Under the pieces are notes generated by a model. The model saw nothing but the letters and a program-made list of their open reading frames with translations. It was not told the origin of the DNA and did no database searches. DNA of 64,000 nt, taken from positions 216,599-280,598 of the forward strand of contig NZ_SSHH01000004.1 in NCBI RefSeq assembly GCF_004965515.1. The letters are read 5' to 3'. The position numbers and the translations under genes were made by a program. Shown here in pieces: positions 1 through 64,000 of this stretch. The stretch's first letter is position 1. Every line of letters starts with the position of its first letter. The stretch comes from Alteraurantiacibacter aquimixticola (GTDB taxonomy: Bacteria; Pseudomonadota; Alphaproteobacteria; Sphingomonadales; Sphingomonadaceae).

Positions 1-2991
1 CTCGGTGCCGGTGGCATAGGCCAGCGCATCGGCGTAATCGGGCGCGTCCTTGTTCAGCATGGCGACAAGCCAATATTGCGCGGAGGTGCGATAGGCACTG
101 GTATTGCCACCAACATTCATACCGCCCCAACTGCCCATGTTCACCCCGTCGATCACGATGACGTTGGCGGTGTTCGTGCTGATCGCTGTCGATAGATTGC
201 CGCGAGTGGCCTGCACCACACCATTCACTGATGTGGGCGGGGATACCGCAGCGCTGTTTCCAGACTGCGCGCGGACCCTGGTCGAACTGGCGAAGTTCAC
301 GAACAGGTCGGTATCAGCGCGGCCACTCTTCTGCACAAATACCAGCGTCGCATTGCCGGGCTTCGAGGTGGACAACGGCATGGTAAGGCGGTCCGTCAAT
401 ACCGGATCATGATAGATACCTTTGTCATAGATCGGGCGCAGCGCCGGGTCGGTCTGCTCCAGATCGAACAAGCCGCCCGGCATCTGGTTGGGAACCAGCG
501 CAACAGTGTCGCTGTCCCCCTGAACTACGGCACCGCCGTCGCCTGCCGTCATGTCCTGCGGCCTGGTGTAATCCCACCAGCCCAGCGTGGCGGCATAGCT
601 CGTCATTTGGTTGGCGACGAACTTCGTGGTTACAGTGAAGTCCTCGCTCACCGTGCCGACAGTCAGCCTTGCAGTCACCGTTGCCTCGCTCGCGTCGCTC
701 GATGTCACTCGCAATTCCACGGTATCGCCATTGTCCGCGGTGGTGTTGGCCGAGGACCATGCTCCGCCATTGACGCGGTATTCGCCGCCGGTCACGAACA
801 GCTGGCCTGGCGCGACCATGCCCGCAAGCGTCACGGCGTTGCTGACATAGACGGTATCCAGTTCGGCATCTGCCGCGGCGGCAAATGCAAACGCGCCCGG
901 CGTGACGATCACACCCTTGAGCGCGCCTACGGCGTCTACTTCCGCACGCAGCTGTCGGTTACGATCCCAGGCGAAGCGGGGGGCCTTGGGGCTAGCCTCC
1001 AATTGCGCCGCAGGGGTGAAATCGCCTGCCGTAACGTCGGCGAACAAGGTCGCTTCATCGCCGCCACTGGTGGTTTCCAAACCGCCTGGGATGGCACCCG
1101 CTCCATGCACGTGGTTGTCGCGCGGCACCATGTCAGGATCGGGGCCAGCACCGGCATAGCCGAGGCCTGGCAAGGCATTGTTGGCAAAGGCGCAATAGCT
1201 GTCGAGGTCCATGTTGACGCTGTCCATGCGGATCGACACGGACTGATTGGTCCATGTGTTGTGCATCGCGACGACATGGGAGAATTGGCAATTGGCCTTG
1301 CCCCACTGGCTCTTCTTATCGCCAGCGGCCACGGTATGGTAAATATCATTGATGAAGAAGCAGTCGGCTATCAGCCCGCCACCGGCAGGCCCCAAGAATA
1401 CTGACTGCACATTGGCTCCATTGACAAGGTTGCCGGTGAAGACCCCGTTCTGGAAGCCATTGCTGGCAATCTGGTAGAAATCCGAATGACGCGACCACTG
1501 GATGTAAAACTGGTGCGTCACATCTTTCATATCGACTGCGGCAAAGCCCTGTGATCCTGCACCTGTAGTGGCCGACACGCGACCGGCGACATAATCGGCT
1601 ACCGTGGAGTTGTTGCTCGCTGCGCTCCAGCCCGGCAAGGTGTTGAGCCAGTCCACCACGTCCTGAACGCTGTAGCCGTCCCCGACATTGCCGTTGTAAT
1701 AATCAGTGCTGCCACCGGTGTGGAACACCGCCTCATTGGCGCCCCAGTTCGCATAGTAATAGATGTCGTCGCCGCCAGCACCGCCGTTCCGGCGCAAGGT
1801 CGCAGTGGCCTCCGCGCCGGTATAGCTGGCGGTGAATACCGCATGATTGGTGCCCCAGAACGTATCGGCGTGGTCGTTCACCACGTTATCGATCACGCAT
1901 TTCGCACCCGAAACGATATCATAAGTGATCGCTTCGAAGGTACAGCCGCGCACCAGCGTGCAATCGCCACCTGCCCCGGCGAGGTTGGACACGGTGCATT
2001 CCGTCATCCAGCTGTTTCGCTCCACTCGCCACCCGAACTGGTCGATCTTCTCGCCACGGAACAATTCGAACCGGCCATCCGGGTGGGTGGAAGTTAACGT
2101 AATCCCGTCCAGCCAATGCAAGCCAAGATTATCCGGACCTGTGCTACCAGTGATCTCGATAATCCCGCGCATGTCGATGGTGAGCAGCGGCCCCATGAAG
2201 TGAAGCCGAGACTTGTTATGGACTATCCGCGATGCCACGCCGCCGCCGCTGATGGAAACGCCGGGCACGCGTGCCTCGATGTTCATGTAGCCGTTCTGGT
2301 CCGCATACGCCGGGTTGTCATCGGCGGTCATCAGGTAGTCGCCCGCCTCGGTGATGGCGATGAGCGGGTTCTGCCAGCCCTGCGCCTTGGCATGGTTAGT
2401 CGCATCGTTCATGTTGGTGAAGTCCGCGCCGCCGCTTGCCGCCACGGTGATGCTGCCATCGTGCAGCTGGTCCTGCGGCGCGAAGATGAAGGGGCCGATC
2501 ACACGGCTTTGCATCGTGGCATCCTTCGGTATGGCCTCGAAATAGACATGGCCATATCCGGCAACACCGGCAGGCTTCTTCAGCCGCACCCACCAGCCAA
2601 GATAGGTGACCACATCGCCCCGTTTGGAAGCGAAGCTATGGAAAGACGGCGCAGCGATGTCGACCGTACCGCCCTCGAAATGGACACGGATGAAGTCGAT
2701 CCCGCAATTGTCCATCAGCGAGCCTTCGAAGAGCGCGTAGGCTGCGACGCCGACCGTCAGCGTATCGGTAAACCATTGGCGGGGCGGGACGATCAGCCTG
2801 CATGCCGGTTTCGAGGTGGTGCGCACCGGGTCTTCCGGCGTGGCCCCATAAGTCCCGTCGAAACCACTCGCAAGCGAGCCGTCCCAATCAGGAGATGGCG
2901 AGACCAGGGGCGTAAATGCGGTGTGCGGTCCTCCAAACGAGAGCGGGGGTAAGGCCATGCCCGCGCCAAAGCCAAAGCCGAAGCGCCCCAT
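1..2991 (-). CDS. Large beta-helix tailspike/head-spike-like protein, 3' end outside window
   Basis: An open frame of 997 codons without a stop runs off the left edge, so the C-terminus is missing. The start ATG at 2991 overlaps the TGA of the spike base gene (TGATG), implying translational coupling. A glycine-rich N-terminus (MGRFGFGFGAG) is followed by about 150 residues that could be an attachment domain. The next long stretch is rich in short Asn/Gly/Val/Ile strands (e.g. TVSNLAGAGGDCTLVRGCTF), typical of right-handed parallel beta-helix spikes. A C-terminal part resembles a beta-sandwich or lectin-like module. In Rhodobacter capsulatus the spike base protein (Rcc01079, GhsA) is paired with a fibre (Rcc01080, GhsB) that contacts capsule; the same role is inferred here from position and fold type only. 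A phage or tailocin tailspike is an alternative. Confidence 0.72.
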   Translation of the reverse strand, partial: MGRFGFGFGAGMALPPLSFGGPHTAFTPLVSPSPDWDGSLASGFDGTYGATPEDPVRTTSKPACRLIVPPRQWFTDTLTVGVAAYALFEGSLMDNCGIDFIRVHFEGGTVDIAAPSFHSFASKRGDVVTYLGWWVRLKKPAGVAGYGHVYFEAIPKDATMQSRVIGPFIFAPQDQLHDGSITVAASGGADFTNMNDATNHAKAQGWQNPLIAITEAGDYLMTADDNPAYADQNGYMNIEARVPGVSISGGGVASRIVHNKSRLHFMGPLLTIDMRGIIEITGSTGPDNLGLHWLDGITLTSTHPDGRFELFRGEKIDQFGWRVERNSWMTECTVSNLAGAGGDCTLVRGCTFEAITYDIVSGAKCVIDNVVNDHADTFWGTNHAVFTASYTGAEATATLRRNGGAGGDDIYYYANWGANEAVFHTGGSTDYYNGNVGDGYSVQDVVDWLNTLPGWSAASNNSTVADYVAGRVSATTGAGSQGFAAVDMKDVTHQFYIQWSRHSDFYQIASNGFQNGVFTGNLVNGANVQSVFLGPAGGGLIADCFFINDIYHTVAAGDKKSQWGKANCQFSHVVAMHNTWTNQSVSIRMDSVNMDLDSYCAFANNALPGLGYAGAGPDPDMVPRDNHVHGAGAIPGGLETTSGGDEATLFADVTAGDFTPAAQLEASPKAPRFAWDRNRQLRAEVDAVGALKGVIVTPGAFAFAAAADAELDTVYVSNAVTLAGMVAPGQLFVTGGEYRVNGGAWSSANTTADNGDTVELRVTSSDASEATVTARLTVGTVSEDFTVTTKFVANQMTSYAATLGWWDYTRPQDMTAGDGGAVVQGDSDTVALVPNQMPGGLFDLEQTDPALRPIYDKGIYHDPVLTDRLTMPLSTSKPGNATLVFVQKSGRADTDLFVNFASSTRVRAQSGNSAAVSPPTSVNGVVQATRGNLSTAISTNTANVIVIDGVNMGSWGGMNVGGNTSAYRTSAQYWLVAMLNKDAPDYADALAYATGTE

Positions 2992-3260
2992 CAGGCGAGC
3001 CCCACGATGTCCGACGCGGTGGTCCCGGTCGCATGCACCGCCTGCGCGCGCACATCGAGAATCGTACCGGCAGGTACGTTGGCGAACAGAACCGGGCTCG
3101 CCGAGCGCAGGGCAAGCAGCATGACGTCGCCTGCTTGGCCGACATAAAGCGCCTTGGTCGGCACCGGCAGCCCTTCATCGTCGCTTGGCTGGACGGCGAA
3201 GCAGTTCGTCGAAGGGGCGATTGGGGAGTCCTTGTAGTTGGCGAAAGGGTCGTTGGTCAT
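2991..3260 (-). CDS. Spike base protein, RCAP_Rcc01079-like
   Basis: Encodes 89 residues starting MTNDPFANYKDSPIAPS. The pattern is that of the GTA head-spike base family: an N-terminal MxxDPF motif, a central strand-rich core (ALYVGQAGDVMLLAL) and an ending near AVHATGTTASDIVGLA. The family's role is to anchor a fibre to the GTA/phage capsid. The ATG at 3260 is preceded by AAGGAG at nine bases; an in-frame ATG at 3266 lies too close to it. The stop overlaps the start of the large tailspike gene by one base, so the two are almost certainly made together. No capsid, portal or terminase gene is visible in the window, so whether this belongs to a GTA cluster to the left cannot be seen. Confidence 0.8.
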   Translation of the reverse strand: MTNDPFANYKDSPIAPSTNCFAVQPSDDEGLPVPTKALYVGQAGDVMLLALRSASPVLFANVPAGTILDVRAQAVHATGTTASDIVGLA

Positions 3261-3396
3261 GTGCATCTGCTCCTTGGAACAATAAGGGAACAAAGCCATT
3301 TGCGGTCCAAACCCGTGTAGGAAAGCGTTTTTTCCTTTTTGCGTTCCATGGCAGTCAAGCTACTATTCTCGCAATTGCGGCAAAGCAGGATATCCG

Positions 3397-4692
3397 ATGG
3401 CCTCTGTGCCGACTTCTCCTTCCACGGTCAGCTTGGCCGAATCCGGGCCAACAAGCGAGAAAGCCCTGCCTACCCGCGTGCTCGCCATGGCCGCGTTTTT
3501 CTGGGTGCTCTTGCTGCCACCGCAATTCAACGCCCAGATCGGTACGGTTGTCCTGCCGGCGTATCGCATCCTGCTCTTCGCGGTGATGCTGTTGGTGATC
3601 ATCACCATCATTCGCGGGCAGCTGCGGTGGACCCTGCCCGACACACTGGTCTGCGGGATAGGGCTGTGGATCATCATTGCCCTGTTCGCCACCATGGACG
3701 TGGAAACAGCCATTCAAGGTGGCGGTTCGCAATTTATCGACATCGTAATTTCCTATCTCTGCGGCCGCATCGCCATACGGTCTCCGCGAGACTTCAGGAT
3801 CTTCCTCGTGCTTATTGCCCCGGCCCTGGGCTTTATCGCTCTCATGCTGGCGCTGGAGTCGATTACCCATTCCTTCATTGTCCAGCCTCTCGCATCGGCA
3901 GTCACGGGCCAGCCCGTGCGCCTGGGTGCTGTCGAACGCCTTGGCCTCATGCGGGCGCCGGGACCCTTCCCCCATTCGATCCTGGCGGGGATATTCTTCG
4001 GTAGCTTCCTGCCGCTATATGCCCTTTCGGGATTGCGCGGCTGGCCGAAAATCACCGGGTTTATCGCCTCGCTCTGCAGTTTCTTCACCATCAGTTCGGC
4101 AGCCTTGCTCGCTCTTCTGGCCGGCTTCGGTCTGATCTTTTACTCGTGGCTGACCGAGCAGATTAGCGGCATCAGCTGGCGGCTGTTCGTCCTGGCTTGC
4201 GCCGTCGTCATGTTCGTTTTGGAACTCGCCACGAAGTCCGGCGCATTCGTGTTGCTGGTTCGCTATGCGGCGCTGAACTCGGTCAGCTCGTATAACCGCA
4301 TCCTGATCTGGAACCATGGTTCGGCATCGGTTCGGAACCATCCCTTTTTCGGTGTCGGCTACAACGACTGGGAACGACCCTTCTGGATGCTGGAATCGGT
4401 CGACAATTACTGGCTGTGGCTCGCCATTCAGTATGGAGCGCTCCCCTCGATCCTGCTGCTGGCCGCCACCGTCGTTGCCGTTTACCGGCTTGGACGCGCA
4501 GCGTCGCACTCGCCGCGTGCCGATCGCCATCTGCGCATGGGCGTCGCGATCAGCTACAGCATTTTTGCGCTGGGCATCATCTCCGTCGCCATCTGGCTTT
4601 CGGCTCTTGTCTGGTTTTATGCCTTGCTGGGGATCACCGTCAGCCTGGGCATGGCGCATCGTTCCGACCGTCAGAGTCAAACTGCCGACTAA
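3397..4692 (+). CDS. O-antigen ligase/polymerase (Wzy-like) membrane protein
   Basis: Encodes 431 residues with about 10-12 hydrophobic segments and a larger polar loop near residues 290-345 (NRILIWNHGSASVRNHPFFG). This is the usual signature loop of the Wzy_C/WaaL family, which polymerises or ligates lipid-linked oligosaccharide repeats at the periplasmic face of the inner membrane. The start ATG has AGGA eight bases upstream. Adjacent genes supply chain-length control, export and priming of a surface polysaccharide, so a repeat-unit polymerase is the likeliest role; a ligase cannot be excluded from sequence alone. Its stop overlaps the stop of the convergent glycosyltransferase by three bases. 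Confidence 0.82.
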   Translation: MASVPTSPSTVSLAESGPTSEKALPTRVLAMAAFFWVLLLPPQFNAQIGTVVLPAYRILLFAVMLLVIITIIRGQLRWTLPDTLVCGIGLWIIIALFATMDVETAIQGGGSQFIDIVISYLCGRIAIRSPRDFRIFLVLIAPALGFIALMLALESITHSFIVQPLASAVTGQPVRLGAVERLGLMRAPGPFPHSILAGIFFGSFLPLYALSGLRGWPKITGFIASLCSFFTISSAALLALLAGFGLIFYSWLTEQISGISWRLFVLACAVVMFVLELATKSGAFVLLVRYAALNSVSSYNRILIWNHGSASVRNHPFFGVGYNDWERPFWMLESVDNYWLWLAIQYGALPSILLLAATVVAVYRLGRAASHSPRADRHLRMGVAISYSIFALGIISVAIWLSALVWFYALLGITVSLGMAHRSDRQSQTAD

Positions 4693-5858
4693 TCCGCGAA
4701 ACGCAAAGCCTGTTCCAGAGCTTTGCCATAGTCTTCGGCTATTGCGGGTCTGGTGAACCGCCGCGCATGATCGGACGCCTGCCATTCGGCCAATGCCGCC
4801 TTGGCTTCCGCCTGGCATCGCGTGAGTTCGCAGATCGCATCGGCCAACGCCGCAGGATCGCCGGGATCGACCGCCACCGCAAAAGGCATACCATCGAAGT
4901 AGCCATCAACCGCGCGACCCCGCGGATAGATGATCGGGCAGCCGGCAAAGAGGGCTTCGACGAAGACGAGACCGAAACTTTCCCGGCGTGATGGCAGCAC
5001 AAAGGCGGCCGCACGGTTCATCCTTGCCTGAATTGCAGCACGATCCGATGGGCCCTCGAAAAAGATGTGTTCGGCTCGCGATGCAACTTTGCGGGCAACT
5101 TCCATGTCCTTTGGCGATCCACCGCCGACGACTGCCAGTTCCTGCGCCTCGCCCCGATCGGCGAGCATATCCATGGCCCGCGCCATGGTCGCGAGATTCT
5201 TGCGCCGCTGGGATTTCAGGTGGAAAACCGTGAGCAGACCGGAGCCCGATGGATCAGGCGCAAGCGGCCGATCGAGCTCCGTCGGACAAGGTATGACGAA
5301 AGTCGGCCCCTGCCGCTTGCCGAGCTTGCTCTCGACTGCCTCAAGCGACCAGGGTGCGAAACTCGTCACCATTGCTGCCCCGTGGAAGATGCGTTTCAGA
5401 GCAGGTTGGAGGTCCGGCCGCAGTGCCAGTATCTTGCAATCGGTATCGCCCTGTATCGTAAGGGCATAGGGCTTGCCGAGCCGGCTTGCTGCGCGAGCGA
5501 CCGGGAAACCTTCCACGGTGAGCTTGTGGCCCACCAGCAGATCCGGTGTACGCTCACCGGCCAATCGCGCGCAAATCGCATCGCCGAGTTTTTCGAGCAT
5601 GACGCGGTGCAGGATCCCCTTGCCCGGGGCGGCATAGGTCATCGCCACACCCGCAGGGAAGGCGAGCGTTTCGATCGGCAGGCCGCCGCCGAGCAACGAT
5701 CTCGCAAGCTCAGCGAAGCCGGGTGCGCGGCGATTGATCGAGATTATGGACTGATCGAAGCGGTCGTCGACGAGTTCGACGATGGTGCGGATCGCTCGAG
5801 TCTTGCCCTCGACAACCGGGTCCGGGAAATCCGCCGACAGATGGGCGATGGTTGCCAC
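4689..5858 (-). CDS. Glycosyltransferase family 4 protein
   Basis: Encodes 389 residues with a GT-B layout: an N-terminal acceptor domain (ADFPDPVVEGKTRAIRT near residue 10) and a C-terminal nucleotide-sugar domain. The E-x7-E hallmark of retaining GT4 enzymes is visible in SRRESFGLVFVEALFAG near residue 295. It probably adds one sugar of the polysaccharide repeat on the cytoplasmic face; donor and linkage cannot be read from sequence. The start is a GTG at 5858. It lies 58 bases downstream of the BY-kinase gene on the same strand, separated from it by a strong hairpin, and overlaps the convergent Wzy-like gene at its 3' end. Confidence 0.85.
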   Translation of the reverse strand: MATIAHLSADFPDPVVEGKTRAIRTIVELVDDRFDQSIISINRRAPGFAELARSLLGGGLPIETLAFPAGVAMTYAAPGKGILHRVMLEKLGDAICARLAGERTPDLLVGHKLTVEGFPVARAASRLGKPYALTIQGDTDCKILALRPDLQPALKRIFHGAAMVTSFAPWSLEAVESKLGKRQGPTFVIPCPTELDRPLAPDPSGSGLLTVFHLKSQRRKNLATMARAMDMLADRGEAQELAVVGGGSPKDMEVARKVASRAEHIFFEGPSDRAAIQARMNRAAAFVLPSRRESFGLVFVEALFAGCPIIYPRGRAVDGYFDGMPFAVAVDPGDPAALADAICELTRCQAEAKAALAEWQASDHARRFTRPAIAEDYGKALEQALRFAD

Positions 5859-5890
5859 TTAACCCGTGCCCGTACTCTGCGATTTCGTTG

Positions 5891-5914
5891 CCATTCCCGA
5901 AAGTTCGGGAATGG
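5891..5914. repeat. Perfect intergenic inverted repeat
   Basis: CCATTCCCGAA and TTCGGGAATGG are perfect 11-base arms around a two-base centre. They lie in the 58-base gap between the BY-kinase stop and the GT4 start, which are read in the same direction. There is no T-run on either side, so it is not a canonical intrinsic terminator. It could lower GT4 expression relative to the export genes or protect the 3' end of the upstream mRNA. Confidence 0.6.
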
Positions 5915-5916
5915 CG

Positions 5917-8112
5917 TCAGTCTTCTGCATTGTAGGAGTAATACTGGTACTGGTAGTTGTAGCTCTCGCCCGCTTCGAGCGCCCGGTACTTCGTCATAAT
6001 AGCGCCGACGATGTTTGCGTTCATGTCCTGCAGGCGCCGCACAGCGGTGCGCACATCGCGCATATGGCCACGGTTAGCCTCGATTATCATCACAACGGCA
6101 TCGACCGAGCGGGAAAGCAGCGGAGCATCCGCGATGCCAAGCACGGGAGAGCTGTCGACGATAACCAGATCGTAACGCATTTTGGCCTGCGCCAGCATGG
6201 CCGGGACCAGGCCCGATGACAGAATTTCCACGGGCTGTGCCGGAGACTTTGCGGTCAGCAGCAGATCGAGGTTTTCCTTGCCGGAGGGAATGATGGCGCT
6301 CTGCAGAGGCAGATGGCCATGCAGGACTTCGACCAGCCCGCTTTTCGGCCTGGCGACCCCGAAACGGGCAGCCAGTGCGGGCCGCCGCAAGTCCATGTCG
6401 ACCAGCAGTACCTTGTAGCCAACGGCTGCAAACTTCTGCGCCACCGCACTTGCCGAGGTCGTCTTGCCCTCGCCGGGCGAATTGCTCGTGAACTGGATCG
6501 CCGAACCCTTCACATCGCCGAGATAGTATTCCAGCGATGCCCGGATGGACGAATAGGCTTCGCTGATCGGGCTGAAGCGGTTGTCGAGATCGTCGGAAAC
6601 CTCGTCTGCCACGTAGGGTGTCTGGCCAAGAGCGGTAAGCTTGAGGCGCGTTTCCAACTCTTCGATGGTCCGCAGCTTGTCGTCGAGGATCTCGCGCAGC
6701 ACGGCGATCGCGATCGCAAGGGCGATTGCCAGGACCAGCGCGACCAACAGGTTGCGCCAGAGATTGGGCGAGGAAGGACCGGTCGGGATTCGCGCAGGAT
6801 CGAGCAGGGTAAACTTGCTGCTCTGGATATTCGCTGCAGCCGCAATCTGGTTGTAGCGGGCCAGCAAGCTATCGAGCTGGCTGCGCAAGGATTGCACATC
6901 CCGATCGATCTGGTTGAACTGAACGCGGCGATCCTGCTCTTCGAGCGAGTTCTGGGAAACACGGCGCAGTTCGTCTGACAGGATGTTCTCCTCTCGCACC
7001 GCCGCCAGGTACTCGTTACGCAGACGCTGCTTCACGTCCGAACGCATGCTGGCTATCTGCCCGTTCAGTTCCTCGATCTGGGACTGCAACTCCTGCACGG
7101 CGGGATAATCGTCGCGATAGCGCACGCGAAGATCGGCAAGCCGCCCCTCCAGCTGTGCCCTTTCACCCAGCAAACGCTGGATTGCCGCATCCTGCTGGAC
7201 TTCGGCGATTTGCGCCGCCGGCACGTTGGCAACGGCATTCCAGCGCGCTTCGGCAGATAGCCGCTCTGCGCGCGCTTCGATATAGCGAGTGTTGATGCTC
7301 GCAAGGTTGCTTGCGGTCAGTGTCGGCGCCGTGCCGGACGTGGCCGCCTGTGCGCCCGCATCGGAGGACTGACCGATGATCTGGTTCGACCTGGCATAGT
7401 CGATGGAAGTGATTTCCGCTTCGCGCAATTGCCTGCGGACATCGGCGATCTGCTCCTCGAGATATTCCTGGGCATACGCATTGGCAGCCACGGACTGATC
7501 TATGTCGTCGGTCAGGAAATTCTCGGCATACCCGTTCGCGATCTCGGCCGCGAGGACCGGGTTGGAGGAGGAATACCCGACTGCAAGAATTTGCGACCTC
7601 GCCGGCGGAGTCACCTCCAGATTGCCTTGCAGTATTGACGCTGCGATCTGACGCCGCTCCTCCTCGCTCAAGGTATCGTCGCCACCGATGCCGGCATCTG
7701 CGATGAACTGCGCATTGTTATGCAGATTCATCGCATCCGCCACCTTGAGGGCCATGCTTCTGCTCTGGATCACCTCGGACAAGGTAATCAGGTAGTCGCC
7801 CACCTGGGTCGTGGGGACGAAGGGATCGCTAACGTCCTGCCCTTCCACGATCGTAGTACCGAACAGGTTCACGCGGATCTTTGCCTCGGCCTGGTAGATC
7901 GGAGTCTGCAGCAGCGTCCAGATCAGGGTCCCGACGACCACCAGGAGGATGACACCTGCAAAAATGAACCGTTGCCGCCAAATGATCGCGCGGATAGCCG
8001 TCAGGCTGAGCTGCATGGGCACTGGCCCATCGGAATAATAACCATCCTGCCGCGGCATATAGCGGTCCATCCTGTTGCTTCGGCCGTTTGCGGCAGTCTG
8101 CTCGGTTTGCAT
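5917..8112 (-). CDS. Polysaccharide co-polymerase / BY-kinase (Wzc-ExoP type)
   Basis: Encodes 731 residues. An N-terminal Wzz domain with a first membrane helix (about 45-68) precedes a long periplasmic coiled-coil region and a second helix near 455-475. The cytoplasmic tyrosine kinase has Walker A SNSPGEGKTT (K550), Walker A' LLVDMDLRRP (about 570-578) and Walker B LVIVDSSP (about 649-656). The tail has six tyrosines in ten residues (YNYQYQYYSY), the cluster autophosphorylated in this family. It controls chain length and couples Wzy polymerisation to export. Kinase and membrane adaptor are fused, as in proteobacterial Wzc, rather than split as in Firmicutes. It follows the export lipoprotein gene after 13 bases and is clearly co-transcribed with it. 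Confidence 0.95.
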   Translation of the reverse strand: MQTEQTAANGRSNRMDRYMPRQDGYYSDGPVPMQLSLTAIRAIIWRQRFIFAGVILLVVVGTLIWTLLQTPIYQAEAKIRVNLFGTTIVEGQDVSDPFVPTTQVGDYLITLSEVIQSRSMALKVADAMNLHNNAQFIADAGIGGDDTLSEEERRQIAASILQGNLEVTPPARSQILAVGYSSSNPVLAAEIANGYAENFLTDDIDQSVAANAYAQEYLEEQIADVRRQLREAEITSIDYARSNQIIGQSSDAGAQAATSGTAPTLTASNLASINTRYIEARAERLSAEARWNAVANVPAAQIAEVQQDAAIQRLLGERAQLEGRLADLRVRYRDDYPAVQELQSQIEELNGQIASMRSDVKQRLRNEYLAAVREENILSDELRRVSQNSLEEQDRRVQFNQIDRDVQSLRSQLDSLLARYNQIAAAANIQSSKFTLLDPARIPTGPSSPNLWRNLLVALVLAIALAIAIAVLREILDDKLRTIEELETRLKLTALGQTPYVADEVSDDLDNRFSPISEAYSSIRASLEYYLGDVKGSAIQFTSNSPGEGKTTSASAVAQKFAAVGYKVLLVDMDLRRPALAARFGVARPKSGLVEVLHGHLPLQSAIIPSGKENLDLLLTAKSPAQPVEILSSGLVPAMLAQAKMRYDLVIVDSSPVLGIADAPLLSRSVDAVVMIIEANRGHMRDVRTAVRRLQDMNANIVGAIMTKYRALEAGESYNYQYQYYSYNAED

Positions 8113-8125
8113 CGGCTACCCCAAC

Positions 8126-8875
8126 CTAGAAACGGGTGAACACGGCGAAAATCGGCAGGGATTGCAGCAAGTCGAGATACAGTTGCGACAATCCATCCCT
8201 GCCGACCACGATGCGATCGCCAGGCATCAGCAGCGGATCGAGCATGGTACCTTCCCGCACCGCACCATAATCGAACTTGGCGATCTCCATACCCTCCGGC
8301 GTCTGGCGGAAAACTGCGACCTGTTCCACGTTCGCAACACGTTCAGGACCGCCGGCAAGCGCTATCCCGCCGCTCAGACGAGTGCCGGGCTGGAACGGGA
8401 ACAAGCCCGGATTACCTACCGAGCCTTCCACCGTCACAAGGTGCGAAGCATAGCTGGCGACGTTCACTGCCACGCTGGGATCGCGCAGGTAGCGCGCCCC
8501 GAGCGCCGTCTCCACAGCCTCCTGGAATTGCACAGCGGTCAGCCCGGCTGCGTCCATCGTCCCAATCAGGGGAAGGGAGACCTTTCCGTCAGGGCCAATT
8601 TGCAAGCCGGTGGCAGACAGCTCTTCTTCGCGAAAAACTGTAACGTCGATGACATCGGACGGGCGCAGCGCGTAATATTCGGGGGCTTCGTAAGAAAAAT
8701 GCTGCTGGTTGAGAGCGGCAAGCGGCTCGGTGACCGCCCTGCCGGGGCCTATATTCGGCCCGGAGGAGCATGCCATGGTGGCCCCGCACATAGCGACAAC
8801 GAGACACGCCCTTGTCCGGGCAACCAGCTTTCGATGCTGCAAAACAGCCCCCCTATCATCCGTAAAGCGCACCAT
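8126..8875 (-). CDS. Polysaccharide export lipoprotein (Wza/GumB/ExoF-like)
   Basis: Encodes 249 residues. A signal sequence with lipobox ATMAC (Cys about 36) is followed by a Poly_export domain (YALRPSDVIDVTVF near residue 70) and one SLBB-type domain (VTVEGSVGNPGLFPF near 150). The family forms the periplasm/outer-membrane channel for capsular or exopolysaccharides. At 249 residues it lacks the extra SLBB repeats and C-terminal outer-membrane helix region of E. coli Wza (about 380 residues), so it resembles the shorter GumB type. It is the first gene of the minus-strand export operon and is divergent from the membrane protein at 9057. Confidence 0.9.
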   Translation of the reverse strand: MVRFTDDRGAVLQHRKLVARTRACLVVAMCGATMACSSGPNIGPGRAVTEPLAALNQQHFSYEAPEYYALRPSDVIDVTVFREEELSATGLQIGPDGKVSLPLIGTMDAAGLTAVQFQEAVETALGARYLRDPSVAVNVASYASHLVTVEGSVGNPGLFPFQPGTRLSGGIALAGGPERVANVEQVAVFRQTPEGMEIAKFDYGAVREGTMLDPLLMPGDRIVVGRDGLSQLYLDLLQSLPIFAVFTRF

Positions 8876-9056
8876 CGACGACCCCGCAAAAGCCGATAAG
8901 TAAAATTACCTGAGTTATCAACAAGCATGTTTCATGTTGCAAAGCAATGCCCCCTGGCCAAAACCGGTATCGGCGCAGCATGAGCCGTGCCAAAAAAGGA
9001 ACCGACTGCCCGTTGCGGTTCGCTTCGCCAGCCACTGGGAATCCTCTGCACTCGAA

Positions 9057-9596
9057 ATGACAACTGTCCTGATCGTCCTGATTTACGGCGTCGTGGCGTT
9101 AACATGCCTCGGCGCCGCAGCTCTTGCTGCAGTGCAGCATATGCCGAAGCCGGATCGCGTGCTCTGGGCCGTCATCGCAATCGCCTTCGCACTGCTGATC
9201 GTGATCCGCCTCGAAGGCGTTGAGGAATCGCTGCGGCAGTGGCTGCGCGGCCTTTCGCGGACCGAAGGCTGGTATGCGAACCGCCGCCAGTTCCAGATGC
9301 CGCTCGCACTCGTGACCGTGCTTCTCGCCGCAGCGGCCGGCTGGCTTGCCTGGCACCGGCTCCGCATCACAAACTCAAGATCGCGACGTGCCGTGTGGGT
9401 AGCTGCCATGGCAACGCTCGGCTATTTGCCGCTCTATGCCTTGCGCATCGTATCGCTGCATCTGACGGACGTGCTGCTTTATTATGGACCCGTGAAGGTG
9501 AACTGGGTCGTCGATGGCGGACTGGCCCTGGTGGTCGCCGCAAGTGCTTTTTATTATGGCCGACGGGTTATGCGTCGGGGGAGGCAGCCATCATGA
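9057..9596 (+). CDS. Unknown integral membrane protein in polysaccharide locus
   Basis: Encodes 179 residues from the ATG at 9057 (MTTVLIVLIYGVVALTCLGA). A longer reading from 8934 would add a non-hydrophobic, unlikely N-terminus. Four to five hydrophobic helices are visible (about 3-25, 33-50, 80-100, 112-132, 150-168), separated by short basic loops. No catalytic motif or known family was recognised. The stop overlaps the next start as ATGA, so it is translationally coupled to the PssD/PssE-like glycosyltransferase. This suggests a membrane partner of that enzyme, comparable in position though not in visible sequence to the membrane-anchoring role of Alg14. That link is inference from context. 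Confidence 0.65.
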   Translation: MTTVLIVLIYGVVALTCLGAAALAAVQHMPKPDRVLWAVIAIAFALLIVIRLEGVEESLRQWLRGLSRTEGWYANRRQFQMPLALVTVLLAAAAGWLAWHRLRITNSRSRRAVWVAAMATLGYLPLYALRIVSLHLTDVLLYYGPVKVNWVVDGGLALVVAASAFYYGRRVMRRGRQPS

Positions 9597-10636
9597 CCCG
9601 CGAAGGCCGGCCCGTTATTTGTCTTGCCGCATCCGGCGGCGGGCATGTCCGCCAGATCCTCGATCTCGCGCCGTTATGGGATGAGTATCCGCATTTCCTC
9701 GTGACCGAGGCGACCGCACTCGGCCGTTCGCTGAGCGAGAAATTCGACACCAGCTTCGTGCCCCATTTCGCCCTCGGGCAAGCGAAGCTCGGCGCACCCT
9801 TCCTTATGCTGGGCCGAGCCTTGTCCAGCTTGTGGACATCGCTGCGTATCGTGCTGAAGCGCCGGCCCGATATCGTCATCACCACCGGCGCGGGATCGCA
9901 GGTCTTCATCCTCTTCTGGGCGCGCCTGCTTGGCGCGCGCATCATCCTGATCGACAGTTTCGCGCGGTTCGACGCCCCCAGCGCCTTCGCACGCATGGCG
10001 GGTTTCCTGGCGCACCATCGCTTCGCCCAGTCGGAAGGCTCGGCCCGGTCATGGAATGGCGCGGTGGCTTTCGACCCGCTCAAGCATATCGACACACCGG
10101 CACCAGAAAAGGAGGATCTGCTGCTTGCGACGGTGGGCGCGACGCTGCCCTTCGCACGCCTGGTCGACTATGTAGCTGCGGCAAAGGAAGCAGGGCATAT
10201 ACCCGAACGCGTCTTGCTGCAGGTGGGCGAGGACGGAGAGGGGGGCGAAGGCATCGACGGTGTCGAGACGGTAAAGGAACTGTCGTTCGATGCAATCAGG
10301 CAATCCCTGACCAAGGCGAAGCTCGTCGTCTGCCATGGCGGTACCGGCTCCATAATCACCGCCCTGCAACAACACTGCCGAGTGATTGTGATCCCGCGCC
10401 AGTTCGCGCTGGGCGAGCATTACGACAACCACCAGGTGGAAATCGCCGAGGCCTTTGCCGCGCGCGGCCTGATCTTGGTCGCGCACGATCAGGAAAGTTT
10501 CGCCGAAGCGCTCGAAAAGGCGAGGAACCACCGGCCCCAAGCGGTGACGACCGATTATTCAGAGATGATCGCCGCCCTGCGGCCCATCGTAGAGAGCGTC
10601 GTGCCTCGGCGCAGCGGGACCGCCCTTACCGGCTAG
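9593..10636 (+). CDS. Fused PssD-PssE (Alg14-Alg13)-type glycosyltransferase
   Basis: Encodes 347 residues. The first half (VICLAASGGGHVRQIL; ITTGAGSQVFILFWARLLGA) matches Alg14/PssD acceptor domains. The second half (LLATVGATLPFARLVDY; KLVVCHGGTGSIITAL; VIVIPRQFALGEHYDNHQ) matches Alg13/PssE and the GT28 C-terminal UDP-binding domain. In Rhizobium these are two polypeptides forming a beta-1,4-glucuronosyltransferase. The fused form is the arrangement known for sphingan SpsK/GelK-type glucuronosyltransferases, so transfer of glucuronic acid to a lipid-linked glucose is a reasonable but unproven prediction. A strong Shine-Dalgarno (GGGGGAGG) precedes the ATG at 9593, which lies inside the upstream stop. 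Confidence 0.85.
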   Translation: MTREGRPVICLAASGGGHVRQILDLAPLWDEYPHFLVTEATALGRSLSEKFDTSFVPHFALGQAKLGAPFLMLGRALSSLWTSLRIVLKRRPDIVITTGAGSQVFILFWARLLGARIILIDSFARFDAPSAFARMAGFLAHHRFAQSEGSARSWNGAVAFDPLKHIDTPAPEKEDLLLATVGATLPFARLVDYVAAAKEAGHIPERVLLQVGEDGEGGEGIDGVETVKELSFDAIRQSLTKAKLVVCHGGTGSIITALQQHCRVIVIPRQFALGEHYDNHQVEIAEAFAARGLILVAHDQESFAEALEKARNHRPQAVTTDYSEMIAALRPIVESVVPRRSGTALTG

Positions 10637-10651
10637 ATCCATTGCCCACGC

Positions 10652-11332
10652 CTAGCGCGTATGGACAAAGACGCAGTTTTCCTTGTCGCGCCGGACCAGC
10701 GAATAGCCCGCCTTCTGCAGTCGCCTGACGATAGGCCGCACACGCCAGAGCGGCGCCGGTGAATCGAATTCCACGCATAGCGTGCCGGGAAGGATGGAAT
10801 CGTCCAGCATGCGGTCGATCACTTTGCCCCAGCTGCCTTCGATATCGATCTTGAGCAGGTCGATGCGCTCATGCCCGAGCCGTTCCATGACGGTCGAAAT
10901 GGTGAGGCATTCGGCCTCGAAATATTCCTCCGTGCCATGGAGGTTCTCGACGAAGAAATTGACATGGCGCGGGTCGGCAGGCGCATGGAAGCGAACCACT
11001 TCGTCACGGTCGAGCAGACCCCATGGATGCATCCGGACCCGCCCCCTGTTCTCGCGCTCCATATATTCCAGCGCGCGCGGCGTGGGATCGAAGCTGTGCA
11101 CTTCCAGGCCCATCTCGTCGGCCAGCGCGAAATCGAAGGTGGCATCAAGGCCGACGCCGCCGCAATAGGCAACCGATCCTGCCGCGAGGTCTGCGGGAAC
11201 CCACCATGCGGCATGCCCCTGGCCATATTGCCTGAGTTCGACGGCGTTCTTCACGACCTGCCCCTGCAGCCAGCGCCGGGAAACCAGCCTGTTGGCCCGC
11301 CGCCAGGCCCTGCCGAGTGTTCTTGATAGCAT
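10652..11332 (-). CDS. FkbM-family SAM-dependent methyltransferase
   Basis: Encodes 226 residues. The Rossmann-type methyltransferase core begins at VAYCGGVGLDATFDFALAD, with the SAM-ribose acid region at EVHSFDPTPRALEYM. The FkbM signature IDLLKIDIEGSWGKVID lies near residue 155. The family O-methylates sugars and other small acceptors, so this enzyme may methylate a sugar of the polysaccharide made by the surrounding genes. It is read convergently with the PssDE-like gene and sits 25 bases downstream of the NodZ-like transferase on the same strand, so those two likely form an operon. The acceptor sugar cannot be inferred. Confidence 0.85.
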   Translation of the reverse strand: MLSRTLGRAWRRANRLVSRRWLQGQVVKNAVELRQYGQGHAAWWVPADLAAGSVAYCGGVGLDATFDFALADEMGLEVHSFDPTPRALEYMERENRGRVRMHPWGLLDRDEVVRFHAPADPRHVNFFVENLHGTEEYFEAECLTISTVMERLGHERIDLLKIDIEGSWGKVIDRMLDDSILPGTLCVEFDSPAPLWRVRPIVRRLQKAGYSLVRRDKENCVFVHTR

Positions 11333-11357
11333 TATGGATCCCTCAAACCGGCCTGCG

Positions 11358-12392
11358 TCACGCGCGCGCCTGGAACCAGCGCTTGGCGACCACTTTCACG
11401 TTGAAGCGGTCAACATCGAATTGCCGCTCTACCGGAATATCTCCCATCAGCGCCGCCGTGACCGAAAAGGTCGAGTGGCGGCTGTGGATCAGCCAGTCGC
11501 AACGCGACAGCGCGACCATGTCGGCCAGCGCCGCGCGCGCCTCGCGCACGGGGTCGGCGAATTCATCCTGGCTGAAATGCAGCGCGGCACCGTCCTGCGA
11601 AAGCGTCTTGGGCAGCGTATGCACCCGCTCGTAACGTGACAGGACCGCCTCTTGCGCCTCGCTGCTGTCGGTTGCGAGGAACAGCGCCGCATCGGGCTGG
11701 GCTTCGCGCATGCGGTCGATCCGGTGCAGAATCTTGGCAATAGGCACCTTGCGGTCGGTGAAGCGCAGGTGAACCCCGATCAGCGGGCCCTCAATATGCG
11801 CGAAGGCCGCGTCGACCGCCTCTCGCACCTCCGCAACCGGGGTGAAATAGCGGTGCAGCATCTCCTTGGTGATCTCGTCTTCCGATCTGCCGACGAAACG
11901 CTTGTCTCGCGACAGGACGCCGGCAAGCCGCTGCATCTTGGGAAGATAGGACCAGAAGACAGCCACTGGCGCGTCCGAATCCGGCGCCGAAAGGTCCACG
12001 CACAGCTTGCGATAGACGAAAGGGCTGCGGTGCGAGCGCGGATATCGCGCGCGAATGATATCGACGGGCTGCTTGTGCAGCTGGCCCGACCATACGGGCG
12101 GAGCGGCAATGTCCGCGCCGTCGTACAGGGCAGGGTCGCCGCTATGCTGCGCATCGAACAGCAGCGGATAGAGATTGACGCCTTCCGGGACATAGGCGCC
12201 ATCGCGCCAGTCTATACACGGCTGCCTTCCATGCAGCCGCGCATACACACAGCCGGTGACGGCCGAGAGGATCCGGTTGCCCAGCCCGCCCTTGGCTTTA
12301 ACCAGCAAGACGCGCCGCAGGTCTGCATCCCCGGTCGATACGACATCGCCCGCATCTACAGGGGAAGCCTTTTCGGGAACACGCGACGCCAT
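11358..12392 (-). CDS. NodZ/GT23-like glycosyltransferase, candidate fucosyltransferase
   Basis: About 344 residues from the ATG at 12392; an upstream in-frame start at 12539 would add 49 residues of low similarity. The homologous core starts at RRVLLVKAKGGLGNRILSA, the GGxGNR element of GDP-fucose-dependent transferases. It contains IGVHLRFTDRK, resembling the HxRxTD donor-binding motif, and LFLATDSSEAQEAVLSRY, the ATD-S/D motif seen in NodZ and FUT8. The divergent neighbours make GDP-L-fucose (gmd, fcl), which supports use of that donor. I infer transfer of fucose, possibly later methylated by the co-directional FkbM protein. The exact GT family needs a profile search. Confidence 0.7.
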   Translation of the reverse strand: MASRVPEKASPVDAGDVVSTGDADLRRVLLVKAKGGLGNRILSAVTGCVYARLHGRQPCIDWRDGAYVPEGVNLYPLLFDAQHSGDPALYDGADIAAPPVWSGQLHKQPVDIIRARYPRSHRSPFVYRKLCVDLSAPDSDAPVAVFWSYLPKMQRLAGVLSRDKRFVGRSEDEITKEMLHRYFTPVAEVREAVDAAFAHIEGPLIGVHLRFTDRKVPIAKILHRIDRMREAQPDAALFLATDSSEAQEAVLSRYERVHTLPKTLSQDGAALHFSQDEFADPVREARAALADMVALSRCDWLIHSRHSTFSVTAALMGDIPVERQFDVDRFNVKVVAKRWFQARA

Positions 12393-12611
12393 GGCCGACC
12401 CATAGATGCAATTTCGCAGTCTCGGCAACAGCCTTGCTGCATCGCACCAATCTTCAGCCGGTTTCGAATTGCCATGCCACGACGGCAAAGCTAGTGATTC
12501 CGCAGACTCTTGCCGAGGCCTTCGGCAGACAATCCCCAAGCCGCCAGGTTGGTCCAGAAGTCAGACGGATCCCTGCGCCGGGCACACAGCAGCGAGGTTC
12601 CAGCGCCAGGC

Positions 12612-13682
12612 ATGCAATCATCTTCGAAGACAGCACTTATCACTGGCGTTACCGGGCAGGATGGCGCTTATCTCGCGCACCTGCTGCTCGAAAAGGGATA
12701 TGAGGTGCATGGCATCAAGCGCCGCTCCTCCAGTTTCAACACCGGCCGGATCGAGGATATCTACCAGGATCCGCATGTCGATAACCGGCGCTTCCACCTG
12801 CATTATGGCGACCTGACGGATTCCACCAACCTCATCCGCATCGTGCAGGAAGTGAAACCCGCCGAAATCTACAACCTCGCCGCGCAAAGCCATGTGGCGG
12901 TGAGTTTCGAAACGCCCGAATATACCGCCAACTCTGATGCCGTCGGCGCGCTGCGGCTGCTGGAGGCGATGCGCATCCTGGGGATGGAGAAGAGCTGCCG
13001 CTTCTACCAGGCCTCCACTTCGGAGCTCTATGGCCTGGTGCAGGAAGTCCCGCAGCGCGAGACGACGCCCTTCTATCCGCGCAGCCCCTATGCCGCGGCC
13101 AAGCTCTATGCCTACTGGATCACGGTCAATTACCGCGAAGCCTATGGCATGCATGCTTCGAACGGCATCCTGTTCAACCATGAAAGCCCGCTGCGCGGAG
13201 AGACCTTCGTCACCCGCAAGATCACCCGCGCCGCCGCCGCCATCGCATTGGGACGGCAGGACAAGCTCTATCTCGGCAATCTCGATGCGCAGCGCGACTG
13301 GGGCCACGCCAAGGAATATGTCCGCGGCATGTGGCTGATGATGCAGCAGGACGAGCCCGACGACTATGTCCTTGCAACGGGCGAGACCACTTATGTCCGC
13401 GACTTCGTGCGCTGGGCTTTCGAGGACGCAGGCATCCCCATCGAATTCCGCGGCGAGGGCGTGGAGGAGAAGGGCTATGCGCAATCCGACGGCCGCTTGC
13501 TGGTGGAGGTCGATCCGCGCTATTTCCGGCCCACCGAGGTCGACCTGTTGATCGGTGACCCGGCCAAGGCGCACCAGAAGCTCGGCTGGCGGCACGAGAC
13601 CAGCGTGCGCGAGCTGGCCCGCGAAATGGTCGAGGCGGACATGCAGGTGATGCGCAACGAAACCATTTCCGGGAGCGACTGA
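12612..13682 (+). CDS. gmd: GDP-mannose 4,6-dehydratase
   Basis: Encodes 356 residues, the usual family length, from the ATG at 12612. The extended SDR features are clear: cofactor loop [10 protein letters not shown] at residues 11-20, the Thr/Ser-Glu region QASTSELYG near 133-141, catalytic Tyr160 and Lys164 in YAAAK, and the family-typical [20 protein letters not shown]. It converts GDP-D-mannose to GDP-4-keto-6-deoxymannose in the cytosol. The stop overlaps the fcl start (TGATG), so the two steps to GDP-L-fucose are translationally coupled. The gene is divergent from the NodZ-like transferase. Confidence 0.97.
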
Positions 13683-14608
13683 TGACATATGACCTCGCCG
13701 GCAAGCGCATCTATGTCGCCGGGCACAAGGGCATGGTGGGATCGGCCATCGTCCGACGGCTGGCTTCGGAGGAATGCGAGGTCCTGACTGCAGATCGTTC
13801 GGTCGACCTGCGCGAACAGGCGGCGGTGCGCAGCTGGTTCGCCGACAATCGGCCCGATGCGGTAATAGTCGCGGCGGCGAAGGTTGGCGGCATTCTTGCG
13901 AATGACAGCTATCCGGCGGAATTCCTCTACGACAACCTCATGATCGAGGCGAATGTCATCGATGCTGCCTGGCGCAACGAGGCGGAGAAGCTGCTCTTCC
14001 TCGGTTCCTCCTGCATCTATCCCAAGCTGGCGCCGCAGCCGATCCCCGAAGAGGCGCTGCTGACCGGCCCTCTGGAGCCGACGAATGAATGGTATGCCAT
14101 TGCCAAGATCGCCGGGATCAAGCTGTGCCAGGCCTATCGCCGGCAATATGGCTGCGACTTCATCAGCGCGATGCCGACCAACCTTTATGGCCCCGGCGAC
14201 AATTTCGACCTTGCGTCAAGTCACGTCCTGCCCGCGTTGATCCGCAAGGCGCATGAGGCCAAGCTGGCGGGGGCGCCCTCCATCGAGATCTGGGGCACGG
14301 GAACGCCCCGACGCGAATTCCTGCATGTCGATGACCTGGCCGATGGCTGCGTGTTCCTGCTCAAGACCTATTCGGGCGAGGAGCATGTGAACCTGGGTTC
14401 CGGTAGCGACCTGCCAATTATCGAACTGGCGCAGATGGTTTGCGATGTCGTCGGCTTCGAGGGAACGATCACGAAGGACTCCAGCAAACCCGACGGCACG
14501 CCGCGCAAGCTGATGAGCGGAGACAGGATCGCTGCGATGGGGTGGAAACCGCGCATCGCCCTCCGCGATGGCATTGCCGATGCCTATCGCGCCTTCCTAG
14601 CGGCCTAG
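13682..14608 (+). CDS. fcl: GDP-L-fucose synthase
   Basis: Encodes 308 residues. The NADPH loop reads [14 protein letters not shown] (14-27). The family markers [17 protein letters not shown] and catalytic Tyr138-x3-Lys142 (YAIAK) are present, as is [12 protein letters not shown]. The enzyme epimerises and reduces GDP-4-keto-6-deoxymannose to GDP-L-fucose, the second step after gmd, to which it is coupled by a one-base overlap. A product supply for the nearby NodZ-like transferase is the natural reading. It ends 13 bases before the convergent sugar-transferase gene. Confidence 0.97.
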
Positions 14609-14621
14609 CGATCCGCGTCGC

Positions 14622-16070
14622 CTAAAACGCGCGGTGGTGTACCAGCACGCGCAGCGTAGAGGCCAGGATATGCACGTCCCGCCACAGGCTCCAGCGGCTC
14701 ATATACTCCATGTCCGAGTGCAACCGGTCGACCAGGTCCCTTTCGGTATCGGTCGCACCGCGATAGCCGCGCACCTGCGCCAGCCCGGTAATGCCCGGCC
14801 GCAGCGAATGGCGCTGCCAGTACTTGCGATCGACTTGCCAGAAGGTCTTGCCTCCCGCCAGCGATCCCAGCGCATGCGGACGCGGCCCGACCAGGCTCAT
14901 GTCGCCGCGCACCACATTGATGAGCTGCGGCAGTTCGTCGATGCTGGTGCGCCTGATGAAGTTACCGACGCGCGTCACTCGCGCATCGTCCTGCGAAGCT
15001 GAAACCCCGCCGTCGGGATCTGATTTCGCCACACTCATCGAGCGGAACTTGATGATGTCAAAGAAGGTGTTTCCCCTGCCCATGCGGCGCTGCAGGAAGA
15101 ACACCGGCCCGCCGTCTTCCAGCTTGATGGCCAGCGCCACCAGCAGCATCGGCAGGGACAGCACGGCCAGCGCGGGCAGGGTCAGGGCAAGGTCGAAACA
15201 GCGCTTCATGATCCGCGCACGAATGCCCAGCTGCCCGGTCGACACGATCAGCGAGGCCATACCGGTATCGAGATAGTGGCGAATGCCAAGCGCGCCGATC
15301 TGCTGGGCATATTCGCTGATAACTTCGCCATGTATGCCCGAACCCTTGAGCACTTCGGACCAGGCAATGCGCTGCTCGGGCTGGCAGCTGACGATGACCT
15401 GGTCCATGTTGCGCAAATAGCGCGACAGTCGGTCCAGCGCCGCGGGATCGGCGATATCGGGCCGCAAGCCATGATCCCGCGCATCCACCCGGTAGAGGTG
15501 CGGGATGGCAACCTTCGGCCCGCCGGCTTCGATCAGCAGGCGATTGGTCGCGCTCGGTCCCCAGGCGTGCCGGATCGCCCGGGCCGCCAGATAGCGGACC
15601 GCGACCATGACCATCCCGGAGAGGATCATTCCGCCGACGAACACCACGCGCGAGAACTCGGCATTGAACTTTGCGAAGAAGGCAACGAAATTGAGAAGGA
15701 TGGCAGACACGAGAAGCGCGGACAGAGCGCGACCGGCAGCCATTTTCCAGTCGGTCAGTCCATCGCGTGAATAGGTGGAATTGTAGAAGGCGATGGTATG
15801 GAACATCGGCAGCAGCAAGTAGACTGCCAGCATCGCATCTCTGCCCGCACGCGGATAGAGTTCGCGGATCAGCCAGAAGCTGACGAGCAGCACCAGCCCA
15901 TCGAGCAGCATTTGCATCACGTGAAGCCGCAAGCGCCTGCGCTCGAGCGGCATGGCAAGCCCGTTGCGCGGCGGGTTCGGGATACGCCGCGGAATGGCGT
16001 CGACTGTGCCGTCAGCTGTCAGGTCAGCTGCAGCGTTGTCGATCTCCGCCCTGGCCGGAGTGAGATCCAT
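14622..16070 (-). CDS. Polyprenyl-phosphate sugar-1-phosphate transferase (WcaJ/SpsB-like)
   Basis: Encodes 482 residues. Four to five N-terminal membrane helices (about 52-190) lead into a CoA-binding-like linker, then a re-entrant or fifth helix near residue 295 (CFDLALTLPALAVLSLPMLL). The bacterial sugar transferase domain follows, with IIKFRSMSV, RVGNFIRRTSIDELPQLINV, DMSLVGPRP and RPGITGLAQVRGYRG. The family loads glucose-1-P or galactose-1-P onto undecaprenyl phosphate, priming the repeat unit. The large size and N-terminal helices mark the WcaJ/GelB type rather than the minimal ExoY type. It probably initiates the polysaccharide built by the rest of the locus. Confidence 0.92.
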   Translation of the reverse strand: MDLTPARAEIDNAAADLTADGTVDAIPRRIPNPPRNGLAMPLERRRLRLHVMQMLLDGLVLLVSFWLIRELYPRAGRDAMLAVYLLLPMFHTIAFYNSTYSRDGLTDWKMAAGRALSALLVSAILLNFVAFFAKFNAEFSRVVFVGGMILSGMVMVAVRYLAARAIRHAWGPSATNRLLIEAGGPKVAIPHLYRVDARDHGLRPDIADPAALDRLSRYLRNMDQVIVSCQPEQRIAWSEVLKGSGIHGEVISEYAQQIGALGIRHYLDTGMASLIVSTGQLGIRARIMKRCFDLALTLPALAVLSLPMLLVALAIKLEDGGPVFFLQRRMGRGNTFFDIIKFRSMSVAKSDPDGGVSASQDDARVTRVGNFIRRTSIDELPQLINVVRGDMSLVGPRPHALGSLAGGKTFWQVDRKYWQRHSLRPGITGLAQVRGYRGATDTERDLVDRLHSDMEYMSRWSLWRDVHILASTLRVLVHHRAF

Positions 16071-16200
16071 TGCGCGTCGTGCCCCCTGCTTCCAGCTGAG
16101 GAATTACGTAGATATACCTAATATCCCGTCAACCCGCGTTGACCAGTCATCCGCAGGTGAAATGCGGTGACGCGTGCTAAAATGCGGGTTGTTGAGTGAT

Positions 16201-17235
16201 TTAGCGTCGGCTGGCTGCGACGCGGGCAATCTGCGTAAGTGTCTGCGCCAGCAGCAAATCGGCCGTCTGGCTGTTGCTCAGCAGGCTGCGATGCAGCTCT
16301 GCAAGGCGCGGGACCAGCCGTTCCAGCTTGTGCGCGGGCCAGCGCCGCAACTGCACGCCAAGGTCGCGCTTGTCGCGAAAGAATACGCGCTGGCGATCGA
16401 GCAGCGCGTTGATGTCCTCACCCGGCTGGAGCTTGGCGGCAAGGCCCGCCAGCTGCGCCGCGCGCCGCTCCAAAGCCAGCGCCACGCCCACGGCATTGAG
16501 GCCGACTTCGCTCATTCGCGCCAGTTCGGCCGGCAGCTTGCGCACCTCACCTGAGAGGACGGCGTTGACCAGCGACATGAAGCCGTCCTCCTCTGTCTTC
16601 GCGCCGATTTCCTCATAGGCGGCAGGTTCGGCCAGCTTGGGCGATTGCGGCGAGGCATCGAGATAGAGCGCCAGCTTTTCGACCTCGGACTGCGCAAGCC
16701 GCACGTCGAGGCTGGCCGCGCGCGCGATCCGTTCGGCAAGGTCACCGCCCAGACGCACGCCCGCAGCATCGGCCATGGTGCGCACTTCGCCGGTCACGGA
16801 ACGCAGGTCGGGCGGGTAGAACATCGCCACCACACCGTCATCGCGCTTCAGCAGCAGCTTGGCGGTGCGCGACTTGTCGGTGGCGGAAGTGGCGACGATG
16901 AAGATCGGGCAGGCGCCCGCGGTTTCGCCCACATCCGCCATTTCGAGGAAAGTGCGGACAGCGTCATGCGCCTCTTCGCCCGCCACGCGCGCCAGGATAT
17001 GCCGTGCTCCGCCGAAGAGCGAGGTCGAGCGCGCCTCGTCCACCAGCCGCACGGGATCGGACTTGAGATCCGCACCGGAAAGGTCGACCCGCTCGCCGGC
17101 ATCGGGGAGCATGGCGATGACCTTGGCGGCGGCGGAGGACGCCCCCGCCTCATCCTGTCCACAGAAGAACCAGATCGCACAACCGGGGCCCGCGCGCTGC
17201 GCTACCGCCAGGAAGTCGCGCTGCGTCGCCTTCAC
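16201..17235 (-). CDS. holA: DNA polymerase III subunit delta
   Basis: Encodes 344 residues starting at GTG (17235), which overlaps the lptE stop as GTGA. Family features include CAIWFFCGQDEAGASSAA in the degenerate nucleotide-binding region, SLFGGARHILAR, and the C-terminal helical domain (NAVLSGEVRKLPAELARM). The protein opens the beta sliding clamp as part of the clamp-loader complex. It is the last gene of leuS-lptE-holA, an arrangement common in alphaproteobacteria. Divergence between clamp-loader delta subunits is high, so the call also rests on this conserved neighbourhood. Confidence 0.9.
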   Translation of the reverse strand: MKATQRDFLAVAQRAGPGCAIWFFCGQDEAGASSAAAKVIAMLPDAGERVDLSGADLKSDPVRLVDEARSTSLFGGARHILARVAGEEAHDAVRTFLEMADVGETAGACPIFIVATSATDKSRTAKLLLKRDDGVVAMFYPPDLRSVTGEVRTMADAAGVRLGGDLAERIARAASLDVRLAQSEVEKLALYLDASPQSPKLAEPAAYEEIGAKTEEDGFMSLVNAVLSGEVRKLPAELARMSEVGLNAVGVALALERRAAQLAGLAAKLQPGEDINALLDRQRVFFRDKRDLGVQLRRWPAHKLERLVPRLAELHRSLLSNSQTADLLLAQTLTQIARVAASRR

Positions 17236-17732
17236 GACGGCGCGCTGAGCGCCAAAGTCAGGCGCGAGACAATGCGGTCGGCGACCTGCTGCGCGAGGTT
17301 TTCCAGCGCCGTCTGCTCGGCCGCGATGGTGGCGAATTCGGAGGAGACGATATCGATGCCGGCATCCGATCCCGCCGTCGCATCGACAAGGATCGCTCCG
17401 CTCTCGATATCGACGAGCTGGTAGCGTGCGCGCAAAGTCCGCCGCTCGCGCCCGATCGTATCGTCGGTGAGGAGGCCGAGGCCTTCGAGCTGGTCGTCGA
17501 GCAGCACGTCGAGGCGATAGCGCGTCGGCGCATCCTTGCCCGTCTGGCCCAGCCGGTCCTCCAGCGCATTGCGCACCAGCCAGCCCTCGCGCCCCTCAAT
17601 GGGTGAGACCTCGACCGCCGCCAGCCCCTGCGCTACGGCGCCATCGGCCCCGCCGGCATAGATCGGCCTGAGGCCGCAAGCCGAAGTCGCGGCAAGCAGG
17701 CCGAGGGCTAGGGCAAGGCGCAGCGGCTTCAT
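17232..17732 (-). CDS. lptE: LPS-assembly lipoprotein LptE
   Basis: Encodes 166 residues from the ATG at 17732, which overlaps the leuS stop (TGATG). The N-terminus is a lipoprotein signal (LALGLLAATSAC, Cys19) followed by GLRPIYAGG, the usual start of mature alphaproteobacterial LptE. The remainder has the alternating strand/helix pattern of the family (RYRLDVLLDDQLEG; RRTLRARYQLVDI). LptE plugs the LptD barrel and helps insert LPS in the outer leaflet. Position between leuS and holA is the standard context. Confidence 0.92.
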   Translation of the reverse strand: MKPLRLALALGLLAATSACGLRPIYAGGADGAVAQGLAAVEVSPIEGREGWLVRNALEDRLGQTGKDAPTRYRLDVLLDDQLEGLGLLTDDTIGRERRTLRARYQLVDIESGAILVDATAGSDAGIDIVSSEFATIAAEQTALENLAQQVADRIVSRLTLALSAPS

Positions 17733-20278
17733 CACGTGACGATATTCACCAGCCTGTCGGGCACCACGATCACCTTTCGCACTTCGGCTCCGTCGATCGA
17801 ACGCTGGACCTTCTCGCTGCTGAGTGCAAGCGCCTCCAGCTCTTCCTTCGGCAGGCCCTTGGCGACGGTGAGCGTATCGCGCAGCTTGCCCTTGTGCTGG
17901 ACGGCAATGGTCACCTCGTCCTCGACCAGCATGGCCTCGTCCACGTCCGGCCATGCCGCTTCGGCAATGAGGCCAAACTGGCCATGGGTGTTGATGGCCC
18001 AGGCCTCCTCGGCCAGATGCGGCATCATCGGTGCCACCAAGAGCTGCAACTTCCTGATCGCTTCGGAACGGCTGGCAGAATATTCCGCCTTCTCTATCGC
18101 GCTCGTAAGCTCGTAAATCCGCGCGACGGCCTTGTTAAAGGCCAAAGCCTCGAAATCCTCGGCCATCGCAGCGATAGTCTGGTGCAGTCTGCGTTCAAGG
18201 GCGACATCCTGATTGGCATCTGCTCCTGCCCCTCCTGCGCCGATCTGTCCAAACAGCCGCCATAGGCGCTGGACGAAGCGGCCGCAGCCCTCGATCCCGG
18301 CTTCGGACCACGGCAGGTCACGCTCGGGCGGGCTATCGGACAGCATGAACCAGCGCACCGCATCGGCGCCGTAATCGGCAATGATGTCTTCCGGGTCGAC
18401 GACGTTCTTCTTCGACTTGGACATCTTGATGACCTTGCCGATATCGACCGCCTCACCATCGGCCTTCAGCACCGCGCCATCGCTCGAACGATCGACTTCA
18501 GCGGGCGTGAAATAAGTCTCGCGCGCGCCATCCTTGCGGCTGTAGGTCTCATGCGTGACCATGCCCTGCGTGAACAGCGAAGCGAAGGGCTCCTGCACAT
18601 CGACGAGGCCGCAATGGGCCAGTGCGCGCGTCCAGAAACGGGCATAGAGCAAGTGCAGGATCGCGTGCTCGATCCCGCCGATATATTGCTCGACCGGCAT
18701 CCATTGCGCGACTTCGGCTGCATCGAAAGGCTTGTCTGCCGGCTGGCTCGCAAAGCGCAGGAAATACCAGCTGGAATTGACGAAGGTGTCGAGCGTGTCG
18801 GTCTCCCGCTCCGCCTTGCCGCCGCATTTCGGGCAGTCGACATGTTTCCAGGTCGGATGGCGCAATAGCGGGTTGCCCGGAGTGGAGAAGTCCACATCCT
18901 CGGGCAGCTTCACCGGCAGCTGGTCCTTCGGCACCGGCACCACGCCGCAGGCACCGCAATGGACGAAAGGGATCGGCGTGCCCCAGTAACGCTGGCGCGA
19001 AACGCCCCAGTCGCGCAGGCGCCACACGGTCTTGCCCTCGCCAGAGCCCGCAGCCTCGATCCGCTTGATGACCTCGGCCTTGGCATCGGCGACGCTCACG
19101 CCATTGAGGAAGTCGGAATTGACGCAGACGCCATCGCCCGCCTCGGCTTCGGTGAGCGGTGCGTCGGCCTCATCGGCATTGGCGGCAATCACGCGCGTGA
19201 TCGGCAGGCCGTATTTGGTCGCGAAATCGAAGTCACGCTGGTCATGCCCCGGCACGGCCATGATCGCGCCGGTGCCGTAATCCATCAGCACGAAATTGGC
19301 GATGTAGACGGGCAGGTCCGCACCGCTGAACGGATGCTTCGCGGTGATGCCGGTATCGAAGCCGAGCTTCTCCGCAGTTTCCAGTTCGGCAGCGGTGGTG
19401 CCGCCTTCGCGGCACTTCTCGATAAAGGCCTGCGCCTCTGCATTGCCATCGGCAACACCTTGCGCCAGCGGATGGTCCGCCGCGACCGCGACGAAGCTCG
19501 CACCGAAGATCGTATCCGGACGCGTGGTGTAGACATCCAGCTTTTCGCCATTCGAAAGGTCGAAGGCGAATTGCAGGCCGGTGCTCTTGCCGATCCAGTT
19601 TTCCTGCATCAGCCGCACCTTTTCGGGCCAGCCTTCGAGATCTCCCAACCCGTCGAGCAAGTCCTGCGCGAAATGGGTGATCTTGAGGAACCACTGGTTG
19701 AGGTTGCGCTTCTCCACCAGCGCGCCCGAGCGCCAGCCGCGCCCATCCACCACCTGCTCATTGGCGAGCACGGTCTGGTCCACTGGGTCCCAGTTCACCG
19801 CGCTTGTCCGGCGATAGACGAGGCCTGCCTCGTAAAGGTCGAGGAACAGCGCCTGTTCGTGGCCGTAATATTCAGGGTCGCAGGTCGCAAATTCGCGGGA
19901 CCAGTCGAGCGCGAAGCCCAGCTGCTTCAGCTGGCCCTTCATCGTGGCGATATTGTCATAGGTCCAGCCGGCGGGGTGGACACCCTTTTCCATCGCCGCG
20001 TTTTCCGCCGGCATGCCGAAGGCGTCCCAGCCCATCGGATGCAGCACCTCATGCCCGCGCATCGCCTTGTAGCGGGCCAGCACGTCACCCATCGTATAGT
20101 TGCGGACATGGCCGATATGGATGCGCCCGCTGGGATAGGGAAACATCTCCAGCACGTAGCTCTTGGGCTTGTCGCTGGTGGAATCAGCTTCGAAGCAGCG
20201 CACCTCTTCCCACGCCTTCTGCCAACGGCAGTCGGCCTGCCCGGCATCGAACCGGACATTGAAACGCGAATCAGTCAT
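17732..20278 (-). CDS. leuS: Leucyl-tRNA synthetase
   Basis: Encodes 848 residues, within the normal bacterial range. Class Ia signatures are HIGH at residues 54-57 (PSGRIHIGH) and [10 protein letters not shown] near residue 620. The CP1 editing domain includes a T-rich motif ([15 protein letters not shown]). A zinc-ribbon-like CxxC pair is visible (HCGACG and CPKCGG). The anticodon-binding and C-terminal domains complete the protein. The stop overlaps lptE, and the DUF3576 lipoprotein gene lies 25 bases upstream, so all four genes are probably co-transcribed. Confidence 0.98.
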
Positions 20279-20303
20279 GGAAAAGCCTTGTGGTGTTTAC
20301 GGG

Positions 20304-20780
20304 TCAGCCGATGGCGGAGCGGCGCAGGTCGCGCGCCTTGGTGAGGATGATGTCCTCCAGCCGCTGGACGGTGGCCGCCTGAACCGGCGCCTCCACCCAG
20401 ACGCCGCCCTGCAGCACCTGGCGGCTGGCGGCGACGCGCAGCGCATCGGCGCGCAAATCCGCATCGAGGATGGAGACGGACACCTTCACCCGCTCTTCCG
20501 GGCTGTCAGGGTTCGCATACCAGTCGGTCACGATCACGCCGCCTGCACTGTCCGCCTGCGTCAGCGGCATGAAGGACAGCGTTTCCAGGCTGGCGCGCCA
20601 GAGATAGGAATTCACGCCGATATTGGTGATCTGCGAAGCGGCGATATCCGCCTGCGGCCGATCACCGCCACCCCCACATGCCGTCACGCCGAGTGCCAGC
20701 AGGCCCGCTGCAAACGAACGTGCGAGGCCTGCTGCCGGAGCAGTGCCGAGAGTTGCCATGCGGATTTTGGAGAGTGCCAT
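20304..20780 (-). CDS. DUF3576 lipoprotein
   Basis: Encodes 158 residues from the ATG at 20780, which has AGGA six bases upstream; a GTG at 20816 would extend it without such a site. The lipobox is LLALGVTAC, giving a short mature N-terminus CGGGGDRPQ. The core IGVNSYLWRASLETLSFMPL and GGVIVTDWYANP is the DUF3576 signature. The family is conserved in alphaproteobacteria next to leuS, function unknown; an envelope role is inferred from lipidation and linkage to lptE. It precedes leuS by 25 bases. Confidence 0.85.
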   Translation of the reverse strand: MALSKIRMATLGTAPAAGLARSFAAGLLALGVTACGGGGDRPQADIAASQITNIGVNSYLWRASLETLSFMPLTQADSAGGVIVTDWYANPDSPEERVKVSVSILDADLRADALRVAASRQVLQGGVWVEAPVQAATVQRLEDIILTKARDLRRSAIG

Positions 20781-21159
20781 TCTTGGTCCTGTATTCCTGT
20801 TTCGTACGGTGCGCACAAGGCACCCGAAGCGCCTCTATAGCTCGCCAGCGCCCTGCGGCAAGGCACTGCGGCCCCGCGTCCCCTACTGCATGCCCGGCCA
20901 GTGAACCACTGCTGAATTGGCAGCGGGAGCAAGTGGTTAATGTTGAGCTATGGCAACAGTTTGAAAAAACAGCACTGCCCTGTTGCACGGAACTGGCATA
21001 AGTGCCGGACTCGGTCTAAATAAACGACTCAGAGGAGAGAGTCGCAGTATCGGGGCATCAGCTGATGTTCAGCTGCGATATGGTTTCCTTGGATACGGCT
21101 TCGGGCTGGAAGGTTCGGAGTTGTGGACTGGTCAAGGATTAGGTGATCGCGTGAGCAGG
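20781..21159. other. Divergent intergenic region with a palindrome
   Basis: About 380 bases between the DUF3576-leuS operon (minus) and the exported protein at 21160 (plus). No convincing ORF, RNA gene or leucine-rich leader peptide was found on either strand. It contains a perfect inverted repeat at 21059-21075 (CAGCTGA-TGT-TCAGCTG), which could be an operator. It must hold the promoters of both flanking units, but no clear -35/-10 pair was identified. Confidence 0.5.
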
Positions 21160-21912
21160 ATGGCGACATCAGGTATGAAGAACCGCTTGGCGGCCGGCAT
21201 TGCCGGGATCGTCATGCTGGTCGGCGTGCCCAGCGCCGGCCTCGCTGTCGGCCTGCTCGATGCCGATGCGGTGGCCGCGGCGCGCAATGGTCTTGCATCC
21301 TTCACCCCGTCCTCTGCCGATCCGCGCATGGTGCGCATGCTCGAATCGCGCGGCGTTGCGACGTCGGGCCTGGTGCGTTTCACGCCAGCCGGGTCGGATG
21401 CCACCAGCGATCGTTCGGTAACCGTGGCTGTCCGCGTGGATGAGGAAACGGCGCAGGCCATCTCGGTCCGCAATGCCATTTCCAGCGCGCGCAGCGAAGC
21501 GGTGGCCGAAGCCAGCGCGAAGATTGCAACCTCGCGCTACAATCTTGGCCTGGCACGCGGCTATCGCAGCTTTGCGCAGGCGGCACCTGCCCTTTCGCAG
21601 CCGCTCAGCAATGCGGCCATCCCCGACCTTTCGGAATTCGAGCCCGCGCCCGGCGTGCGTGAGGAGCCGAGCCGCTTCGCCGCCCGCATCGCGCTGGAAG
21701 AGGCGGAGCGTCCCGCAACCTCTGCCCCGCAGACGCTGGATTCGCTCGGCGACCAGTCACTCGATGTCGCGGGCAGCTATCGCCTAACGCGCAATCTCGA
21801 TGTACGCGCCGGCATCCGCTACCAGCAGGATCGCGACGGGCGCACGACGCTCCCCGACCTGGAGCAGAAGGACAGCCAGGCCGTTTATATCGGCACGCAG
21901 TTCCGCTTCTGA
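21160..21912 (+). CDS. Exported protein of unknown function with C-terminal beta-strand region
   Basis: About 250 residues if started at the ATG at 21160; GTG 21151 or ATG 21175 are alternatives. A signal peptide is plausible (MKNRLAAGIAGIVMLVGVPSAGLA). The middle (about residues 95-135) is an Ala/Ser/Arg-rich predicted helix. The last 50 residues alternate polar and hydrophobic positions and end in Phe (VYIGTQFRF), as in outer-membrane beta-proteins. The final strands follow SYRLTRNLDVRAGIRYQ. I do not recognise a family. A perfect intrinsic terminator follows 27 bases after the stop, so it is a single-gene unit. Confidence 0.65.
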   Translation: MATSGMKNRLAAGIAGIVMLVGVPSAGLAVGLLDADAVAAARNGLASFTPSSADPRMVRMLESRGVATSGLVRFTPAGSDATSDRSVTVAVRVDEETAQAISVRNAISSARSEAVAEASAKIATSRYNLGLARGYRSFAQAAPALSQPLSNAAIPDLSEFEPAPGVREEPSRFAARIALEEAERPATSAPQTLDSLGDQSLDVAGSYRLTRNLDVRAGIRYQQDRDGRTTLPDLEQKDSQAVYIGTQFRF

Positions 21913-21939
21913 CCGGCAGATCAATACGGACCATCGGAC

Positions 21940-21966
21940 AACCCCGCTTCGGCGGGGTTTTTCTTT
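21940..21966 (+). terminator. Intrinsic terminator
   Basis: AACCCCGC, a TTCG tetraloop and GCGGGGTT form a perfect eight-base stem followed by a T-rich run. It ends transcription of the exported-protein gene at 21160-21912. Confidence 0.93.
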
Positions 21967-22033
21967 ACCTTGCAACAGCGGACTGCCTAAGACGGGGTTA
22001 ATCGCTCGATCTGATGATTCGAAAGGGAATTTT

Positions 22034-22756
22034 ATGGCACGTGTCGCAATCGTTACCGGCGGAACGCGGGGCATCGGCAAGGCAATCTGCGAAAGCCTGA
22101 AGGCCGATGGCATGACCGTGGTCGCCAATTATGCCGGCAATGACGAAAAGGCGCGCGCCTTTACCGAAGAAACGGGCATTCCCGCCTACAAGTTCGATGT
22201 GGCCGATTACGATGCGGTGCAGGCAGCCTGCGCCAAGATCGCCGAGGATGTCGGCCCGATCGATGTGCTGGTGAACAATGCCGGCATCACCCGCGACGGC
22301 ACATTGCTCAAGATGAGCCAAGAAGACTGGATGGATGTGGTGAACACCAACCTTGGCGGGTGCTTCAACCTTGCCAAGGCGTGCTTTGCGCATATGCGCG
22401 ACCAGAAATGGGGCCGCATCATCAATATCGGCTCGATCAACGGACAGGCGGGCCAGTACGGGCAGGTGAACTATGCCGCAGCGAAGAGCGGCATCCACGG
22501 TTTCACCAAGGCGCTGGCGCAGGAAGGCGCGCGTTTCGGCATCACCGTCAACGCGATTGCGCCGGGTTATATCGATACCGACATGGTCGCCGCCGTGCCC
22601 GAAAACGTGCTGGAGAAGATCGTCGCCAAGATCCCCGTCGGAAGGCTGGGCCATGCGGAAGAAATCGCCCGCGGCGTGAGCTTCCTTGCGTCCGAGGATG
22701 CCGGCTTCGTCACCGGGTCAACCATGTCGATCAATGGCGGCCAGCACATGTATTGA
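22034..22756 (+). CDS. phaB: Acetoacetyl-CoA reductase (PhaB-type SDR)
   Basis: Encodes 240 residues from the ATG at 22034 with AAGGGA upstream. Classical SDR features are TGGTRGIG (8-15), NNAG (81-84) and catalytic Ser134, Tyr147 and Lys151 (GSINGQAGQYGQVNYAAAK). The GQxGQxxYAAAK context and overall length fit PhaB, which reduces acetoacetyl-CoA to (R)-3-hydroxybutyryl-CoA for polyhydroxybutyrate synthesis. FabG is the main alternative, but no acyl-carrier or fatty-acid genes are nearby. No phaA or phaC is present in the window, so its pathway assignment rests on sequence alone. Confidence 0.85.
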   Translation: MARVAIVTGGTRGIGKAICESLKADGMTVVANYAGNDEKARAFTEETGIPAYKFDVADYDAVQAACAKIAEDVGPIDVLVNNAGITRDGTLLKMSQEDWMDVVNTNLGGCFNLAKACFAHMRDQKWGRIINIGSINGQAGQYGQVNYAAAKSGIHGFTKALAQEGARFGITVNAIAPGYIDTDMVAAVPENVLEKIVAKIPVGRLGHAEEIARGVSFLASEDAGFVTGSTMSINGGQHMY

Positions 22757-22793
22757 AGTGCCGGCCGCCCTTCCCTGATCGTCCCTTGCGGCG

Positions 22794-23564
22794 TCAGGAA
22801 ATCCAGTAGCCGACCACTCTCCATTGCTCGTCCTCGCGCTGCAGTATGACCGTCTCGATCACGCCGCTGCGATTGGCGAAATCGGTGCGGAAGCGCACCA
22901 TCTGGTAGCCGCGCGGCGGGGCGGGCACGGTTTCCACCTCAGCCAGAAGTCGCGTTTCGACCGCGCCCAGCGGACCGCGCGCCTGTTCCGAAGCTTCTGC
23001 CCATACGGTGCTGGTATTGAGCTCGCGGAACACCGTGCCGGTCGCCTGCCAGCTTTCCTCCCACTGCTCGGCGTCCACCAGCGCAAGCCAATCGCGCGCC
23101 GATTGCGCGACGGCAGCCGCCTGCTCTGCGGGCAAGTTGGCTTCGAACGGGTGGGTGTCAGCGGTCGCCGGTGCCGAGCCTTGCGCGAGATTCACGATCG
23201 CGAGCGTTGCCAGAATGAGTGACATGATGATGGTACCTCCGATTATCCAGCCGGGGAGGGTCCCCGGTCGTTGCTGGATTTCGGATGTCATGCCCGACGC
23301 CGGGCGATCATCCCCCATTGGCTTGTACGCAAAGGAATTGGGGGGAGGCGATTTGGCCGCAGGCGCCTCTACTTCGGCCAGCATGCGCGCGGCTTCGCGG
23401 CTGCTCGTCACGGCCAGCTTGCGCCGCGCATGGCGCAGCCGCTCGTTGATCGTATGCACCGACAGGTCGAGCTGGCGCGCCATGGATTTCGCGTCATAGC
23501 CCTGGATGACGAGGCGCAGCGTCTCCTTCTCCTTCGCGGTCAGTGCCAGCAATCCTTCCACCAT
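22794..23564 (-). CDS. LuxR-type HTH protein, membrane-tethered, with DUF4019 domain
   Basis: Encodes 256 residues. An N-terminal GerE/LuxR helix-turn-helix (LTAKEKETLRLVIQGYDAKS ... LSVHTINERLRHARRKL, residues 8-52) is followed by a low-complexity linker. A single membrane helix (about 105-128, WIIGGTIIMSLILATLAIV) leads to an extracytoplasmic domain of about 125 residues matching DUF4019 (SARDWLALVDAEQWEESWQA ... EDEQWRVVGYWIS). There is no receiver or autoinducer domain. This topology suggests a one-component sensor with the DNA-binding head in the cytoplasm and a periplasmic sensor, as in ToxR/CadC but with a LuxR-type head. Targets are unknown. Confidence 0.8.
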   Translation of the reverse strand: MVEGLLALTAKEKETLRLVIQGYDAKSMARQLDLSVHTINERLRHARRKLAVTSSREAARMLAEVEAPAAKSPPPNSFAYKPMGDDRPASGMTSEIQQRPGTLPGWIIGGTIIMSLILATLAIVNLAQGSAPATADTHPFEANLPAEQAAAVAQSARDWLALVDAEQWEESWQATGTVFRELNTSTVWAEASEQARGPLGAVETRLLAEVETVPAPPRGYQMVRFRTDFANRSGVIETVILQREDEQWRVVGYWIS

Positions 23565-23677
23565 CCGCTCGCCTTCTCCCTGCGAAACCGCTTTGCCAAC
23601 CTATGCCGGGTGACCCACAGCCGACACCCCAAAAAAATCGTATATGCCAGGCCGCAAGAGCTCTATGGGATCGGCCC

Positions 23678-23920
23678 ATGCCCGACATCTACCACCCCCC
23701 CGTGAAGCACTCGGTCGAAATTGCCGGACACAAGACCTCGATCAGCCTCGAACCGCTGTTCTGGGAATTGCTGCGCAAGGAAGCAGCCGATGCGCAGCTG
23801 CCGGTGAATGCGCTGGTGGCGCAGATCGATGCGGAGCGGATCAAGGCGGACACGCCCCCGGGCCTTGCCAGCGCGATCCGCCTGTGGCTCGCCGCCCGCT
23901 GGGTGCTGGAAGACGAGTAG
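23678..23920 (+). CDS. Ribbon-helix-helix domain protein
   Basis: Encodes 80 residues from the ATG at 23678. The core VKHSVEIAGHKTSISLEPLFWELL matches the RHH_4 type: an N-terminal strand followed by two helices, with TSISLE at the strand-helix turn. The tail (LASAIRLWLAARWVLEDE) is typical of this alphaproteobacterial family. It may be a small DNA-binding regulator, but members are poorly characterised. It is divergent from the LuxR-type gene and convergent with the DUF305 gene. Confidence 0.78.
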   Translation: MPDIYHPPVKHSVEIAGHKTSISLEPLFWELLRKEAADAQLPVNALVAQIDAERIKADTPPGLASAIRLWLAARWVLEDE

Positions 23921-23929
23921 CGCTCCGCT

Positions 23930-24433
23930 TTACCGGACCGGAGCGAGCTCTCCCGGCGCATCGCCATTGGCTTCGATATCGGCAATCAGCGCCTTCATCT
24001 CGTCGATCTCGCGAACCTGCGCCTCGATGATTCCATTGGCGAGCTCGCGCACGCGCGGATCGCTGATATGGGCGCGGCGGCTGGTCAGGATTGCGATCGA
24101 GTGATGCGGGATCATGCCTTTCATATAGGCGATGTCGCCGACCGTTTCCTGGCTGCGCACCAGCCCCAGCGAGGCGAGGAAGAGCAAAATAGCGCCGCCG
24201 TAGATCGCCAGGTTCATCGCCCTGTTGCGATACATGCCCAGCATGAAAGTGAGCATCACCACCGCCATTACGGCGACCATGATGAGCGTCATCCACAGGC
24301 GCGTCTGGCTGAAGAAGACGTGATCCCACGCATAGGTGTGGAGATACATCAGTCCGTACATCAGCACGCCCGAACTGGCGGTCATCGCGAAGAAGCGGGG
24401 GTAGGGTGATTTGCTGTCGTTCTTGCTATCCAT
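23930..24433 (-). CDS. DUF305 membrane protein
   Basis: Encodes 167 residues with three to four membrane helices (about 13-33, 45-68, 75-90) and a C-terminal ferritin-like DUF305 segment. The signature MIPHHSIAILTSRRAHISDP (near residue 105) is clear, and helical pairs follow. DUF305 proteins are often linked to metal (copper/silver) resistance or periplasmic metal binding through conserved His/Met residues. Here no metal-resistance genes adjoin it, so its role is open. Confidence 0.85.
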   Translation of the reverse strand: MDSKNDSKSPYPRFFAMTASSGVLMYGLMYLHTYAWDHVFFSQTRLWMTLIMVAVMAVVMLTFMLGMYRNRAMNLAIYGGAILLFLASLGLVRSQETVGDIAYMKGMIPHHSIAILTSRRAHISDPRVRELANGIIEAQVREIDEMKALIADIEANGDAPGELAPVR

Positions 24434-24437
24434 GACA

Positions 24438-24475
24438 AAAAAGCGGGCGAAACCTGCAAAGGGTTCCGCCCGCTT
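24438..24475 (-). terminator. Intrinsic terminator of the small gene at 24497
   Basis: On the minus strand AAGCGGGCGGAACC pairs with GGTTTCGCCCGCTT around a seven-base loop, with one mismatch, and is followed by a T-run. It separates the 79-residue protein gene from the DUF305 gene. Confidence 0.85.
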
Positions 24476-24496
24476 CGTCGTTCGGTGCCCGCGGCG

Positions 24497-25746
<1,250 letters not shown>

Positions 25747-25779
25747 CACGCGGGCCTGACCGGCCGGCAATGAACATAA

Positions 25780-25807
25780 AAAAGGCGGCAGGGGACTGCC
25801 GCCTTTT
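25780..25807. terminator. Bidirectional intrinsic terminator
   Basis: AAAAGGCGGCAG and CTGCCGCCTTTT form a perfect 12-base stem with a GGGA loop. A/T tails on both sides serve galU on plus and the M23 peptidase gene on minus, which converge here. Confidence 0.92.
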
Positions 25808-25830
25808 CCATTCCCGTCCAGGGATTGTTC

Positions 25831-26517
25831 TTATTCGGGCCCGCCGACGGCGCCTTCGCCGTGATCGAGATCGGCATATTGCGCGGTCATATAGGGAATC
25901 GGATCGACCGGCTCCCCATCGAGGCGGACTTCGTAATGCAGGTGCGGACCGGTCGAGCGGCCGGTGGAGCCGATATAGCCGATCAGGTCGCCCTTCTGCA
26001 CCCGCTCGCCCGCCGCAACAGTGTAGGACGACAGATGTGCGTAGCGCGTCTGCAAGTCGCCGCCATGTTCGATCTGGACGTAATTGCCATAGCTGCCGAA
26101 CCACTGCGCGCGGCCCACGCGGCCATCGGCGGTGGCATAGACCGGCGTGCCGTGCCCGGCGGCCAGGTCAACCCCATTATGCTGGCGGCGCTGGCGCAGG
26201 ATCGGGTGGTTGCGCATGCCATAACCGCTGGTCAGGCGAACGCCTTCCACCGGCATGCGCGAGGGAACCGAGACGCTGTTGCGCGGAGCAGGAGCGATTT
26301 CGCCGCTGGAGGTGATGCGGCCGCCATCATCCAGCGCTTCCCAGCTGGCGAACAGCGCGCCGAATTCCTCGTCCGACGCAGCGGCGGGGCCGGCTTCGGC
26401 CTGATCGATACTGCTGGCGATCTGGGTAGCGGCGGAGGCCATGCCTTCCTTCGCGAGGGCGGGCGTCGCGCCCATACCGAGGGCAGCGGCGATACCGATT
26501 GCGGTTTTGACGAGCAT
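25831..26517 (-). CDS. M23 family metallopeptidase, secreted
   Basis: Encodes 228 residues from the ATG at 26517 with AAAGGGA upstream. A cleavable signal (GIAAALGMGATPALA, about 8-22) is followed by a linker and an M23 LytM domain from residue about 95. Zinc-site residues are in HNGVD (H113, D117) and HLHYE (H192, H194). It is expected to cut peptidoglycan cross-links in the periplasm. No coiled-coil (EnvC type) or LysM domain is present, so it is a simple M23 enzyme. The catalytic motifs are intact. Confidence 0.92.
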   Translation of the reverse strand: MLVKTAIGIAAALGMGATPALAKEGMASAATQIASSIDQAEAGPAAASDEEFGALFASWEALDDGGRITSSGEIAPAPRNSVSVPSRMPVEGVRLTSGYGMRNHPILRQRRQHNGVDLAAGHGTPVYATADGRVGRAQWFGSYGNYVQIEHGGDLQTRYAHLSSYTVAAGERVQKGDLIGYIGSTGRSTGPHLHYEVRLDGEPVDPIPYMTAQYADLDHGEGAVGGPE

Positions 26518-26673
26518 ACGATCCCTTTGTTTTGCTTGCACCTTTCGGCGCGCCGTCAACTCTTTCGCCGGACCCCATTTGCCCTTTCAAAAGGGCCTCC
26601 CGTCCGAAAATCTTCCTACAGTCGGGAACCTTCGCCCGTCTGCGTGATTAGGAGGTATGCGGGGAAAAGTTAA

Positions 26674-27462
26674 TTAAGCAAGACCGTGATACGCGTCACG
26701 CGACAAACCGGCAGCAAGACGCGCTGAGTCGTTGAACGGTCGTTTAAGTTTGCCTCGGAAATGGCGCCGCACCAGAAATTTCCAATGCTTTTCCGGCACT
26801 TCTCTTCTCTTAACGCAAATCCGCGCGAAATGGGTTGATCCCGCGCGCACGTGGCGGATTTCATCGTCAAGGATTCGTTCGAGGATTTTCGCCCCGTTTT
26901 CATCGCCTTGCGCGCGAACTCGCTCCAGCGTTGCCGGGGTAACGTCGAGCCCGCGCGCCTCCAGCACCATGGGCACGACGGCCAGCCGCGCCGCCACGTC
27001 ATGCTGCGTTTCCTGCGCGGCACTCCACAGCCCGTCATGCACCGGCAAGTCGCCATAGGACGCGCCCATGCTCGCGAGTTTCCGTTCGATCAGAGCGAAA
27101 TGCATCGCTTCGTCCGCGGCGACGTGGAGGAAATCGGCGATGAACGCCTCGTCCATCTCTCCACCGAATCGCCCGACCATATCGAGCGCCAGGTCAATCG
27201 CGGCGAATTCGATATGCGCCAGCGAATGCCACAGGGCGATGCGGTTCTTATCCGATCCGCCGCGCCCGCGCTTGGGCATTTGCGATGGCGGCAGCAGTTG
27301 AAGCCGGTCCGGCCAGCGCGGCCTGTCGGGCATTGGCGCGGAAAAGCCGGTGGGCAGCCGCCCGCGCCGCCAGTCGCGCACCAGCTGGCGCGTCGCCTTG
27401 ACCTTGGCGCGCGGCTCGCCGGTCAGCAGCGTGGCGCGGATGGCTGTCGAAAGATCGCTCAT
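26674..27462 (-). CDS. DUF455 ferritin-like protein
   Basis: Encodes 262 residues. DUF455 marks include the central helical segment LAHIEFAAIDLALDMVGRF and FLHVAADEAMHFALIERKL, with Glu/His pairs typical of di-iron carboxylate folds. MVLEARGLDVTP and ILDDEIRHV are also present. The family is annotated as ferritin-like and is of unknown activity. The stop lies 157 bases from the M23 gene. It is 18 bases downstream of bcp, so it likely ends a glnE-bcp-DUF455 transcript. Confidence 0.85.
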   Translation of the reverse strand: MSDLSTAIRATLLTGEPRAKVKATRQLVRDWRRGRLPTGFSAPMPDRPRWPDRLQLLPPSQMPKRGRGGSDKNRIALWHSLAHIEFAAIDLALDMVGRFGGEMDEAFIADFLHVAADEAMHFALIERKLASMGASYGDLPVHDGLWSAAQETQHDVAARLAVVPMVLEARGLDVTPATLERVRAQGDENGAKILERILDDEIRHVRAGSTHFARICVKRREVPEKHWKFLVRRHFRGKLKRPFNDSARLAAGLSRDAYHGLA

Positions 27463-27480
27463 TGCCGTCAGGCAGCGCGG

Positions 27481-27954
27481 TTACAGCGCCTTGACCGCCT
27501 CCAGCACCTCGGCGGCATGGCCCTTAACCTTCACCTTGCGCCAGACCTGCGCGATCTTGCCGTCGGCATCGACGAGGAAGGTCGAGCGCTCCATGCCCAT
27601 ATATTTGCGGCCATACATGCTCTTTTCGACCCAGATCCCCAGCGCATCGGCCAGACCCTTTTCCTCCGGATCGCTGGCGAGCGGGGCCTTCAAATCATGC
27701 TTGGCGATGAAGTTCTGGTGCTTCTTCGCCGAATCCTTGGAGACGCCTAGCAGGCTGGTGCCCGCCTTCTCGAAATCCTTCGCCAGCGCGGAGAAGTCGA
27801 TATTCTCGGTGGTGCAGCCGGGCGTGTTGTCCTTGGGATAGAAGAAGACGACCAGCTTGCCGCCCTTGAAATCGGACGGTTTCACCGTGCCGCCTTCGGG
27901 GGTTTCCATCGCCACGTCGGGCATGGCGTCTCCAACATCGGGGCGGGTGCTCAT
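27481..27954 (-). CDS. bcp: Thiol peroxidase (Bcp/PrxQ)
   Basis: Encodes 157 residues from the ATG at 27954, which overlaps the glnE stop as ATGA. The peroxidatic Cys47 lies in YPKDNTPGCTTE. The Cys usually found five residues later in E. coli Bcp is absent (ENIDFS), so resolution must use another Cys or external thiol. The AhpC/TSA fold is complete, with FLVDADGKIAQVWRKV. It reduces peroxides with thioredoxin or glutaredoxin as partner in the cytosol. Confidence 0.95.
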   Translation of the reverse strand: MSTRPDVGDAMPDVAMETPEGGTVKPSDFKGGKLVVFFYPKDNTPGCTTENIDFSALAKDFEKAGTSLLGVSKDSAKKHQNFIAKHDLKAPLASDPEEKGLADALGIWVEKSMYGRKYMGMERSTFLVDADGKIAQVWRKVKVKGHAAEVLEAVKAL

Positions 27955-30609
27955 TCGTCTATCTCCAGTTCCTGTCCAAAATGGTGGACCCATTGCGCGG
28001 CCACGGCGCGGCGCGCTTCGCCAAACCCGGCCAGCAGCGCCTCGAAGCTCTCCTGCCCGCAGGCCTTGGCCAGGGCAATACGGGCCGCCGGCGGTGGCGG
28101 CTCGCCTTCGGGCGCGAGCAGGCGCGCGGCGATCAGCAGGCGGGCGAGGGTCGAGAAATGCTCGCCGAAACCGGCAGGCAGGTGCCCCGCCTCAACCAAT
28201 CCGGCAATCGCCACCTCGATACCCGGCGCAAGCGCAATCCGCTCCCGCAATTGCAGATAATGGACGAGGAATTCGCAATCGACGAGCCCGCCGCGCAGCA
28301 GCTTCACGTCCAGCGGCCCACGCGGTGGCTTGTGGCGCGCCATCTCTCCGCGCATCTTCAGGACATCTTCTTTGAGCACCGCCGGATCGCGTGGGGCCTC
28401 CAGCACATCGCACACGATCTGCCGCAAGCGCGCGCGCCGCATCCGGACCAAATAGTGGGCGCGCACGGCACAGCGCCATATGCTCCCAGGTCCAGGCATC
28501 CTCTTGCTGGTATTTCGCAAAGCTTTCGAGGCTGACCGCGAGCGGCCCCTGGTTCCCCTGCGGTCGCAGCCGCGTATCCACTTCATACAGCGCGCCTTCG
28601 GCCGTCGGCACACTGAGCGCGGCAGTGACCCGCGTGGCGAGGCGATTGAAATAGAGCGATGTGGTGAGGGGGCGGAGCCCATCCGATTCGGCGCCCGGCT
28701 CCGCGTCGAACAGGTAGATGAGGTCGAGATCGGAGGCATGGGTCAGCGCCCCGCCGCCCAGCCGCCCGAGGCCGAGCACAAGCAACTCGCCATCCTCGAT
28801 ACGGCCATGCTTGCCTTCGAACTCGGCAATCGCCGCCTCTGCCCCCGATTGCAGCGCAGCCTCAGCCACGCGGCAAAGCCCCTCGGCAATATCGAGCGGG
28901 TCATGCGCGCCCTCGATCAGCTGCACGCCCAGGGCAAAGCGCTCCTCCCCGACGATCTGCCGCACACGGTCGAGATGCGATTCGTAATCGTCCTCCTCGC
29001 TTGCCGCCATGCGCGCCGCCAGCGTCGCAACATCCTCCGGCAGGTCGAGCGCGCTCGCATCGATCAGCGCATCGAGCAGGTCCACCCGCCGCGCCAGCTC
29101 ATCGGCCAGCGGCGGCGCGAGCGTCAGCACGCGCAGCACCTGTTCGAGCAGGCCGGGGCGCTGTTCGAACAGGCGGAAGAGGTTGATCGCGGTCGGCAAG
29201 CGGGAGAGCAGCGTCTCCCACCGCGCCATGGCGCGCGCGGGATCGAAGGCATGGCTCAATGCCTCATGCAATGTCGGCAGGATTGCATCGAGCGCGAGCC
29301 GCGCCTCGGTGCCCTTCAGCGCCCGGATCGTCTCCTTCCAGCGCTCGACATGGCGCAGGAAATCGACGGGCAGTTGCGGTGCGGACGCCCCGGCCGAAGC
29401 GACCGCAATTTCCTCGTCATCACCCAGCAGCGAATCATAGCGCTCGGCCACACCGGCGCAGACCTCCTTCAACTCAGCCAGCAGCGCGGCGCTGTCGGCC
29501 AGCCCATCGAGCCGGGCAACATTGTCGATCGCCTCCGCCTTGGCAGGTATCTCATGCGTCTGCCGGTCTTCGACCATCTGCAGGCGGTGCTCGACCTCGC
29601 GCAGCCGGTCATAGGCCTCGCCCAGAACCAGCGCATCCTCGCCCTTGATGATCCCTTCCGCCGCCAGCGCATCGAGCGCGGCGCGCGTCCCCCGATGGCG
29701 CAGCGAAGGTAGTCGCCCGCCATAGATCAGCTGGTGTGTCTGCGCGAAGAATTCGACTTCGCGAATGCCGCCGCGCCCGCGCTTCAGGTCGAAACCCGCC
29801 CCAGGCTCCAGCGGGCCGCTATAAGCCTTGCGGATGCGCGCAGTGAGGCGGCGGATCTCCTCGATCGCGGTGAAGTCGAGGCTGCGGCGCCAGATGAAGG
29901 GGCGCAACTGGTCGAGGAAAGCCTCGCCCGCCGCTACGTCCCCGCCGGCCACGCGCGCACGGATATAGGCGGCCCGTTCCCATGCGAGCGCCGAGGATTC
30001 GTAATGGCTCATCGCGGCGGCAAAGCTGATCGCCAGCGGGCTGACCTCGGATGCCGGACGCAACCGCAAATCGACGCGGAAGACATAGCCGTCGGCGGTC
30101 TGGTGCGCGAGCAGCTCCACCAGTCCGCGGGCATAGCGCTGCGCCGCCTCGCCCGGCTCGTCCTTCTCGCGCCGGGGCAGCGTTTCCGGATCGAACAGCA
30201 GGATCGGGTCGATGTCCGAGCTGTAATTGAGTTCGCCCGCCCCCTGCTTGCCCAAGGCGATGGCGGTCATGCCCCGCGCTTCGGCATCGGGAACACGGCG
30301 TGCGATCACATGGGTAATCGCCTTGTCGAGCGCGCGGTCGGCGCATTGCGACAGCTCCAGAGTGACTCTTGCCAGTGGGAAATGCCCGGCGAGGTCTCCC
30401 ACCCCCAGCACCAGTGCCAGGCCCAGCCGCTCGATCCTGAGCGCCTTGCCGAGGTCGCCCTCATCCACCGCCTTGGCCAGCGCCAGCGCCTCGTCGGCGC
30501 GCCCTTGTTCAAGGAGTTCAGCAAGATGCGGCAGGCGCTTCATCGCCAGCGCCAGAAACGGCGCATGGTCACGTGCACGGCGCAGGGCATTGTCCCAATC
30601 GGCAGTCAT
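27951..30609 (-). pseudogene. glnE: glnE, GS adenylyltransferase/adenylyl-removing enzyme, frameshifted
   Basis: The frame from 30609 gives about 723 normal residues. These contain both nucleotidyltransferase domains: GKQGAGELNYSSDID (adenylyl-removing) and GLGRLGGGALTHASDLD (adenylyl transfer). It then leaves the correct frame near 28428-28437 and stops at 28192. The rest of the protein (DVLKMRGEMARHKPPRGPLD ... GGLVDCEFLVHYLQLRE) continues uninterrupted in another frame to 27951. Full length with the frame restored would be about 886 residues, normal for GlnE, which tunes glutamine synthetase by adenylylation. The break lies exactly in an alternating GC tract, so it may be a sequencing error, a real null allele or a switchable tract. 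Confidence 0.85.
28428..28437. repeat. (GC)5 tract at the glnE frameshift
   Basis: A run of five GC dinucleotides where the two glnE frames meet. Adding one GC unit, or removing one base, would make the two halves of glnE a single open frame. Confidence 0.75.
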
Positions 30610-30680
30610 CGCAGCCTTCCCTGCAACCTCTTTTCGCGTGGCACAAGCCAGCGCTTGCCGCAGGGCCCACAGTTTGCCAG

Positions 30681-32366
30681 ATGGGCGCCATGCAAACGCT
30701 CCCCAGACGTCATCATCTCCTGTCCATCATCGCAACCGGCTCGCTCGCAGCCTGCACCACCACCGCCACTTTGCCCCCGCCCGCCGCACCGGGAATCTCG
30801 CTCGCAACGATGCAGGAAGCGACGCGCACGCTGGCTTCCGACGAGTTCGAGGGCCGCGAACCCGGCACTCGCGGCGAAGGGCTGACTATTGCCTACCTGG
30901 CCGAGCAATTCGCCGCTGCCGGCCTTGAGCCGGGCAATGACGGCAGCTGGTTCCAGGACGTGCCGTTGGTGGAGATCACCGGTAGCAATTTCGCGCCGCT
31001 GGAGCTCTCAGGTGGCGGTGTCTCCCTTTCCTTCGACTATGCCACAGACTGGGTCGGCGTCAGCTACCGCCAGATGCCGCGTACGGCGATCAATGGAAGC
31101 GAGCTCATCTTCGTTGGCTACGGCATCAATGCGCCGGAGAAGGGCTGGAACGATTATGAAGGCGTGGACATGCGCGGGAAGACCGCACTGATCCTCGTCA
31201 ACGATCCCGACTATTCCACCGAAACTCTGGAAGGCCCGTTCAACGGCCGCGCGATGACCTATTACGGGCGCTGGACCTACAAGTATGAGGAGGCCGCGCG
31301 CCAGGGTGCGACCGGCGCGATCATCATTCACGAGGATTTCCCCGCCGCCTATGGCTGGAACGTTGTCGAAAGCAGCTGGTCTGGCCCGCAGGCCTATGCC
31401 GATACCGGCACCGGCGGGATGGACCAGACGGCGATGAACGGATGGATCACACTCGATGCGGCGAAAGCGATGTTCGATGCCGCGGGGCTCGACATGGAAG
31501 CGCTGACTGCCGCCGCGAGTGAGCCGGGTTTCGAGGCGGTTCCGATGAACCTCGCCGTCTCCACCTCCTTCGACAACGATTTCCGCCGCTTCACCTCGCG
31601 CAACGTGGTGGGCGTGCTGCCGGGCAATAGCCGCCCGGACGAATATGTGCTGCACACCGCGCATTGGGATCACCTCGGCCGCTGCACGCCCAATGAAGAA
31701 GGCGACGACATCTGCAATGGTGCGATCGACAATGCCACCGGCACCGCCGCGCTGATCGCGCTGGCCGAAGCGCATAAGGAGGCCGGCGGCACCGGGCGCT
31801 CGCAGGTCTTCCTCGCCGTAACCGCCGAGGAATCCGGCCTGCTGGGCGCGGAATATTACGGCGCCAACCCGATCTACCCGCTGTCGCAGACGGTCGGCGG
31901 GGTGAATATCGATGCGCTCCATGTGACCGGCCCCGCACGCGACGTGATCTCGATCGGCTCGGGCAAGAGCGAGCTCGACTTCGTGGTGACCGAGGCACTG
32001 GCGGCGCAGGGCCGCGTCCTCTCGCCCGATTCGTCCCCGCAGGCCGGGCGCTATTACCGCTCCGACCATTTCGGCCTCGCCAAGCGCGGTGTGCCGATGA
32101 TCTACCTCAAGGCCGGGATCGACCTGGTCGATGGCGGCACGGAGGCAGGCATGGCGATGGATGAGGAATACACCGCCCATGCCTATCATGGGCCGGACGA
32201 TGAATATAACGAGAGCTGGGACTGGCGCGGTGTGATGATGGACCTCGAACTCTACTACGCAATCGGCCGCGACCTGGGCAATCGCAGCGACTGGCCCAAC
32301 TGGTATCCGCAGGACGAATTCCGGATGATCCGCGATGCCAGCTGCGCTGGCGAGGGAGGCTGCTGA
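30681..32366 (+). CDS. M28 family zinc peptidase, lipoprotein
   Basis: Encodes 561 residues from the ATG at 30681; an ATG at 30690 is also possible. A lipobox (TGSLAAC) predicts an outer-membrane or periplasmic lipoprotein. A protease-associated-type insert (residues about 130-250) precedes the M28 domain. Likely metal ligands are His in HTAHWDHLG, Asp in AIDNATG, the Glu pair in TAEESGLLG, Asp in NIDALH and His in YYRSDHFG. It probably trims peptides as an aminopeptidase. It is divergent from glnE and is followed after four bases by an agmatine-deiminase-like gene. Confidence 0.88.
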   Translation: MGAMQTLPRRHHLLSIIATGSLAACTTTATLPPPAAPGISLATMQEATRTLASDEFEGREPGTRGEGLTIAYLAEQFAAAGLEPGNDGSWFQDVPLVEITGSNFAPLELSGGGVSLSFDYATDWVGVSYRQMPRTAINGSELIFVGYGINAPEKGWNDYEGVDMRGKTALILVNDPDYSTETLEGPFNGRAMTYYGRWTYKYEEAARQGATGAIIIHEDFPAAYGWNVVESSWSGPQAYADTGTGGMDQTAMNGWITLDAAKAMFDAAGLDMEALTAAASEPGFEAVPMNLAVSTSFDNDFRRFTSRNVVGVLPGNSRPDEYVLHTAHWDHLGRCTPNEEGDDICNGAIDNATGTAALIALAEAHKEAGGTGRSQVFLAVTAEESGLLGAEYYGANPIYPLSQTVGGVNIDALHVTGPARDVISIGSGKSELDFVVTEALAAQGRVLSPDSSPQAGRYYRSDHFGLAKRGVPMIYLKAGIDLVDGGTEAGMAMDEEYTAHAYHGPDDEYNESWDWRGVMMDLELYYAIGRDLGNRSDWPNWYPQDEFRMIRDASCAGEGGC

Positions 32367-32370
32367 GCCC

Positions 32371-33351
32371 ATGCCATACGCCATGCCCGCCGAATGGGCC
32401 GAACAGGAATGGATCTGGATCGGCTTTCCCGCGGCCGCCGATTTGTGGGAGGATGATCTGGTTCCCGCACAGCGGCAGGTCGCCACCTTCGCCAATGTCA
32501 TCGCCAGGAGCGGGCAGCAGGTCCGGATGGTGGTCCGCGACGAAGAGAGCGCGGCCGCCGCGCGCCAGCTCACCCATCCCTCCATCATCTTCGAGCACCA
32601 TCCCTATGGCGATATCTGGCTGCGCGATACCGGCCCGCTGACGCTGCTCGGCAAGGGCGGCCGCGCGGCACGGCGCTTCGGCTTCAACGGCTGGGGCGAG
32701 AAATATGTGCTCAAGGGCGACCAGAAAACCGGCGCCTCACTCGTCAAGGCCGGCAAGCTAAAGGACTTGGGCAAGGCGGACTGGATCCTCGAAGGCGGTG
32801 CCATCGACACCGACGGCACGGGACTTGTGGTGACCACGCAGCAATGCCTGCTCAATCCCAACCGCAATCCCAAGCTCTCGCGCAACGATATCGAGCGGCG
32901 GCTGGAGCGTGACCTCGGCTTCAAGCGTATTCTGTGGCTCGGCAATGGCCTGCTCGGCGATCACACCGATGGCCATGTCGACAACCTCGCCCGCTTCTAC
33001 GGGCCCGGCAGGATCGCCATCCCGAAGGCCATGGACGATGGCGATCCCAATGCCGACACCTATGAGGATGCGGCAGAGCGCGCGGCCAATTTCGGGCTGG
33101 AAGTTGCGCGCATTCCCTCACCCGGCGCGATGGGAGGAGGCAAGGATGTGGAGCCTGCCAGCTACATGAATTTCGTCATCGCCAACCGCGTGGTGGTAGT
33201 GCCGACCTATGGCTCGCGCCAAGACGATGCGGCGGTGGAGGCGATAGGCGCGCTGTTCCCGGGCCGAAAGACCGTCGGACGGCCTGCCAATGCGGTGTTG
33301 ACCGGCGGCGGCAGCTTCCACTGCTGCAGCCAGCACGTGCCGCGGGCATGA
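32371..33351 (+). CDS. aguA: Agmatine deiminase family protein
   Basis: Encodes 326 residues. The guanidino-group hydrolase motifs are complete: HHPYGDIWLRDTGPL, LEGGAIDTDGTG, GDHTDGHVDNLARF, SYMNFVIANRVVVVPTYG and the catalytic Cys near residue 318 in GGGSFHCCSQ. The usual reaction is agmatine to N-carbamoylputrescine plus ammonia. It follows the M28 gene by four bases with GGGAGG upstream, so a two-gene operon is likely. The usual partner, N-carbamoylputrescine amidohydrolase, is not in the window, so a peptidylarginine-type or other guanidine substrate cannot be excluded. Confidence 0.88.
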   Translation: MPYAMPAEWAEQEWIWIGFPAAADLWEDDLVPAQRQVATFANVIARSGQQVRMVVRDEESAAAARQLTHPSIIFEHHPYGDIWLRDTGPLTLLGKGGRAARRFGFNGWGEKYVLKGDQKTGASLVKAGKLKDLGKADWILEGGAIDTDGTGLVVTTQQCLLNPNRNPKLSRNDIERRLERDLGFKRILWLGNGLLGDHTDGHVDNLARFYGPGRIAIPKAMDDGDPNADTYEDAAERAANFGLEVARIPSPGAMGGGKDVEPASYMNFVIANRVVVVPTYGSRQDDAAVEAIGALFPGRKTVGRPANAVLTGGGSFHCCSQHVPRA

Positions 33352-33410
33352 GGCCCAAGGCATGATGGATTGTTAACTTTTTGTTAGGGATTGCAGCGGA
33401 AAGTGGCGGG

Positions 33411-33533
33411 ATGACCAAGGCCATTGCCCTCACCCGCGCCCATGCCGCTCGCAGCGCCGAAGCGATCCGCTTCGCGATCGTGACCATTTGCGGCTGCGCG
33501 CTGATTGCGGCCGGCCAGGTCCTTCCCTTCTGA
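33411..33533 (+). CDS. Possible 40-residue small membrane protein
   Basis: An ORF of 40 codons (MTKAIALTRAHAARSAEAIR..., then a hydrophobic helix FAIVTICGCALIAAGQVLPF) begins after GGCGGG four bases upstream and ends directly against the convergent TSUP permease gene. A basic N-terminus plus one hydrophobic helix is typical of small inner-membrane proteins. It lies 59 bases after the deiminase gene. There is no family assignment, and expression is unproven. Confidence 0.4.
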   Translation: MTKAIALTRAHAARSAEAIRFAIVTICGCALIAAGQVLPF

Positions 33534-34268
33534 TCAGACCAGTCGCGACACCGCGATAGTCGCCGCACTGCCCAGCACCAGTGCGGTGGCCGCCTGCCAT
33601 TGCCGTGCGCTGACGCGGCCGAAGGCGCGGTGGCCGAACCAGTCCCCGATGAGCACCGGCACGAACAGGGCGAGCGCCAGCAGCATGTCCTGCCAGGTGG
33701 CTACGCCGCGCCAGAGGAAGAAGGCCACCGATAGCGGGGTGAGGAGGAGGAAGATCGCCATCATGCTCGCCCGCGCCACCTTCGGTTCCAGCCGCCCGCG
33801 CAGATAGAAGGGCCCCATGCCCGGCCCCGGCATTCCGGCAAATCCGCCAAGGAAGCCGGTCGCCACGCCCGAAATCGCCATCGCCGGATGACGTGCCAGC
33901 TTCACTCGCCCGAGCGGGATAACCACCAGCACGAAGGCACCGAGCGAGACCATCGCGATCAGCACACGCGCCCAATCCGCCGGGAGCGCGGTCAGCGCCC
34001 ACATGCCAAGCGGCGTCGCGGCAATGGCGATCACGGTGATGGGAATAGCCGACTTGTCCGCATCGCGGCGAATGCGGCCGATATCGGTGAGGCCGATCAG
34101 GAACAGCGAAACCAGCCCGACGAACACTGCCACCTGCGGCGATATCGCCAGCTGCAGCACCGGCACCAGCACGACCGACAGCCCGAAGCCCGCCAGCCCG
34201 CGCACAAAGCCCGCCGCCAGCGCGGCGGCGATGGCTGCGGCCCATGCTTCGGGCGGCATCGCGGGCAA
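33534..34268 (-). CDS. TSUP family transporter (TauE/SafE-like)
   Basis: Encodes 244 residues with eight predicted membrane helices. The characteristic N-terminal half repeat (AAGFVRGLAGFGLSVVLVPVL) and C-terminal half repeat (GVATGFLGGFAGMPGPGMGPF) are present. TSUP proteins export sulfite, sulfoacetate or related anions; the substrate here is unknown. The gene begins five bases after thrS and is probably expressed as its downstream partner. Confidence 0.85.
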   Translation of the reverse strand: MPAMPPEAWAAAIAAALAAGFVRGLAGFGLSVVLVPVLQLAISPQVAVFVGLVSLFLIGLTDIGRIRRDADKSAIPITVIAIAATPLGMWALTALPADWARVLIAMVSLGAFVLVVIPLGRVKLARHPAMAISGVATGFLGGFAGMPGPGMGPFYLRGRLEPKVARASMMAIFLLLTPLSVAFFLWRGVATWQDMLLALALFVPVLIGDWFGHRAFGRVSARQWQAATALVLGSAATIAVSRLV

Positions 34269-34273
34269 GAAGG

Positions 34274-36274
34274 TCAGCCGTTCCTGTCGGGCGCGGTGGC
34301 CGCGCCGGTAACCAACGCAATCGCCTCCTCGACAGGCAGGAATTGCTGCTGCTTCTCACCCAGTGTGCGCAGCGCGACCGTGCCTTCCTCCGCCTCGCGC
34401 TTGCCCAGCACGAGGATGTAGGGAACCTTGGCAACCGAGTGCTCGCGCACCTTGTAATTGATCGACTCGTTGCGGAAATCGGTCTCGACGCGAATGCCCG
34501 CCGCTTCCAGCTTCGCGGCCACTTCCTTGGCATAAGGATCGGCGTCGGACACGATCGTCGCCACCACCGCCTGCACCGGCGCGAGCCATGCGGGCAGGCG
34601 ACCGGCGAAGTGTTCGATCAGGATACCGATGAAGCGTTCGTAGGAACCGAAGATCGCGCGGTGCAGCATGACCGGGCGGTGCTTCTCGCCATCCTCGCCG
34701 ATATAGGTCGCATCGAGGCGTTCGGGCAGCACGCGGTCGGACTGGATCGTGCCGACCTGCCAGGTGCGGCCGATGGCATCGGTGAGGTGCCATTCGAGCT
34801 TGGGAGCATAGAAGGCGCCCTCGCCGGGAAGTTCTTCCCAGCCAAATTCTTCCGTCGCCATGCCGGCATCGACCACCGCCTGGCGCAATTCGGCCTCCGC
34901 CTTGTCCCAGTCCTCGTCGCTGCCGAAACGCTGTTCGGGGCGCAGGGCCAGCTTGATCTCGTAGGTGAAGCCGAAATCCTTGTAGATCCGGTCGGCCAGC
35001 TCGCAGAAAGCGCGGACCTCGGACACGATCTGGTCCTCGCGGCAGAAGATATGCGCATCGTCCTGCGTGAACTGGCGCACGCGCATCAGGCCATGCAAGG
35101 CACCATGCGGTTCGTTGCGGTGGCAGCAGCCATTCTCATAGAGGCGCAGCGGCAGGTCGCGATAGGAAGTGATGCCCTGCTTGAAGACCAGCACGTGCGC
35201 CGGGCAGTTCATCGGCTTCAGCGCCATCCAGTCGGCATCGCCGCTGATGATTTCGCCTTCATCCTCCGTATTCGGCACCTCGTCGGGGATGACGAACATG
35301 TTCTCGCGATACTTGCCCCAGTGGCCGGACTGCTCCCACTGGCGCGCATCCATCACCTGCGGCGTCTTGATTTCCTGATAGCCCGCCGCATCGATCGCGC
35401 GGCGCATATAGGCTTCCAGCTCGCGCCAGATCTTGTAGCCGTTCGGGTGCCAGAAGACCGAGCCATGCGCTTCTTCCTGCAAGTGGAACAGGTCCATCTC
35501 GCGGCCCAGCTTGCGATGGTCGCGCTTGGCGGCCTCTTCCAGCCGCGTGAGGTGTCCCTGGAGCTGCTTCTTGTTGAGCCAGCCCGTGCCGTAGATACGC
35601 GTCAGCTGCGCGTTCTTCTGGTCACCGCGCCAATAGGCCCCGGCGACGCGCATCAGCTTGAAGGCCTGCGGATCGAGCTTGCCGGTGGAGGGCAGATGCG
35701 GGCCGCGGCACATGTCCATCCAGTCCTCGCCAGACCAATAGACCGTGAGTTCTTCGCCATCGGGAAGCTCTGCGGCCCATTCGGCCTTGAAATGCTCGCC
35801 CTGCTTCTTCCACGTGTCGATCAGCGCTTCGCGCGACCATGCCTCGCGCGTCAGCGGCTTGTCCGCCTTGATGATCTCGCGCATCTTTTCCTCGATGGCG
35901 GGCAGGTCGTCCATGCCGAAGGGTTCGCGGGAGGCGGGAGCCATCACGTCGTAATAGAAGCCATCATCGGTCGCCGGGCCGAAAGTGATCTGCGTGCCGG
36001 GCCACAGCGCCTGCACCGCTTCCGCCAGCACATGGGCATAATCGTGGCGGGCGAGTTCGAGCGCCTCTTCCTCATCGCGAGACGTGACCAGCGCCAGCTC
36101 CGCATCGCCGTCAAACGGCCGGTTGAGATCGCGCAGCTCGCCATCCACCTTCGCCGCAATCGCGGCCTTGGCAAGGCCGGGGCCGATTGCCGCCGCGACA
36201 TCCGCCGGGGTCGATCCCGTCGGCATCTCGCGCACCGAACCATCGGGAAGGCTGATCTTCAACAACTCGCTCAT
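34274..36274 (-). CDS. thrS: Threonyl-tRNA synthetase
   Basis: Encodes 666 residues with TGS (1-65), editing ([10 protein letters not shown] near 77; [12 protein letters not shown] near 190), class II catalytic ([47 protein letters not shown]) and anticodon-binding domains in order. The editing HxxxH and Cys and the catalytic zinc ligands are present. Upstream, on the same strand, is a leader ORF with seven threonine codons and several hairpins, so the gene is very likely controlled by the supply of charged tRNA-Thr. Confidence 0.98.
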
Positions 36275-36299
36275 CGAAACTCGCTCTCAATTCTCTTGG

Positions 36300-36443
36300 G
36301 CGCGCCATGGCACAGAGCGGCGCGCACCGGAAGGGGCGGCGTCGGGTTCAAGACAGCTTCGGGAGGGTGACGCCGCACCGCCCGAAGCCGGGCGGCGGCA
36401 GTCGCGTATCAGGCCGCGACCGACCGCCCCCGGCGAACCGGGG
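36300..36443 (-). promoter_or_regulatory. Candidate threonine attenuator / leader RNA of thrS
   Basis: Reading towards thrS: CCCCGG-TTCG-CCGGGG (36428-36443) begins in the threonine codons. CCGCCCG-GCTT-CGGGCGG (36378-36395) can extend by GCCGC/GCGGC. GCGGCGTC (36369-36376) can instead pair with GACGCCGC (36336-36343), which competes with that extension. GCGCGCC/GGCGCGC (36300-36325) ends 26 bases before the thrS ATG. No T-run follows the last stem, so control may act by Rho or by limiting ribosome access rather than by an intrinsic terminator. Confidence 0.6.
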
Positions 36444-36480
36444 TGGTAGTAGTCGTGGTGGTGATGCGTGCTTGCGGCAT
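36409..36480 (-). CDS. thrS leader peptide with seven consecutive threonines
   Basis: A 23-codon ORF reads MPQARI, then seven Thr codons (ACC ACC ACG ACT ACT ACC ACC, residues 7-13), then PVRRGRSVAA and a stop, 134 bases upstream of thrS. Such a run is the hallmark of ribosome-stalling attenuators (compare E. coli thrL). A predicted promoter places the transcript start at or within a base or two of its AUG, so it may be leaderless, as shown for trpL of Sinorhizobium meliloti. Stalling at low Thr-tRNA would hold the ribosome over the first hairpin and shift downstream pairing. Confidence 0.75.
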   Translation of the reverse strand: MPQARITTTTTTTPVRRGRSVAA

Positions 36481-36487
36481 GTCTGCC

Positions 36488-36516
36488 CATATAGGGCGCG
36501 ATTGCTGCGAAGTCAC
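36488..36516 (-). promoter_or_regulatory. Predicted promoter of the thrS leader
   Basis: GTGACT (36511-36516) and TATATG (36488-36493) on the minus strand are separated by 17 bases. Each matches four of six sigma-70 consensus bases. The start would be near 36480, at the leader ATG. Confidence 0.4.
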
Positions 36517-36574
36517 TAACCGGCGCATAGGCCCCCTTGGCGCGCCGCATTTGAGGGTCCATGTTGCCGCCCGC

Positions 36575-37312
36575 ATGACCGGGACAGACACTCAATTCGC
36601 CGAGATCGCGGGCCGCCGCATCGCCTATCGCCACACGCCGGGCAGCGGGCCGGCCATCGTCTTCCTGCCCGGCTATATGTCCGACATGGCGGGCGGCAAG
36701 GCGACTGCCGTGTTCGACTGGTGTGTGGCCGCCGGGCGCGAATGCCTGCTGCTCGACTACTCGGGCTGCGGGGAGAGCCCGGGCGACTTCGCCGACGGCA
36801 CTTTGTCGCGCTGGTGCGAGGAAGTCGTGGGCCTTGCCGACGAAGTGCTGGCGAATGAGCGTATCGTGATTGTCGGCTCCTCCATGGGCGGCTGGCTGAT
36901 GCTGCTGGCGGCGCGCGAACTGGGCGATCGGATCGCGGGCCTCGTCGGCATCGCCTCCGCCCCCGATTTCACCAGCTGGGGCTATGACAAGGACCAGAAG
37001 GCGGCGCTGAAGCGCGGCGAGACCGTCTATGAGGAGAGCGATTACGGCTATGATCCAATGCCCACCCATCCCGCTTTCTGGGCGGACGGGCAGGCGCAGC
37101 GGCAGCTGAAGAGCGAGATCCCGCTCGATTGCCCGGTGCGGCTGCTGCACGGGCAGGAGGATGCCGACGTGCCGCCGCAGACCTCGCTCGACCTCAGTGA
37201 CGCATTGCGTTCAGAGGATGTGCAGGTGGTGCTGGTCAAGGGCGGGGACCACCGCCTCTCGCGCGACAGCGATATCGCGCTGCTGCTGCGCACGATGGCC
37301 TCGATCCACTGA
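36575..37312 (+). CDS. Alpha/beta hydrolase
   Basis: Encodes 245 residues from the ATG at 36575. It has the standard fold with oxyanion HG-like region IVFLPGYMSD, the nucleophile elbow GSSMGG (near residue 107), acid Asp in GQEDADVP and His in GGDHRLS near the C-terminus. It resembles the ABHD10/palmitoyl-thioesterase-like branch in outline, but that is a weak match by eye. Substrate unknown. It is divergent from thrS and 15 bases upstream of the TPR protein gene. Confidence 0.85.
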   Translation: MTGTDTQFAEIAGRRIAYRHTPGSGPAIVFLPGYMSDMAGGKATAVFDWCVAAGRECLLLDYSGCGESPGDFADGTLSRWCEEVVGLADEVLANERIVIVGSSMGGWLMLLAARELGDRIAGLVGIASAPDFTSWGYDKDQKAALKRGETVYEESDYGYDPMPTHPAFWADGQAQRQLKSEIPLDCPVRLLHGQEDADVPPQTSLDLSDALRSEDVQVVLVKGGDHRLSRDSDIALLLRTMASIH

Positions 37313-37327
37313 CCCGGAAGCTGCTTC

Positions 37328-38098
37328 ATGCTGACCACGCTCATTTCCTCGCTCATCTTCGCCCAGCTTGCCCTGCCGCCCACACTGGAGGAGGATCGGT
37401 TGCGCGCCTGCATGGATGAGGCGCGCAACGATCCGGCGCAGGCCATCCTCAACGTCTCGGACTGGATGGTGGGGACCAGCGGCCCGAGCGTCAGCGCACC
37501 GCAACAATGCCTCGGCTTTGCCTATATGAGCCTGCTACGCTGGGACGCGGCGCGCCAAGCCTTTACCGAAGCGCGCGATGCGCGGCTGGAGAGCGACAGC
37601 GCCGGGCGCGCGAGGTTGGGCGCGATGGCAGGCAATGCGGCGATTGCCGCGGAGCAGCATGGGCAGGCGCTGGTGCTGCTGCAAGCCGCCCAGGCCGATG
37701 CGACAGCGGTAGGGAATACCACTCTCGCCGGCAGCATCGCCTCGGACAGGGCACGCGCACTGGTCGGACTAGGACGCATGGCGGATGGCGCGAACGCGTT
37801 GGAAGAGGCGCGCAGCCTCGCGCCGCAGGATGCAAGCATCTGGCTGCTCTCGGCCACCCTCGCCCGGCGGATGGAGAATCTCGCCAACGCGCAGCAATGG
37901 ATCGAAACCGCCGCCGCGCTCGATCCGGGTAATCTCTCCATCGGCCTTGAGGCCGGTCTGGTCGCCGCGCTGGGCGGGTTCGACGATGCCGCGCGCAGCA
38001 GCTGGCAATCCGTGATAGACACCGCCCCGCGCACGCCAGAAGGGCAGACCGCGCGTTTCTATCTCGACCAGCTCGATGAGGAGCAGCTGCCGCAATGA
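37328..38098 (+). CDS. Exported TPR-repeat protein
   Basis: Encodes 256 residues with an N-terminal signal (MLTTLISSLIFAQLALP). Several tetratricopeptide-like helical pairs follow (CLGFAYMSLLRWDAARQAF; GNAAIAAEQHGQALVLLQAA; SATLARRMENLANAQQWI; VAALGGFDDAARSSWQSVI). It probably scaffolds protein interactions in the periplasm. The stop overlaps the start of the LLM oxidoreductase gene (ATGA), and it follows the hydrolase by 15 bases. Confidence 0.8.
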   Translation: MLTTLISSLIFAQLALPPTLEEDRLRACMDEARNDPAQAILNVSDWMVGTSGPSVSAPQQCLGFAYMSLLRWDAARQAFTEARDARLESDSAGRARLGAMAGNAAIAAEQHGQALVLLQAAQADATAVGNTTLAGSIASDRARALVGLGRMADGANALEEARSLAPQDASIWLLSATLARRMENLANAQQWIETAAALDPGNLSIGLEAGLVAALGGFDDAARSSWQSVIDTAPRTPEGQTARFYLDQLDEEQLPQ

Positions 38099-39099
38099 TC
38101 CCGCTTTCCGTCCTCGACCTTGTACCCATCCGCGAAGGCAAGGAGGTTTCGGACGCGCTCGCCGAAGCAGGGACGCTAGCGAAAGTGGCGGAGGAGGCGG
38201 GCTACAAGCGCCTCTGGGTGGCAGAGCACCACATGTCGCCCGGCATTGCCGGCGGCGCGACTTCGGTGGCGATATCCCACATCGGCCATTGCACCAGCAC
38301 GATCCGCATAGGCGCGGGCGGCATCATGCTGCCCAACCACAACCCCTTCGTGATTGCCGAGCAGTTCGGTACGCTGGACGCGCTCTTCCCCGGGCGCGTG
38401 GACCTCGGCCTCGGCCGCGCGCCGGGTGCCGCGCCGGTGCTCGCGCAGGCTTTGCGCAAGAATCTCGGCCAGGCAGCGGAATATTTCCCGCAGGACGTGG
38501 TCGAGCTGCGCGCCATGCTGACCGGCGATATCGAGCTGCCGATCACCGCCACGCCGGGGCTCGGTGCCAAGGTCGAACTATGGATGCTCGGCTCCAGCCT
38601 GTTCGGCGCGCAGCTCGCCGCGCGGCTGGGCATGCCCTATGCCTTCGCCAGTCATTTCGCGCCCGACCATCTCGACGCCGCGCTCTCCACCTATCGCAGC
38701 GAATTCCGCCCCTCCGACTATCTCGACAAGCCCCACGCCATGGCGGCGATGACGGTGATTTGCGCCGACAGCGACGGGGACGCAGTGCTGCTCGCCAGCT
38801 CGCAGGACCAGGCTTTTGTCCGCCTGCGCACCGGCGATCCGGGCAAGCTGCCGCCGCCCGTTGCGGGCTATCGCGAGACCCTCGACATGAGCGCGCAGGG
38901 CATGCTGGCACGGCTCGATGTCGCCCGCGCGGTCGGCTCCCCCGCCACGGTACGCGAGCGGATCGCGCGTTTCGTGGAGCGCACGCAGGCGGATGAGATC
39001 ATCGTCTCCGGCGCCACTTACGACCCCGCAGCGCGCCAGCAATCGCTGCGCCTGACCATGGAAGCGCTGGGAGCCGACCAACCTGCATCGGCAAAATAG
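38095..39099 (+). CDS. LLM-class flavin-dependent oxidoreductase
   Basis: Encodes 334 residues of the luciferase-like monooxygenase superfamily, in the single-protein MsnO8/YhbW-like branch. Marks are an N-terminal LSVLDLVPIREG, the flavin-site LWVAEHHMSPGIAGGATSV (about 40-58), and FGTLDALFPGRVDLGLGRAPG. The substrate is unknown; the family uses reduced flavin and oxygen. Translationally coupled to the TPR gene, which is surprising for an enzyme after an exported scaffold protein. Confidence 0.88.
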   Translation: MIPLSVLDLVPIREGKEVSDALAEAGTLAKVAEEAGYKRLWVAEHHMSPGIAGGATSVAISHIGHCTSTIRIGAGGIMLPNHNPFVIAEQFGTLDALFPGRVDLGLGRAPGAAPVLAQALRKNLGQAAEYFPQDVVELRAMLTGDIELPITATPGLGAKVELWMLGSSLFGAQLAARLGMPYAFASHFAPDHLDAALSTYRSEFRPSDYLDKPHAMAAMTVICADSDGDAVLLASSQDQAFVRLRTGDPGKLPPPVAGYRETLDMSAQGMLARLDVARAVGSPATVRERIARFVERTQADEIIVSGATYDPAARQQSLRLTMEALGADQPASAK

Positions 39100-39231
39100 T
39101 TTCAGTCTCTACCAGTTTTCGGGTGCGAAGCTTCCCGGCCCATTGTAGGGCTGCTGCGGAACAATACGGGCCAGGCCCGACTACTACTTTCAGACCTGCC
39201 CGCTAAATGGGCGACCAGGAGAGGTCCGAAT

Positions 39232-42200
39232 ATGGCAAAGGCGAAGGCAGCCGCGAAAAAACCCACCGGCAAGGCGAAGCACCTCGCGATTCTGCGCGAA
39301 CGTATCGCCGATTCGATCCTTCCTGGCGAGACCGGGCTGGAAGGCAAGGCGCTCGATGATGCGGCCTCCTTCCTGCTCGAAGCCGCGCAGAGCCGCGAGG
39401 ATGGCAAGCCCTCGATCCTGATCCGCACTTCGGCTGACGGCAAACGCATGACCCGTATCGCCGTGGTCAATCGCGACGTGCCGTTCCTCGTCGATTCGGT
39501 CAGCCGCGCGATTGCCGATAGCGGGCTGACGGTGGAACTGCTGGTCCACCCGATCCTCCCCGTCCGCCGCGACCCCAAGCGCAATCTCACCGACCTGCCG
39601 GACACCGCCGAAGCTGGCGAGAAGCGCGAGAGCTTCATCTATGTCGAGACCGAGCGCGTGGACGCCAAGCTGCGCCGCACGCTTGAGGCCGACCTTGCCG
39701 CCGCCATCGCCGATGTGCGCGCCGCCGTGGCGGACTGGCCGCAAATGCAGGCGCTGATGGAAAGGGATGCGGACAAGCTCTCCGATGCCGAAGGCGCCGC
39801 GCTGCTGCGCTGGCTGTGCGGCGGGATGATGACGCAGCTGGGCCATGTCACCCGCCATCGCGACGGCAAGCAGGCGGACCAGCTGGGCATCTGCCGCAAG
39901 AGCGCGCGCGAACTGCTCGCCGATGCCACGTGGGAGCGCGCCTTCGCATGGTTCGATGGCGCTGGTGGCAGGCCCGGCCGCGCGCCGCTGATCGTCAAGG
40001 CCAATCGCCTATCCAAGGTGCATCGCCGCGCCCCGCTCGACCTGTTCATCTTGCCGCTGATCGAGGATGGCCGCGTCGCCGCACTCTCCACCCATGTTGG
40101 CATCTGGACCAGCGCTGCACTTATGGCCGCGCCCGCCAATGTGCCGGTCCTGCGCCAGCAGCTGGAGGCGATCGGCGAGGAGCTCGATTTCGTGGCGGGC
40201 AGCCATGACCACAAGGCGCTGATCCATTCGCTGTCGGTTCTGCCGCACGATCTGATGATCAGCTTTTCCGAAAGCGACACTTTGCGCGTCGCCACCACCA
40301 TGATGGCGCTGATCGACCGGCCGCGTCCCCGCGTCGCCATGGTCGCCGCACCGCTCGAACGGCATATCTTCGCCTTCGTCTGGCTGCCGCGCGACATGCT
40401 CTCCACTGATGTGCGGCTGCAGATCGAGGGGCTGCTGGAACGCGAGACCGGTGCCAGCACACTCGACTGGAGCCTGATGGTCGAAGGCGGCAGCCTGGCA
40501 CTGCTGCGCTATGTGCTCGATGCCCGGCACAGCACCGGCGTGCCCGATGACAATGCGGTGGATGCGCATTTGCAGGACATGCTGCGCGGCTGGACCGATG
40601 CAGTCGAATCCGCCCTTGCGGAAAGCGAGGAACCGAGCCGGGCTGCGGCGCTCGCCTTGCGCCATGCCGGGAGCTTCCCGCCGGCCTATCGCTCCGCCTA
40701 CGGCCCTCTCGAGGCCGCGCGCGATATCGAGCGGCTGCGCCATCTCTCCCCCGAAGACGGGCACGAACTGGGCCGCGATGCGCGCCTCTATCGCCATGCG
40801 GCCGATGCCGAGGACCGGCTGCGGCTGAAAGTCTACCAGGCGAGCGGCGCCCTTCCGCTGTCCGATGCCGTGCCCGCGCTCGAACATTTCGGTTTTCGCG
40901 TGCTGTCCGAAATCCCCACAGAGCTGGCGGGCGAGGACATCGGCACGATCCACGATTTCCTGCTCGGCATGCCGCCGGGCGAGGACAGCGCCCCTCTGCT
41001 CGAACGCTCCGAAGCGATCGAGCAGGCGATCTGCGGCGTCCTCAATGCAAGGGCAGAGAACGACGTCTTCAACCGGCTGGTGATCTCTACCGGCATTTCC
41101 GCGCAGGAGGCCGAGTGGCTGCGCGCCTTCTACCGCTATTTGCGGCAGGCCAATATCGCCTTCACCATCTACACGGTGGTCGATGCGCTGGCGGCGGCGC
41201 CGGAAGTGACGCGCGCGATTATCGAGCTGTTCCGTACGCGCCACGATCCGGCCTTCAAGGGCGATCGCGAGAAAGCAACGGCAGCGGCGGAGGAGGCCAT
41301 TCGCGTCGGCCTCGCCAATGTCAACGCGATCAATGACGATCGCATCCTGCGCCTCTACTGGCAGACCATCGCGGCAATCCTGCGCACCAATGTCTTCGCC
41401 CCGGCTGCGGCAGAGGCGCTCGCCTTCAAGATCGATTCCGCGCTGGTCCCCGGCCTGCCCAAGCCGGTGCCGTGGCGCGAGATCTTCGTCTATTCGCGCC
41501 GGGTGGAGGGAATCCATCTGCGCGCAGGCCCTGTCGCGCGCGGCGGCATCCGCTGGTCGGACCGGCGCGACGACTTCCGCACCGAAATCCTCGGCCTGAT
41601 GAAGGCGCAGCGGGTGAAGAACGCAGTGATCGTGCCTACTGGCGCGAAGGGCGGCTTCTTTCCCAAGCAGCTGCCCAATCCCGCGCTGGACCGAGATGCG
41701 TGGTTCACCGAGGGGCGCGAGAGCTACAAGGTCTTCATCCGTACGCTGCTGTCGGTCACCGACAATCTGGTCGACGACAAGGTCGTCCATCCCGAAAACG
41801 TGGTGATCCACGATGGCGAGGACCCCTATTTCGTGGTCGCCGCCGACAAGGGCACGGCGACCTTCTCCGACACCGCCAATGCCATAGCCATCGAGCATGA
41901 CTTCTGGCTGGGCGATGCTTTCGCCTCTGGCGGCTCCAACGGATACGACCACAAGGCCATGGGCATCACCGCGCGCGGCGCGTGGATCTCCGTCCAGCGC
42001 CACTTCCTCGAAATGGGCGTGGACGTGCAGAAAGAGCCGGTCGAGGTCGTCGGTTGTGGCGACATGTCGGGCGACGTGTTCGGCAACGGCATGCTGCTGT
42101 CGAAAGCGATCAAGCTCGTGGCCGCATTCGATCATCGCCACATCTTCATCGATCCCGATCCCGATCCGGCGGCGAGCTGGAAGGAGAGGAAGCGCCTGTT

Positions 42201-43947
42201 CGACCTGCCGCGCAGCAATTGGGCGGAATATGACGACAGCCTTCTGTCCAAGGGCGGCGGCATCTTCCCGCGCAGCATGAAGCGCATCCCGCTCTCCGCG
42301 CAGGCGCGCAAGGTTCTGGGCGTTGAGGACAAGGAACTCGATCCCGACAGCCTGATCTCGGCGATCCTCAAGGCGCCCGTCGGCCTCGTCTGGTTCGGCG
42401 GCATCGGCACCTATATCAAGGCGGAGAGTGAGACCAATGCGCAGGTCGGCGACCCCGCCAATGACAGCCTGCGGGTGAACGCCCATGAGGTCCGCGCCAA
42501 GGTGATTGGCGAAGGCGCGAATCTGGGCGCGACGCAAGCGGGGCGCATCGAATTCGCCCTGCGCGGTGCCGAGGGTATCGGCGGGCGCATCAATACCGAC
42601 TTCATCGACAATTCCGCCGGTGTCGATTGCTCCGACAATGAAGTGAACATCAAGATCGCGCTGGCCCCGGCGCGCAAGGCCGGCCGCCTGTCCGAAGCGA
42701 AGCGCAATGTGCTGCTGGAGGATATGACCGAGGCGGTGGCCGAACTGGTGCTGGAGGACAATCGCCTGCAAGCGCTCGCGCTGTCCATCGCGCAACAGGG
42801 CGGCGCCAATGCCATGGGCGCGCAGCTGCGCCTGATCGAGGCGCTGGAGGAGATGGGCGAGCTCGACCGCAAGACCGAAGGCCTCGCGGGCAGCGATGTC
42901 CTCTCGCGCCGCGCGGCGGACGGGCACGGGCTGACAAGGCCCGAGCTCGCCGTGCTGCTCTCCAGCACCAAGCTGGTGTTGCAGGATGCGGTGGAGAAAA
43001 GCGGCCTGGCGGCTGACAAGGCCGCCGAAGCGCTGGTGCTCGACGATTTCCCGCCACAGCTGCAGGAAAAATTCGCCCCTGCCCTGCTCGACCATCGCCT
43101 GCGGACCGAGATCGTCGGCACGGTGGTCGCCAATCGCATCGTCAACCGCATGGGCATGGTCCATCCTTTCGAACTGGCAGAGGAAGAAGGCGCCGGGCTC
43201 GACCGCGTGGGTTGCGCCTTCGTCTCGGCCTGCAATTTGCTGGGCATGGAGGCGCTGTGGGATTCGGTCGACGCCACCGCGATGAGCGAGGAGGCGCGCC
43301 TTGCCCTGTTCAGCCATGCGGCGCAGGCGCTGCGCAGCCATATGGCGGACCTGCTTCGCGCTGGTGGTTGCGGCATCGGCCCGGCCAAGCTGAAGGCGGA
43401 TATCGGTCCGCTGGTGGATGCACTGTCCGACCAGGCCGAGGGGCTGCTGGGCCTCGAAGCGCGTAGCCACGTCGCCGCCATTGCAGAGGAGCTGGAAAGC
43501 AAGGGTGCCCCGGCCAAGCTGGCGCAGGGGGTTGCCCGGCTCTACGCGCTCGACGGCGCGATCGGCCTCGCCATGCTGGCGCGCGACAGCAAGGTAGCGC
43601 CGCTCGATCTCGTCAACGCCTTCGTCGCGCTGGGATCGCTTCTCGGCCTCGACTGGGCGCAGGCGCGCGCGGCGGTAATGACGCCGTCCGATCCGTGGGA
43701 GCGGCTGCTGGTGGCGGGCCTCGCGCGCGATTTCCAGCAGATGCGTTTCGATTTCCTGCGCCATCTTTCGGGCGGGCGTTCGGCCAAATCGCCGCTCGAT
43801 ACGCGCATCGACAATTGGGCGCAGGACCACGAAGCCGCGATTGCACAGTTCCGCCGCGTGATCGCCCGCGCGCAGGCGAGTGCCCCGGTTTCGTCCGCCG
43901 TGCTGGCGCAGATCGCCAGCCAGGCGCGCAACCTGCTGCAACGCTGA
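39232..43947 (+). CDS. gdhB: NAD-specific glutamate dehydrogenase, 180-kDa class
   Basis: Encodes 1571 residues, the usual size for the L_180 class. N-terminal ACT-like regulatory domains are followed by the catalytic core near residue 770 ([32 protein letters not shown] with the catalytic Lys), the NAD domain ([38 protein letters not shown]) and a helical C-terminus. It deaminates glutamate to 2-oxoglutarate and ammonia. A good Shine-Dalgarno (AGGAGAGG) precedes the ATG. It has a 132-base upstream region, so it is likely monocistronic. Confidence 0.97.
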
Positions 43948-43999
43948 ACCCGTCGCTGCCCGCTTGACGCACGCGGCGGAAACCGCAAACCCTGCCTGT

Positions 44000-45226
44000 A
44001 TGGATAATGCCGACGTAGTAATCGTAGGAACCGGCCATGGCGGCGCCCAAGCTGCCATCGCCTTGCGCCAGAACGGGTTTGAGGGATCGATCCTGATGAT
44101 CGGGCGCGACAAGGCGCCGCCCTATGAACGCCCGCCGCTGTCGAAGGAATATCTCGCCGGGGACAAACCGTTCGAGCGGCTGCTGATCCGCCCCGAGAAG
44201 TTCTGGCCGGAGAAGCAGATCGAGCTGATGCTGGGCACCACGGTGCGTGCAATCGACCCTATGGCGAAGGAAATCACGCTCAGCGGCGACAAGAAGGTCG
44301 GCTACGGCACGCTGATCTGGGCGGCAGGTGGCGATGCGCGGCGGCTCGATTGCCCGGGTGCGCACCTCAATGGCATCCACGCCGTCCGCCACAAGCCCGA
44401 TGTCGATGCCATGGTCGCCGACCTGCAGAGCGGGGCGAAGCGCGTGGTGGTTGTCGGCGGCGGCTATATCGGCCTGGAGGCAGCAGCCGTCCTCACCAAG
44501 TTCGATTGCAAGGTCACCCTGATCGAATCGCTGGACCGGGTGCTGGCGCGCGTCGCGGGCGAGGACCTCTCGCGCTTTTTCGAGGCAGAGCATCGCCGCC
44601 ATGGCGTGGAAATCAGGCTCGAGGCATCGGTCGAGAGCATAATCGGCGATGGCGACCGGGTGCAGGCGGTGAAGCTGGCCAGCGGCGAGGAAATCCCGTG
44701 CGACATGGTGGTGGCCGGCATCGGCATCGTCCCCGCCGTGGGCCCGCTGATCGCGGCGGGCGCCGCCGGTGCCGATGGCGTGGACGTGGACGAATATTGC
44801 CGCACCAGCCTGGAGGACGTCTATGCCGTGGGCGATTGCGCCGCCCATGCGAACACCTATGCCCATGGCGCGGTGATCAGGCTGGAAAGCGTGCAGAACG
44901 CGCATGACATGGCGACCACCGCGGCCAAGGCGATTTGCGGCGATCCGCAGCGCTATGACGCGCTGCCGTGGTTCTGGTCCAACCAGTATGACATCAAGCT
45001 GCAGACCGCTGGCCTCAGCCACGGGCATGACACCACCGTGTTGCGCGGCGATCCGGCGGAGCGGAGCTTCTCGGTGATCTACTTGCGCGACGGGAAAGTG
45101 ATCGCGGTCGACGCGGTCAATCGCACCAAGGATTACGTGCAGGGCTCCAAGCTGGTGAAGGCGCGCGCGGAAGTCGATCCCGAAGCGCTGATGGATGCGG
45201 AAACGCCGCTCAAGGAATTACTGTAA
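44000..45226 (+). CDS. Ferredoxin/rubredoxin reductase-like FAD oxidoreductase
   Basis: Encodes 408 residues. An N-terminal FAD Rossmann motif ([17 protein letters not shown]), an NAD Rossmann motif ([17 protein letters not shown], near residue 150), the FAD-pyrophosphate GDCAAH and a reductase C-terminal domain ([17 protein letters not shown]) fit the putidaredoxin reductase type. It passes electrons from NADH to an iron-sulfur protein, perhaps serving the P450 at 61.9 kb, but the partner is not in the window. Its 3' end overlaps queG by 17 bases on the opposite strand. Confidence 0.88.
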
Positions 45227-46283
45227 GCTTTGTGGCAGCCCAGCCTGCCGCTTCGGCCACCACTCCATCCTCGTCATTCGCCAGCGCGCTGACAGCAGGC
45301 AGAAGCTCCGCATTGCCGCTATTGCCCGCCGCGATCAGGCAATTGCGGACAAAGCGGTCCCGCCCGATCCGCTTGATCGGAGAGCCGGAGAATTTCGTCC
45401 GGAAGCCCGCATCGTCGAGCGCGAGGAGTTCGGCCAGATTCGGCTCGACCAGCTCCTCCCGCGCCACGAATGCTTGGTGCCGCGCGGCGGTATCGGCAAA
45501 CTTGTTCCAGGGGCAGACGGCGAGGCAATCGTCGCAGCCATAGATGCGGTTGCCCATCCCCTCGCGGAATTCCTCCGGGATCGGTCCCTTGTGCTCGATC
45601 GTGAGGTAGGAAATGCAGCGCCGCGCATCGAGCTGGTAGGGGCGCGGGAAGGCGTTTGTCGGGCAGGCATCCTGGCAGGCGCGGCACGATCCGCAGCGAT
45701 CGTCATGCGGCTCGTCAGGCACGAAGGGCAGCGTGCAGTAGATCGCACCGAGGAACAACCAGCTCCCATGTTCGCGGCTGACGAGATTGGTGTGCTTGCC
45801 CTGCCAGCCAATCCCCGCCGACTCTCCCAGCGGCTTTTCCATCACCGGCGCGGTATCGACGAAGACCTTGAGCGCGACTTCCAGCCCCATGCCCTCCGCT
45901 TCCGCCACCAGCCAGCGGGCGAGCGCCTTCTCCGCCTTCTTCACTACGTCGTGATAATCGCGGCCCTGCGCATAGACCGATATGCGCGCTTTCTCTGCAT
46001 CGCCTTCCAGAGCCAGCGGATCGCCATCGGGGGCATAGGACATGCCGAGCGCAATGACGCTCTGCGCCTCGGGCCACATGCTTTGCGGGCCCTGCCGCAC
46101 ATCGGCGCGGTCCTGCATCCAGCCCATCGTGGCGTGGAAGCCCGCGCCCAGCCAGTCATGCAGGCGCTCAGCGCGCAGCGGATCGTCCTCAGCCGGGGCG
46201 AAGCCGACGCACGCAAAGCCCAGCTCCGCCGCCTTGGCGCGCAAACCGTCCTGCAGTGTTGCGATTGAGGCGTCCTTAACCAA
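45210..46283 (-). CDS. queG: Epoxyqueuosine reductase
   Basis: Encodes 357 residues starting with TTG at 46283. Two [4Fe-4S] sites are clear: [12 protein letters not shown] and [13 protein letters not shown]. The cobalamin-binding N-terminal part includes [13 protein letters not shown] and [20 protein letters not shown], the family signature. It reduces epoxyqueuosine to queuosine in tRNA. Divergent from the ABC exporter; convergent overlap with the flavoprotein gene at its 3' end. Confidence 0.95.
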
Positions 46284-46321
46284 AATCGATCTTGCCCGTG
46301 TTCATTCTTGGCATGTAACCG

Positions 46322-47296
46322 GTGACGATGGACATTGCGACATCCGACACTGCAGTCGACACCGAACTCGCCATTGAGGCGCGCGGCCTCGTCAAACGCT
46401 TCGACGATACTTTGGCGGTGGACGGCGTGGACCTGCTGGTCCCGCGCGGATCGATCACCGGCATCCTCGGCCCCAATGGCGCGGGCAAGACGACCACTTT
46501 GCGCATGATGCTGGGCATTATCGATCCCGATGAAGGCATGCGGCGCGTGCTGGGGCATGACGATCCCAAGGATATCGCGCGGCTGATCGGATATTTGCCC
46601 GAGGAGCGCGGCCTCTATCCCGCGATGAAGGCGACCGATGCGATCGGCTTCATGGGCGCATTGCGCGGCCTGCCGCTCCCCGAGGGGCGCGAGCGCGGGC
46701 GCAAGCTGCTTGAAGACCACGGCCTGGGCCATGCGGCGGACAAGCAGATCCGCCAGCTCTCCAAGGGCATGGCGCAGATCGTCCAGCTGCTCGGCACGCT
46801 GGTGCACGATCCGCAGCTGGTGGTACTGGACGAGCCGTTCTCCGGCCTCGATGCGATCAACCAGGGCAAGCTGGAAGTGCTGATTCGCGGGCTGGCCGAC
46901 AAAGGTGTGACGGTGATCTTCTCCACCCATGTCATCGCCCATGCAGAGCGGCTGTGCGAAGGCATTGCCATCATCGCCGGCGGCAAGGTGCCTTTCGCCG
47001 GCCGCGTGGACGAGGCGCGCGACCGCATACCCGCACAGGTACGGCTGGAAACGAGCGCACAGGACGGCCCGTGGATGGCGGCTCTTCCCGAAAGCCGCCG
47101 CAAGGTCGGCAAGTTCTGGTACTTCCCGCTGCCCGACACAGGGATAGAGCCGCTGCTGCGCGCGCTGATCGACGGTAATGCCGGTATCCAGTCGCTCAGC
47201 ATCGAACGCGCCGGGCTGCACGATGCCTTCGTCGCCATTGCGGGTGAGGCGGCCGCCGCCGACCTTGTCACCAGCCCGGAAGGGGAGGAAGCGTGA
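46322..47296 (+). CDS. ABC transporter ATP-binding protein
   Basis: Encodes 324 residues starting at GTG 46322, or at ATG 46328. The nucleotide-binding domain has Walker A GPNGAGKTT, Q-loop region GYLPEERGLYP, ABC signature LSKGMAQIV and Walker B LVVLDEPFSGLD. A C-terminal DUF4162-like extension follows, as in NatA/CcmA-type exporters. It works with the permease whose start overlaps its stop. Substrate unknown. Confidence 0.92.
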   Translation: MTMDIATSDTAVDTELAIEARGLVKRFDDTLAVDGVDLLVPRGSITGILGPNGAGKTTTLRMMLGIIDPDEGMRRVLGHDDPKDIARLIGYLPEERGLYPAMKATDAIGFMGALRGLPLPEGRERGRKLLEDHGLGHAADKQIRQLSKGMAQIVQLLGTLVHDPQLVVLDEPFSGLDAINQGKLEVLIRGLADKGVTVIFSTHVIAHAERLCEGIAIIAGGKVPFAGRVDEARDRIPAQVRLETSAQDGPWMAALPESRRKVGKFWYFPLPDTGIEPLLRALIDGNAGIQSLSIERAGLHDAFVAIAGEAAAADLVTSPEGEEA

Positions 47297-48549
47297 TGCA
47301 GGGGACTACTACCGCAGGCCGCCTGTCGCTGTGGCGCGCCGCCTTCGTGGTGGCACGGCGCGATTTCACCGCGATCCTGTTCAGCCGCGCCTTCATCTTC
47401 TTCCTGCTCGGCCCGCTCTTCCCCGTCGCCGTGGCGGCGCTGGCCGGCGGAGTGGGCGCACAGGTGCAGAGCGAGGCGATGGCCGCCGATGTCGGCATTG
47501 CCATGCCCGCGGACGACCTCGATGCCATGATGGCCGCGCGCGACGAACTGGCTGAGAAGGTCGGCCCCGCCATCCCGCCTTTCGTCGCTCTCGAACGCTT
47601 GCAACCGGGCGAGAGCTTCGATGCCGAGGAGCTGCTGTCGAGCGGCGAGGGACGCTTCGCTGCCGTCGTGACGGGCACGGTGCAAGAGCCGCAGCTGACC
47701 GCACCCGAAGCCAATCTCGCGCGCTGGCAGGGCACCGTCTCGCTGATCGCTGCCAAGGCCGCCAGCCGCGAGGCGACGGCCTATCCGCCGGTGACCACCC
47801 ACCCGGTCGCCACCAGCGGGGCGAGCGAGAATCGCGGCCGCTTCCAGACCGCGCAGGCCGGGCAATTGCTGCTGTTCCTGCTGATCATGCTGCTGGCCTC
47901 CATGGTGCTCTCCAACCTCGTCGAGGAGAAGGGCAACAAGATCATCGAGATCCTTGCCGCCGCGATCCCGATGGATGCGGTGTTCGTGGGCAAGCTCTTC
48001 GCCATGCTCGCCATTTCGCTGGTGGGCATCGCGGTATGGGGCTCGGTCGGCACCGGCCTGCTGCTTGCGGGCGGGCGCTCGCTGTCCGAATTCGCCAATC
48101 CGGGCGTGGGCTGGCCGATGTTCTTCGCGCTTGGCGCGGTCTATTTCGGCATGGGCTATTTGCTGCTCGGCTCGATCTTCCTTGCCGTCGGCTCGATGGC
48201 GACGACGGTGCGCGAGGTGCAGACTTTGGCCATGCCGGTGACCATGGCGCAGGTGCTGGTGTTTTTCCTTGCCAGCCTGGCTGTAACCAGGACGGGGGAA
48301 TGGTTCGAATACCTCGCCATAGCCTTTCCGCTCAGTTCCCCCTTCGCCATGCTGGCGCGGGCCGCGGTGGACGAGGCGCTGTGGCCGCATTTGCTGGCGC
48401 TTGTCTGGCAGGCGGTCTGTGTGGCCGTGTTCATCCGTGCCGGAGCGTCACTGTTTCGCAGGAAGGTGATGAAGTCAGGTCCGCAAGGCGCCGCCAGGTC
48501 GCGCGGTCTCGGCAGCCTGATCAGGGGAACGTTCAGGATCGGTTCGTAG
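47296..48549 (+). CDS. ABC-2 type permease (NatB-like)
   Basis: About 417 residues. An N-terminal helix (FSRAFIFFLLGPLFPVAVAAL) and a large extracytoplasmic loop (about 45-180) precede five C-terminal helices. Typical markers are LLFLLIMLLASMVLSNLVEEKGNKIIEIL. It belongs to the ABC-2 family that exports sodium, drugs or lipids with a NatA-type ATPase. The start at 47296 overlaps the upstream stop (TGATG); GTG 47293 is an alternative. Confidence 0.9.
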   Translation: MQGTTTAGRLSLWRAAFVVARRDFTAILFSRAFIFFLLGPLFPVAVAALAGGVGAQVQSEAMAADVGIAMPADDLDAMMAARDELAEKVGPAIPPFVALERLQPGESFDAEELLSSGEGRFAAVVTGTVQEPQLTAPEANLARWQGTVSLIAAKAASREATAYPPVTTHPVATSGASENRGRFQTAQAGQLLLFLLIMLLASMVLSNLVEEKGNKIIEILAAAIPMDAVFVGKLFAMLAISLVGIAVWGSVGTGLLLAGGRSLSEFANPGVGWPMFFALGAVYFGMGYLLLGSIFLAVGSMATTVREVQTLAMPVTMAQVLVFFLASLAVTRTGEWFEYLAIAFPLSSPFAMLARAAVDEALWPHLLALVWQAVCVAVFIRAGASLFRRKVMKSGPQGAARSRGLGSLIRGTFRIGS

Positions 48550-48570
48550 TTGGTCGCACAGGAGAGTGAC

Positions 48571-49068
48571 ATGAGCGAACATGATTGCGATCGCCGCAAG
48601 GCGCTGGTCTGGCTGGGGGCGGGCGTGGCCCTGCCCGCTTTGGCCGCATGCGGGTCCTCCCCCGCCCAGGCGCAGAACTTCCGCATCAATTATACCGAAG
48701 CCGAATGGCGCCGCCGCCTGACCTCAGAGGAATTCCGCATCCTGCGCCAGGAAGGCACCGAGCGCGCCTTCACCTCGCCGCTCAATGACGAGAAGCGCGC
48801 GGGCACTTTCGTCTGCGCGGGCTGCGCGAACGAGCTTTACGCCTCCAGCACGAAGTATGACAGCCGCACCGGCTGGCCCAGCTTCTGGCAGCCGATCGAC
48901 AACGGCGCGGTGGGCTATTCAACCGATTACAAACTCGGCTATCCGCGCCGCGAAGTGCATTGCGCCGACTGCGGCGGGCATCTGGGCCATGTCTTCGATG
49001 ACGGTCCGCCGCCCACCGGCAAGCGGCATTGCATCAACGGCGTGGCGATGGATTTCCGGCCCGCTTAG
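48571..49068 (+). CDS. msrB: Peptide-methionine (R)-S-oxide reductase, Tat/lipoprotein form
   Basis: Encodes 165 residues. The N-terminus has a twin-arginine motif (DRRKALVWLG), a hydrophobic stretch and LPALAAC, so it may be a Tat-exported lipoprotein. The MsrB domain has the two zinc-binding CxxC pairs (CAGC, CADC) and the catalytic Cys154 in RHCINGVAMDF. It repairs oxidised methionine, here probably in the periplasm. It is 22 bases after the ABC permease gene. Its stop overlaps the convergent membrane-protein gene by four bases. Confidence 0.92.
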   Translation: MSEHDCDRRKALVWLGAGVALPALAACGSSPAQAQNFRINYTEAEWRRRLTSEEFRILRQEGTERAFTSPLNDEKRAGTFVCAGCANELYASSTKYDSRTGWPSFWQPIDNGAVGYSTDYKLGYPRREVHCADCGGHLGHVFDDGPPPTGKRHCINGVAMDFRPA

Positions 49069-50807
49069 CGCACCCGGTACACGCTGAGCGGTCCCTCGGC
49101 GAAGCCCTCCACCGGTTCCAGCCAATCGGGCACTTCGCCTGAGACAAGCAGGTTGGCCATATTATCCGGCGCGGCGGTGCGATAGAGGGCGAGGTCCGCT
49201 TTCGAGGCGCAGGCAACGACGTAGTCCGGCTGCATCTTATCCGCGAGAGCGCGTCCCTGCTCCATGCTGCCGGTATAGAAGGCGAGCACGTCGTGCATCT
49301 CCTCGGCATTCCGGTGATAGCTGGCCATCACGATGTTATGCGGTGTCTGGCCCAGGATGGCCGGACCAATATCGAGCGGGGCGAGAACCAGTCCCTTCTC
49401 CAGCAGGGCGAGCTGCGACAGGTCGCATCCGCGCAGATCGATCGGCGCATCCATCCCGGCGCGCATGGTGTCGCTGGCGAAAACCGGGTCGAGCGGTTTG
49501 AGCAAAGCGCTCACGAACATAGGCGTCGCAAGACCGAAGCAGGCAAGCGTTGCAGCAATGCGCGGCAGGGGTGATGTGAGTGCGCGTGCCTTGGGCAGGT
49601 ATTCGGCCAGCAGGGAGGCCGCAAAGGGGATCGCCAGCCATTGCGCGAACACGCCCTCGCGCATCAGCATGAAGGAATAGAGGCAGGCGAGCACGGCGAT
49701 CAGGCCCAATGTGTCGAGCGGGCGCACCTCCGCCTCACTCTTGCCGAGACGCAGCCTGTGCCAGCCCACAAGTACCAGAGCAAGGGTCCAGGCGAGCACA
49801 GCCGCCACAGAGAGCGGCTGACGCCAGATCGGCAGGCCTTCGGTGATATAGCCATGCCAATATTGCTCCAGCAGGGGATCGAGCCGGGCAAAAGGATCGG
49901 CGGCGCATTCGCCCAGCATGACGAAAGCGAGCGGCCCGCAGACCAGCGGGATCATCGCCAGCCCCGCCAGCCGGCCATTGCGGCTCTGCTGCGCCGGAGC
50001 GAACGGCAGGGCGAGAGCTGTGACCGCTGCCGCCGCGAACGCCGCCATGTGGCCAGGCATGAGGATATCGCAATAGGGCAGCGCGAAGTCGCTGACCGGC
50101 CGGGTCGCGAGCGAGAAGGCAGGCGCGGCCATCGCCAGCGCGCCAAGGAAGGCGCCAAGCCTGCGGTCGTCATGCCACCAATAGGCGAGGCCGAGCACAC
50201 CCGCGATTGCGGCTATGATCGGCAGGCCTTCGAGCGAGATCGCCACCCATGCAGCACCCAGCACACCGGCCAGCGCTGCTTTCACCCGGCCACCGTCAAC
50301 GAGCAGGGCCACCGCCACCAGCCCGACCACCGCCTGCGGCGCATGGTGATCGATCCGCATCGGCATGAATTGTTCTGCCAGCAGCGGCATCATCGGCATG
50401 ATGAGGAGGCCGATGCCGGTTGCCAGCGCGCCGAAGCCCAGCTTGCGCAGGATCGCGCGCAGGGCGAACAGCGCGGCGAGCAGGTAAAGCAACGGCACCA
50501 CGATCAGCGCCGCCCTCTCCCCCGCGAAAAGCGCCACCAGCGCCAGCGGGATATCGACCAGCCGCGACCAGTGCATGCTCGCGCCTTCGGGCGGGTTCAC
50601 GCGATATTGGGTGACGTCGTACCAGCCTTGCCCGGCGAGCAGGTCGCGCACTTCGAACAGGCGCATATAGTCATCCGGCCCTTGCGGTTCGAAACCGCGC
50701 AGCGGCAGCAGGACGAGCACGACGACGCACCACAGGCCCCATGCCGCCCACACGGCGGCGGGACGGAACGCGAAAGCTCTCCAGTCGAAGGAAGCGGAAC
50801 CCGGCAT
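49065..50807 (-). CDS. Multi-pass membrane protein, GT-C/oligosaccharyltransferase-like
   Basis: Encodes 580 residues with about 12 hydrophobic segments. The first periplasmic loop contains GPDDYMRLFEVRDLLAGQGW (about residues 43-62) and then YRVNPPEGASMHWSR. Acidic residues there sit where GT-C enzymes such as PglB/STT3 carry their catalytic acids. A C-terminal soluble part follows. This protein type is common in sphingomonads and usually uncharacterised. It lies downstream of a GtrA-type flippase gene and a UGM-like flavoprotein, suggesting a role in surface-glycan transfer. That function is inference. Confidence 0.75.
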   Translation of the reverse strand: MPGSASFDWRAFAFRPAAVWAAWGLWCVVVLVLLPLRGFEPQGPDDYMRLFEVRDLLAGQGWYDVTQYRVNPPEGASMHWSRLVDIPLALVALFAGERAALIVVPLLYLLAALFALRAILRKLGFGALATGIGLLIMPMMPLLAEQFMPMRIDHHAPQAVVGLVAVALLVDGGRVKAALAGVLGAAWVAISLEGLPIIAAIAGVLGLAYWWHDDRRLGAFLGALAMAAPAFSLATRPVSDFALPYCDILMPGHMAAFAAAAVTALALPFAPAQQSRNGRLAGLAMIPLVCGPLAFVMLGECAADPFARLDPLLEQYWHGYITEGLPIWRQPLSVAAVLAWTLALVLVGWHRLRLGKSEAEVRPLDTLGLIAVLACLYSFMLMREGVFAQWLAIPFAASLLAEYLPKARALTSPLPRIAATLACFGLATPMFVSALLKPLDPVFASDTMRAGMDAPIDLRGCDLSQLALLEKGLVLAPLDIGPAILGQTPHNIVMASYHRNAEEMHDVLAFYTGSMEQGRALADKMQPDYVVACASKADLALYRTAAPDNMANLLVSGEVPDWLEPVEGFAEGPLSVYRVR

Positions 50808-50819
50808 CGGAAATGGGCT

Positions 50820-51221
50820 TTAGCGGAAAACGACCTTGCTGCGCAGCACCCAAGTGGCGGCAAAACTCACCGCGATCGCGACCAGCTTGGCGAGACGCGG
50901 GTCCATCCCCGCCTCGTCACCCGTCCAAACGATGGCGGTGGTAAGCGCGAGGCCGACCAGCGCGGAAATCACGAACAGCGCCTTCTGCCGCGTACGCTGC
51001 ACGCCGCGCTCCGCCACATTGCCGACGAAGACCGCACGGCTCGACATCAGCCAATGGGCGATGATCCCCGCGCAATAGGCGATTGCGCTCGCGCTTGCGG
51101 CCCACATGCCGGCGGACAGCAGGGCGAGGAAACAACCCATATCCACCGCCAGTGCGCCGACGCTTGCCAGCACATAGCGGATGAAGCGGATATCCTTGAG
51201 GCGCAGCAGCAGGGCCGACAT
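50820..51221 (-). CDS. GtrA family membrane protein
   Basis: Encodes 133 residues from the ATG at 51221; a start at 51266 would overlap the upstream gene by 29 bases. Four helices with the GtrA pattern (FIRYVLASVGALAVDMGCF near residue 15) are visible. GtrA proteins flip polyprenyl-phosphate-linked sugars across the inner membrane. Its place between the flavoprotein gene and the GT-C-like gene supports a sugar-donor supply role. Confidence 0.85.
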   Translation of the reverse strand: MSALLLRLKDIRFIRYVLASVGALAVDMGCFLALLSAGMWAASASAIAYCAGIIAHWLMSSRAVFVGNVAERGVQRTRQKALFVISALVGLALTTAIVWTGDEAGMDPRLAKLVAIAVSFAATWVLRSKVVFR

Positions 51222-51237
51222 GGACCGCGCGCCTCGC

Positions 51238-52827
51238 TCAGGCAGCCCGGCGGTCGTCATCGGCAATCCGTTCGGGAACGTCGCGCACCGAATTCAGCGC
51301 TGCAGCCTGGTCCTCGCTGACCGTACCGCGCGCGGGCAGCGACTTCTCGTCACCCTCATCGCCCGCCTCATGATATTCGGCATCCTCGTTGACGCACCAT
51401 GTGTCGTAGAGGCGCTCGCCGGCGATGATGTTCTCGGCCGTCAGCATGGCGGTCATCATCGCGTGGTCCTGGTTGTTATAGCGGTGCATGCCATTGCGGC
51501 CGACGAGGTGCAGAGTGGGGAACTTCTCCTCCAGCTCGGCCCGCATCGCATCGACATTGTCGGCATAGCTCTCGTCATAGACGGGATAGGCCTTTTCCTG
51601 CCGCACAACCGCGCCGCCTACCACGTCCTCTGGCTTGCACAGGCCAAGGATGTCCATCTCGCGCTTGGCCTGTTCAATCAGGTCCTCGTCGCTGGACGAC
51701 CACAGGCCGTCGCCTTCGAAGCAGAAATATTCGAGGCCGACGCAGGCGATATCCTGGTCCGGCACCATTTCGGGCGACCAGCTGCGGAAGTTCTGCACGC
51801 GGCCGACCTGCACCTTGCTGTCATGGATATAGATCCAGTTATCAGGGAAGAGGTCCTCCGAACGGATCATCAGCGCCACGGTCAGGAAATCGCGATATTT
51901 GAGGCCCTGGGCGTTGAGCGTCGTCTGCGGCAGCGGATGGAGGCGCGCACTCAGCTCGCGCATCGGAGCGGAGCTGATCGCATCCTTCGCCTTAATCACC
52001 ACATCGCCATCGGGGCCGCTTGCGGTCATACGCCAGCCACCCTGACCGTCAGATGCCAGCTGCTTCAGCCCATGGCCCATAAGCACTTGCCCCTTGCCCG
52101 TGGCGAGGATCTTGTCGCGCGCGGTTTCCCACATCATGCCAGGGCCAAGGCGCGGATAGCGAAAGGTTTCGAGCAGCGTCTTCGCCTGCTTGCCCGAACC
52201 GTCATTCAACTTGTTGAGGCCGAGCGAGCGCTTGAGGCCATCGACCACCGCGCCCCAGAGCGAAAGGCCCTTGATGCGCTGTGCAGCCCAGTCCGCGCTC
52301 ATTTCGTCGCACGGCATGCCCCACACCTTCTCGGTATAGGTCTTGAAGAAGATCGAATAGAGCTTCTTGCCGAACTGGTTGGTGGTCCAGTCCTCGAAGC
52401 TCTTCACATGCGCGATCGGGAACAGCTTGTACTGAAGGTAGCTCGCCATGCACAGCGCGCTGCGCCACAGGCCGAGATTACGCAGCGCCTCGAAGGCGCG
52501 CAGCGGATAGCTGTAGAACTTGCCCTCGTAATAGATGCGGCTCATCCGCGGGCGCTGGATGAAATCGTCCGGCAGGATCTCGTTCCACAGGTCGACGACC
52601 TGCTGGCTTTTCGAAAAGAAGCGGTGGCCGCCAATATCGAAGCGATAGCCGTCATGTTCCACCGTGCGGCTGATACCGCCGACATAGGTGGCGTCCTTCT
52701 CGATGATAGCGACGCGCTTGCCCGCCTTGGTCAGCAGGTAACCGGCGGTCAGGCCTGCCGGCCCGGCCCCGATGATTGCCACGTCTACGTCGATTTCACC
52801 AGTCTGAGCGGTGGACTGCTGGTCCAT
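51238..52827 (-). CDS. FAD/NAD-dependent oxidoreductase, UDP-galactopyranose-mutase/amine-oxidase-like
   Basis: Encodes 529 residues. The N-terminal FAD motif VAIIGAGPAGLTAGYLL and IIEKDATYVGGISRTVEHDGYRFDIGGHRFF match the protoporphyrinogen-oxidase/UGM-like family. A C-terminal LVGRNGMHRYNNQDHAMMTA is the usual end of the FAD-binding fold in this group, where it is often found beside glycan genes. The reaction is unknown; sugar-ring rearrangement is one possibility. It heads the three-gene minus-strand set and is 83 bases downstream of the PilZ gene. Confidence 0.85.
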   Translation of the reverse strand: MDQQSTAQTGEIDVDVAIIGAGPAGLTAGYLLTKAGKRVAIIEKDATYVGGISRTVEHDGYRFDIGGHRFFSKSQQVVDLWNEILPDDFIQRPRMSRIYYEGKFYSYPLRAFEALRNLGLWRSALCMASYLQYKLFPIAHVKSFEDWTTNQFGKKLYSIFFKTYTEKVWGMPCDEMSADWAAQRIKGLSLWGAVVDGLKRSLGLNKLNDGSGKQAKTLLETFRYPRLGPGMMWETARDKILATGKGQVLMGHGLKQLASDGQGGWRMTASGPDGDVVIKAKDAISSAPMRELSARLHPLPQTTLNAQGLKYRDFLTVALMIRSEDLFPDNWIYIHDSKVQVGRVQNFRSWSPEMVPDQDIACVGLEYFCFEGDGLWSSSDEDLIEQAKREMDILGLCKPEDVVGGAVVRQEKAYPVYDESYADNVDAMRAELEEKFPTLHLVGRNGMHRYNNQDHAMMTAMLTAENIIAGERLYDTWCVNEDAEYHEAGDEGDEKSLPARGTVSEDQAAALNSVRDVPERIADDDRRAA

Positions 52828-52910
52828 GAATGCCCCCGATTTGCTGTCCTGACCGGGAGTGAACGAAAATGGTTATGAGGCAGTTAATTCGCGCGGCCGC
52901 GCCGGGCGTT

Positions 52911-53564
52911 TCAGGCCCGCTGGCCAAGCTGGATCGTGGCGATGATGCGGGCGAGGTCGCCGAATTGGAACGTGTCCTCGAAAACCAGGCCATATTCGGC
53001 ATCGCGCCGCCACCGCACCTTGGCATTGACCTCGGGCAGCCCATCGGCGGACAGGCGCACGCGCTGGTCGATGGCGAAGCGGGTGTCGCTGGTGACCTTC
53101 GCGCCCTGTTGCGAAATATCGTGAAGTTCCGCCGGGGCAGTCTGCTCCAGGTCGGCGAGCCGGGCTGGGGTCTGCAGATTGACCCGGATCGGGCGCTTGG
53201 AAAAGCGGCTGGGGCTCTCGATGATCCGCACGATATCGACGGGATCGAGGAAGCGCATGCCGGCGCGGTCATCCTCTTTCCAGACAACTTCCAGCCGGTG
53301 CTGGTCGCCATTCTGGAGCTCGAGCACCAGATCCCCGACATCGGGCAAGGGATGGAACAGCCGCACATTGACGCCGGTTTCGGAGGCATCGCGCACCACG
53401 CACATGAACTCACCTTCGCTCGTCAGCAGCTTCGCGGCGCGGATAAGCAGGGTGAATCGCGGGGCGGCACGCTGCTCGATCGCGGCGAGGCCGGTATCGT
53501 CGGGAATGGATGTGCCAGTTTCGGGCTGTGAAACAGTGGCTTCTTGGCGAAGGACGTCGCCCAT
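52911..53564 (-). CDS. Tandem PilZ-domain protein
   Basis: Encodes 217 residues with two PilZ-type domains. The first has the c-di-GMP consensus: R32-x3-R36 (QRAAPRFTLL) and DASETG near residue 60. The second starts near residue 122 (KRPIRVNLQTPARL) with RxxR in place of RxxxR, and DISQQG. One canonical and one degenerate domain suggest ligand binding by the first. It probably links c-di-GMP to motility or to the nearby surface-glycan genes. Confidence 0.82.
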   Translation of the reverse strand: MGDVLRQEATVSQPETGTSIPDDTGLAAIEQRAAPRFTLLIRAAKLLTSEGEFMCVVRDASETGVNVRLFHPLPDVGDLVLELQNGDQHRLEVVWKEDDRAGMRFLDPVDIVRIIESPSRFSKRPIRVNLQTPARLADLEQTAPAELHDISQQGAKVTSDTRFAIDQRVRLSADGLPEVNAKVRWRRDAEYGLVFEDTFQFGDLARIIATIQLGQRA

Positions 53565-53723
53565 GGTGTCTCCATCAGTGTGGCAGGTGGCTACCCCAAC
53601 AACCGGCCCGCTGCTTCGAACAGCTTTCGCTATATCGGAAACGACCTTACCGAAGGCCTAACCTGACCTTGCGATTTGTCCTTGGCAGGAGATTGCGGCC
53701 GCCGGCCCCGGAAACGGGATGGA

Positions 53724-53810
53724 TGGTGCGGGCGGCGGGACTCGAACCCGCACGATCCGTGGATCAGGGGATTTTAAGTCCCCGGCGTCTACCAATTCCG
53801 CCACGCCCGC
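53724..53810 (-). tRNA. tRNA-Leu (UAA)
   Basis: The minus strand reads GCGGGCGTGGCGGAATTGG at the 5' end. It has a type II long variable arm, an anticodon loop CTTAAAA with anticodon TAA, and T-arm GGTTCGAGTCC. The acceptor arm GCGGGCG pairs with CGCCCGC, and CCA is encoded at 53724-53726. Confidence 0.97.
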
Positions 53811-53846
53811 ATTGCGCGCCATGCGCCTAGCGCGGCGCAGCGACGC

Positions 53847-54968
53847 TTACCAGTAGCGCTTGCTCGCTAACAGGGCGCCTTCGGCCAGAGCAGCCAGTTT
53901 CGCCCACACGACCTGCGGATCGAGATTGTTGCTGCCCGCATGGACGGAGAAGCCGCAATCGACGCCCGCCATCACCCGGTCGCGGCCGAGCAGGTCGGCA
54001 TAACGGCCGATGCGCTGGGCGATCAGTTCAGGGTGCTCGATATAGGTGCTCTGCGGCTCGATCATGCCGGGGCAGAGGATTTTCCCTTCGGGGAGGGAAT
54101 TTTCCTCGAAGAAGGCGAATTCATGCGCGTGACGCGGGTTCGCGCCTTCGAGCAGCACGGTCTGCGGCTTCGCGCTCCACACGATATCGGCAATGTCATT
54201 GAGCGGCACGTCGCAATGATGCGGGCCGGGATAATTGCCCCAGCACAGATGCATGCGGCACTGCTCCGCCGGAATGTTCTGCAGCGCATGGTTGAGCGCA
54301 GCGATATTCATGCCGATGCGCTTGCGGAACTCCTCCAGGCTCAGCCCGGTGAACTGCACGTGTCGGCCCATGGCCAAGTCCGGGCAATCGACCTGCAAGG
54401 TGATCCCGGCATTGGCGATGGTCTCGTATTCGTGGCGAAGACCCTCGGCCAGCGCGAAGACATATTCCTCGTCGCTGGCATAGTACTGGTTGGGGAAGAA
54501 GAGCGCTGTCACGCCGGGGCTGGCGGCGGACATGAACTTCTCGTTCTCTCCCGCCAGCCGGTTGAGCCTTTCGGCATCCTCGCGCGGGGCGTCCATGTCG
54601 ATCACTTCGATCGGCGCGGTGCAGGCGGGAGCGGAGCGCTTGGCGCGTCCCTTATTGCCGAAGACCTGCGCCTTGGCGCCGGGGAAATCCTCCAGGTCCT
54701 GAAACTCGTACTGCCCCGCCTCGCCGCCGAAGCCGGACAGGCGGTGCTTGATATAGGTGGCATAGGAGGGCTTGGACATCTCGCCGTCGCCCACCACCGT
54801 GATGCCCGCCTTGACCTGCTCGGCAATGACCTCCGCCGTCGCGCGATCGATCGCTTCGTCGAGCGCGGCCTCGTCAAAATCCTCGCCGCTTTCGCGGGCG
54901 AACATCAGCAGGAGCAAATATTCGGGCCGCGGCAGGCTGCCCGTATGTGTCGTCTTGAAACCGCTCAC
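53847..54968 (-). CDS. MetE-like zinc methyltransferase, copy 1
   Basis: Encodes 373 residues starting with GTG at 54968, overlapping the stop of the second copy (GTGA). It corresponds to the catalytic C-terminal half of cobalamin-independent methionine synthase, with no N-terminal half. The four zinc ligands are kept: His240 and Cys242 (RMHLCWG), Glu274 (VLLEGAN) and Cys338 (AGVDCGFS). It probably transfers a methyl group to a thiolate, but whether the acceptor is homocysteine is unclear. It differs strongly from its neighbour, so they may be two subunits or have different donors. It is 37 bases from tRNA-Leu. Confidence 0.82.
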   Translation of the reverse strand: MSGFKTTHTGSLPRPEYLLLLMFARESGEDFDEAALDEAIDRATAEVIAEQVKAGITVVGDGEMSKPSYATYIKHRLSGFGGEAGQYEFQDLEDFPGAKAQVFGNKGRAKRSAPACTAPIEVIDMDAPREDAERLNRLAGENEKFMSAASPGVTALFFPNQYYASDEEYVFALAEGLRHEYETIANAGITLQVDCPDLAMGRHVQFTGLSLEEFRKRIGMNIAALNHALQNIPAEQCRMHLCWGNYPGPHHCDVPLNDIADIVWSAKPQTVLLEGANPRHAHEFAFFEENSLPEGKILCPGMIEPQSTYIEHPELIAQRIGRYADLLGRDRVMAGVDCGFSVHAGSNNLDPQVVWAKLAALAEGALLASKRYW

Positions 54969-55996
54969 GCCAACTCCTCGCGCACGATTCTCGCGCCGTC
55001 CGCCATGGCCTTCATCGTGCCGAATGCGACCTCGCGCGGAAGGTATTTGAGGCCGCAGTCGGGCGCGACGATGATCTTGTCCTTCGGCGCATGCTCGAGC
55101 CCGCGGCGGATGCGCGCAGCCACCGTCTCGGGCGTTTCCACCTCATGCGTCGAGAGGTCGAGCACGCCGAGGATGATCGTCTTGCCGGGCAGCGTTTCCA
55201 GCACCTTGGTGTCGAGCTTGGACTGCGCCGTCTCGATGCTGATCTGCTTTACATTGCTCGCCGCCAGTTCGGGCAGGAAGGAATAGCCTTCCGGGCGTTC
55301 GTGGATCAGGTGCGCATAGCCGAAGCAGATATGCAGCGCGGTGGTGCCGGTGACACCTTCAAGCGCGCGCTCCAGCGCCTTCAGGCCATAGGCGCGCGCC
55401 TTGTCCGGCCGCGCCTGCATATAGGGCTCGTCGAGCTGCACCACGTCGGCCCCGGCGGCAAACAGGTCCTTGATCTCCTCGTTCACGGCACCGGCATAGG
55501 CGAGCGCCAGCGCCTCGGGATCACCATAGTAATCGTCCTGCGCCTGCTGGCTCATGGTGAAGGGGCCGGGCACGGTGATCTTGGTCGCCTTGTCCGTATG
55601 CTGCTTCATGAATTGCACATCGCGCACCTGCACCGCGTGGCGGCGGCTGATTTCGCCGGTCACACGCGGCACCGGAACCGGCTCTCCCGAGCGATCGAGC
55701 GCGGTGCCGTGGTTGTCCATGTCCACGCCGTTCAGCGCGGTGGCGAAGCGGTTGGAATAGCTTTCGCGCCGCATCTCGCCATCGGTGACGATGTCGAGGC
55801 CGGCGCGCTCCTGCTCATGGATCGCGTAGATCGTGGCATCGTCCCAGGCCTCCTCGAGGAATTCCTCGGGGATACGCCACAGCTCCTTTTGCCGGGTTCG
55901 TGGAGGGAACCGGCCAGCGAGTTTCGCCCGGTCGATCAGCCATTCGGGTTGGGCATAGGAGCCGACCAGCGAGGTCGGAAGGAGCGGGAGTGACAT
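54965..55996 (-). CDS. MetE-like zinc methyltransferase, copy 2
   Basis: Encodes 343 residues, again only the catalytic half of MetE. Zinc ligands are His222 and Cys224 (ALHICFGY), Glu255 (ISIETAQ) and Cys314 (APDCGLK). The N-terminal signature PTSLVGSYAQPEWL is typical of the short MetE-like family. It is the first gene of the pair, coupled by a four-base overlap with copy 1. A REP-like palindrome lies just upstream. In the family, stand-alone short members often act on methylated catabolic substrates, so this pair may start degradation by moving a methyl group. Confidence 0.82.
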   Translation of the reverse strand: MSLPLLPTSLVGSYAQPEWLIDRAKLAGRFPPRTRQKELWRIPEEFLEEAWDDATIYAIHEQERAGLDIVTDGEMRRESYSNRFATALNGVDMDNHGTALDRSGEPVPVPRVTGEISRRHAVQVRDVQFMKQHTDKATKITVPGPFTMSQQAQDDYYGDPEALALAYAGAVNEEIKDLFAAGADVVQLDEPYMQARPDKARAYGLKALERALEGVTGTTALHICFGYAHLIHERPEGYSFLPELAASNVKQISIETAQSKLDTKVLETLPGKTIILGVLDLSTHEVETPETVAARIRRGLEHAPKDKIIVAPDCGLKYLPREVAFGTMKAMADGARIVREELA

Positions 55997-56014
55997 GTAG
56001 GAAACCTCTCAAAC

Positions 56015-56105
56015 CGTCATTGCGAGGGACCAAAGGTCCCGCGGCAATCCAGGGCGGCGCGCTTGGCCCCTGGATCGCTTCGTCGTTTCACTCCTCGCGA
56101 TGACG
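56015..56105 (+). repeat. REP-like palindromic element, copy 1
   Basis: Outer ends CGTCATTGCGAG and CTCGCGATGACG are near-perfect inverted repeats. Inside are a small hairpin (GGGACC-AAA-GGTCCC) and a second pair, GCAATCCAGGG/CCCTGGATCGC. The same architecture recurs at 60909-60984 in the opposite orientation. Confidence 0.8.
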
Positions 56106-56124
56106 AGGAAATGCGGGAAAGCCC

Positions 56125-56673
56125 TCAGGCCGCCTCTTCGTGGCGGAAGGGGTTGTTGTTGCTATGATCACCGTCGAGCCAGCGCTTCAGCTCGGCATGG
56201 GCCTTTGCCTTGCGTTCCTCGGCGCCCGAAGCGGCGCGCGGATCGTCGCAGGTGAATTCCACGATCATCCCGTCCGGATCCTCGACATAGACCGAGCGGC
56301 AATAGCCATGTTCCAGCGCATAGGTCTTGGGCGGCTGTATCCCGGCCTTCTGGATCCGCTCCTCGATCCCGGCCTGAGTTTCCTTGTCGACGCACAGCGC
56401 GATATGGCGGAAGGGCGAAGGCGGCAGCTCGGGGCCGAACAGCGCCTGGTCCTCAGGATCGGCGAACTGGAAGAAGGCCAGCGCGGACCCGTCCGCCAGG
56501 TCGAAGAACAGGTGGCAATAGGTGCGGTCCTTGCCGAACAGGTGGTCGATCTCCGTCCAGCAGGCGGACAGCGGCAGGCCGATAATGTCCTCGTAGAAAT
56601 GGCGCGTCGCCTCCAGGTCACTGGAGACATAGGCGGTGTGATGCAGGCGGCTTGGCAGCTTGGTGGTCATCAT
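56125..56673 (-). CDS. VOC (glyoxalase/dioxygenase-like) protein
   Basis: Encodes 182 residues of the vicinal-oxygen-chelate fold. It opens with RLHHTAYVSSDLEATRHFYE, has a second half-module (FRHIALCVDKETQAGIEER) and ends with YVEDPDGMIVEFTCDDP. Likely metal ligands are His13 in the first strand, His near FRHIALCVD and Glu in the last strand. Members are glyoxalases, dioxygenases or isomerases; the reaction here is not clear. It is in the same orientation as the MetE-like pair and the CoA-transferase gene. Confidence 0.82.
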   Translation of the reverse strand: MMTTKLPSRLHHTAYVSSDLEATRHFYEDIIGLPLSACWTEIDHLFGKDRTYCHLFFDLADGSALAFFQFADPEDQALFGPELPPSPFRHIALCVDKETQAGIEERIQKAGIQPPKTYALEHGYCRSVYVEDPDGMIVEFTCDDPRAASGAEERKAKAHAELKRWLDGDHSNNNPFRHEEAA

Positions 56674-56744
56674 TGCTCTCCCTCGGGCCGAGTCTTCCGG
56701 CTCCTCTCTTGAGTGCAGTCTATCAAAGACGCGCGCCGGTGCAA

Positions 56745-57875
56745 TCAGCCCTTTCGGCCGAGAATCTCCTCATTGTCCGCGCCCAGTTCGGGCGGCGGAA
56801 CCACGCTGGTTTCGACTTCGCCATCGAAGCGGATCGGGTTGCGGATCGTGCGGAACTTCCCGCGCGCGCCCTCGCCCTCGATCACCAGCTGGTGGTGTTT
56901 GGCAAGGTCGCCCTCGACCACTTCCTTCGAGGTGTAGACGGCCGAATGCGGGACTTCGAGGCTGGTCAGCTTCTCCTCCCAGTATGCGCGCGGCTGGGTG
57001 GCGAAGATCGGGGCGAGGAAGTCGATCACCTTCTCATAGTTCTCGATCCGCGCCGGGCGGCTCTCGAACTCGGGCCGCTGCAGCATGTCGGGCTCGCCGA
57101 CGGCGGTGGCGAGGTTCTCCCAGAACTTGGGCGGAGATGACATGTGCAGCGCGATCCAGCCGCCATCCGCGCATTGGAAGACATAGGACTGGCTGACATG
57201 CGGGCGCGATGACGGGCCCATGACTTCATCGACGCTGAGGTAATGGGTGAAATCGTCGAGATTGAAGTGGCTCATCGCCTCAAACATGGAGGTTTCGACC
57301 TTGCGGCCCTTGCCGGTCTTCTCGCGTTCGTAGAGCGCGGCGAGCACGCCATAAGCGGTATAGAAACCGGTCACAGCGTCACCGATCGCGGGCCCAACCA
57401 CACGCGGGTTCTTGGGATTGACCAGCAGGCGCAGGAAACCGCTGGAGGCCTGCGACACCGTGTCGAAAGCCGGGCGGTCCTTCCACGGGCCATCATTCCC
57501 GAAGCCGGAGATATCGGCATAGACCAGGCGCGGGTTGATGCCCTGCAGCCGCTCCGCATCGACGCCCAGCCGCTCGGCCACGCCGGGACGGAAGTTCTGG
57601 ATGAAGACGTCGGCGGTCTTCACCAGCTCATCCAGCGCCGCAAGGTCCTCCGGGTTTGTCTTGGTGTTGAGCGTGATGGACTTCTTGTTGCGATTATAGG
57701 TCTGGTAGTGCGGCGAATAGAGATCGCCCTTGAAAGCGCGGAAGGGATCGCCCGTTTCGGGCATCTCCACCTTGATCACCTCGGCCCCCAGATCCGCCAG
57801 CAGCATGCCGCAGGCCGGCCCGGTGATGAATGTACCCATGTCGAGCACGCGTACGCCTTCGAGCGGTCTTGCCAT
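56745..57875 (-). CDS. CaiB/BaiF family III CoA-transferase
   Basis: Encodes 376 residues with the family start RPLEGVRVLDMGTFITGPACG and the catalytic Asp region GPAIGDAVTGFYTAYG (about 160-175). It moves CoA between acyl groups without a covalent acyl-enzyme ester of the family I type. It is divergent from a citryl-CoA-lyase-like gene, which suggests that it activates the acid that the lyase then cleaves. The donor and acceptor acids are unknown. Confidence 0.9.
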   Translation of the reverse strand: MARPLEGVRVLDMGTFITGPACGMLLADLGAEVIKVEMPETGDPFRAFKGDLYSPHYQTYNRNKKSITLNTKTNPEDLAALDELVKTADVFIQNFRPGVAERLGVDAERLQGINPRLVYADISGFGNDGPWKDRPAFDTVSQASSGFLRLLVNPKNPRVVGPAIGDAVTGFYTAYGVLAALYEREKTGKGRKVETSMFEAMSHFNLDDFTHYLSVDEVMGPSSRPHVSQSYVFQCADGGWIALHMSSPPKFWENLATAVGEPDMLQRPEFESRPARIENYEKVIDFLAPIFATQPRAYWEEKLTSLEVPHSAVYTSKEVVEGDLAKHHQLVIEGEGARGKFRTIRNPIRFDGEVETSVVPPPELGADNEEILGRKG

Positions 57876-57962
57876 TATCTACTCTCTCCCCGACACACTG
57901 TGTGTCACTCGCTTGGCCTTGGCCATAACCCCTGAGCGAGCAGGACCACAAGGGAGACCAAA

Positions 57963-58745
57963 ATGCGTATCGGCAAACAGGACCAGCCTTATTCGGCCAT
58001 CTGCACATCGGATGCAGAGAGCATCACGGTGAGGGGCAAGGACCTGGTGGGCGATATCATCGGCAAGATGGATTTCAGCTCCTACTTCTGGTTCCTGGTG
58101 ACGGGGCAGGAGCCGGACGAGGACCAGAGCTTCTTTTTGAACGCCGTGCTCTGTGCACTGGCCGAGCACGGACTGGTGCCCTCCGTGGTCGCCGCCCGCA
58201 TGACGCTCGCCGCCGCGCCGGAGGCGGTGCAGGGCGCCGTGGCGGCAGGACTGCTCGGCTGCGGATCGGTGGTGCTGGGCAGTGCGGAGATCGCCGGCAA
58301 GTTCTACGCCGATTGCGTCGCCGACCAGCGTGAGAACGGCGATCCGGTTGACGAAGTCGCCAAGCGCAAGATCGCCGAATGGCGCACGCATACCAAGGCG
58401 GTCCCCGGCTTCGGCCACCCGCAACATTCCGAAGGCGACCCGCGTGCGAACCTGCTGCTCAAGCTAGCGGACGAACGTGGGGTGAGCGGCGAACACGTCG
58501 CCATGATGCGCGCATTGCAGGCCGCGCTGCCCGAGGCCATCGGACGAGCCTTGCCCCTCAACGTCAACGGCCCGATCCCCGCGATCATGCTCGACCTCGG
58601 CTGGCCCGTCGCGGCGCTGAAAGGCATCGGCCTGCTCTGCCGCACCGGCGGCCTGATCGGCCATCTGACCGAAGAGGCGGAACGGCCCATCGGCTTCGTG
58701 ATGTCAGGCGCTGCGGCGAAGGTGATCGAGTATGACGGGGAGTAG
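57963..58745 (+). CDS. Citryl-CoA lyase-like protein (citrate-synthase fold)
   Basis: Encodes 260 residues, shorter than citrate synthase and similar to stand-alone citryl-CoA lyases. Motifs are PGFGHPQHSEGDPRANLL (the active-site His region) and CRTGGLIGHLTEEAERP near the C-terminus. It should cleave or form a C-C bond between acetyl-CoA and an oxoacid. Pairing with the divergent CoA-transferase suggests sequential activation and cleavage of a citrate-like acid. A small gene overlaps its 3' end by 14 bases. Confidence 0.82.
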   Translation: MRIGKQDQPYSAICTSDAESITVRGKDLVGDIIGKMDFSSYFWFLVTGQEPDEDQSFFLNAVLCALAEHGLVPSVVAARMTLAAAPEAVQGAVAAGLLGCGSVVLGSAEIAGKFYADCVADQRENGDPVDEVAKRKIAEWRTHTKAVPGFGHPQHSEGDPRANLLLKLADERGVSGEHVAMMRALQAALPEAIGRALPLNVNGPIPAIMLDLGWPVAALKGIGLLCRTGGLIGHLTEEAERPIGFVMSGAAAKVIEYDGE

Positions 58746-59142
58746 TTCGCCGCCCGAGGCTTGGAAGGCCCGATTGGCTCGCATTGAAAAAGAGATGGAG
58801 TTGCTCGGACGCAATTATCCAGACGAGAAATCGAGCCGTTTCAAGCAGGCAGCCCAAGAGTTGCGCCGTCGCTTGGTCGCTTCGGGCCTCAGGGTACATA
58901 GCATCTTCTTTAACCCAACTACGCTCGATTCACCTCTGGGAACCATCTATCTTAAAAGCGACAAAGACCTTGGTTTGGTTTCGGATCATGACAAGGAATT
59001 GGCGAACCGGGAGGCGGACCAGTGTATCCGCAGTGCTTTCCCTGATTTCGACATCGGTCCTGCCGAGCTTGCCTGGGATTCCTACGAGATGATCGTCCGC
59101 GATTACGGCGGAAGCTATGACCGATATTTCGGTCGCCTTTGA
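58732..59142 (+). CDS. Hypothetical protein, unusual composition
   Basis: Encodes 136 residues (start MTGSSSPPEAWKARLARIEKE). An Arg/Glu/Lys-rich helical N-terminus is followed by a mixed region (HSIFFNPTTLDSPLGTIYL). I do not recognise a family. The start overlaps the lyase gene by 14 bases. Its DNA is visibly less GC-rich than its neighbours and uses more A/T-ending codons, which suggests recent arrival or relaxed selection. Confidence 0.6.
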   Translation: MTGSSSPPEAWKARLARIEKEMELLGRNYPDEKSSRFKQAAQELRRRLVASGLRVHSIFFNPTTLDSPLGTIYLKSDKDLGLVSDHDKELANREADQCIRSAFPDFDIGPAELAWDSYEMIVRDYGGSYDRYFGRL

Positions 59143-59236
59143 ACCAAGCAACAAGGATCAACCCTAACCCCCGTTATAATTAGCCTTGCAATGCTCCCTC
59201 CCCCTTCGCAGGATGCGCGGCGGGAGAGAGACAGCA

Positions 59237-60901
59237 ATGATCGCAGGCGAATTCGATTACGTCGTCATCGGGGCCGGCTCGTCCGGCGCGTGCGTCGCGG
59301 CGCGTTTGGGGGAGGACCCCACCAAGACCACATGCGTGCTGGAGGCGGGCGGGCATGACAGCCATCCCTTCATCCATGTCCCCAGCTTCGTCGCCGCCGC
59401 GATAGGCCGCAAGGAGACGAACTGGGGCTTCGAGACCGTGCCGCAGGCGGGCATGGCGGGCCGCAAGATCGGCGTGCCACGGGGCAAGGTGCTGGGCGGC
59501 AGCGGCTCGATCAACGGCATGGTCTATTTCCGCGGCCACCCCACCGATTATGACGACTGGTCGGATGCGGGCTGCGCCGGCTGGTCCTATGCCGAAGTGC
59601 TGCCTTACTTCACCCGCACCGAGCACAACGAGGACCATCCCGAAAGCGTGTTCCACGGGAAGGACGGCCCCATCAATGCCAAGGTGGTGGAGAACCCCAA
59701 CCAGCTCAATTACGACTTCATGCACGCGCTCGCCTCGCTGCAATTCCCGGCCTGTCCGGACTTCAACGGGCCGGACCCCGAAGGCTATGGCCGCCGCCAG
59801 GGCCTGATCCGCGACGGACAGCGCGAAAGCACCGCCAAGAACATGCTCCGCCCCGCCATGGAGCGCGGCAATGTGCATGTGCAGACCAATGCGCAGGTTG
59901 CGCGGATTATCGTGGAGGATGGCCGCGCGACCGGAGTGGAACTCACCGATGGCCGCGTGATCCGCGCACGGCATGAAGTCGTGCTCTCTGCCGGCACGGT
60001 GCAGAGCCCGCAGATCCTGATGCTCAGCGGCATTGGCCCTGCCGCGCATCTGAAGGACATGGGCGTGGAGGTGGTGCACGACCTCCCCGGCGTGGGCGGC
60101 AATTACCAGGACCATGTCGCCAGCCCGATCCATATGGAGACCTCCGATTCCACCAGCTACGGCATCAGCTGGAAGGCCATGCCGCGCGATGTGATGTGGT
60201 TCTTCTACTACCTCGCCACCCGTAAGGGACCGCTGGCGGGCAACGTCTTCGAAAGCGTCGCCTTCCTGCGCACCGACAAGAGCCTTGCGCGGCCTGACGT
60301 CCAGTTCGTGTTCCAGCCGGCCAAGCGGCTGACGGTGAAGGGCGTGCCCTTCCCGGTCGGCCATGGCTATGCGATCAGCCCGGTGGCGCTTTATCCCAAG
60401 AGCCGCGGCACCATCCGCCTCGCCAGCAATGACCCGACAGCCGCGCCGCTGATCGACCCGCATCTGCTGGAGGAGCCTGAGGATATCCAGCCCCTGATCC
60501 GTGCGTTGAAGATCGCGCGGGAGGCTTTCGCTTCCCGACCCTTCGAAAAGTACAACGGCGTGGAAATCGCGCCCGGTCCGGAATGCACCACGGACAAGCA
60601 GTGGGACGCCTATATCCGCGAGACCGGCTATACCGTCCACCACCCGGTCGGCACCTGCAAGATGGGCACGGACGATACGGCGGTGGTCGATCCGCAATTG
60701 CGCGTGAAGGGCATCAAGGGCCTGCGCGTGGCGGACGCTTCCGTCATGCCCACGGTCATCGGCGGCAACACCAATGCGCCCTGCGTGATGATCGGCGAGC
60801 GTTGCGCCGATTTCATCCTCGGCAAACCTCCGCTGCCCGCAGCCGAGCTGCCACCCGAAAGCGTCGCGCGCTACAAACCGAACAAGGCGAAGGCAGCATG
60901 A
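59237..60901 (+). CDS. GMC family oxidoreductase (choline-dehydrogenase-like)
   Basis: Encodes 554 residues from the ATG at 59237. FAD site VVIGAGSSGACVAARL, GMC signature regions GKVLGGSGSINGMVYFRG and GTVQSPQILMLSGIGP, and C-terminal catalytic His in GYTVHHPVGTCKMG with the Asn of GGNTNAPCVMIGE are present. It oxidises a primary or secondary alcohol to aldehyde or ketone. It is the first gene of a plus-strand set running to the right edge and is followed by a REP-like element. Confidence 0.92.
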   Translation: MIAGEFDYVVIGAGSSGACVAARLGEDPTKTTCVLEAGGHDSHPFIHVPSFVAAAIGRKETNWGFETVPQAGMAGRKIGVPRGKVLGGSGSINGMVYFRGHPTDYDDWSDAGCAGWSYAEVLPYFTRTEHNEDHPESVFHGKDGPINAKVVENPNQLNYDFMHALASLQFPACPDFNGPDPEGYGRRQGLIRDGQRESTAKNMLRPAMERGNVHVQTNAQVARIIVEDGRATGVELTDGRVIRARHEVVLSAGTVQSPQILMLSGIGPAAHLKDMGVEVVHDLPGVGGNYQDHVASPIHMETSDSTSYGISWKAMPRDVMWFFYYLATRKGPLAGNVFESVAFLRTDKSLARPDVQFVFQPAKRLTVKGVPFPVGHGYAISPVALYPKSRGTIRLASNDPTAAPLIDPHLLEEPEDIQPLIRALKIAREAFASRPFEKYNGVEIAPGPECTTDKQWDAYIRETGYTVHHPVGTCKMGTDDTAVVDPQLRVKGIKGLRVADASVMPTVIGGNTNAPCVMIGERCADFILGKPPLPAAELPPESVARYKPNKAKAA

Positions 60902-60908
60902 GTTACAT

Positions 60909-60984
60909 CGTCATTGCGAGCGAAGCGAAGCAATCCAGTCCCGGAGCTGGATTGCCGCGCGACCTTCGGTCGCTCGCAATGACG
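60909..60984 (-). repeat. REP-like palindromic element, copy 2 (inverted)
   Basis: The reverse complement begins CGTCATTGCGAGCG, has an internal hairpin (GCGACC-GAA-GGTCGC) and GCAATCCAG/CTGGATTGC, and ends CTCGCAATGACG. It has the same design as 56015-56105 in opposite orientation, 4.8 kb apart. The short peptide readable through it is not a gene. Confidence 0.8.
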
Positions 60985-61009
60985 AACGGATAATTGGGAG
61001 AGAAGGCCC

Positions 61010-61903
61010 ATGGCCAAGGACACGATGATGAGCTGGCAGGTGGGCGACGTGAAAATCACCCGCATCGTCGAGATCTACAACTTCACCGACAACATCAACA
61101 TGACCATGCCCGACGCGACCGCCGAGGAGGTGATCGCGATGAAATGGCTGCATCCGCACTACGCCACGCCCGAGGGGCTGCAGCGGATGAACTTCCAGGG
61201 TTTCGTGGTGCAGACTCCGGATCGCAATATCGTGGTCGACAGCTGCATCGGCGCGGGGCGGGAGCGGGACTTCGATGTCTTCTGCGATCTGCCCGAAGGA
61301 TTCCTGGAGGACCTGGAAAGCCTCGGCATCACGCGGCACGATGTGGACACGGTGATGTGCACGCATCTCCACTTCGACCATGTCGGCTGGAACACCTACA
61401 AGGACCCGGAAACGGGCGAATACAAGCCGACCTTCCCCAATGCGAAATACCTGTTTGGGGCGAAGGAATACAAAGCCTGGCAGGAAGTGATCCGCCATGA
61501 CGGGCACCATTCGGACAACCATCTTGTCGAATGCGTCGACCCGATCGTGGAGTTGGGTCTCGCCGAGTTCATCGAAGCCGACCACGTGATCGCGCCGGGC
61601 GTGCATTGCGAGCCCAGCCACGGCCACACGCCGGGCCACGTCCATGTCTGCATCGAGAGCAGGGGCGAGCGCGCGGTGATTACCGGCGATTTGATGCACC
61701 ACCCGATGCAATGCGCCATGCCGCACCGCCATGCGACTTTCGACATGGACAAGGACAGCGGCAAGGCCACCCGCATGGGCTTTGTCGAAAAGTACAAGGA
61801 CAGCGGCGTGGTGGTGATCGGCGCGCATTTCTTCGATCCCACCGCCGGCCATATCGAGACGGGCGACGACGGCGAAACCTGGTTCCACGGGCTGGGCCTG
61901 TAG
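61010..61903 (+). CDS. Metallo-beta-lactamase-fold hydrolase, copy 1
   Basis: Encodes 297 residues. The metal-binding motif is THLHFDH (118-124), with further ligands in HGHTPGHVHV, the Asp of ITGDLMHHP and a late His in VVIGAHFFDP. Such proteins are lactonases, thioesterases or other hydrolases. It lies at the head of a tight set with the P450 gene, whose start is four bases downstream. The REP-like element sits just upstream. Confidence 0.85.
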   Translation: MAKDTMMSWQVGDVKITRIVEIYNFTDNINMTMPDATAEEVIAMKWLHPHYATPEGLQRMNFQGFVVQTPDRNIVVDSCIGAGRERDFDVFCDLPEGFLEDLESLGITRHDVDTVMCTHLHFDHVGWNTYKDPETGEYKPTFPNAKYLFGAKEYKAWQEVIRHDGHHSDNHLVECVDPIVELGLAEFIEADHVIAPGVHCEPSHGHTPGHVHVCIESRGERAVITGDLMHHPMQCAMPHRHATFDMDKDSGKATRMGFVEKYKDSGVVVIGAHFFDPTAGHIETGDDGETWFHGLGL

Positions 61904-61907
61904 CGCC

Positions 61908-63089
61908 ATGGCAAAGGACATCCCCGAATTCGGCTATGACATCTTCACTCCCGATGCGGTGAGGAATGCCCGCGCGGTGGATGATGAGGTCCGCGAATTC
62001 GCCCCCGCCGTGCGCCTGCATGATGGCGTGGTGATGATCGCCCGGCACGAGCATGTGACGAGCGGGCTGCTCGACTGGAAGAGCTTTTCCTCCGCCAGCC
62101 GCCCGTGGCACGATCCCAACTCGCCCCGCCCTGAAATCCTCCTCACCGACGATCCGCCCCGCCACACGCAGGTGCGCAAGGTGGTGCAGGACGCGCTCAG
62201 CCCGCGCGCGCTGGAGGGGGCGAAGGCGACCTTCCAGAAGTCCGCCGAGGAATTCGTCGAGCGCCTGCGCACCCGCGAAGGCGAGCCCGTGGATGCCGTG
62301 GGCGAGATCACCCAGGCGTGGATCTTCGAAGTCCTGCCCGAAGTGCTCGGCCTGCCCAGGGAAGGGCGGCATCACATGCACGGCTTTTCGCAAATGGTCT
62401 GGGCCACGATGGGCCCGCCGGGAGAGCTGTTCGACGAGGCGATGAGCCACGATTACTCCGCCGTGATCGAATGGCTCGGCACTGCCTGCGATCGCGACGC
62501 GCTCTCACCCGACGGCATCGGCCAGTCGATCTTCGCCGCCGCCGACAACGGCCAGGTGACGATGGATGAGGCCAAACTGCTGCTGCAGACGATCCTCAGC
62601 GCCGGGGCCGACACGACCTATCTCACCATGGCCAATGCCATCCGCGCCTGGGCCATGTTCCCGGACCAATATGCCAAGCTGCGCGCCAATCCGAAGCTGC
62701 TGCGCAATGCCTTCGATGAATCGCTGCGCTGGGACTCTCCCAGCCGCATGGCGGGCCGCATCGCCACGCGCGATGTCGAAATCGACGATTACGTGGTCCC
62801 CGCCGGCACGCGCTGCGGGCTGATGTTCGCCGCTGCCAATCGCGATCCGCGCTTTTGGTCCGACCCCGAAGCCTATGACATCGAGCGCGACACCAAGCAC
62901 TCGCTCGGCTGGGGTTATGGCGTGCATGGCTGCGTCGGCCGGATGCTGGCGCAGACCGAAGCCCAGGCCTTCCTCGGCACGATCGTCCGTGAGGTGGAGA
63001 GTTTCGAACTGGCGGGCGAGTACGAGCCATGGATGACCACGGTCGGTCACGGCCCGATCAAACTTCCCGTGAAGCTCAACTTCGCCTGA
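61908..63089 (+). CDS. Cytochrome P450
   Basis: Encodes 393 residues. The I-helix motif AGADTT is at 232-237, ExxR is ESLR at 271-274 and the heme ligand is Cys342 in GWGYGVHGCVGRML. The substrate is unknown. A GWGYGVHxC heme loop is also seen in CYP199-type O-demethylases, which would fit methyl transfer nearby, but that resemblance is weak. Electrons might come from a ferredoxin and a reductase such as that at 44 kb; no ferredoxin gene is visible in this set. Confidence 0.92.
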   Translation: MAKDIPEFGYDIFTPDAVRNARAVDDEVREFAPAVRLHDGVVMIARHEHVTSGLLDWKSFSSASRPWHDPNSPRPEILLTDDPPRHTQVRKVVQDALSPRALEGAKATFQKSAEEFVERLRTREGEPVDAVGEITQAWIFEVLPEVLGLPREGRHHMHGFSQMVWATMGPPGELFDEAMSHDYSAVIEWLGTACDRDALSPDGIGQSIFAAADNGQVTMDEAKLLLQTILSAGADTTYLTMANAIRAWAMFPDQYAKLRANPKLLRNAFDESLRWDSPSRMAGRIATRDVEIDDYVVPAGTRCGLMFAAANRDPRFWSDPEAYDIERDTKHSLGWGYGVHGCVGRMLAQTEAQAFLGTIVREVESFELAGEYEPWMTTVGHGPIKLPVKLNFA

Positions 63090-63093
63090 GCCG

Positions 63094-63903
63094 ATGGCTG
63101 CGCCCGTCACCAAGATCCAGGCGATCCGATACGCCCGGCATGAGCGGACCGCCGCGGCCAACTTCACCGAGCCGGTGGACGATCACGACCTGCCCATGCC
63201 GCTCGACTATTTCGTCTGGGCCATCCATCGCGAGGGGTGCCCGCCGGTTATCGTCGATACCGGTTTTGGCGAGGCGGCAGCGGCGGCGCGCGGGCGCACA
63301 ATGATCCGCCCGGTCGAGCAGGGACTGCGCGATGCGGGAATCGATCACCTGCTGGTCGAAGATGTGATCCTCACGCATCTGCATTATGACCATGCCGGTT
63401 CGCTCAACGTCTTTCCCAATGCGAAATTCCACATACAGGATGCCGAACTCGCCTTCGCCACCAGCCGCCATGTCTGCGACCATGGCGTGCGCGCGCCGTT
63501 CGATGGCGAACCGGTCGCCCAGCTGGTGCGCAAGCTCTATGCCGACCATGTCATCTTCCACGATGGCGATGAGGAATTTGCGCCCGGCATCAAGCTCCAC
63601 CTCGCCCATGGACACACGGCAGGCCTGCAGGTGATTGCCTGCGAGACGGAGCGCGGGACGGTGGTGCTCGCCAGCGATGCGGCGCATCTCTACGCCAATA
63701 TCACCCGCCAGCTGCCCTTCCCGATCTTCGTGGACGAGGCGGATTACCGCCGGGCGCAGGAAACGGTCATGAAGCTGGCGGGCGGATCGCTCGACCATGT
63801 GATTCCCGGCCACGATCCGCTGGTGCTGCAATGCTTCCCGACCGAAAACGATATTGCCCGCGTCGACCTGCCGCCGCATAGGCCGGTGCTGGAGGCAATA
63901 TGA
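63094..63903 (+). CDS. Metallo-beta-lactamase-fold hydrolase, copy 2 (lactonase-like)
   Basis: Encodes 269 residues. Motif THLHYDH is at residues 94-100; further ligands are in HGHTAGLQV and the Asp of LASDAAHLY. It resembles the AttM/AiiA group of lactonases in general outline and is shorter than copy 1. In this operon it is more likely to open a lactone or ester in the pathway than to quench quorum signals. It follows the P450 gene by four bases. Confidence 0.85.
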
Positions 63904-64000
63904 CGATTATCGGATTCCTGGGACTGGGCCGCATGGGTGCGCCCATGGCGGCGAACTTGCTGAAGGCGGGGCACACGCTGTTCGTGCATGACGTGTCGGA
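63900..64000 (+). CDS. 3-hydroxyisobutyrate/hydroxyacid dehydrogenase-like, 5' part
   Basis: Only the first 33 codons are in the window. [22 protein letters not shown] is the classical NAD(P)-binding start of the beta-hydroxyacid dehydrogenase family. The ATG overlaps the upstream stop as ATGA, so it is part of the same operon and may oxidise a 3-hydroxyacid intermediate. Confidence 0.82.

Follow-up and report, generated by a model that had tools for sequence, protein, structure and literature searches.

Upstream of thrS in sphingomonads: a conserved threonine-codon leader with mutually exclusive covarying helices, a candidate attenuator lacking a conserved U-tract

T-boxes and autocontrol by threonyl-tRNA synthetase (ThrRS) are known ways of regulating thrS; in E. 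coli, ThrRS binds a tRNA-like operator in its own mRNA. The autocontrol of E. coli thrS by ThrRS is named in passing in PMC2965389. In Streptomyces lividans TK24, thrS is preceded by thrL, whose leader peptide of 18 residues contains two Thr (MKRVRPFLETTPGFVPAR) and whose transcript is leaderless (PMC8079986). In Sinorhizobium meliloti the leader RNA of trpL-trpE(G) starts at the AUG and adopts mutually exclusive structures, with a terminator depicted (PMC7298713). The LEU element of actinobacterial leuA has a leader codon run that pairs with the Shine-Dalgarno box, and a pseudoknot (PMC1262725). Our searches of the open-licence literature returned no paper on a leader controlling thrS in sphingomonads or other Alphaproteobacteria. 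Such control, which the initial annotation regarded as not established in this group, has a precedent in Streptomyces lividans (PMC8079986). The Thr leader described here would be a variant of known leader-peptide control for which we found no earlier alphaproteobacterial account.

The window, i.e. the whole stretch of 64,000 nucleotides of Alteraurantiacibacter aquimixticola DNA that was analysed, carries thrS on the minus strand (34274..36274); its product of 666 aa has the Pfam domains TGS, tRNA_SAD, tRNA-synt_2b and HGTP_anticodon. Upstream on the same strand we recovered the short ORF of the initial annotation: 23 codons and a stop (MPQARITTTTTTTPVRRGRSVAA; 36409..36480, ATG at 36480, TGA at 36409), with seven consecutive Thr codons (ACC ACC ACG ACT ACT ACC ACC; 36442..36462) and 134 nt between its stop and the thrS ATG at 36274. 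As in E. coli thrS the feedback would bear on the same gene, there by binding of the enzyme to an operator, here by a leader peptide. Rfam gives one tRNA and no other match for the whole window at the gathering score; with E up to 1 the leader region has a single match far under the cut-off (17.5 vs 71 bits). The leader region matches the covariance model of neither a T-box nor any other Rfam family. A run of six ACN codons occurs twice in the genome, the second time within a frame open across the 400 codons inspected. Because the backward control pattern occurs three times, the rarity of the run as a DNA pattern is no proof alone.

On the plus strand, a GTG-started ORF (36443-37312) overlies the Thr run and reads it as a Val run. 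It belongs to an alpha/beta hydrolase gene with an alternative start at ATG 36578, and the domain is located in the part beginning at this ATG. This divergent gene can thus be mis-started at GTG 36443, which hides the leader under the Val run.

Conservation was assessed on the window and the 80 best ThrS loci from a scan of GTDB species genomes, i.e. the nearest loci out of a total of at least 80. With a first rule (ATG ORF of 14–34 codons, four or more Thr among nine residues) a Thr-rich leader precedes thrS in 49 of the 81 loci, the window and 48 of its 80 relatives. Conservation of the run in close relatives, on which the initial annotation had staked its reading, is therefore observed, with 32 close loci lacking the leader; among these is L008, scored as absent with merely 353 nt available upstream. 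A second rule, open to any residue (five of nine alike, ATG/GTG/TTG start, 8–40 codons), again yields Thr at 49/81 on the sense strand, followed by Ala (8), Pro (6) and Arg (5). Short ORFs rich in codons for the amino acid of the downstream gene are thus present at 49/81 loci, the other residues reaching at most 8/81 in sense. On the antisense strand Thr is found at 0/81 and Val at 34/81, the mirror of the Thr runs. The longest Thr run per leader varies from 3 to 8, the third positions of the ACN codons are mixed (ACC 191, ACT 85, ACG 73, ACA 18 across leader ORFs), and an RGRxVA-like tail recurs after the run.

On the ThrS tree, presence and absence of the leader require at least 18 changes, 7 of them forced by well-supported branches; as few are obtained in 1 of 500 shuffles. 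The number of changes cannot separate gain from loss. We read the patchy distribution as repeated loss because the leaders that are present can be aligned over their whole length.

A promoter, P1, is predicted just upstream of the leader (36488..36516, minus): GTGACT (36516-36511), 17 nt, TATATG (36493-36488), then 7 nt to the leader ATG. We searched for TGAC/TTGA/TTGC 33–38 nt and CTA/TTA 13–16 nt before an in-frame leader ATG. Both boxes stand at the right distance in 45 of the 49 leader loci, against a mean of 1.1 and a maximum of 6 for 76 shifted anchors, any in-frame ATG before the run being taken both in the count and in the control. In alignment A1, the distance to the promoter helped to choose the start codon at loci with several in-frame ATGs. 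A strict sigma-70 promoter scan of the leader region in the window returned none, P1 being unmatched by it. This spacing supports the initial guess of a leaderless mRNA: from the sequence, the transcript is predicted to begin with the first base of the leader AUG.

The leader RNA was analysed on alignments of these loci: A1 without L076, A2 (46 sequences) without L022 and L026, and A3, hence model R2, without L010, L016, L018, L052, L067, L070 and L078. An unbiased scan covered 741 segment pairs, each segment spanning 12 columns; it set the duplex energy of partners from the same sequence against that of partners swapped between sequences. The five strongest pairs are c:X (z -8.6), C':D (-6.6), A:B (-6.1), E:F (-5.9) and B:C (-5.8), relative to a mean of -0.17 (sd 1.47) for all 741, with 24 pairs below -3 and 2 above +3, the kinship of the sequences being left in. 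The control pairings D with E, X with D, c with D and C' with X give no signal (z 0.0 to -0.8). Many of the next-ranked pairs, not all, are neighbours of the five top helices. A swap signal that these five do not explain links RNA positions 11-22 with 76-87 (z -4.9) and with 71-82 (z -4.3), i.e. the start of the leader ORF (about 36470-36459) with the stretch past its stop (about 36410-36394). A local hairpin, P0 (CCCCGG/CCGGGG, 36428..36443), overlaps segment A and the last part of the Thr run; its z is -4.6 with chosen segments and -2.8 in the unbiased scan. Like the LEU element, this leader has a codon run and a possible pseudoknot or alternative hairpin; unlike in that element, as described for Leu and a biosynthetic gene (PMC1262725), a pair between the Thr run and the start region is absent among the 45 strongest of the 741.

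All segments lie on the minus strand. Segment A (36415..36433) is in the leader ORF, past the Thr codons, and can explain the RGRxVA-like tail. Its main helix with segment B (36388..36406) is paired in 91.0% of cells in A2, with A-U for G-C in 7/46 sequences at one pair. From the scan and the pair counts, B has either A or C as partner. Hairpin B:C (36379..36394; CGCCCG 36394-36389 with CGGGCG 36384-36379) is paired in 95.3% of cells, with A-U for G-C in 11/46 at one pair; cells with two-sided changes number 12 vs 4.8 in shuffles, and the pairs showing such changes, 2 vs 2.2, are not above shuffles. Segment c (GGCTTCGGG; 36381..36389) has segment X (CCCGAAGC; 36356..36363) as partner, by scan and pair count: anchored without regard to pairing, c:X keeps 8.04 of 9 pairs (shuffled mean 7.34, maximum 7.62). 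Inside the c:X loop, segment C' (GCGGCGTC; 36369..36376) is the partner of segment D (GACGCCGC; 36336..36343), also by scan and pair count, with 91.5% of cells paired and two-sided changes at 6 of 7 pairs in the 46 sequences of A2. Taken together, A:B, C':D and E:F show 46 two-sided-change cells vs 18.8 in shuffles, and their pair counts exceed those of shuffled and slid versions. RNAalifold on 48 sequences recovers B:C and C':D.

The stems reported initially, 36378-36395 (our hairpin B:C) and 36369-36376/36336-36343 (C':D), thus exist and show compensatory changes in relatives. The proposed competition is backed by covariation as well, and the switch has more parts than first noted, A:B and c:X being new. 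Since B is common to A:B and B:C, and c to B:C and c:X, these helices exclude each other by shared bases. Helices c:X and C':D interleave, with gaps of 4–7 nt (c to C'), 2–7 nt (C' to X) and 8–15 nt (X to D), lengths that, by general knowledge, make an H-type pseudoknot possible. The window RNA alone folds just moderately better than its shuffles (z -2.39, 2/200 equally good); the case therefore rests on comparison and not on energy. In L076 the leader ORF is retained while segments B to D are gone, leaving 50 nt to thrS; either a natural deletion or a fault of the assembly may explain this.

The resemblance to S. lividans thrL-thrS lies in a leader before thrS, a leaderless mRNA (predicted here) and a hairpin without U-rich sequence (PMC8079986). 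The difference lies in the 3–8 Thr in a row and the five covarying helices found here, relative to two Thr in the actinobacterial leader as published. With S. meliloti trpL (PMC7298713) our locus shares an alphaproteobacterial leader ORF, an RNA starting at the AUG (predicted here) and exclusive structures; it differs from that Trp leader of a biosynthetic gene, with its depicted terminator, by the lack of a conserved U-tract.

Partition folding was run on 48 sequences with the ribosome footprint masked. With the ribosome at the stop codon the expected pairs are 0 for A:B, 7.3 for B:C and 5.6 for C':D; they become 10.2, 2.7 and 4.3 with the ribosome at the first Thr codon, and 11.2, 2.8 and 3.8 at the fourth. 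A:B and B:C thus switch clearly with ribosome position, and C':D shifts little in this nested folding, being predicted for roughly one sequence in two even with the ribosome on the Thr codons. Helix c:X reaches at least 4 expected pairs in 8–21% of the 48 sequences, stays on average below C':D in every state, and is not predicted in any state in the masked folds of the window itself, whose RNA without ribosome has the same fold as in the stalled state. Because nested folding gives c:X few pairs, its role rests on covariation. By covariation and masked folds, i.e. by computation, mutually exclusive RNA structures are tied to the position of the ribosome.

The leader, its conservation, the promoter spacing and the mutually exclusive covarying helices can be read in the sequences themselves; stalling, the direction of the response, a transcriptional output and Rho are what we infer from them. 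We consider it probable that the region is a ribosome-mediated attenuator, in which the charging of threonyl-tRNA sets the expression of thrS. RNA polymerase would take the A of the leader AUG as its start, giving a leaderless mRNA from which the leader would be translated. Under a shortage of Thr-tRNA, the ribosome would halt in the Thr run, upstream of A. In the trp leader a stalled ribosome covers segment 1. The parity would differ in the thrS leader, where the stalled ribosome sits before A and leaves it free, because the Thr codons precede A. Segment A would then pair with B, making B unavailable to C, and c would be free for X. By enclosing C' in its loop, c:X would either block C':D or make a pseudoknot with it, and polymerase would continue into thrS. 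When Thr-tRNA is plentiful, a ribosome at the stop codon would cover A; B:C would form and exclude c:X, C':D would fold as a plain hairpin, and transcription would end before thrS without a U-tract, through Rho or a U-poor hairpin. The full scheme, in which the stall switches B:C to an H-type pseudoknot of c:X with C':D, rather than a U-tract terminator, and thereby gates the entry of polymerase into the synthetase gene, probably under Rho, is put forward as a tentative and still doubtful proposal. A charging-sensitive leader control of thrS, common in one large family, would join T-boxes and ThrRS autocontrol. With no conserved U-tract and two interleaved covarying helices, it would also be a clean natural case for the action of leaders without ordinary terminators. 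The same question has been raised for the thrL, metL and leuA leaders of Actinobacteria (PMC8079986).

A simple scan of the leader region in the window finds no U-tract terminator, which agrees with the absence of poly-T noted initially, and the G+C-rich hairpin plus U-tract that precedes the gene in trp-type attenuators is not found. No run of four T and no stretch with five T in eight is seen between the leader stop and thrS in 40 of 49 loci; the remaining nine have such a T-rich stretch, beginning 43–64 nt past the leader stop, in or near the C'-D linker. A U-poor intrinsic terminator, C':D or an extended B:C followed by a pyrimidine-rich stretch and acting free of Rho, would account for the alignments, where C/U-rich sequence follows G+C-rich hairpins, and the thrL and trpL2 leaders of S. 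lividans are described without a U-rich stretch (PMC8079986). We nevertheless hold this form of a Thr-sensing leader to be unlikely: the C':D loop is long (25 nt in the window, 36368-36344), and the window also contains ordinary-looking U-tract terminators (e.g. 24476-24440 minus and 21940-21959 plus), a hairpin plus U-tract pattern that is not commoner window-wide than in shuffles. Rho sites tend to be C-rich and G-poor. The C'-D linker, with 38% C and 16% G on average in 48 sequences, suits Rho, which we take to be somewhat more likely than the U-poor hairpin.

A Thr-sensing leader could also change how accessible the thrS start or a cleavage site is, and so act on translation or RNA decay. 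The lack of a U-tract terminator in the window region would fit such an output, as would the actinobacterial leuA LEU elements, which join a leader peptide and a pseudoknot with a Shine-Dalgarno box (PMC1262725). The scan offers a weak signal for X with the thrS start region (z -3.4), a pairing that we did not retain since it ranks 18th of 741 and gains little energy (-4.6 vs -3.9). But in the window 61 nt separate the end of D from thrS, and across loci the leader stop lies 50 to 174 nt from the gene. Moreover, in the four model-matching genomes of group g7, segments A-D are kept and an intact ORF of 168–188 aa (L127 1887-2393; L276, L277, L278) separates them from thrS, with E:F absent between D and that ORF. 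This entire intervening ORF, which has no Pfam match for its first 90 residues and no NCBIfam match for the whole, agrees better with an effect on transcription than with one at the start site of thrS. An output on translation or decay thus appears improbable, and an effect on transcription most likely. The 54–70 nt before thrS in g7 may hold a separate promoter for the gene. A last reading takes the Thr run and the helices for relics or constraints of something else, e.g. an antisense gene or a DNA repeat. It can draw on the plus-strand GTG ORF reading a Val run, on the antisense Val-rich short ORFs of 34 loci and on the 18 changes on the ThrS tree, but the start of the plus-strand gene at ATG 36578, where the hydrolase domain lies, is clear of P1 and upstream of it, and leader frame, promoter spacing and helices are retained jointly in the loci that have them. 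We give this reading very little credence.

Between D and thrS lies the element E:F (36299..36333, minus), a CTT-N16-TNTGCCA promoter-like motif with an overlying inverted repeat, found in 38 of the 49 leader loci and a possible second thrS promoter, P2. The last stem of the initial annotation corresponds to it: it exists in the window (36325-36319 with 36306-36300), but is weakly kept, with 65.1% of cells paired in 46 aligned sequences, and represents, at least in part, a promoter-like motif of the DNA. From CTT to TNTGCCA the length is constant in 44 of the 46 rows of A2 (L010 is one base shorter, L078 one longer). In the family, a directional CTTTC/CTTCC-N16-TNTGCCA motif is common to thrS and lgt (prolipoprotein diacylglyceryl transferase), with sites at 36299-36333 in the window, at G000:C4:128674-128702 (L173) and in L112, L114 and L244-L273. 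The looser CTT-TNTGCCA motif is present in 38/49 leader loci, in 7/32 loci without the leader ORF and in 22/30 regions upstream of lgt, the latter being the best 30 of 58 genomes with a match; on the reverse strand it is found 0 times in all three sets (shuffles, mean 0.3–0.4). The flanking arms pair better than random at thrS (-15.7 vs -10.6 and -9.4) and hardly so at lgt (-9.0 vs -8.4). Because the directional motif is common to both genes and the arms hardly pair at lgt, the E:F core is probably a promoter, over which an inverted repeat stands solely at thrS. If so, thrS would have a leader-independent expression as well. The view of E:F as an RNA hairpin alone is weakened by the 65.1% of paired cells and by the lgt motif without inverted repeat, although the scan ranks E:F among its top five pairs. 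That E:F might be a frequent promoter was set aside, a 41-position model giving 40.2 bits for thrS and at most 18.4 for all else in its own genome. The exact pattern occurs at thrS, upstream of lgt and at one place apparently in a coding frame, about the chance number. A ThrRS anticodon mimic in E:F was also set aside, on a hint: among the 46 aligned sequences, the loop UGU is UCU in L021, L037, L048, L052 and L079, and UAU in L002.

Some loci lacking the leader, L032, L035 and others, have by eye a promoter-like pair very near the thrS ATG, and thrS itself may be a leaderless mRNA there.

Beyond the nearest loci, a covariance model built from A2 matches 100 of 249 family genomes at E up to 0.01 and 84 at E < 5e-9. 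The 30 best matches all stand before thrS with a Thr-rich leader ORF; among the weaker matches inspected, some are the E:F element alone (e.g. before lgt) and some lie within other genes. In 385 genomes of the class the model gives 12 matches, 3 of the 5 listed family members being strong; the other 9 have E values of 6.5e-4 to 0.0099, with about 4 expected by chance. The class was also scanned for leaders in 69 regions upstream of thrS (68 of at least 200 nt, one from the same family), from 124 genomes with ThrS. At five of nine residues alike, Thr is found in 3/69, not above Arg (6), Leu (4), Ala (3) and Ser (3). Thr-rich short ORFs are seen upstream of thrS in L187, L194 and L201, from other alphaproteobacterial families. 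As Thr does not exceed the other residues class-wide and L187 has a visible terminator, L187 alone is put forward. Like the leader described here, its Thr leader (MFKRPTIETTATTTLLEGP) precedes thrS, by about 121 nt, but unlike in the window a stem CCCTCC/GGAGGG and then TTTTTT are present; the genome of L187, G312, does not appear in the list of model matches. From this U6 terminator, Thr attenuation of thrS may have had more than one origin in the class.
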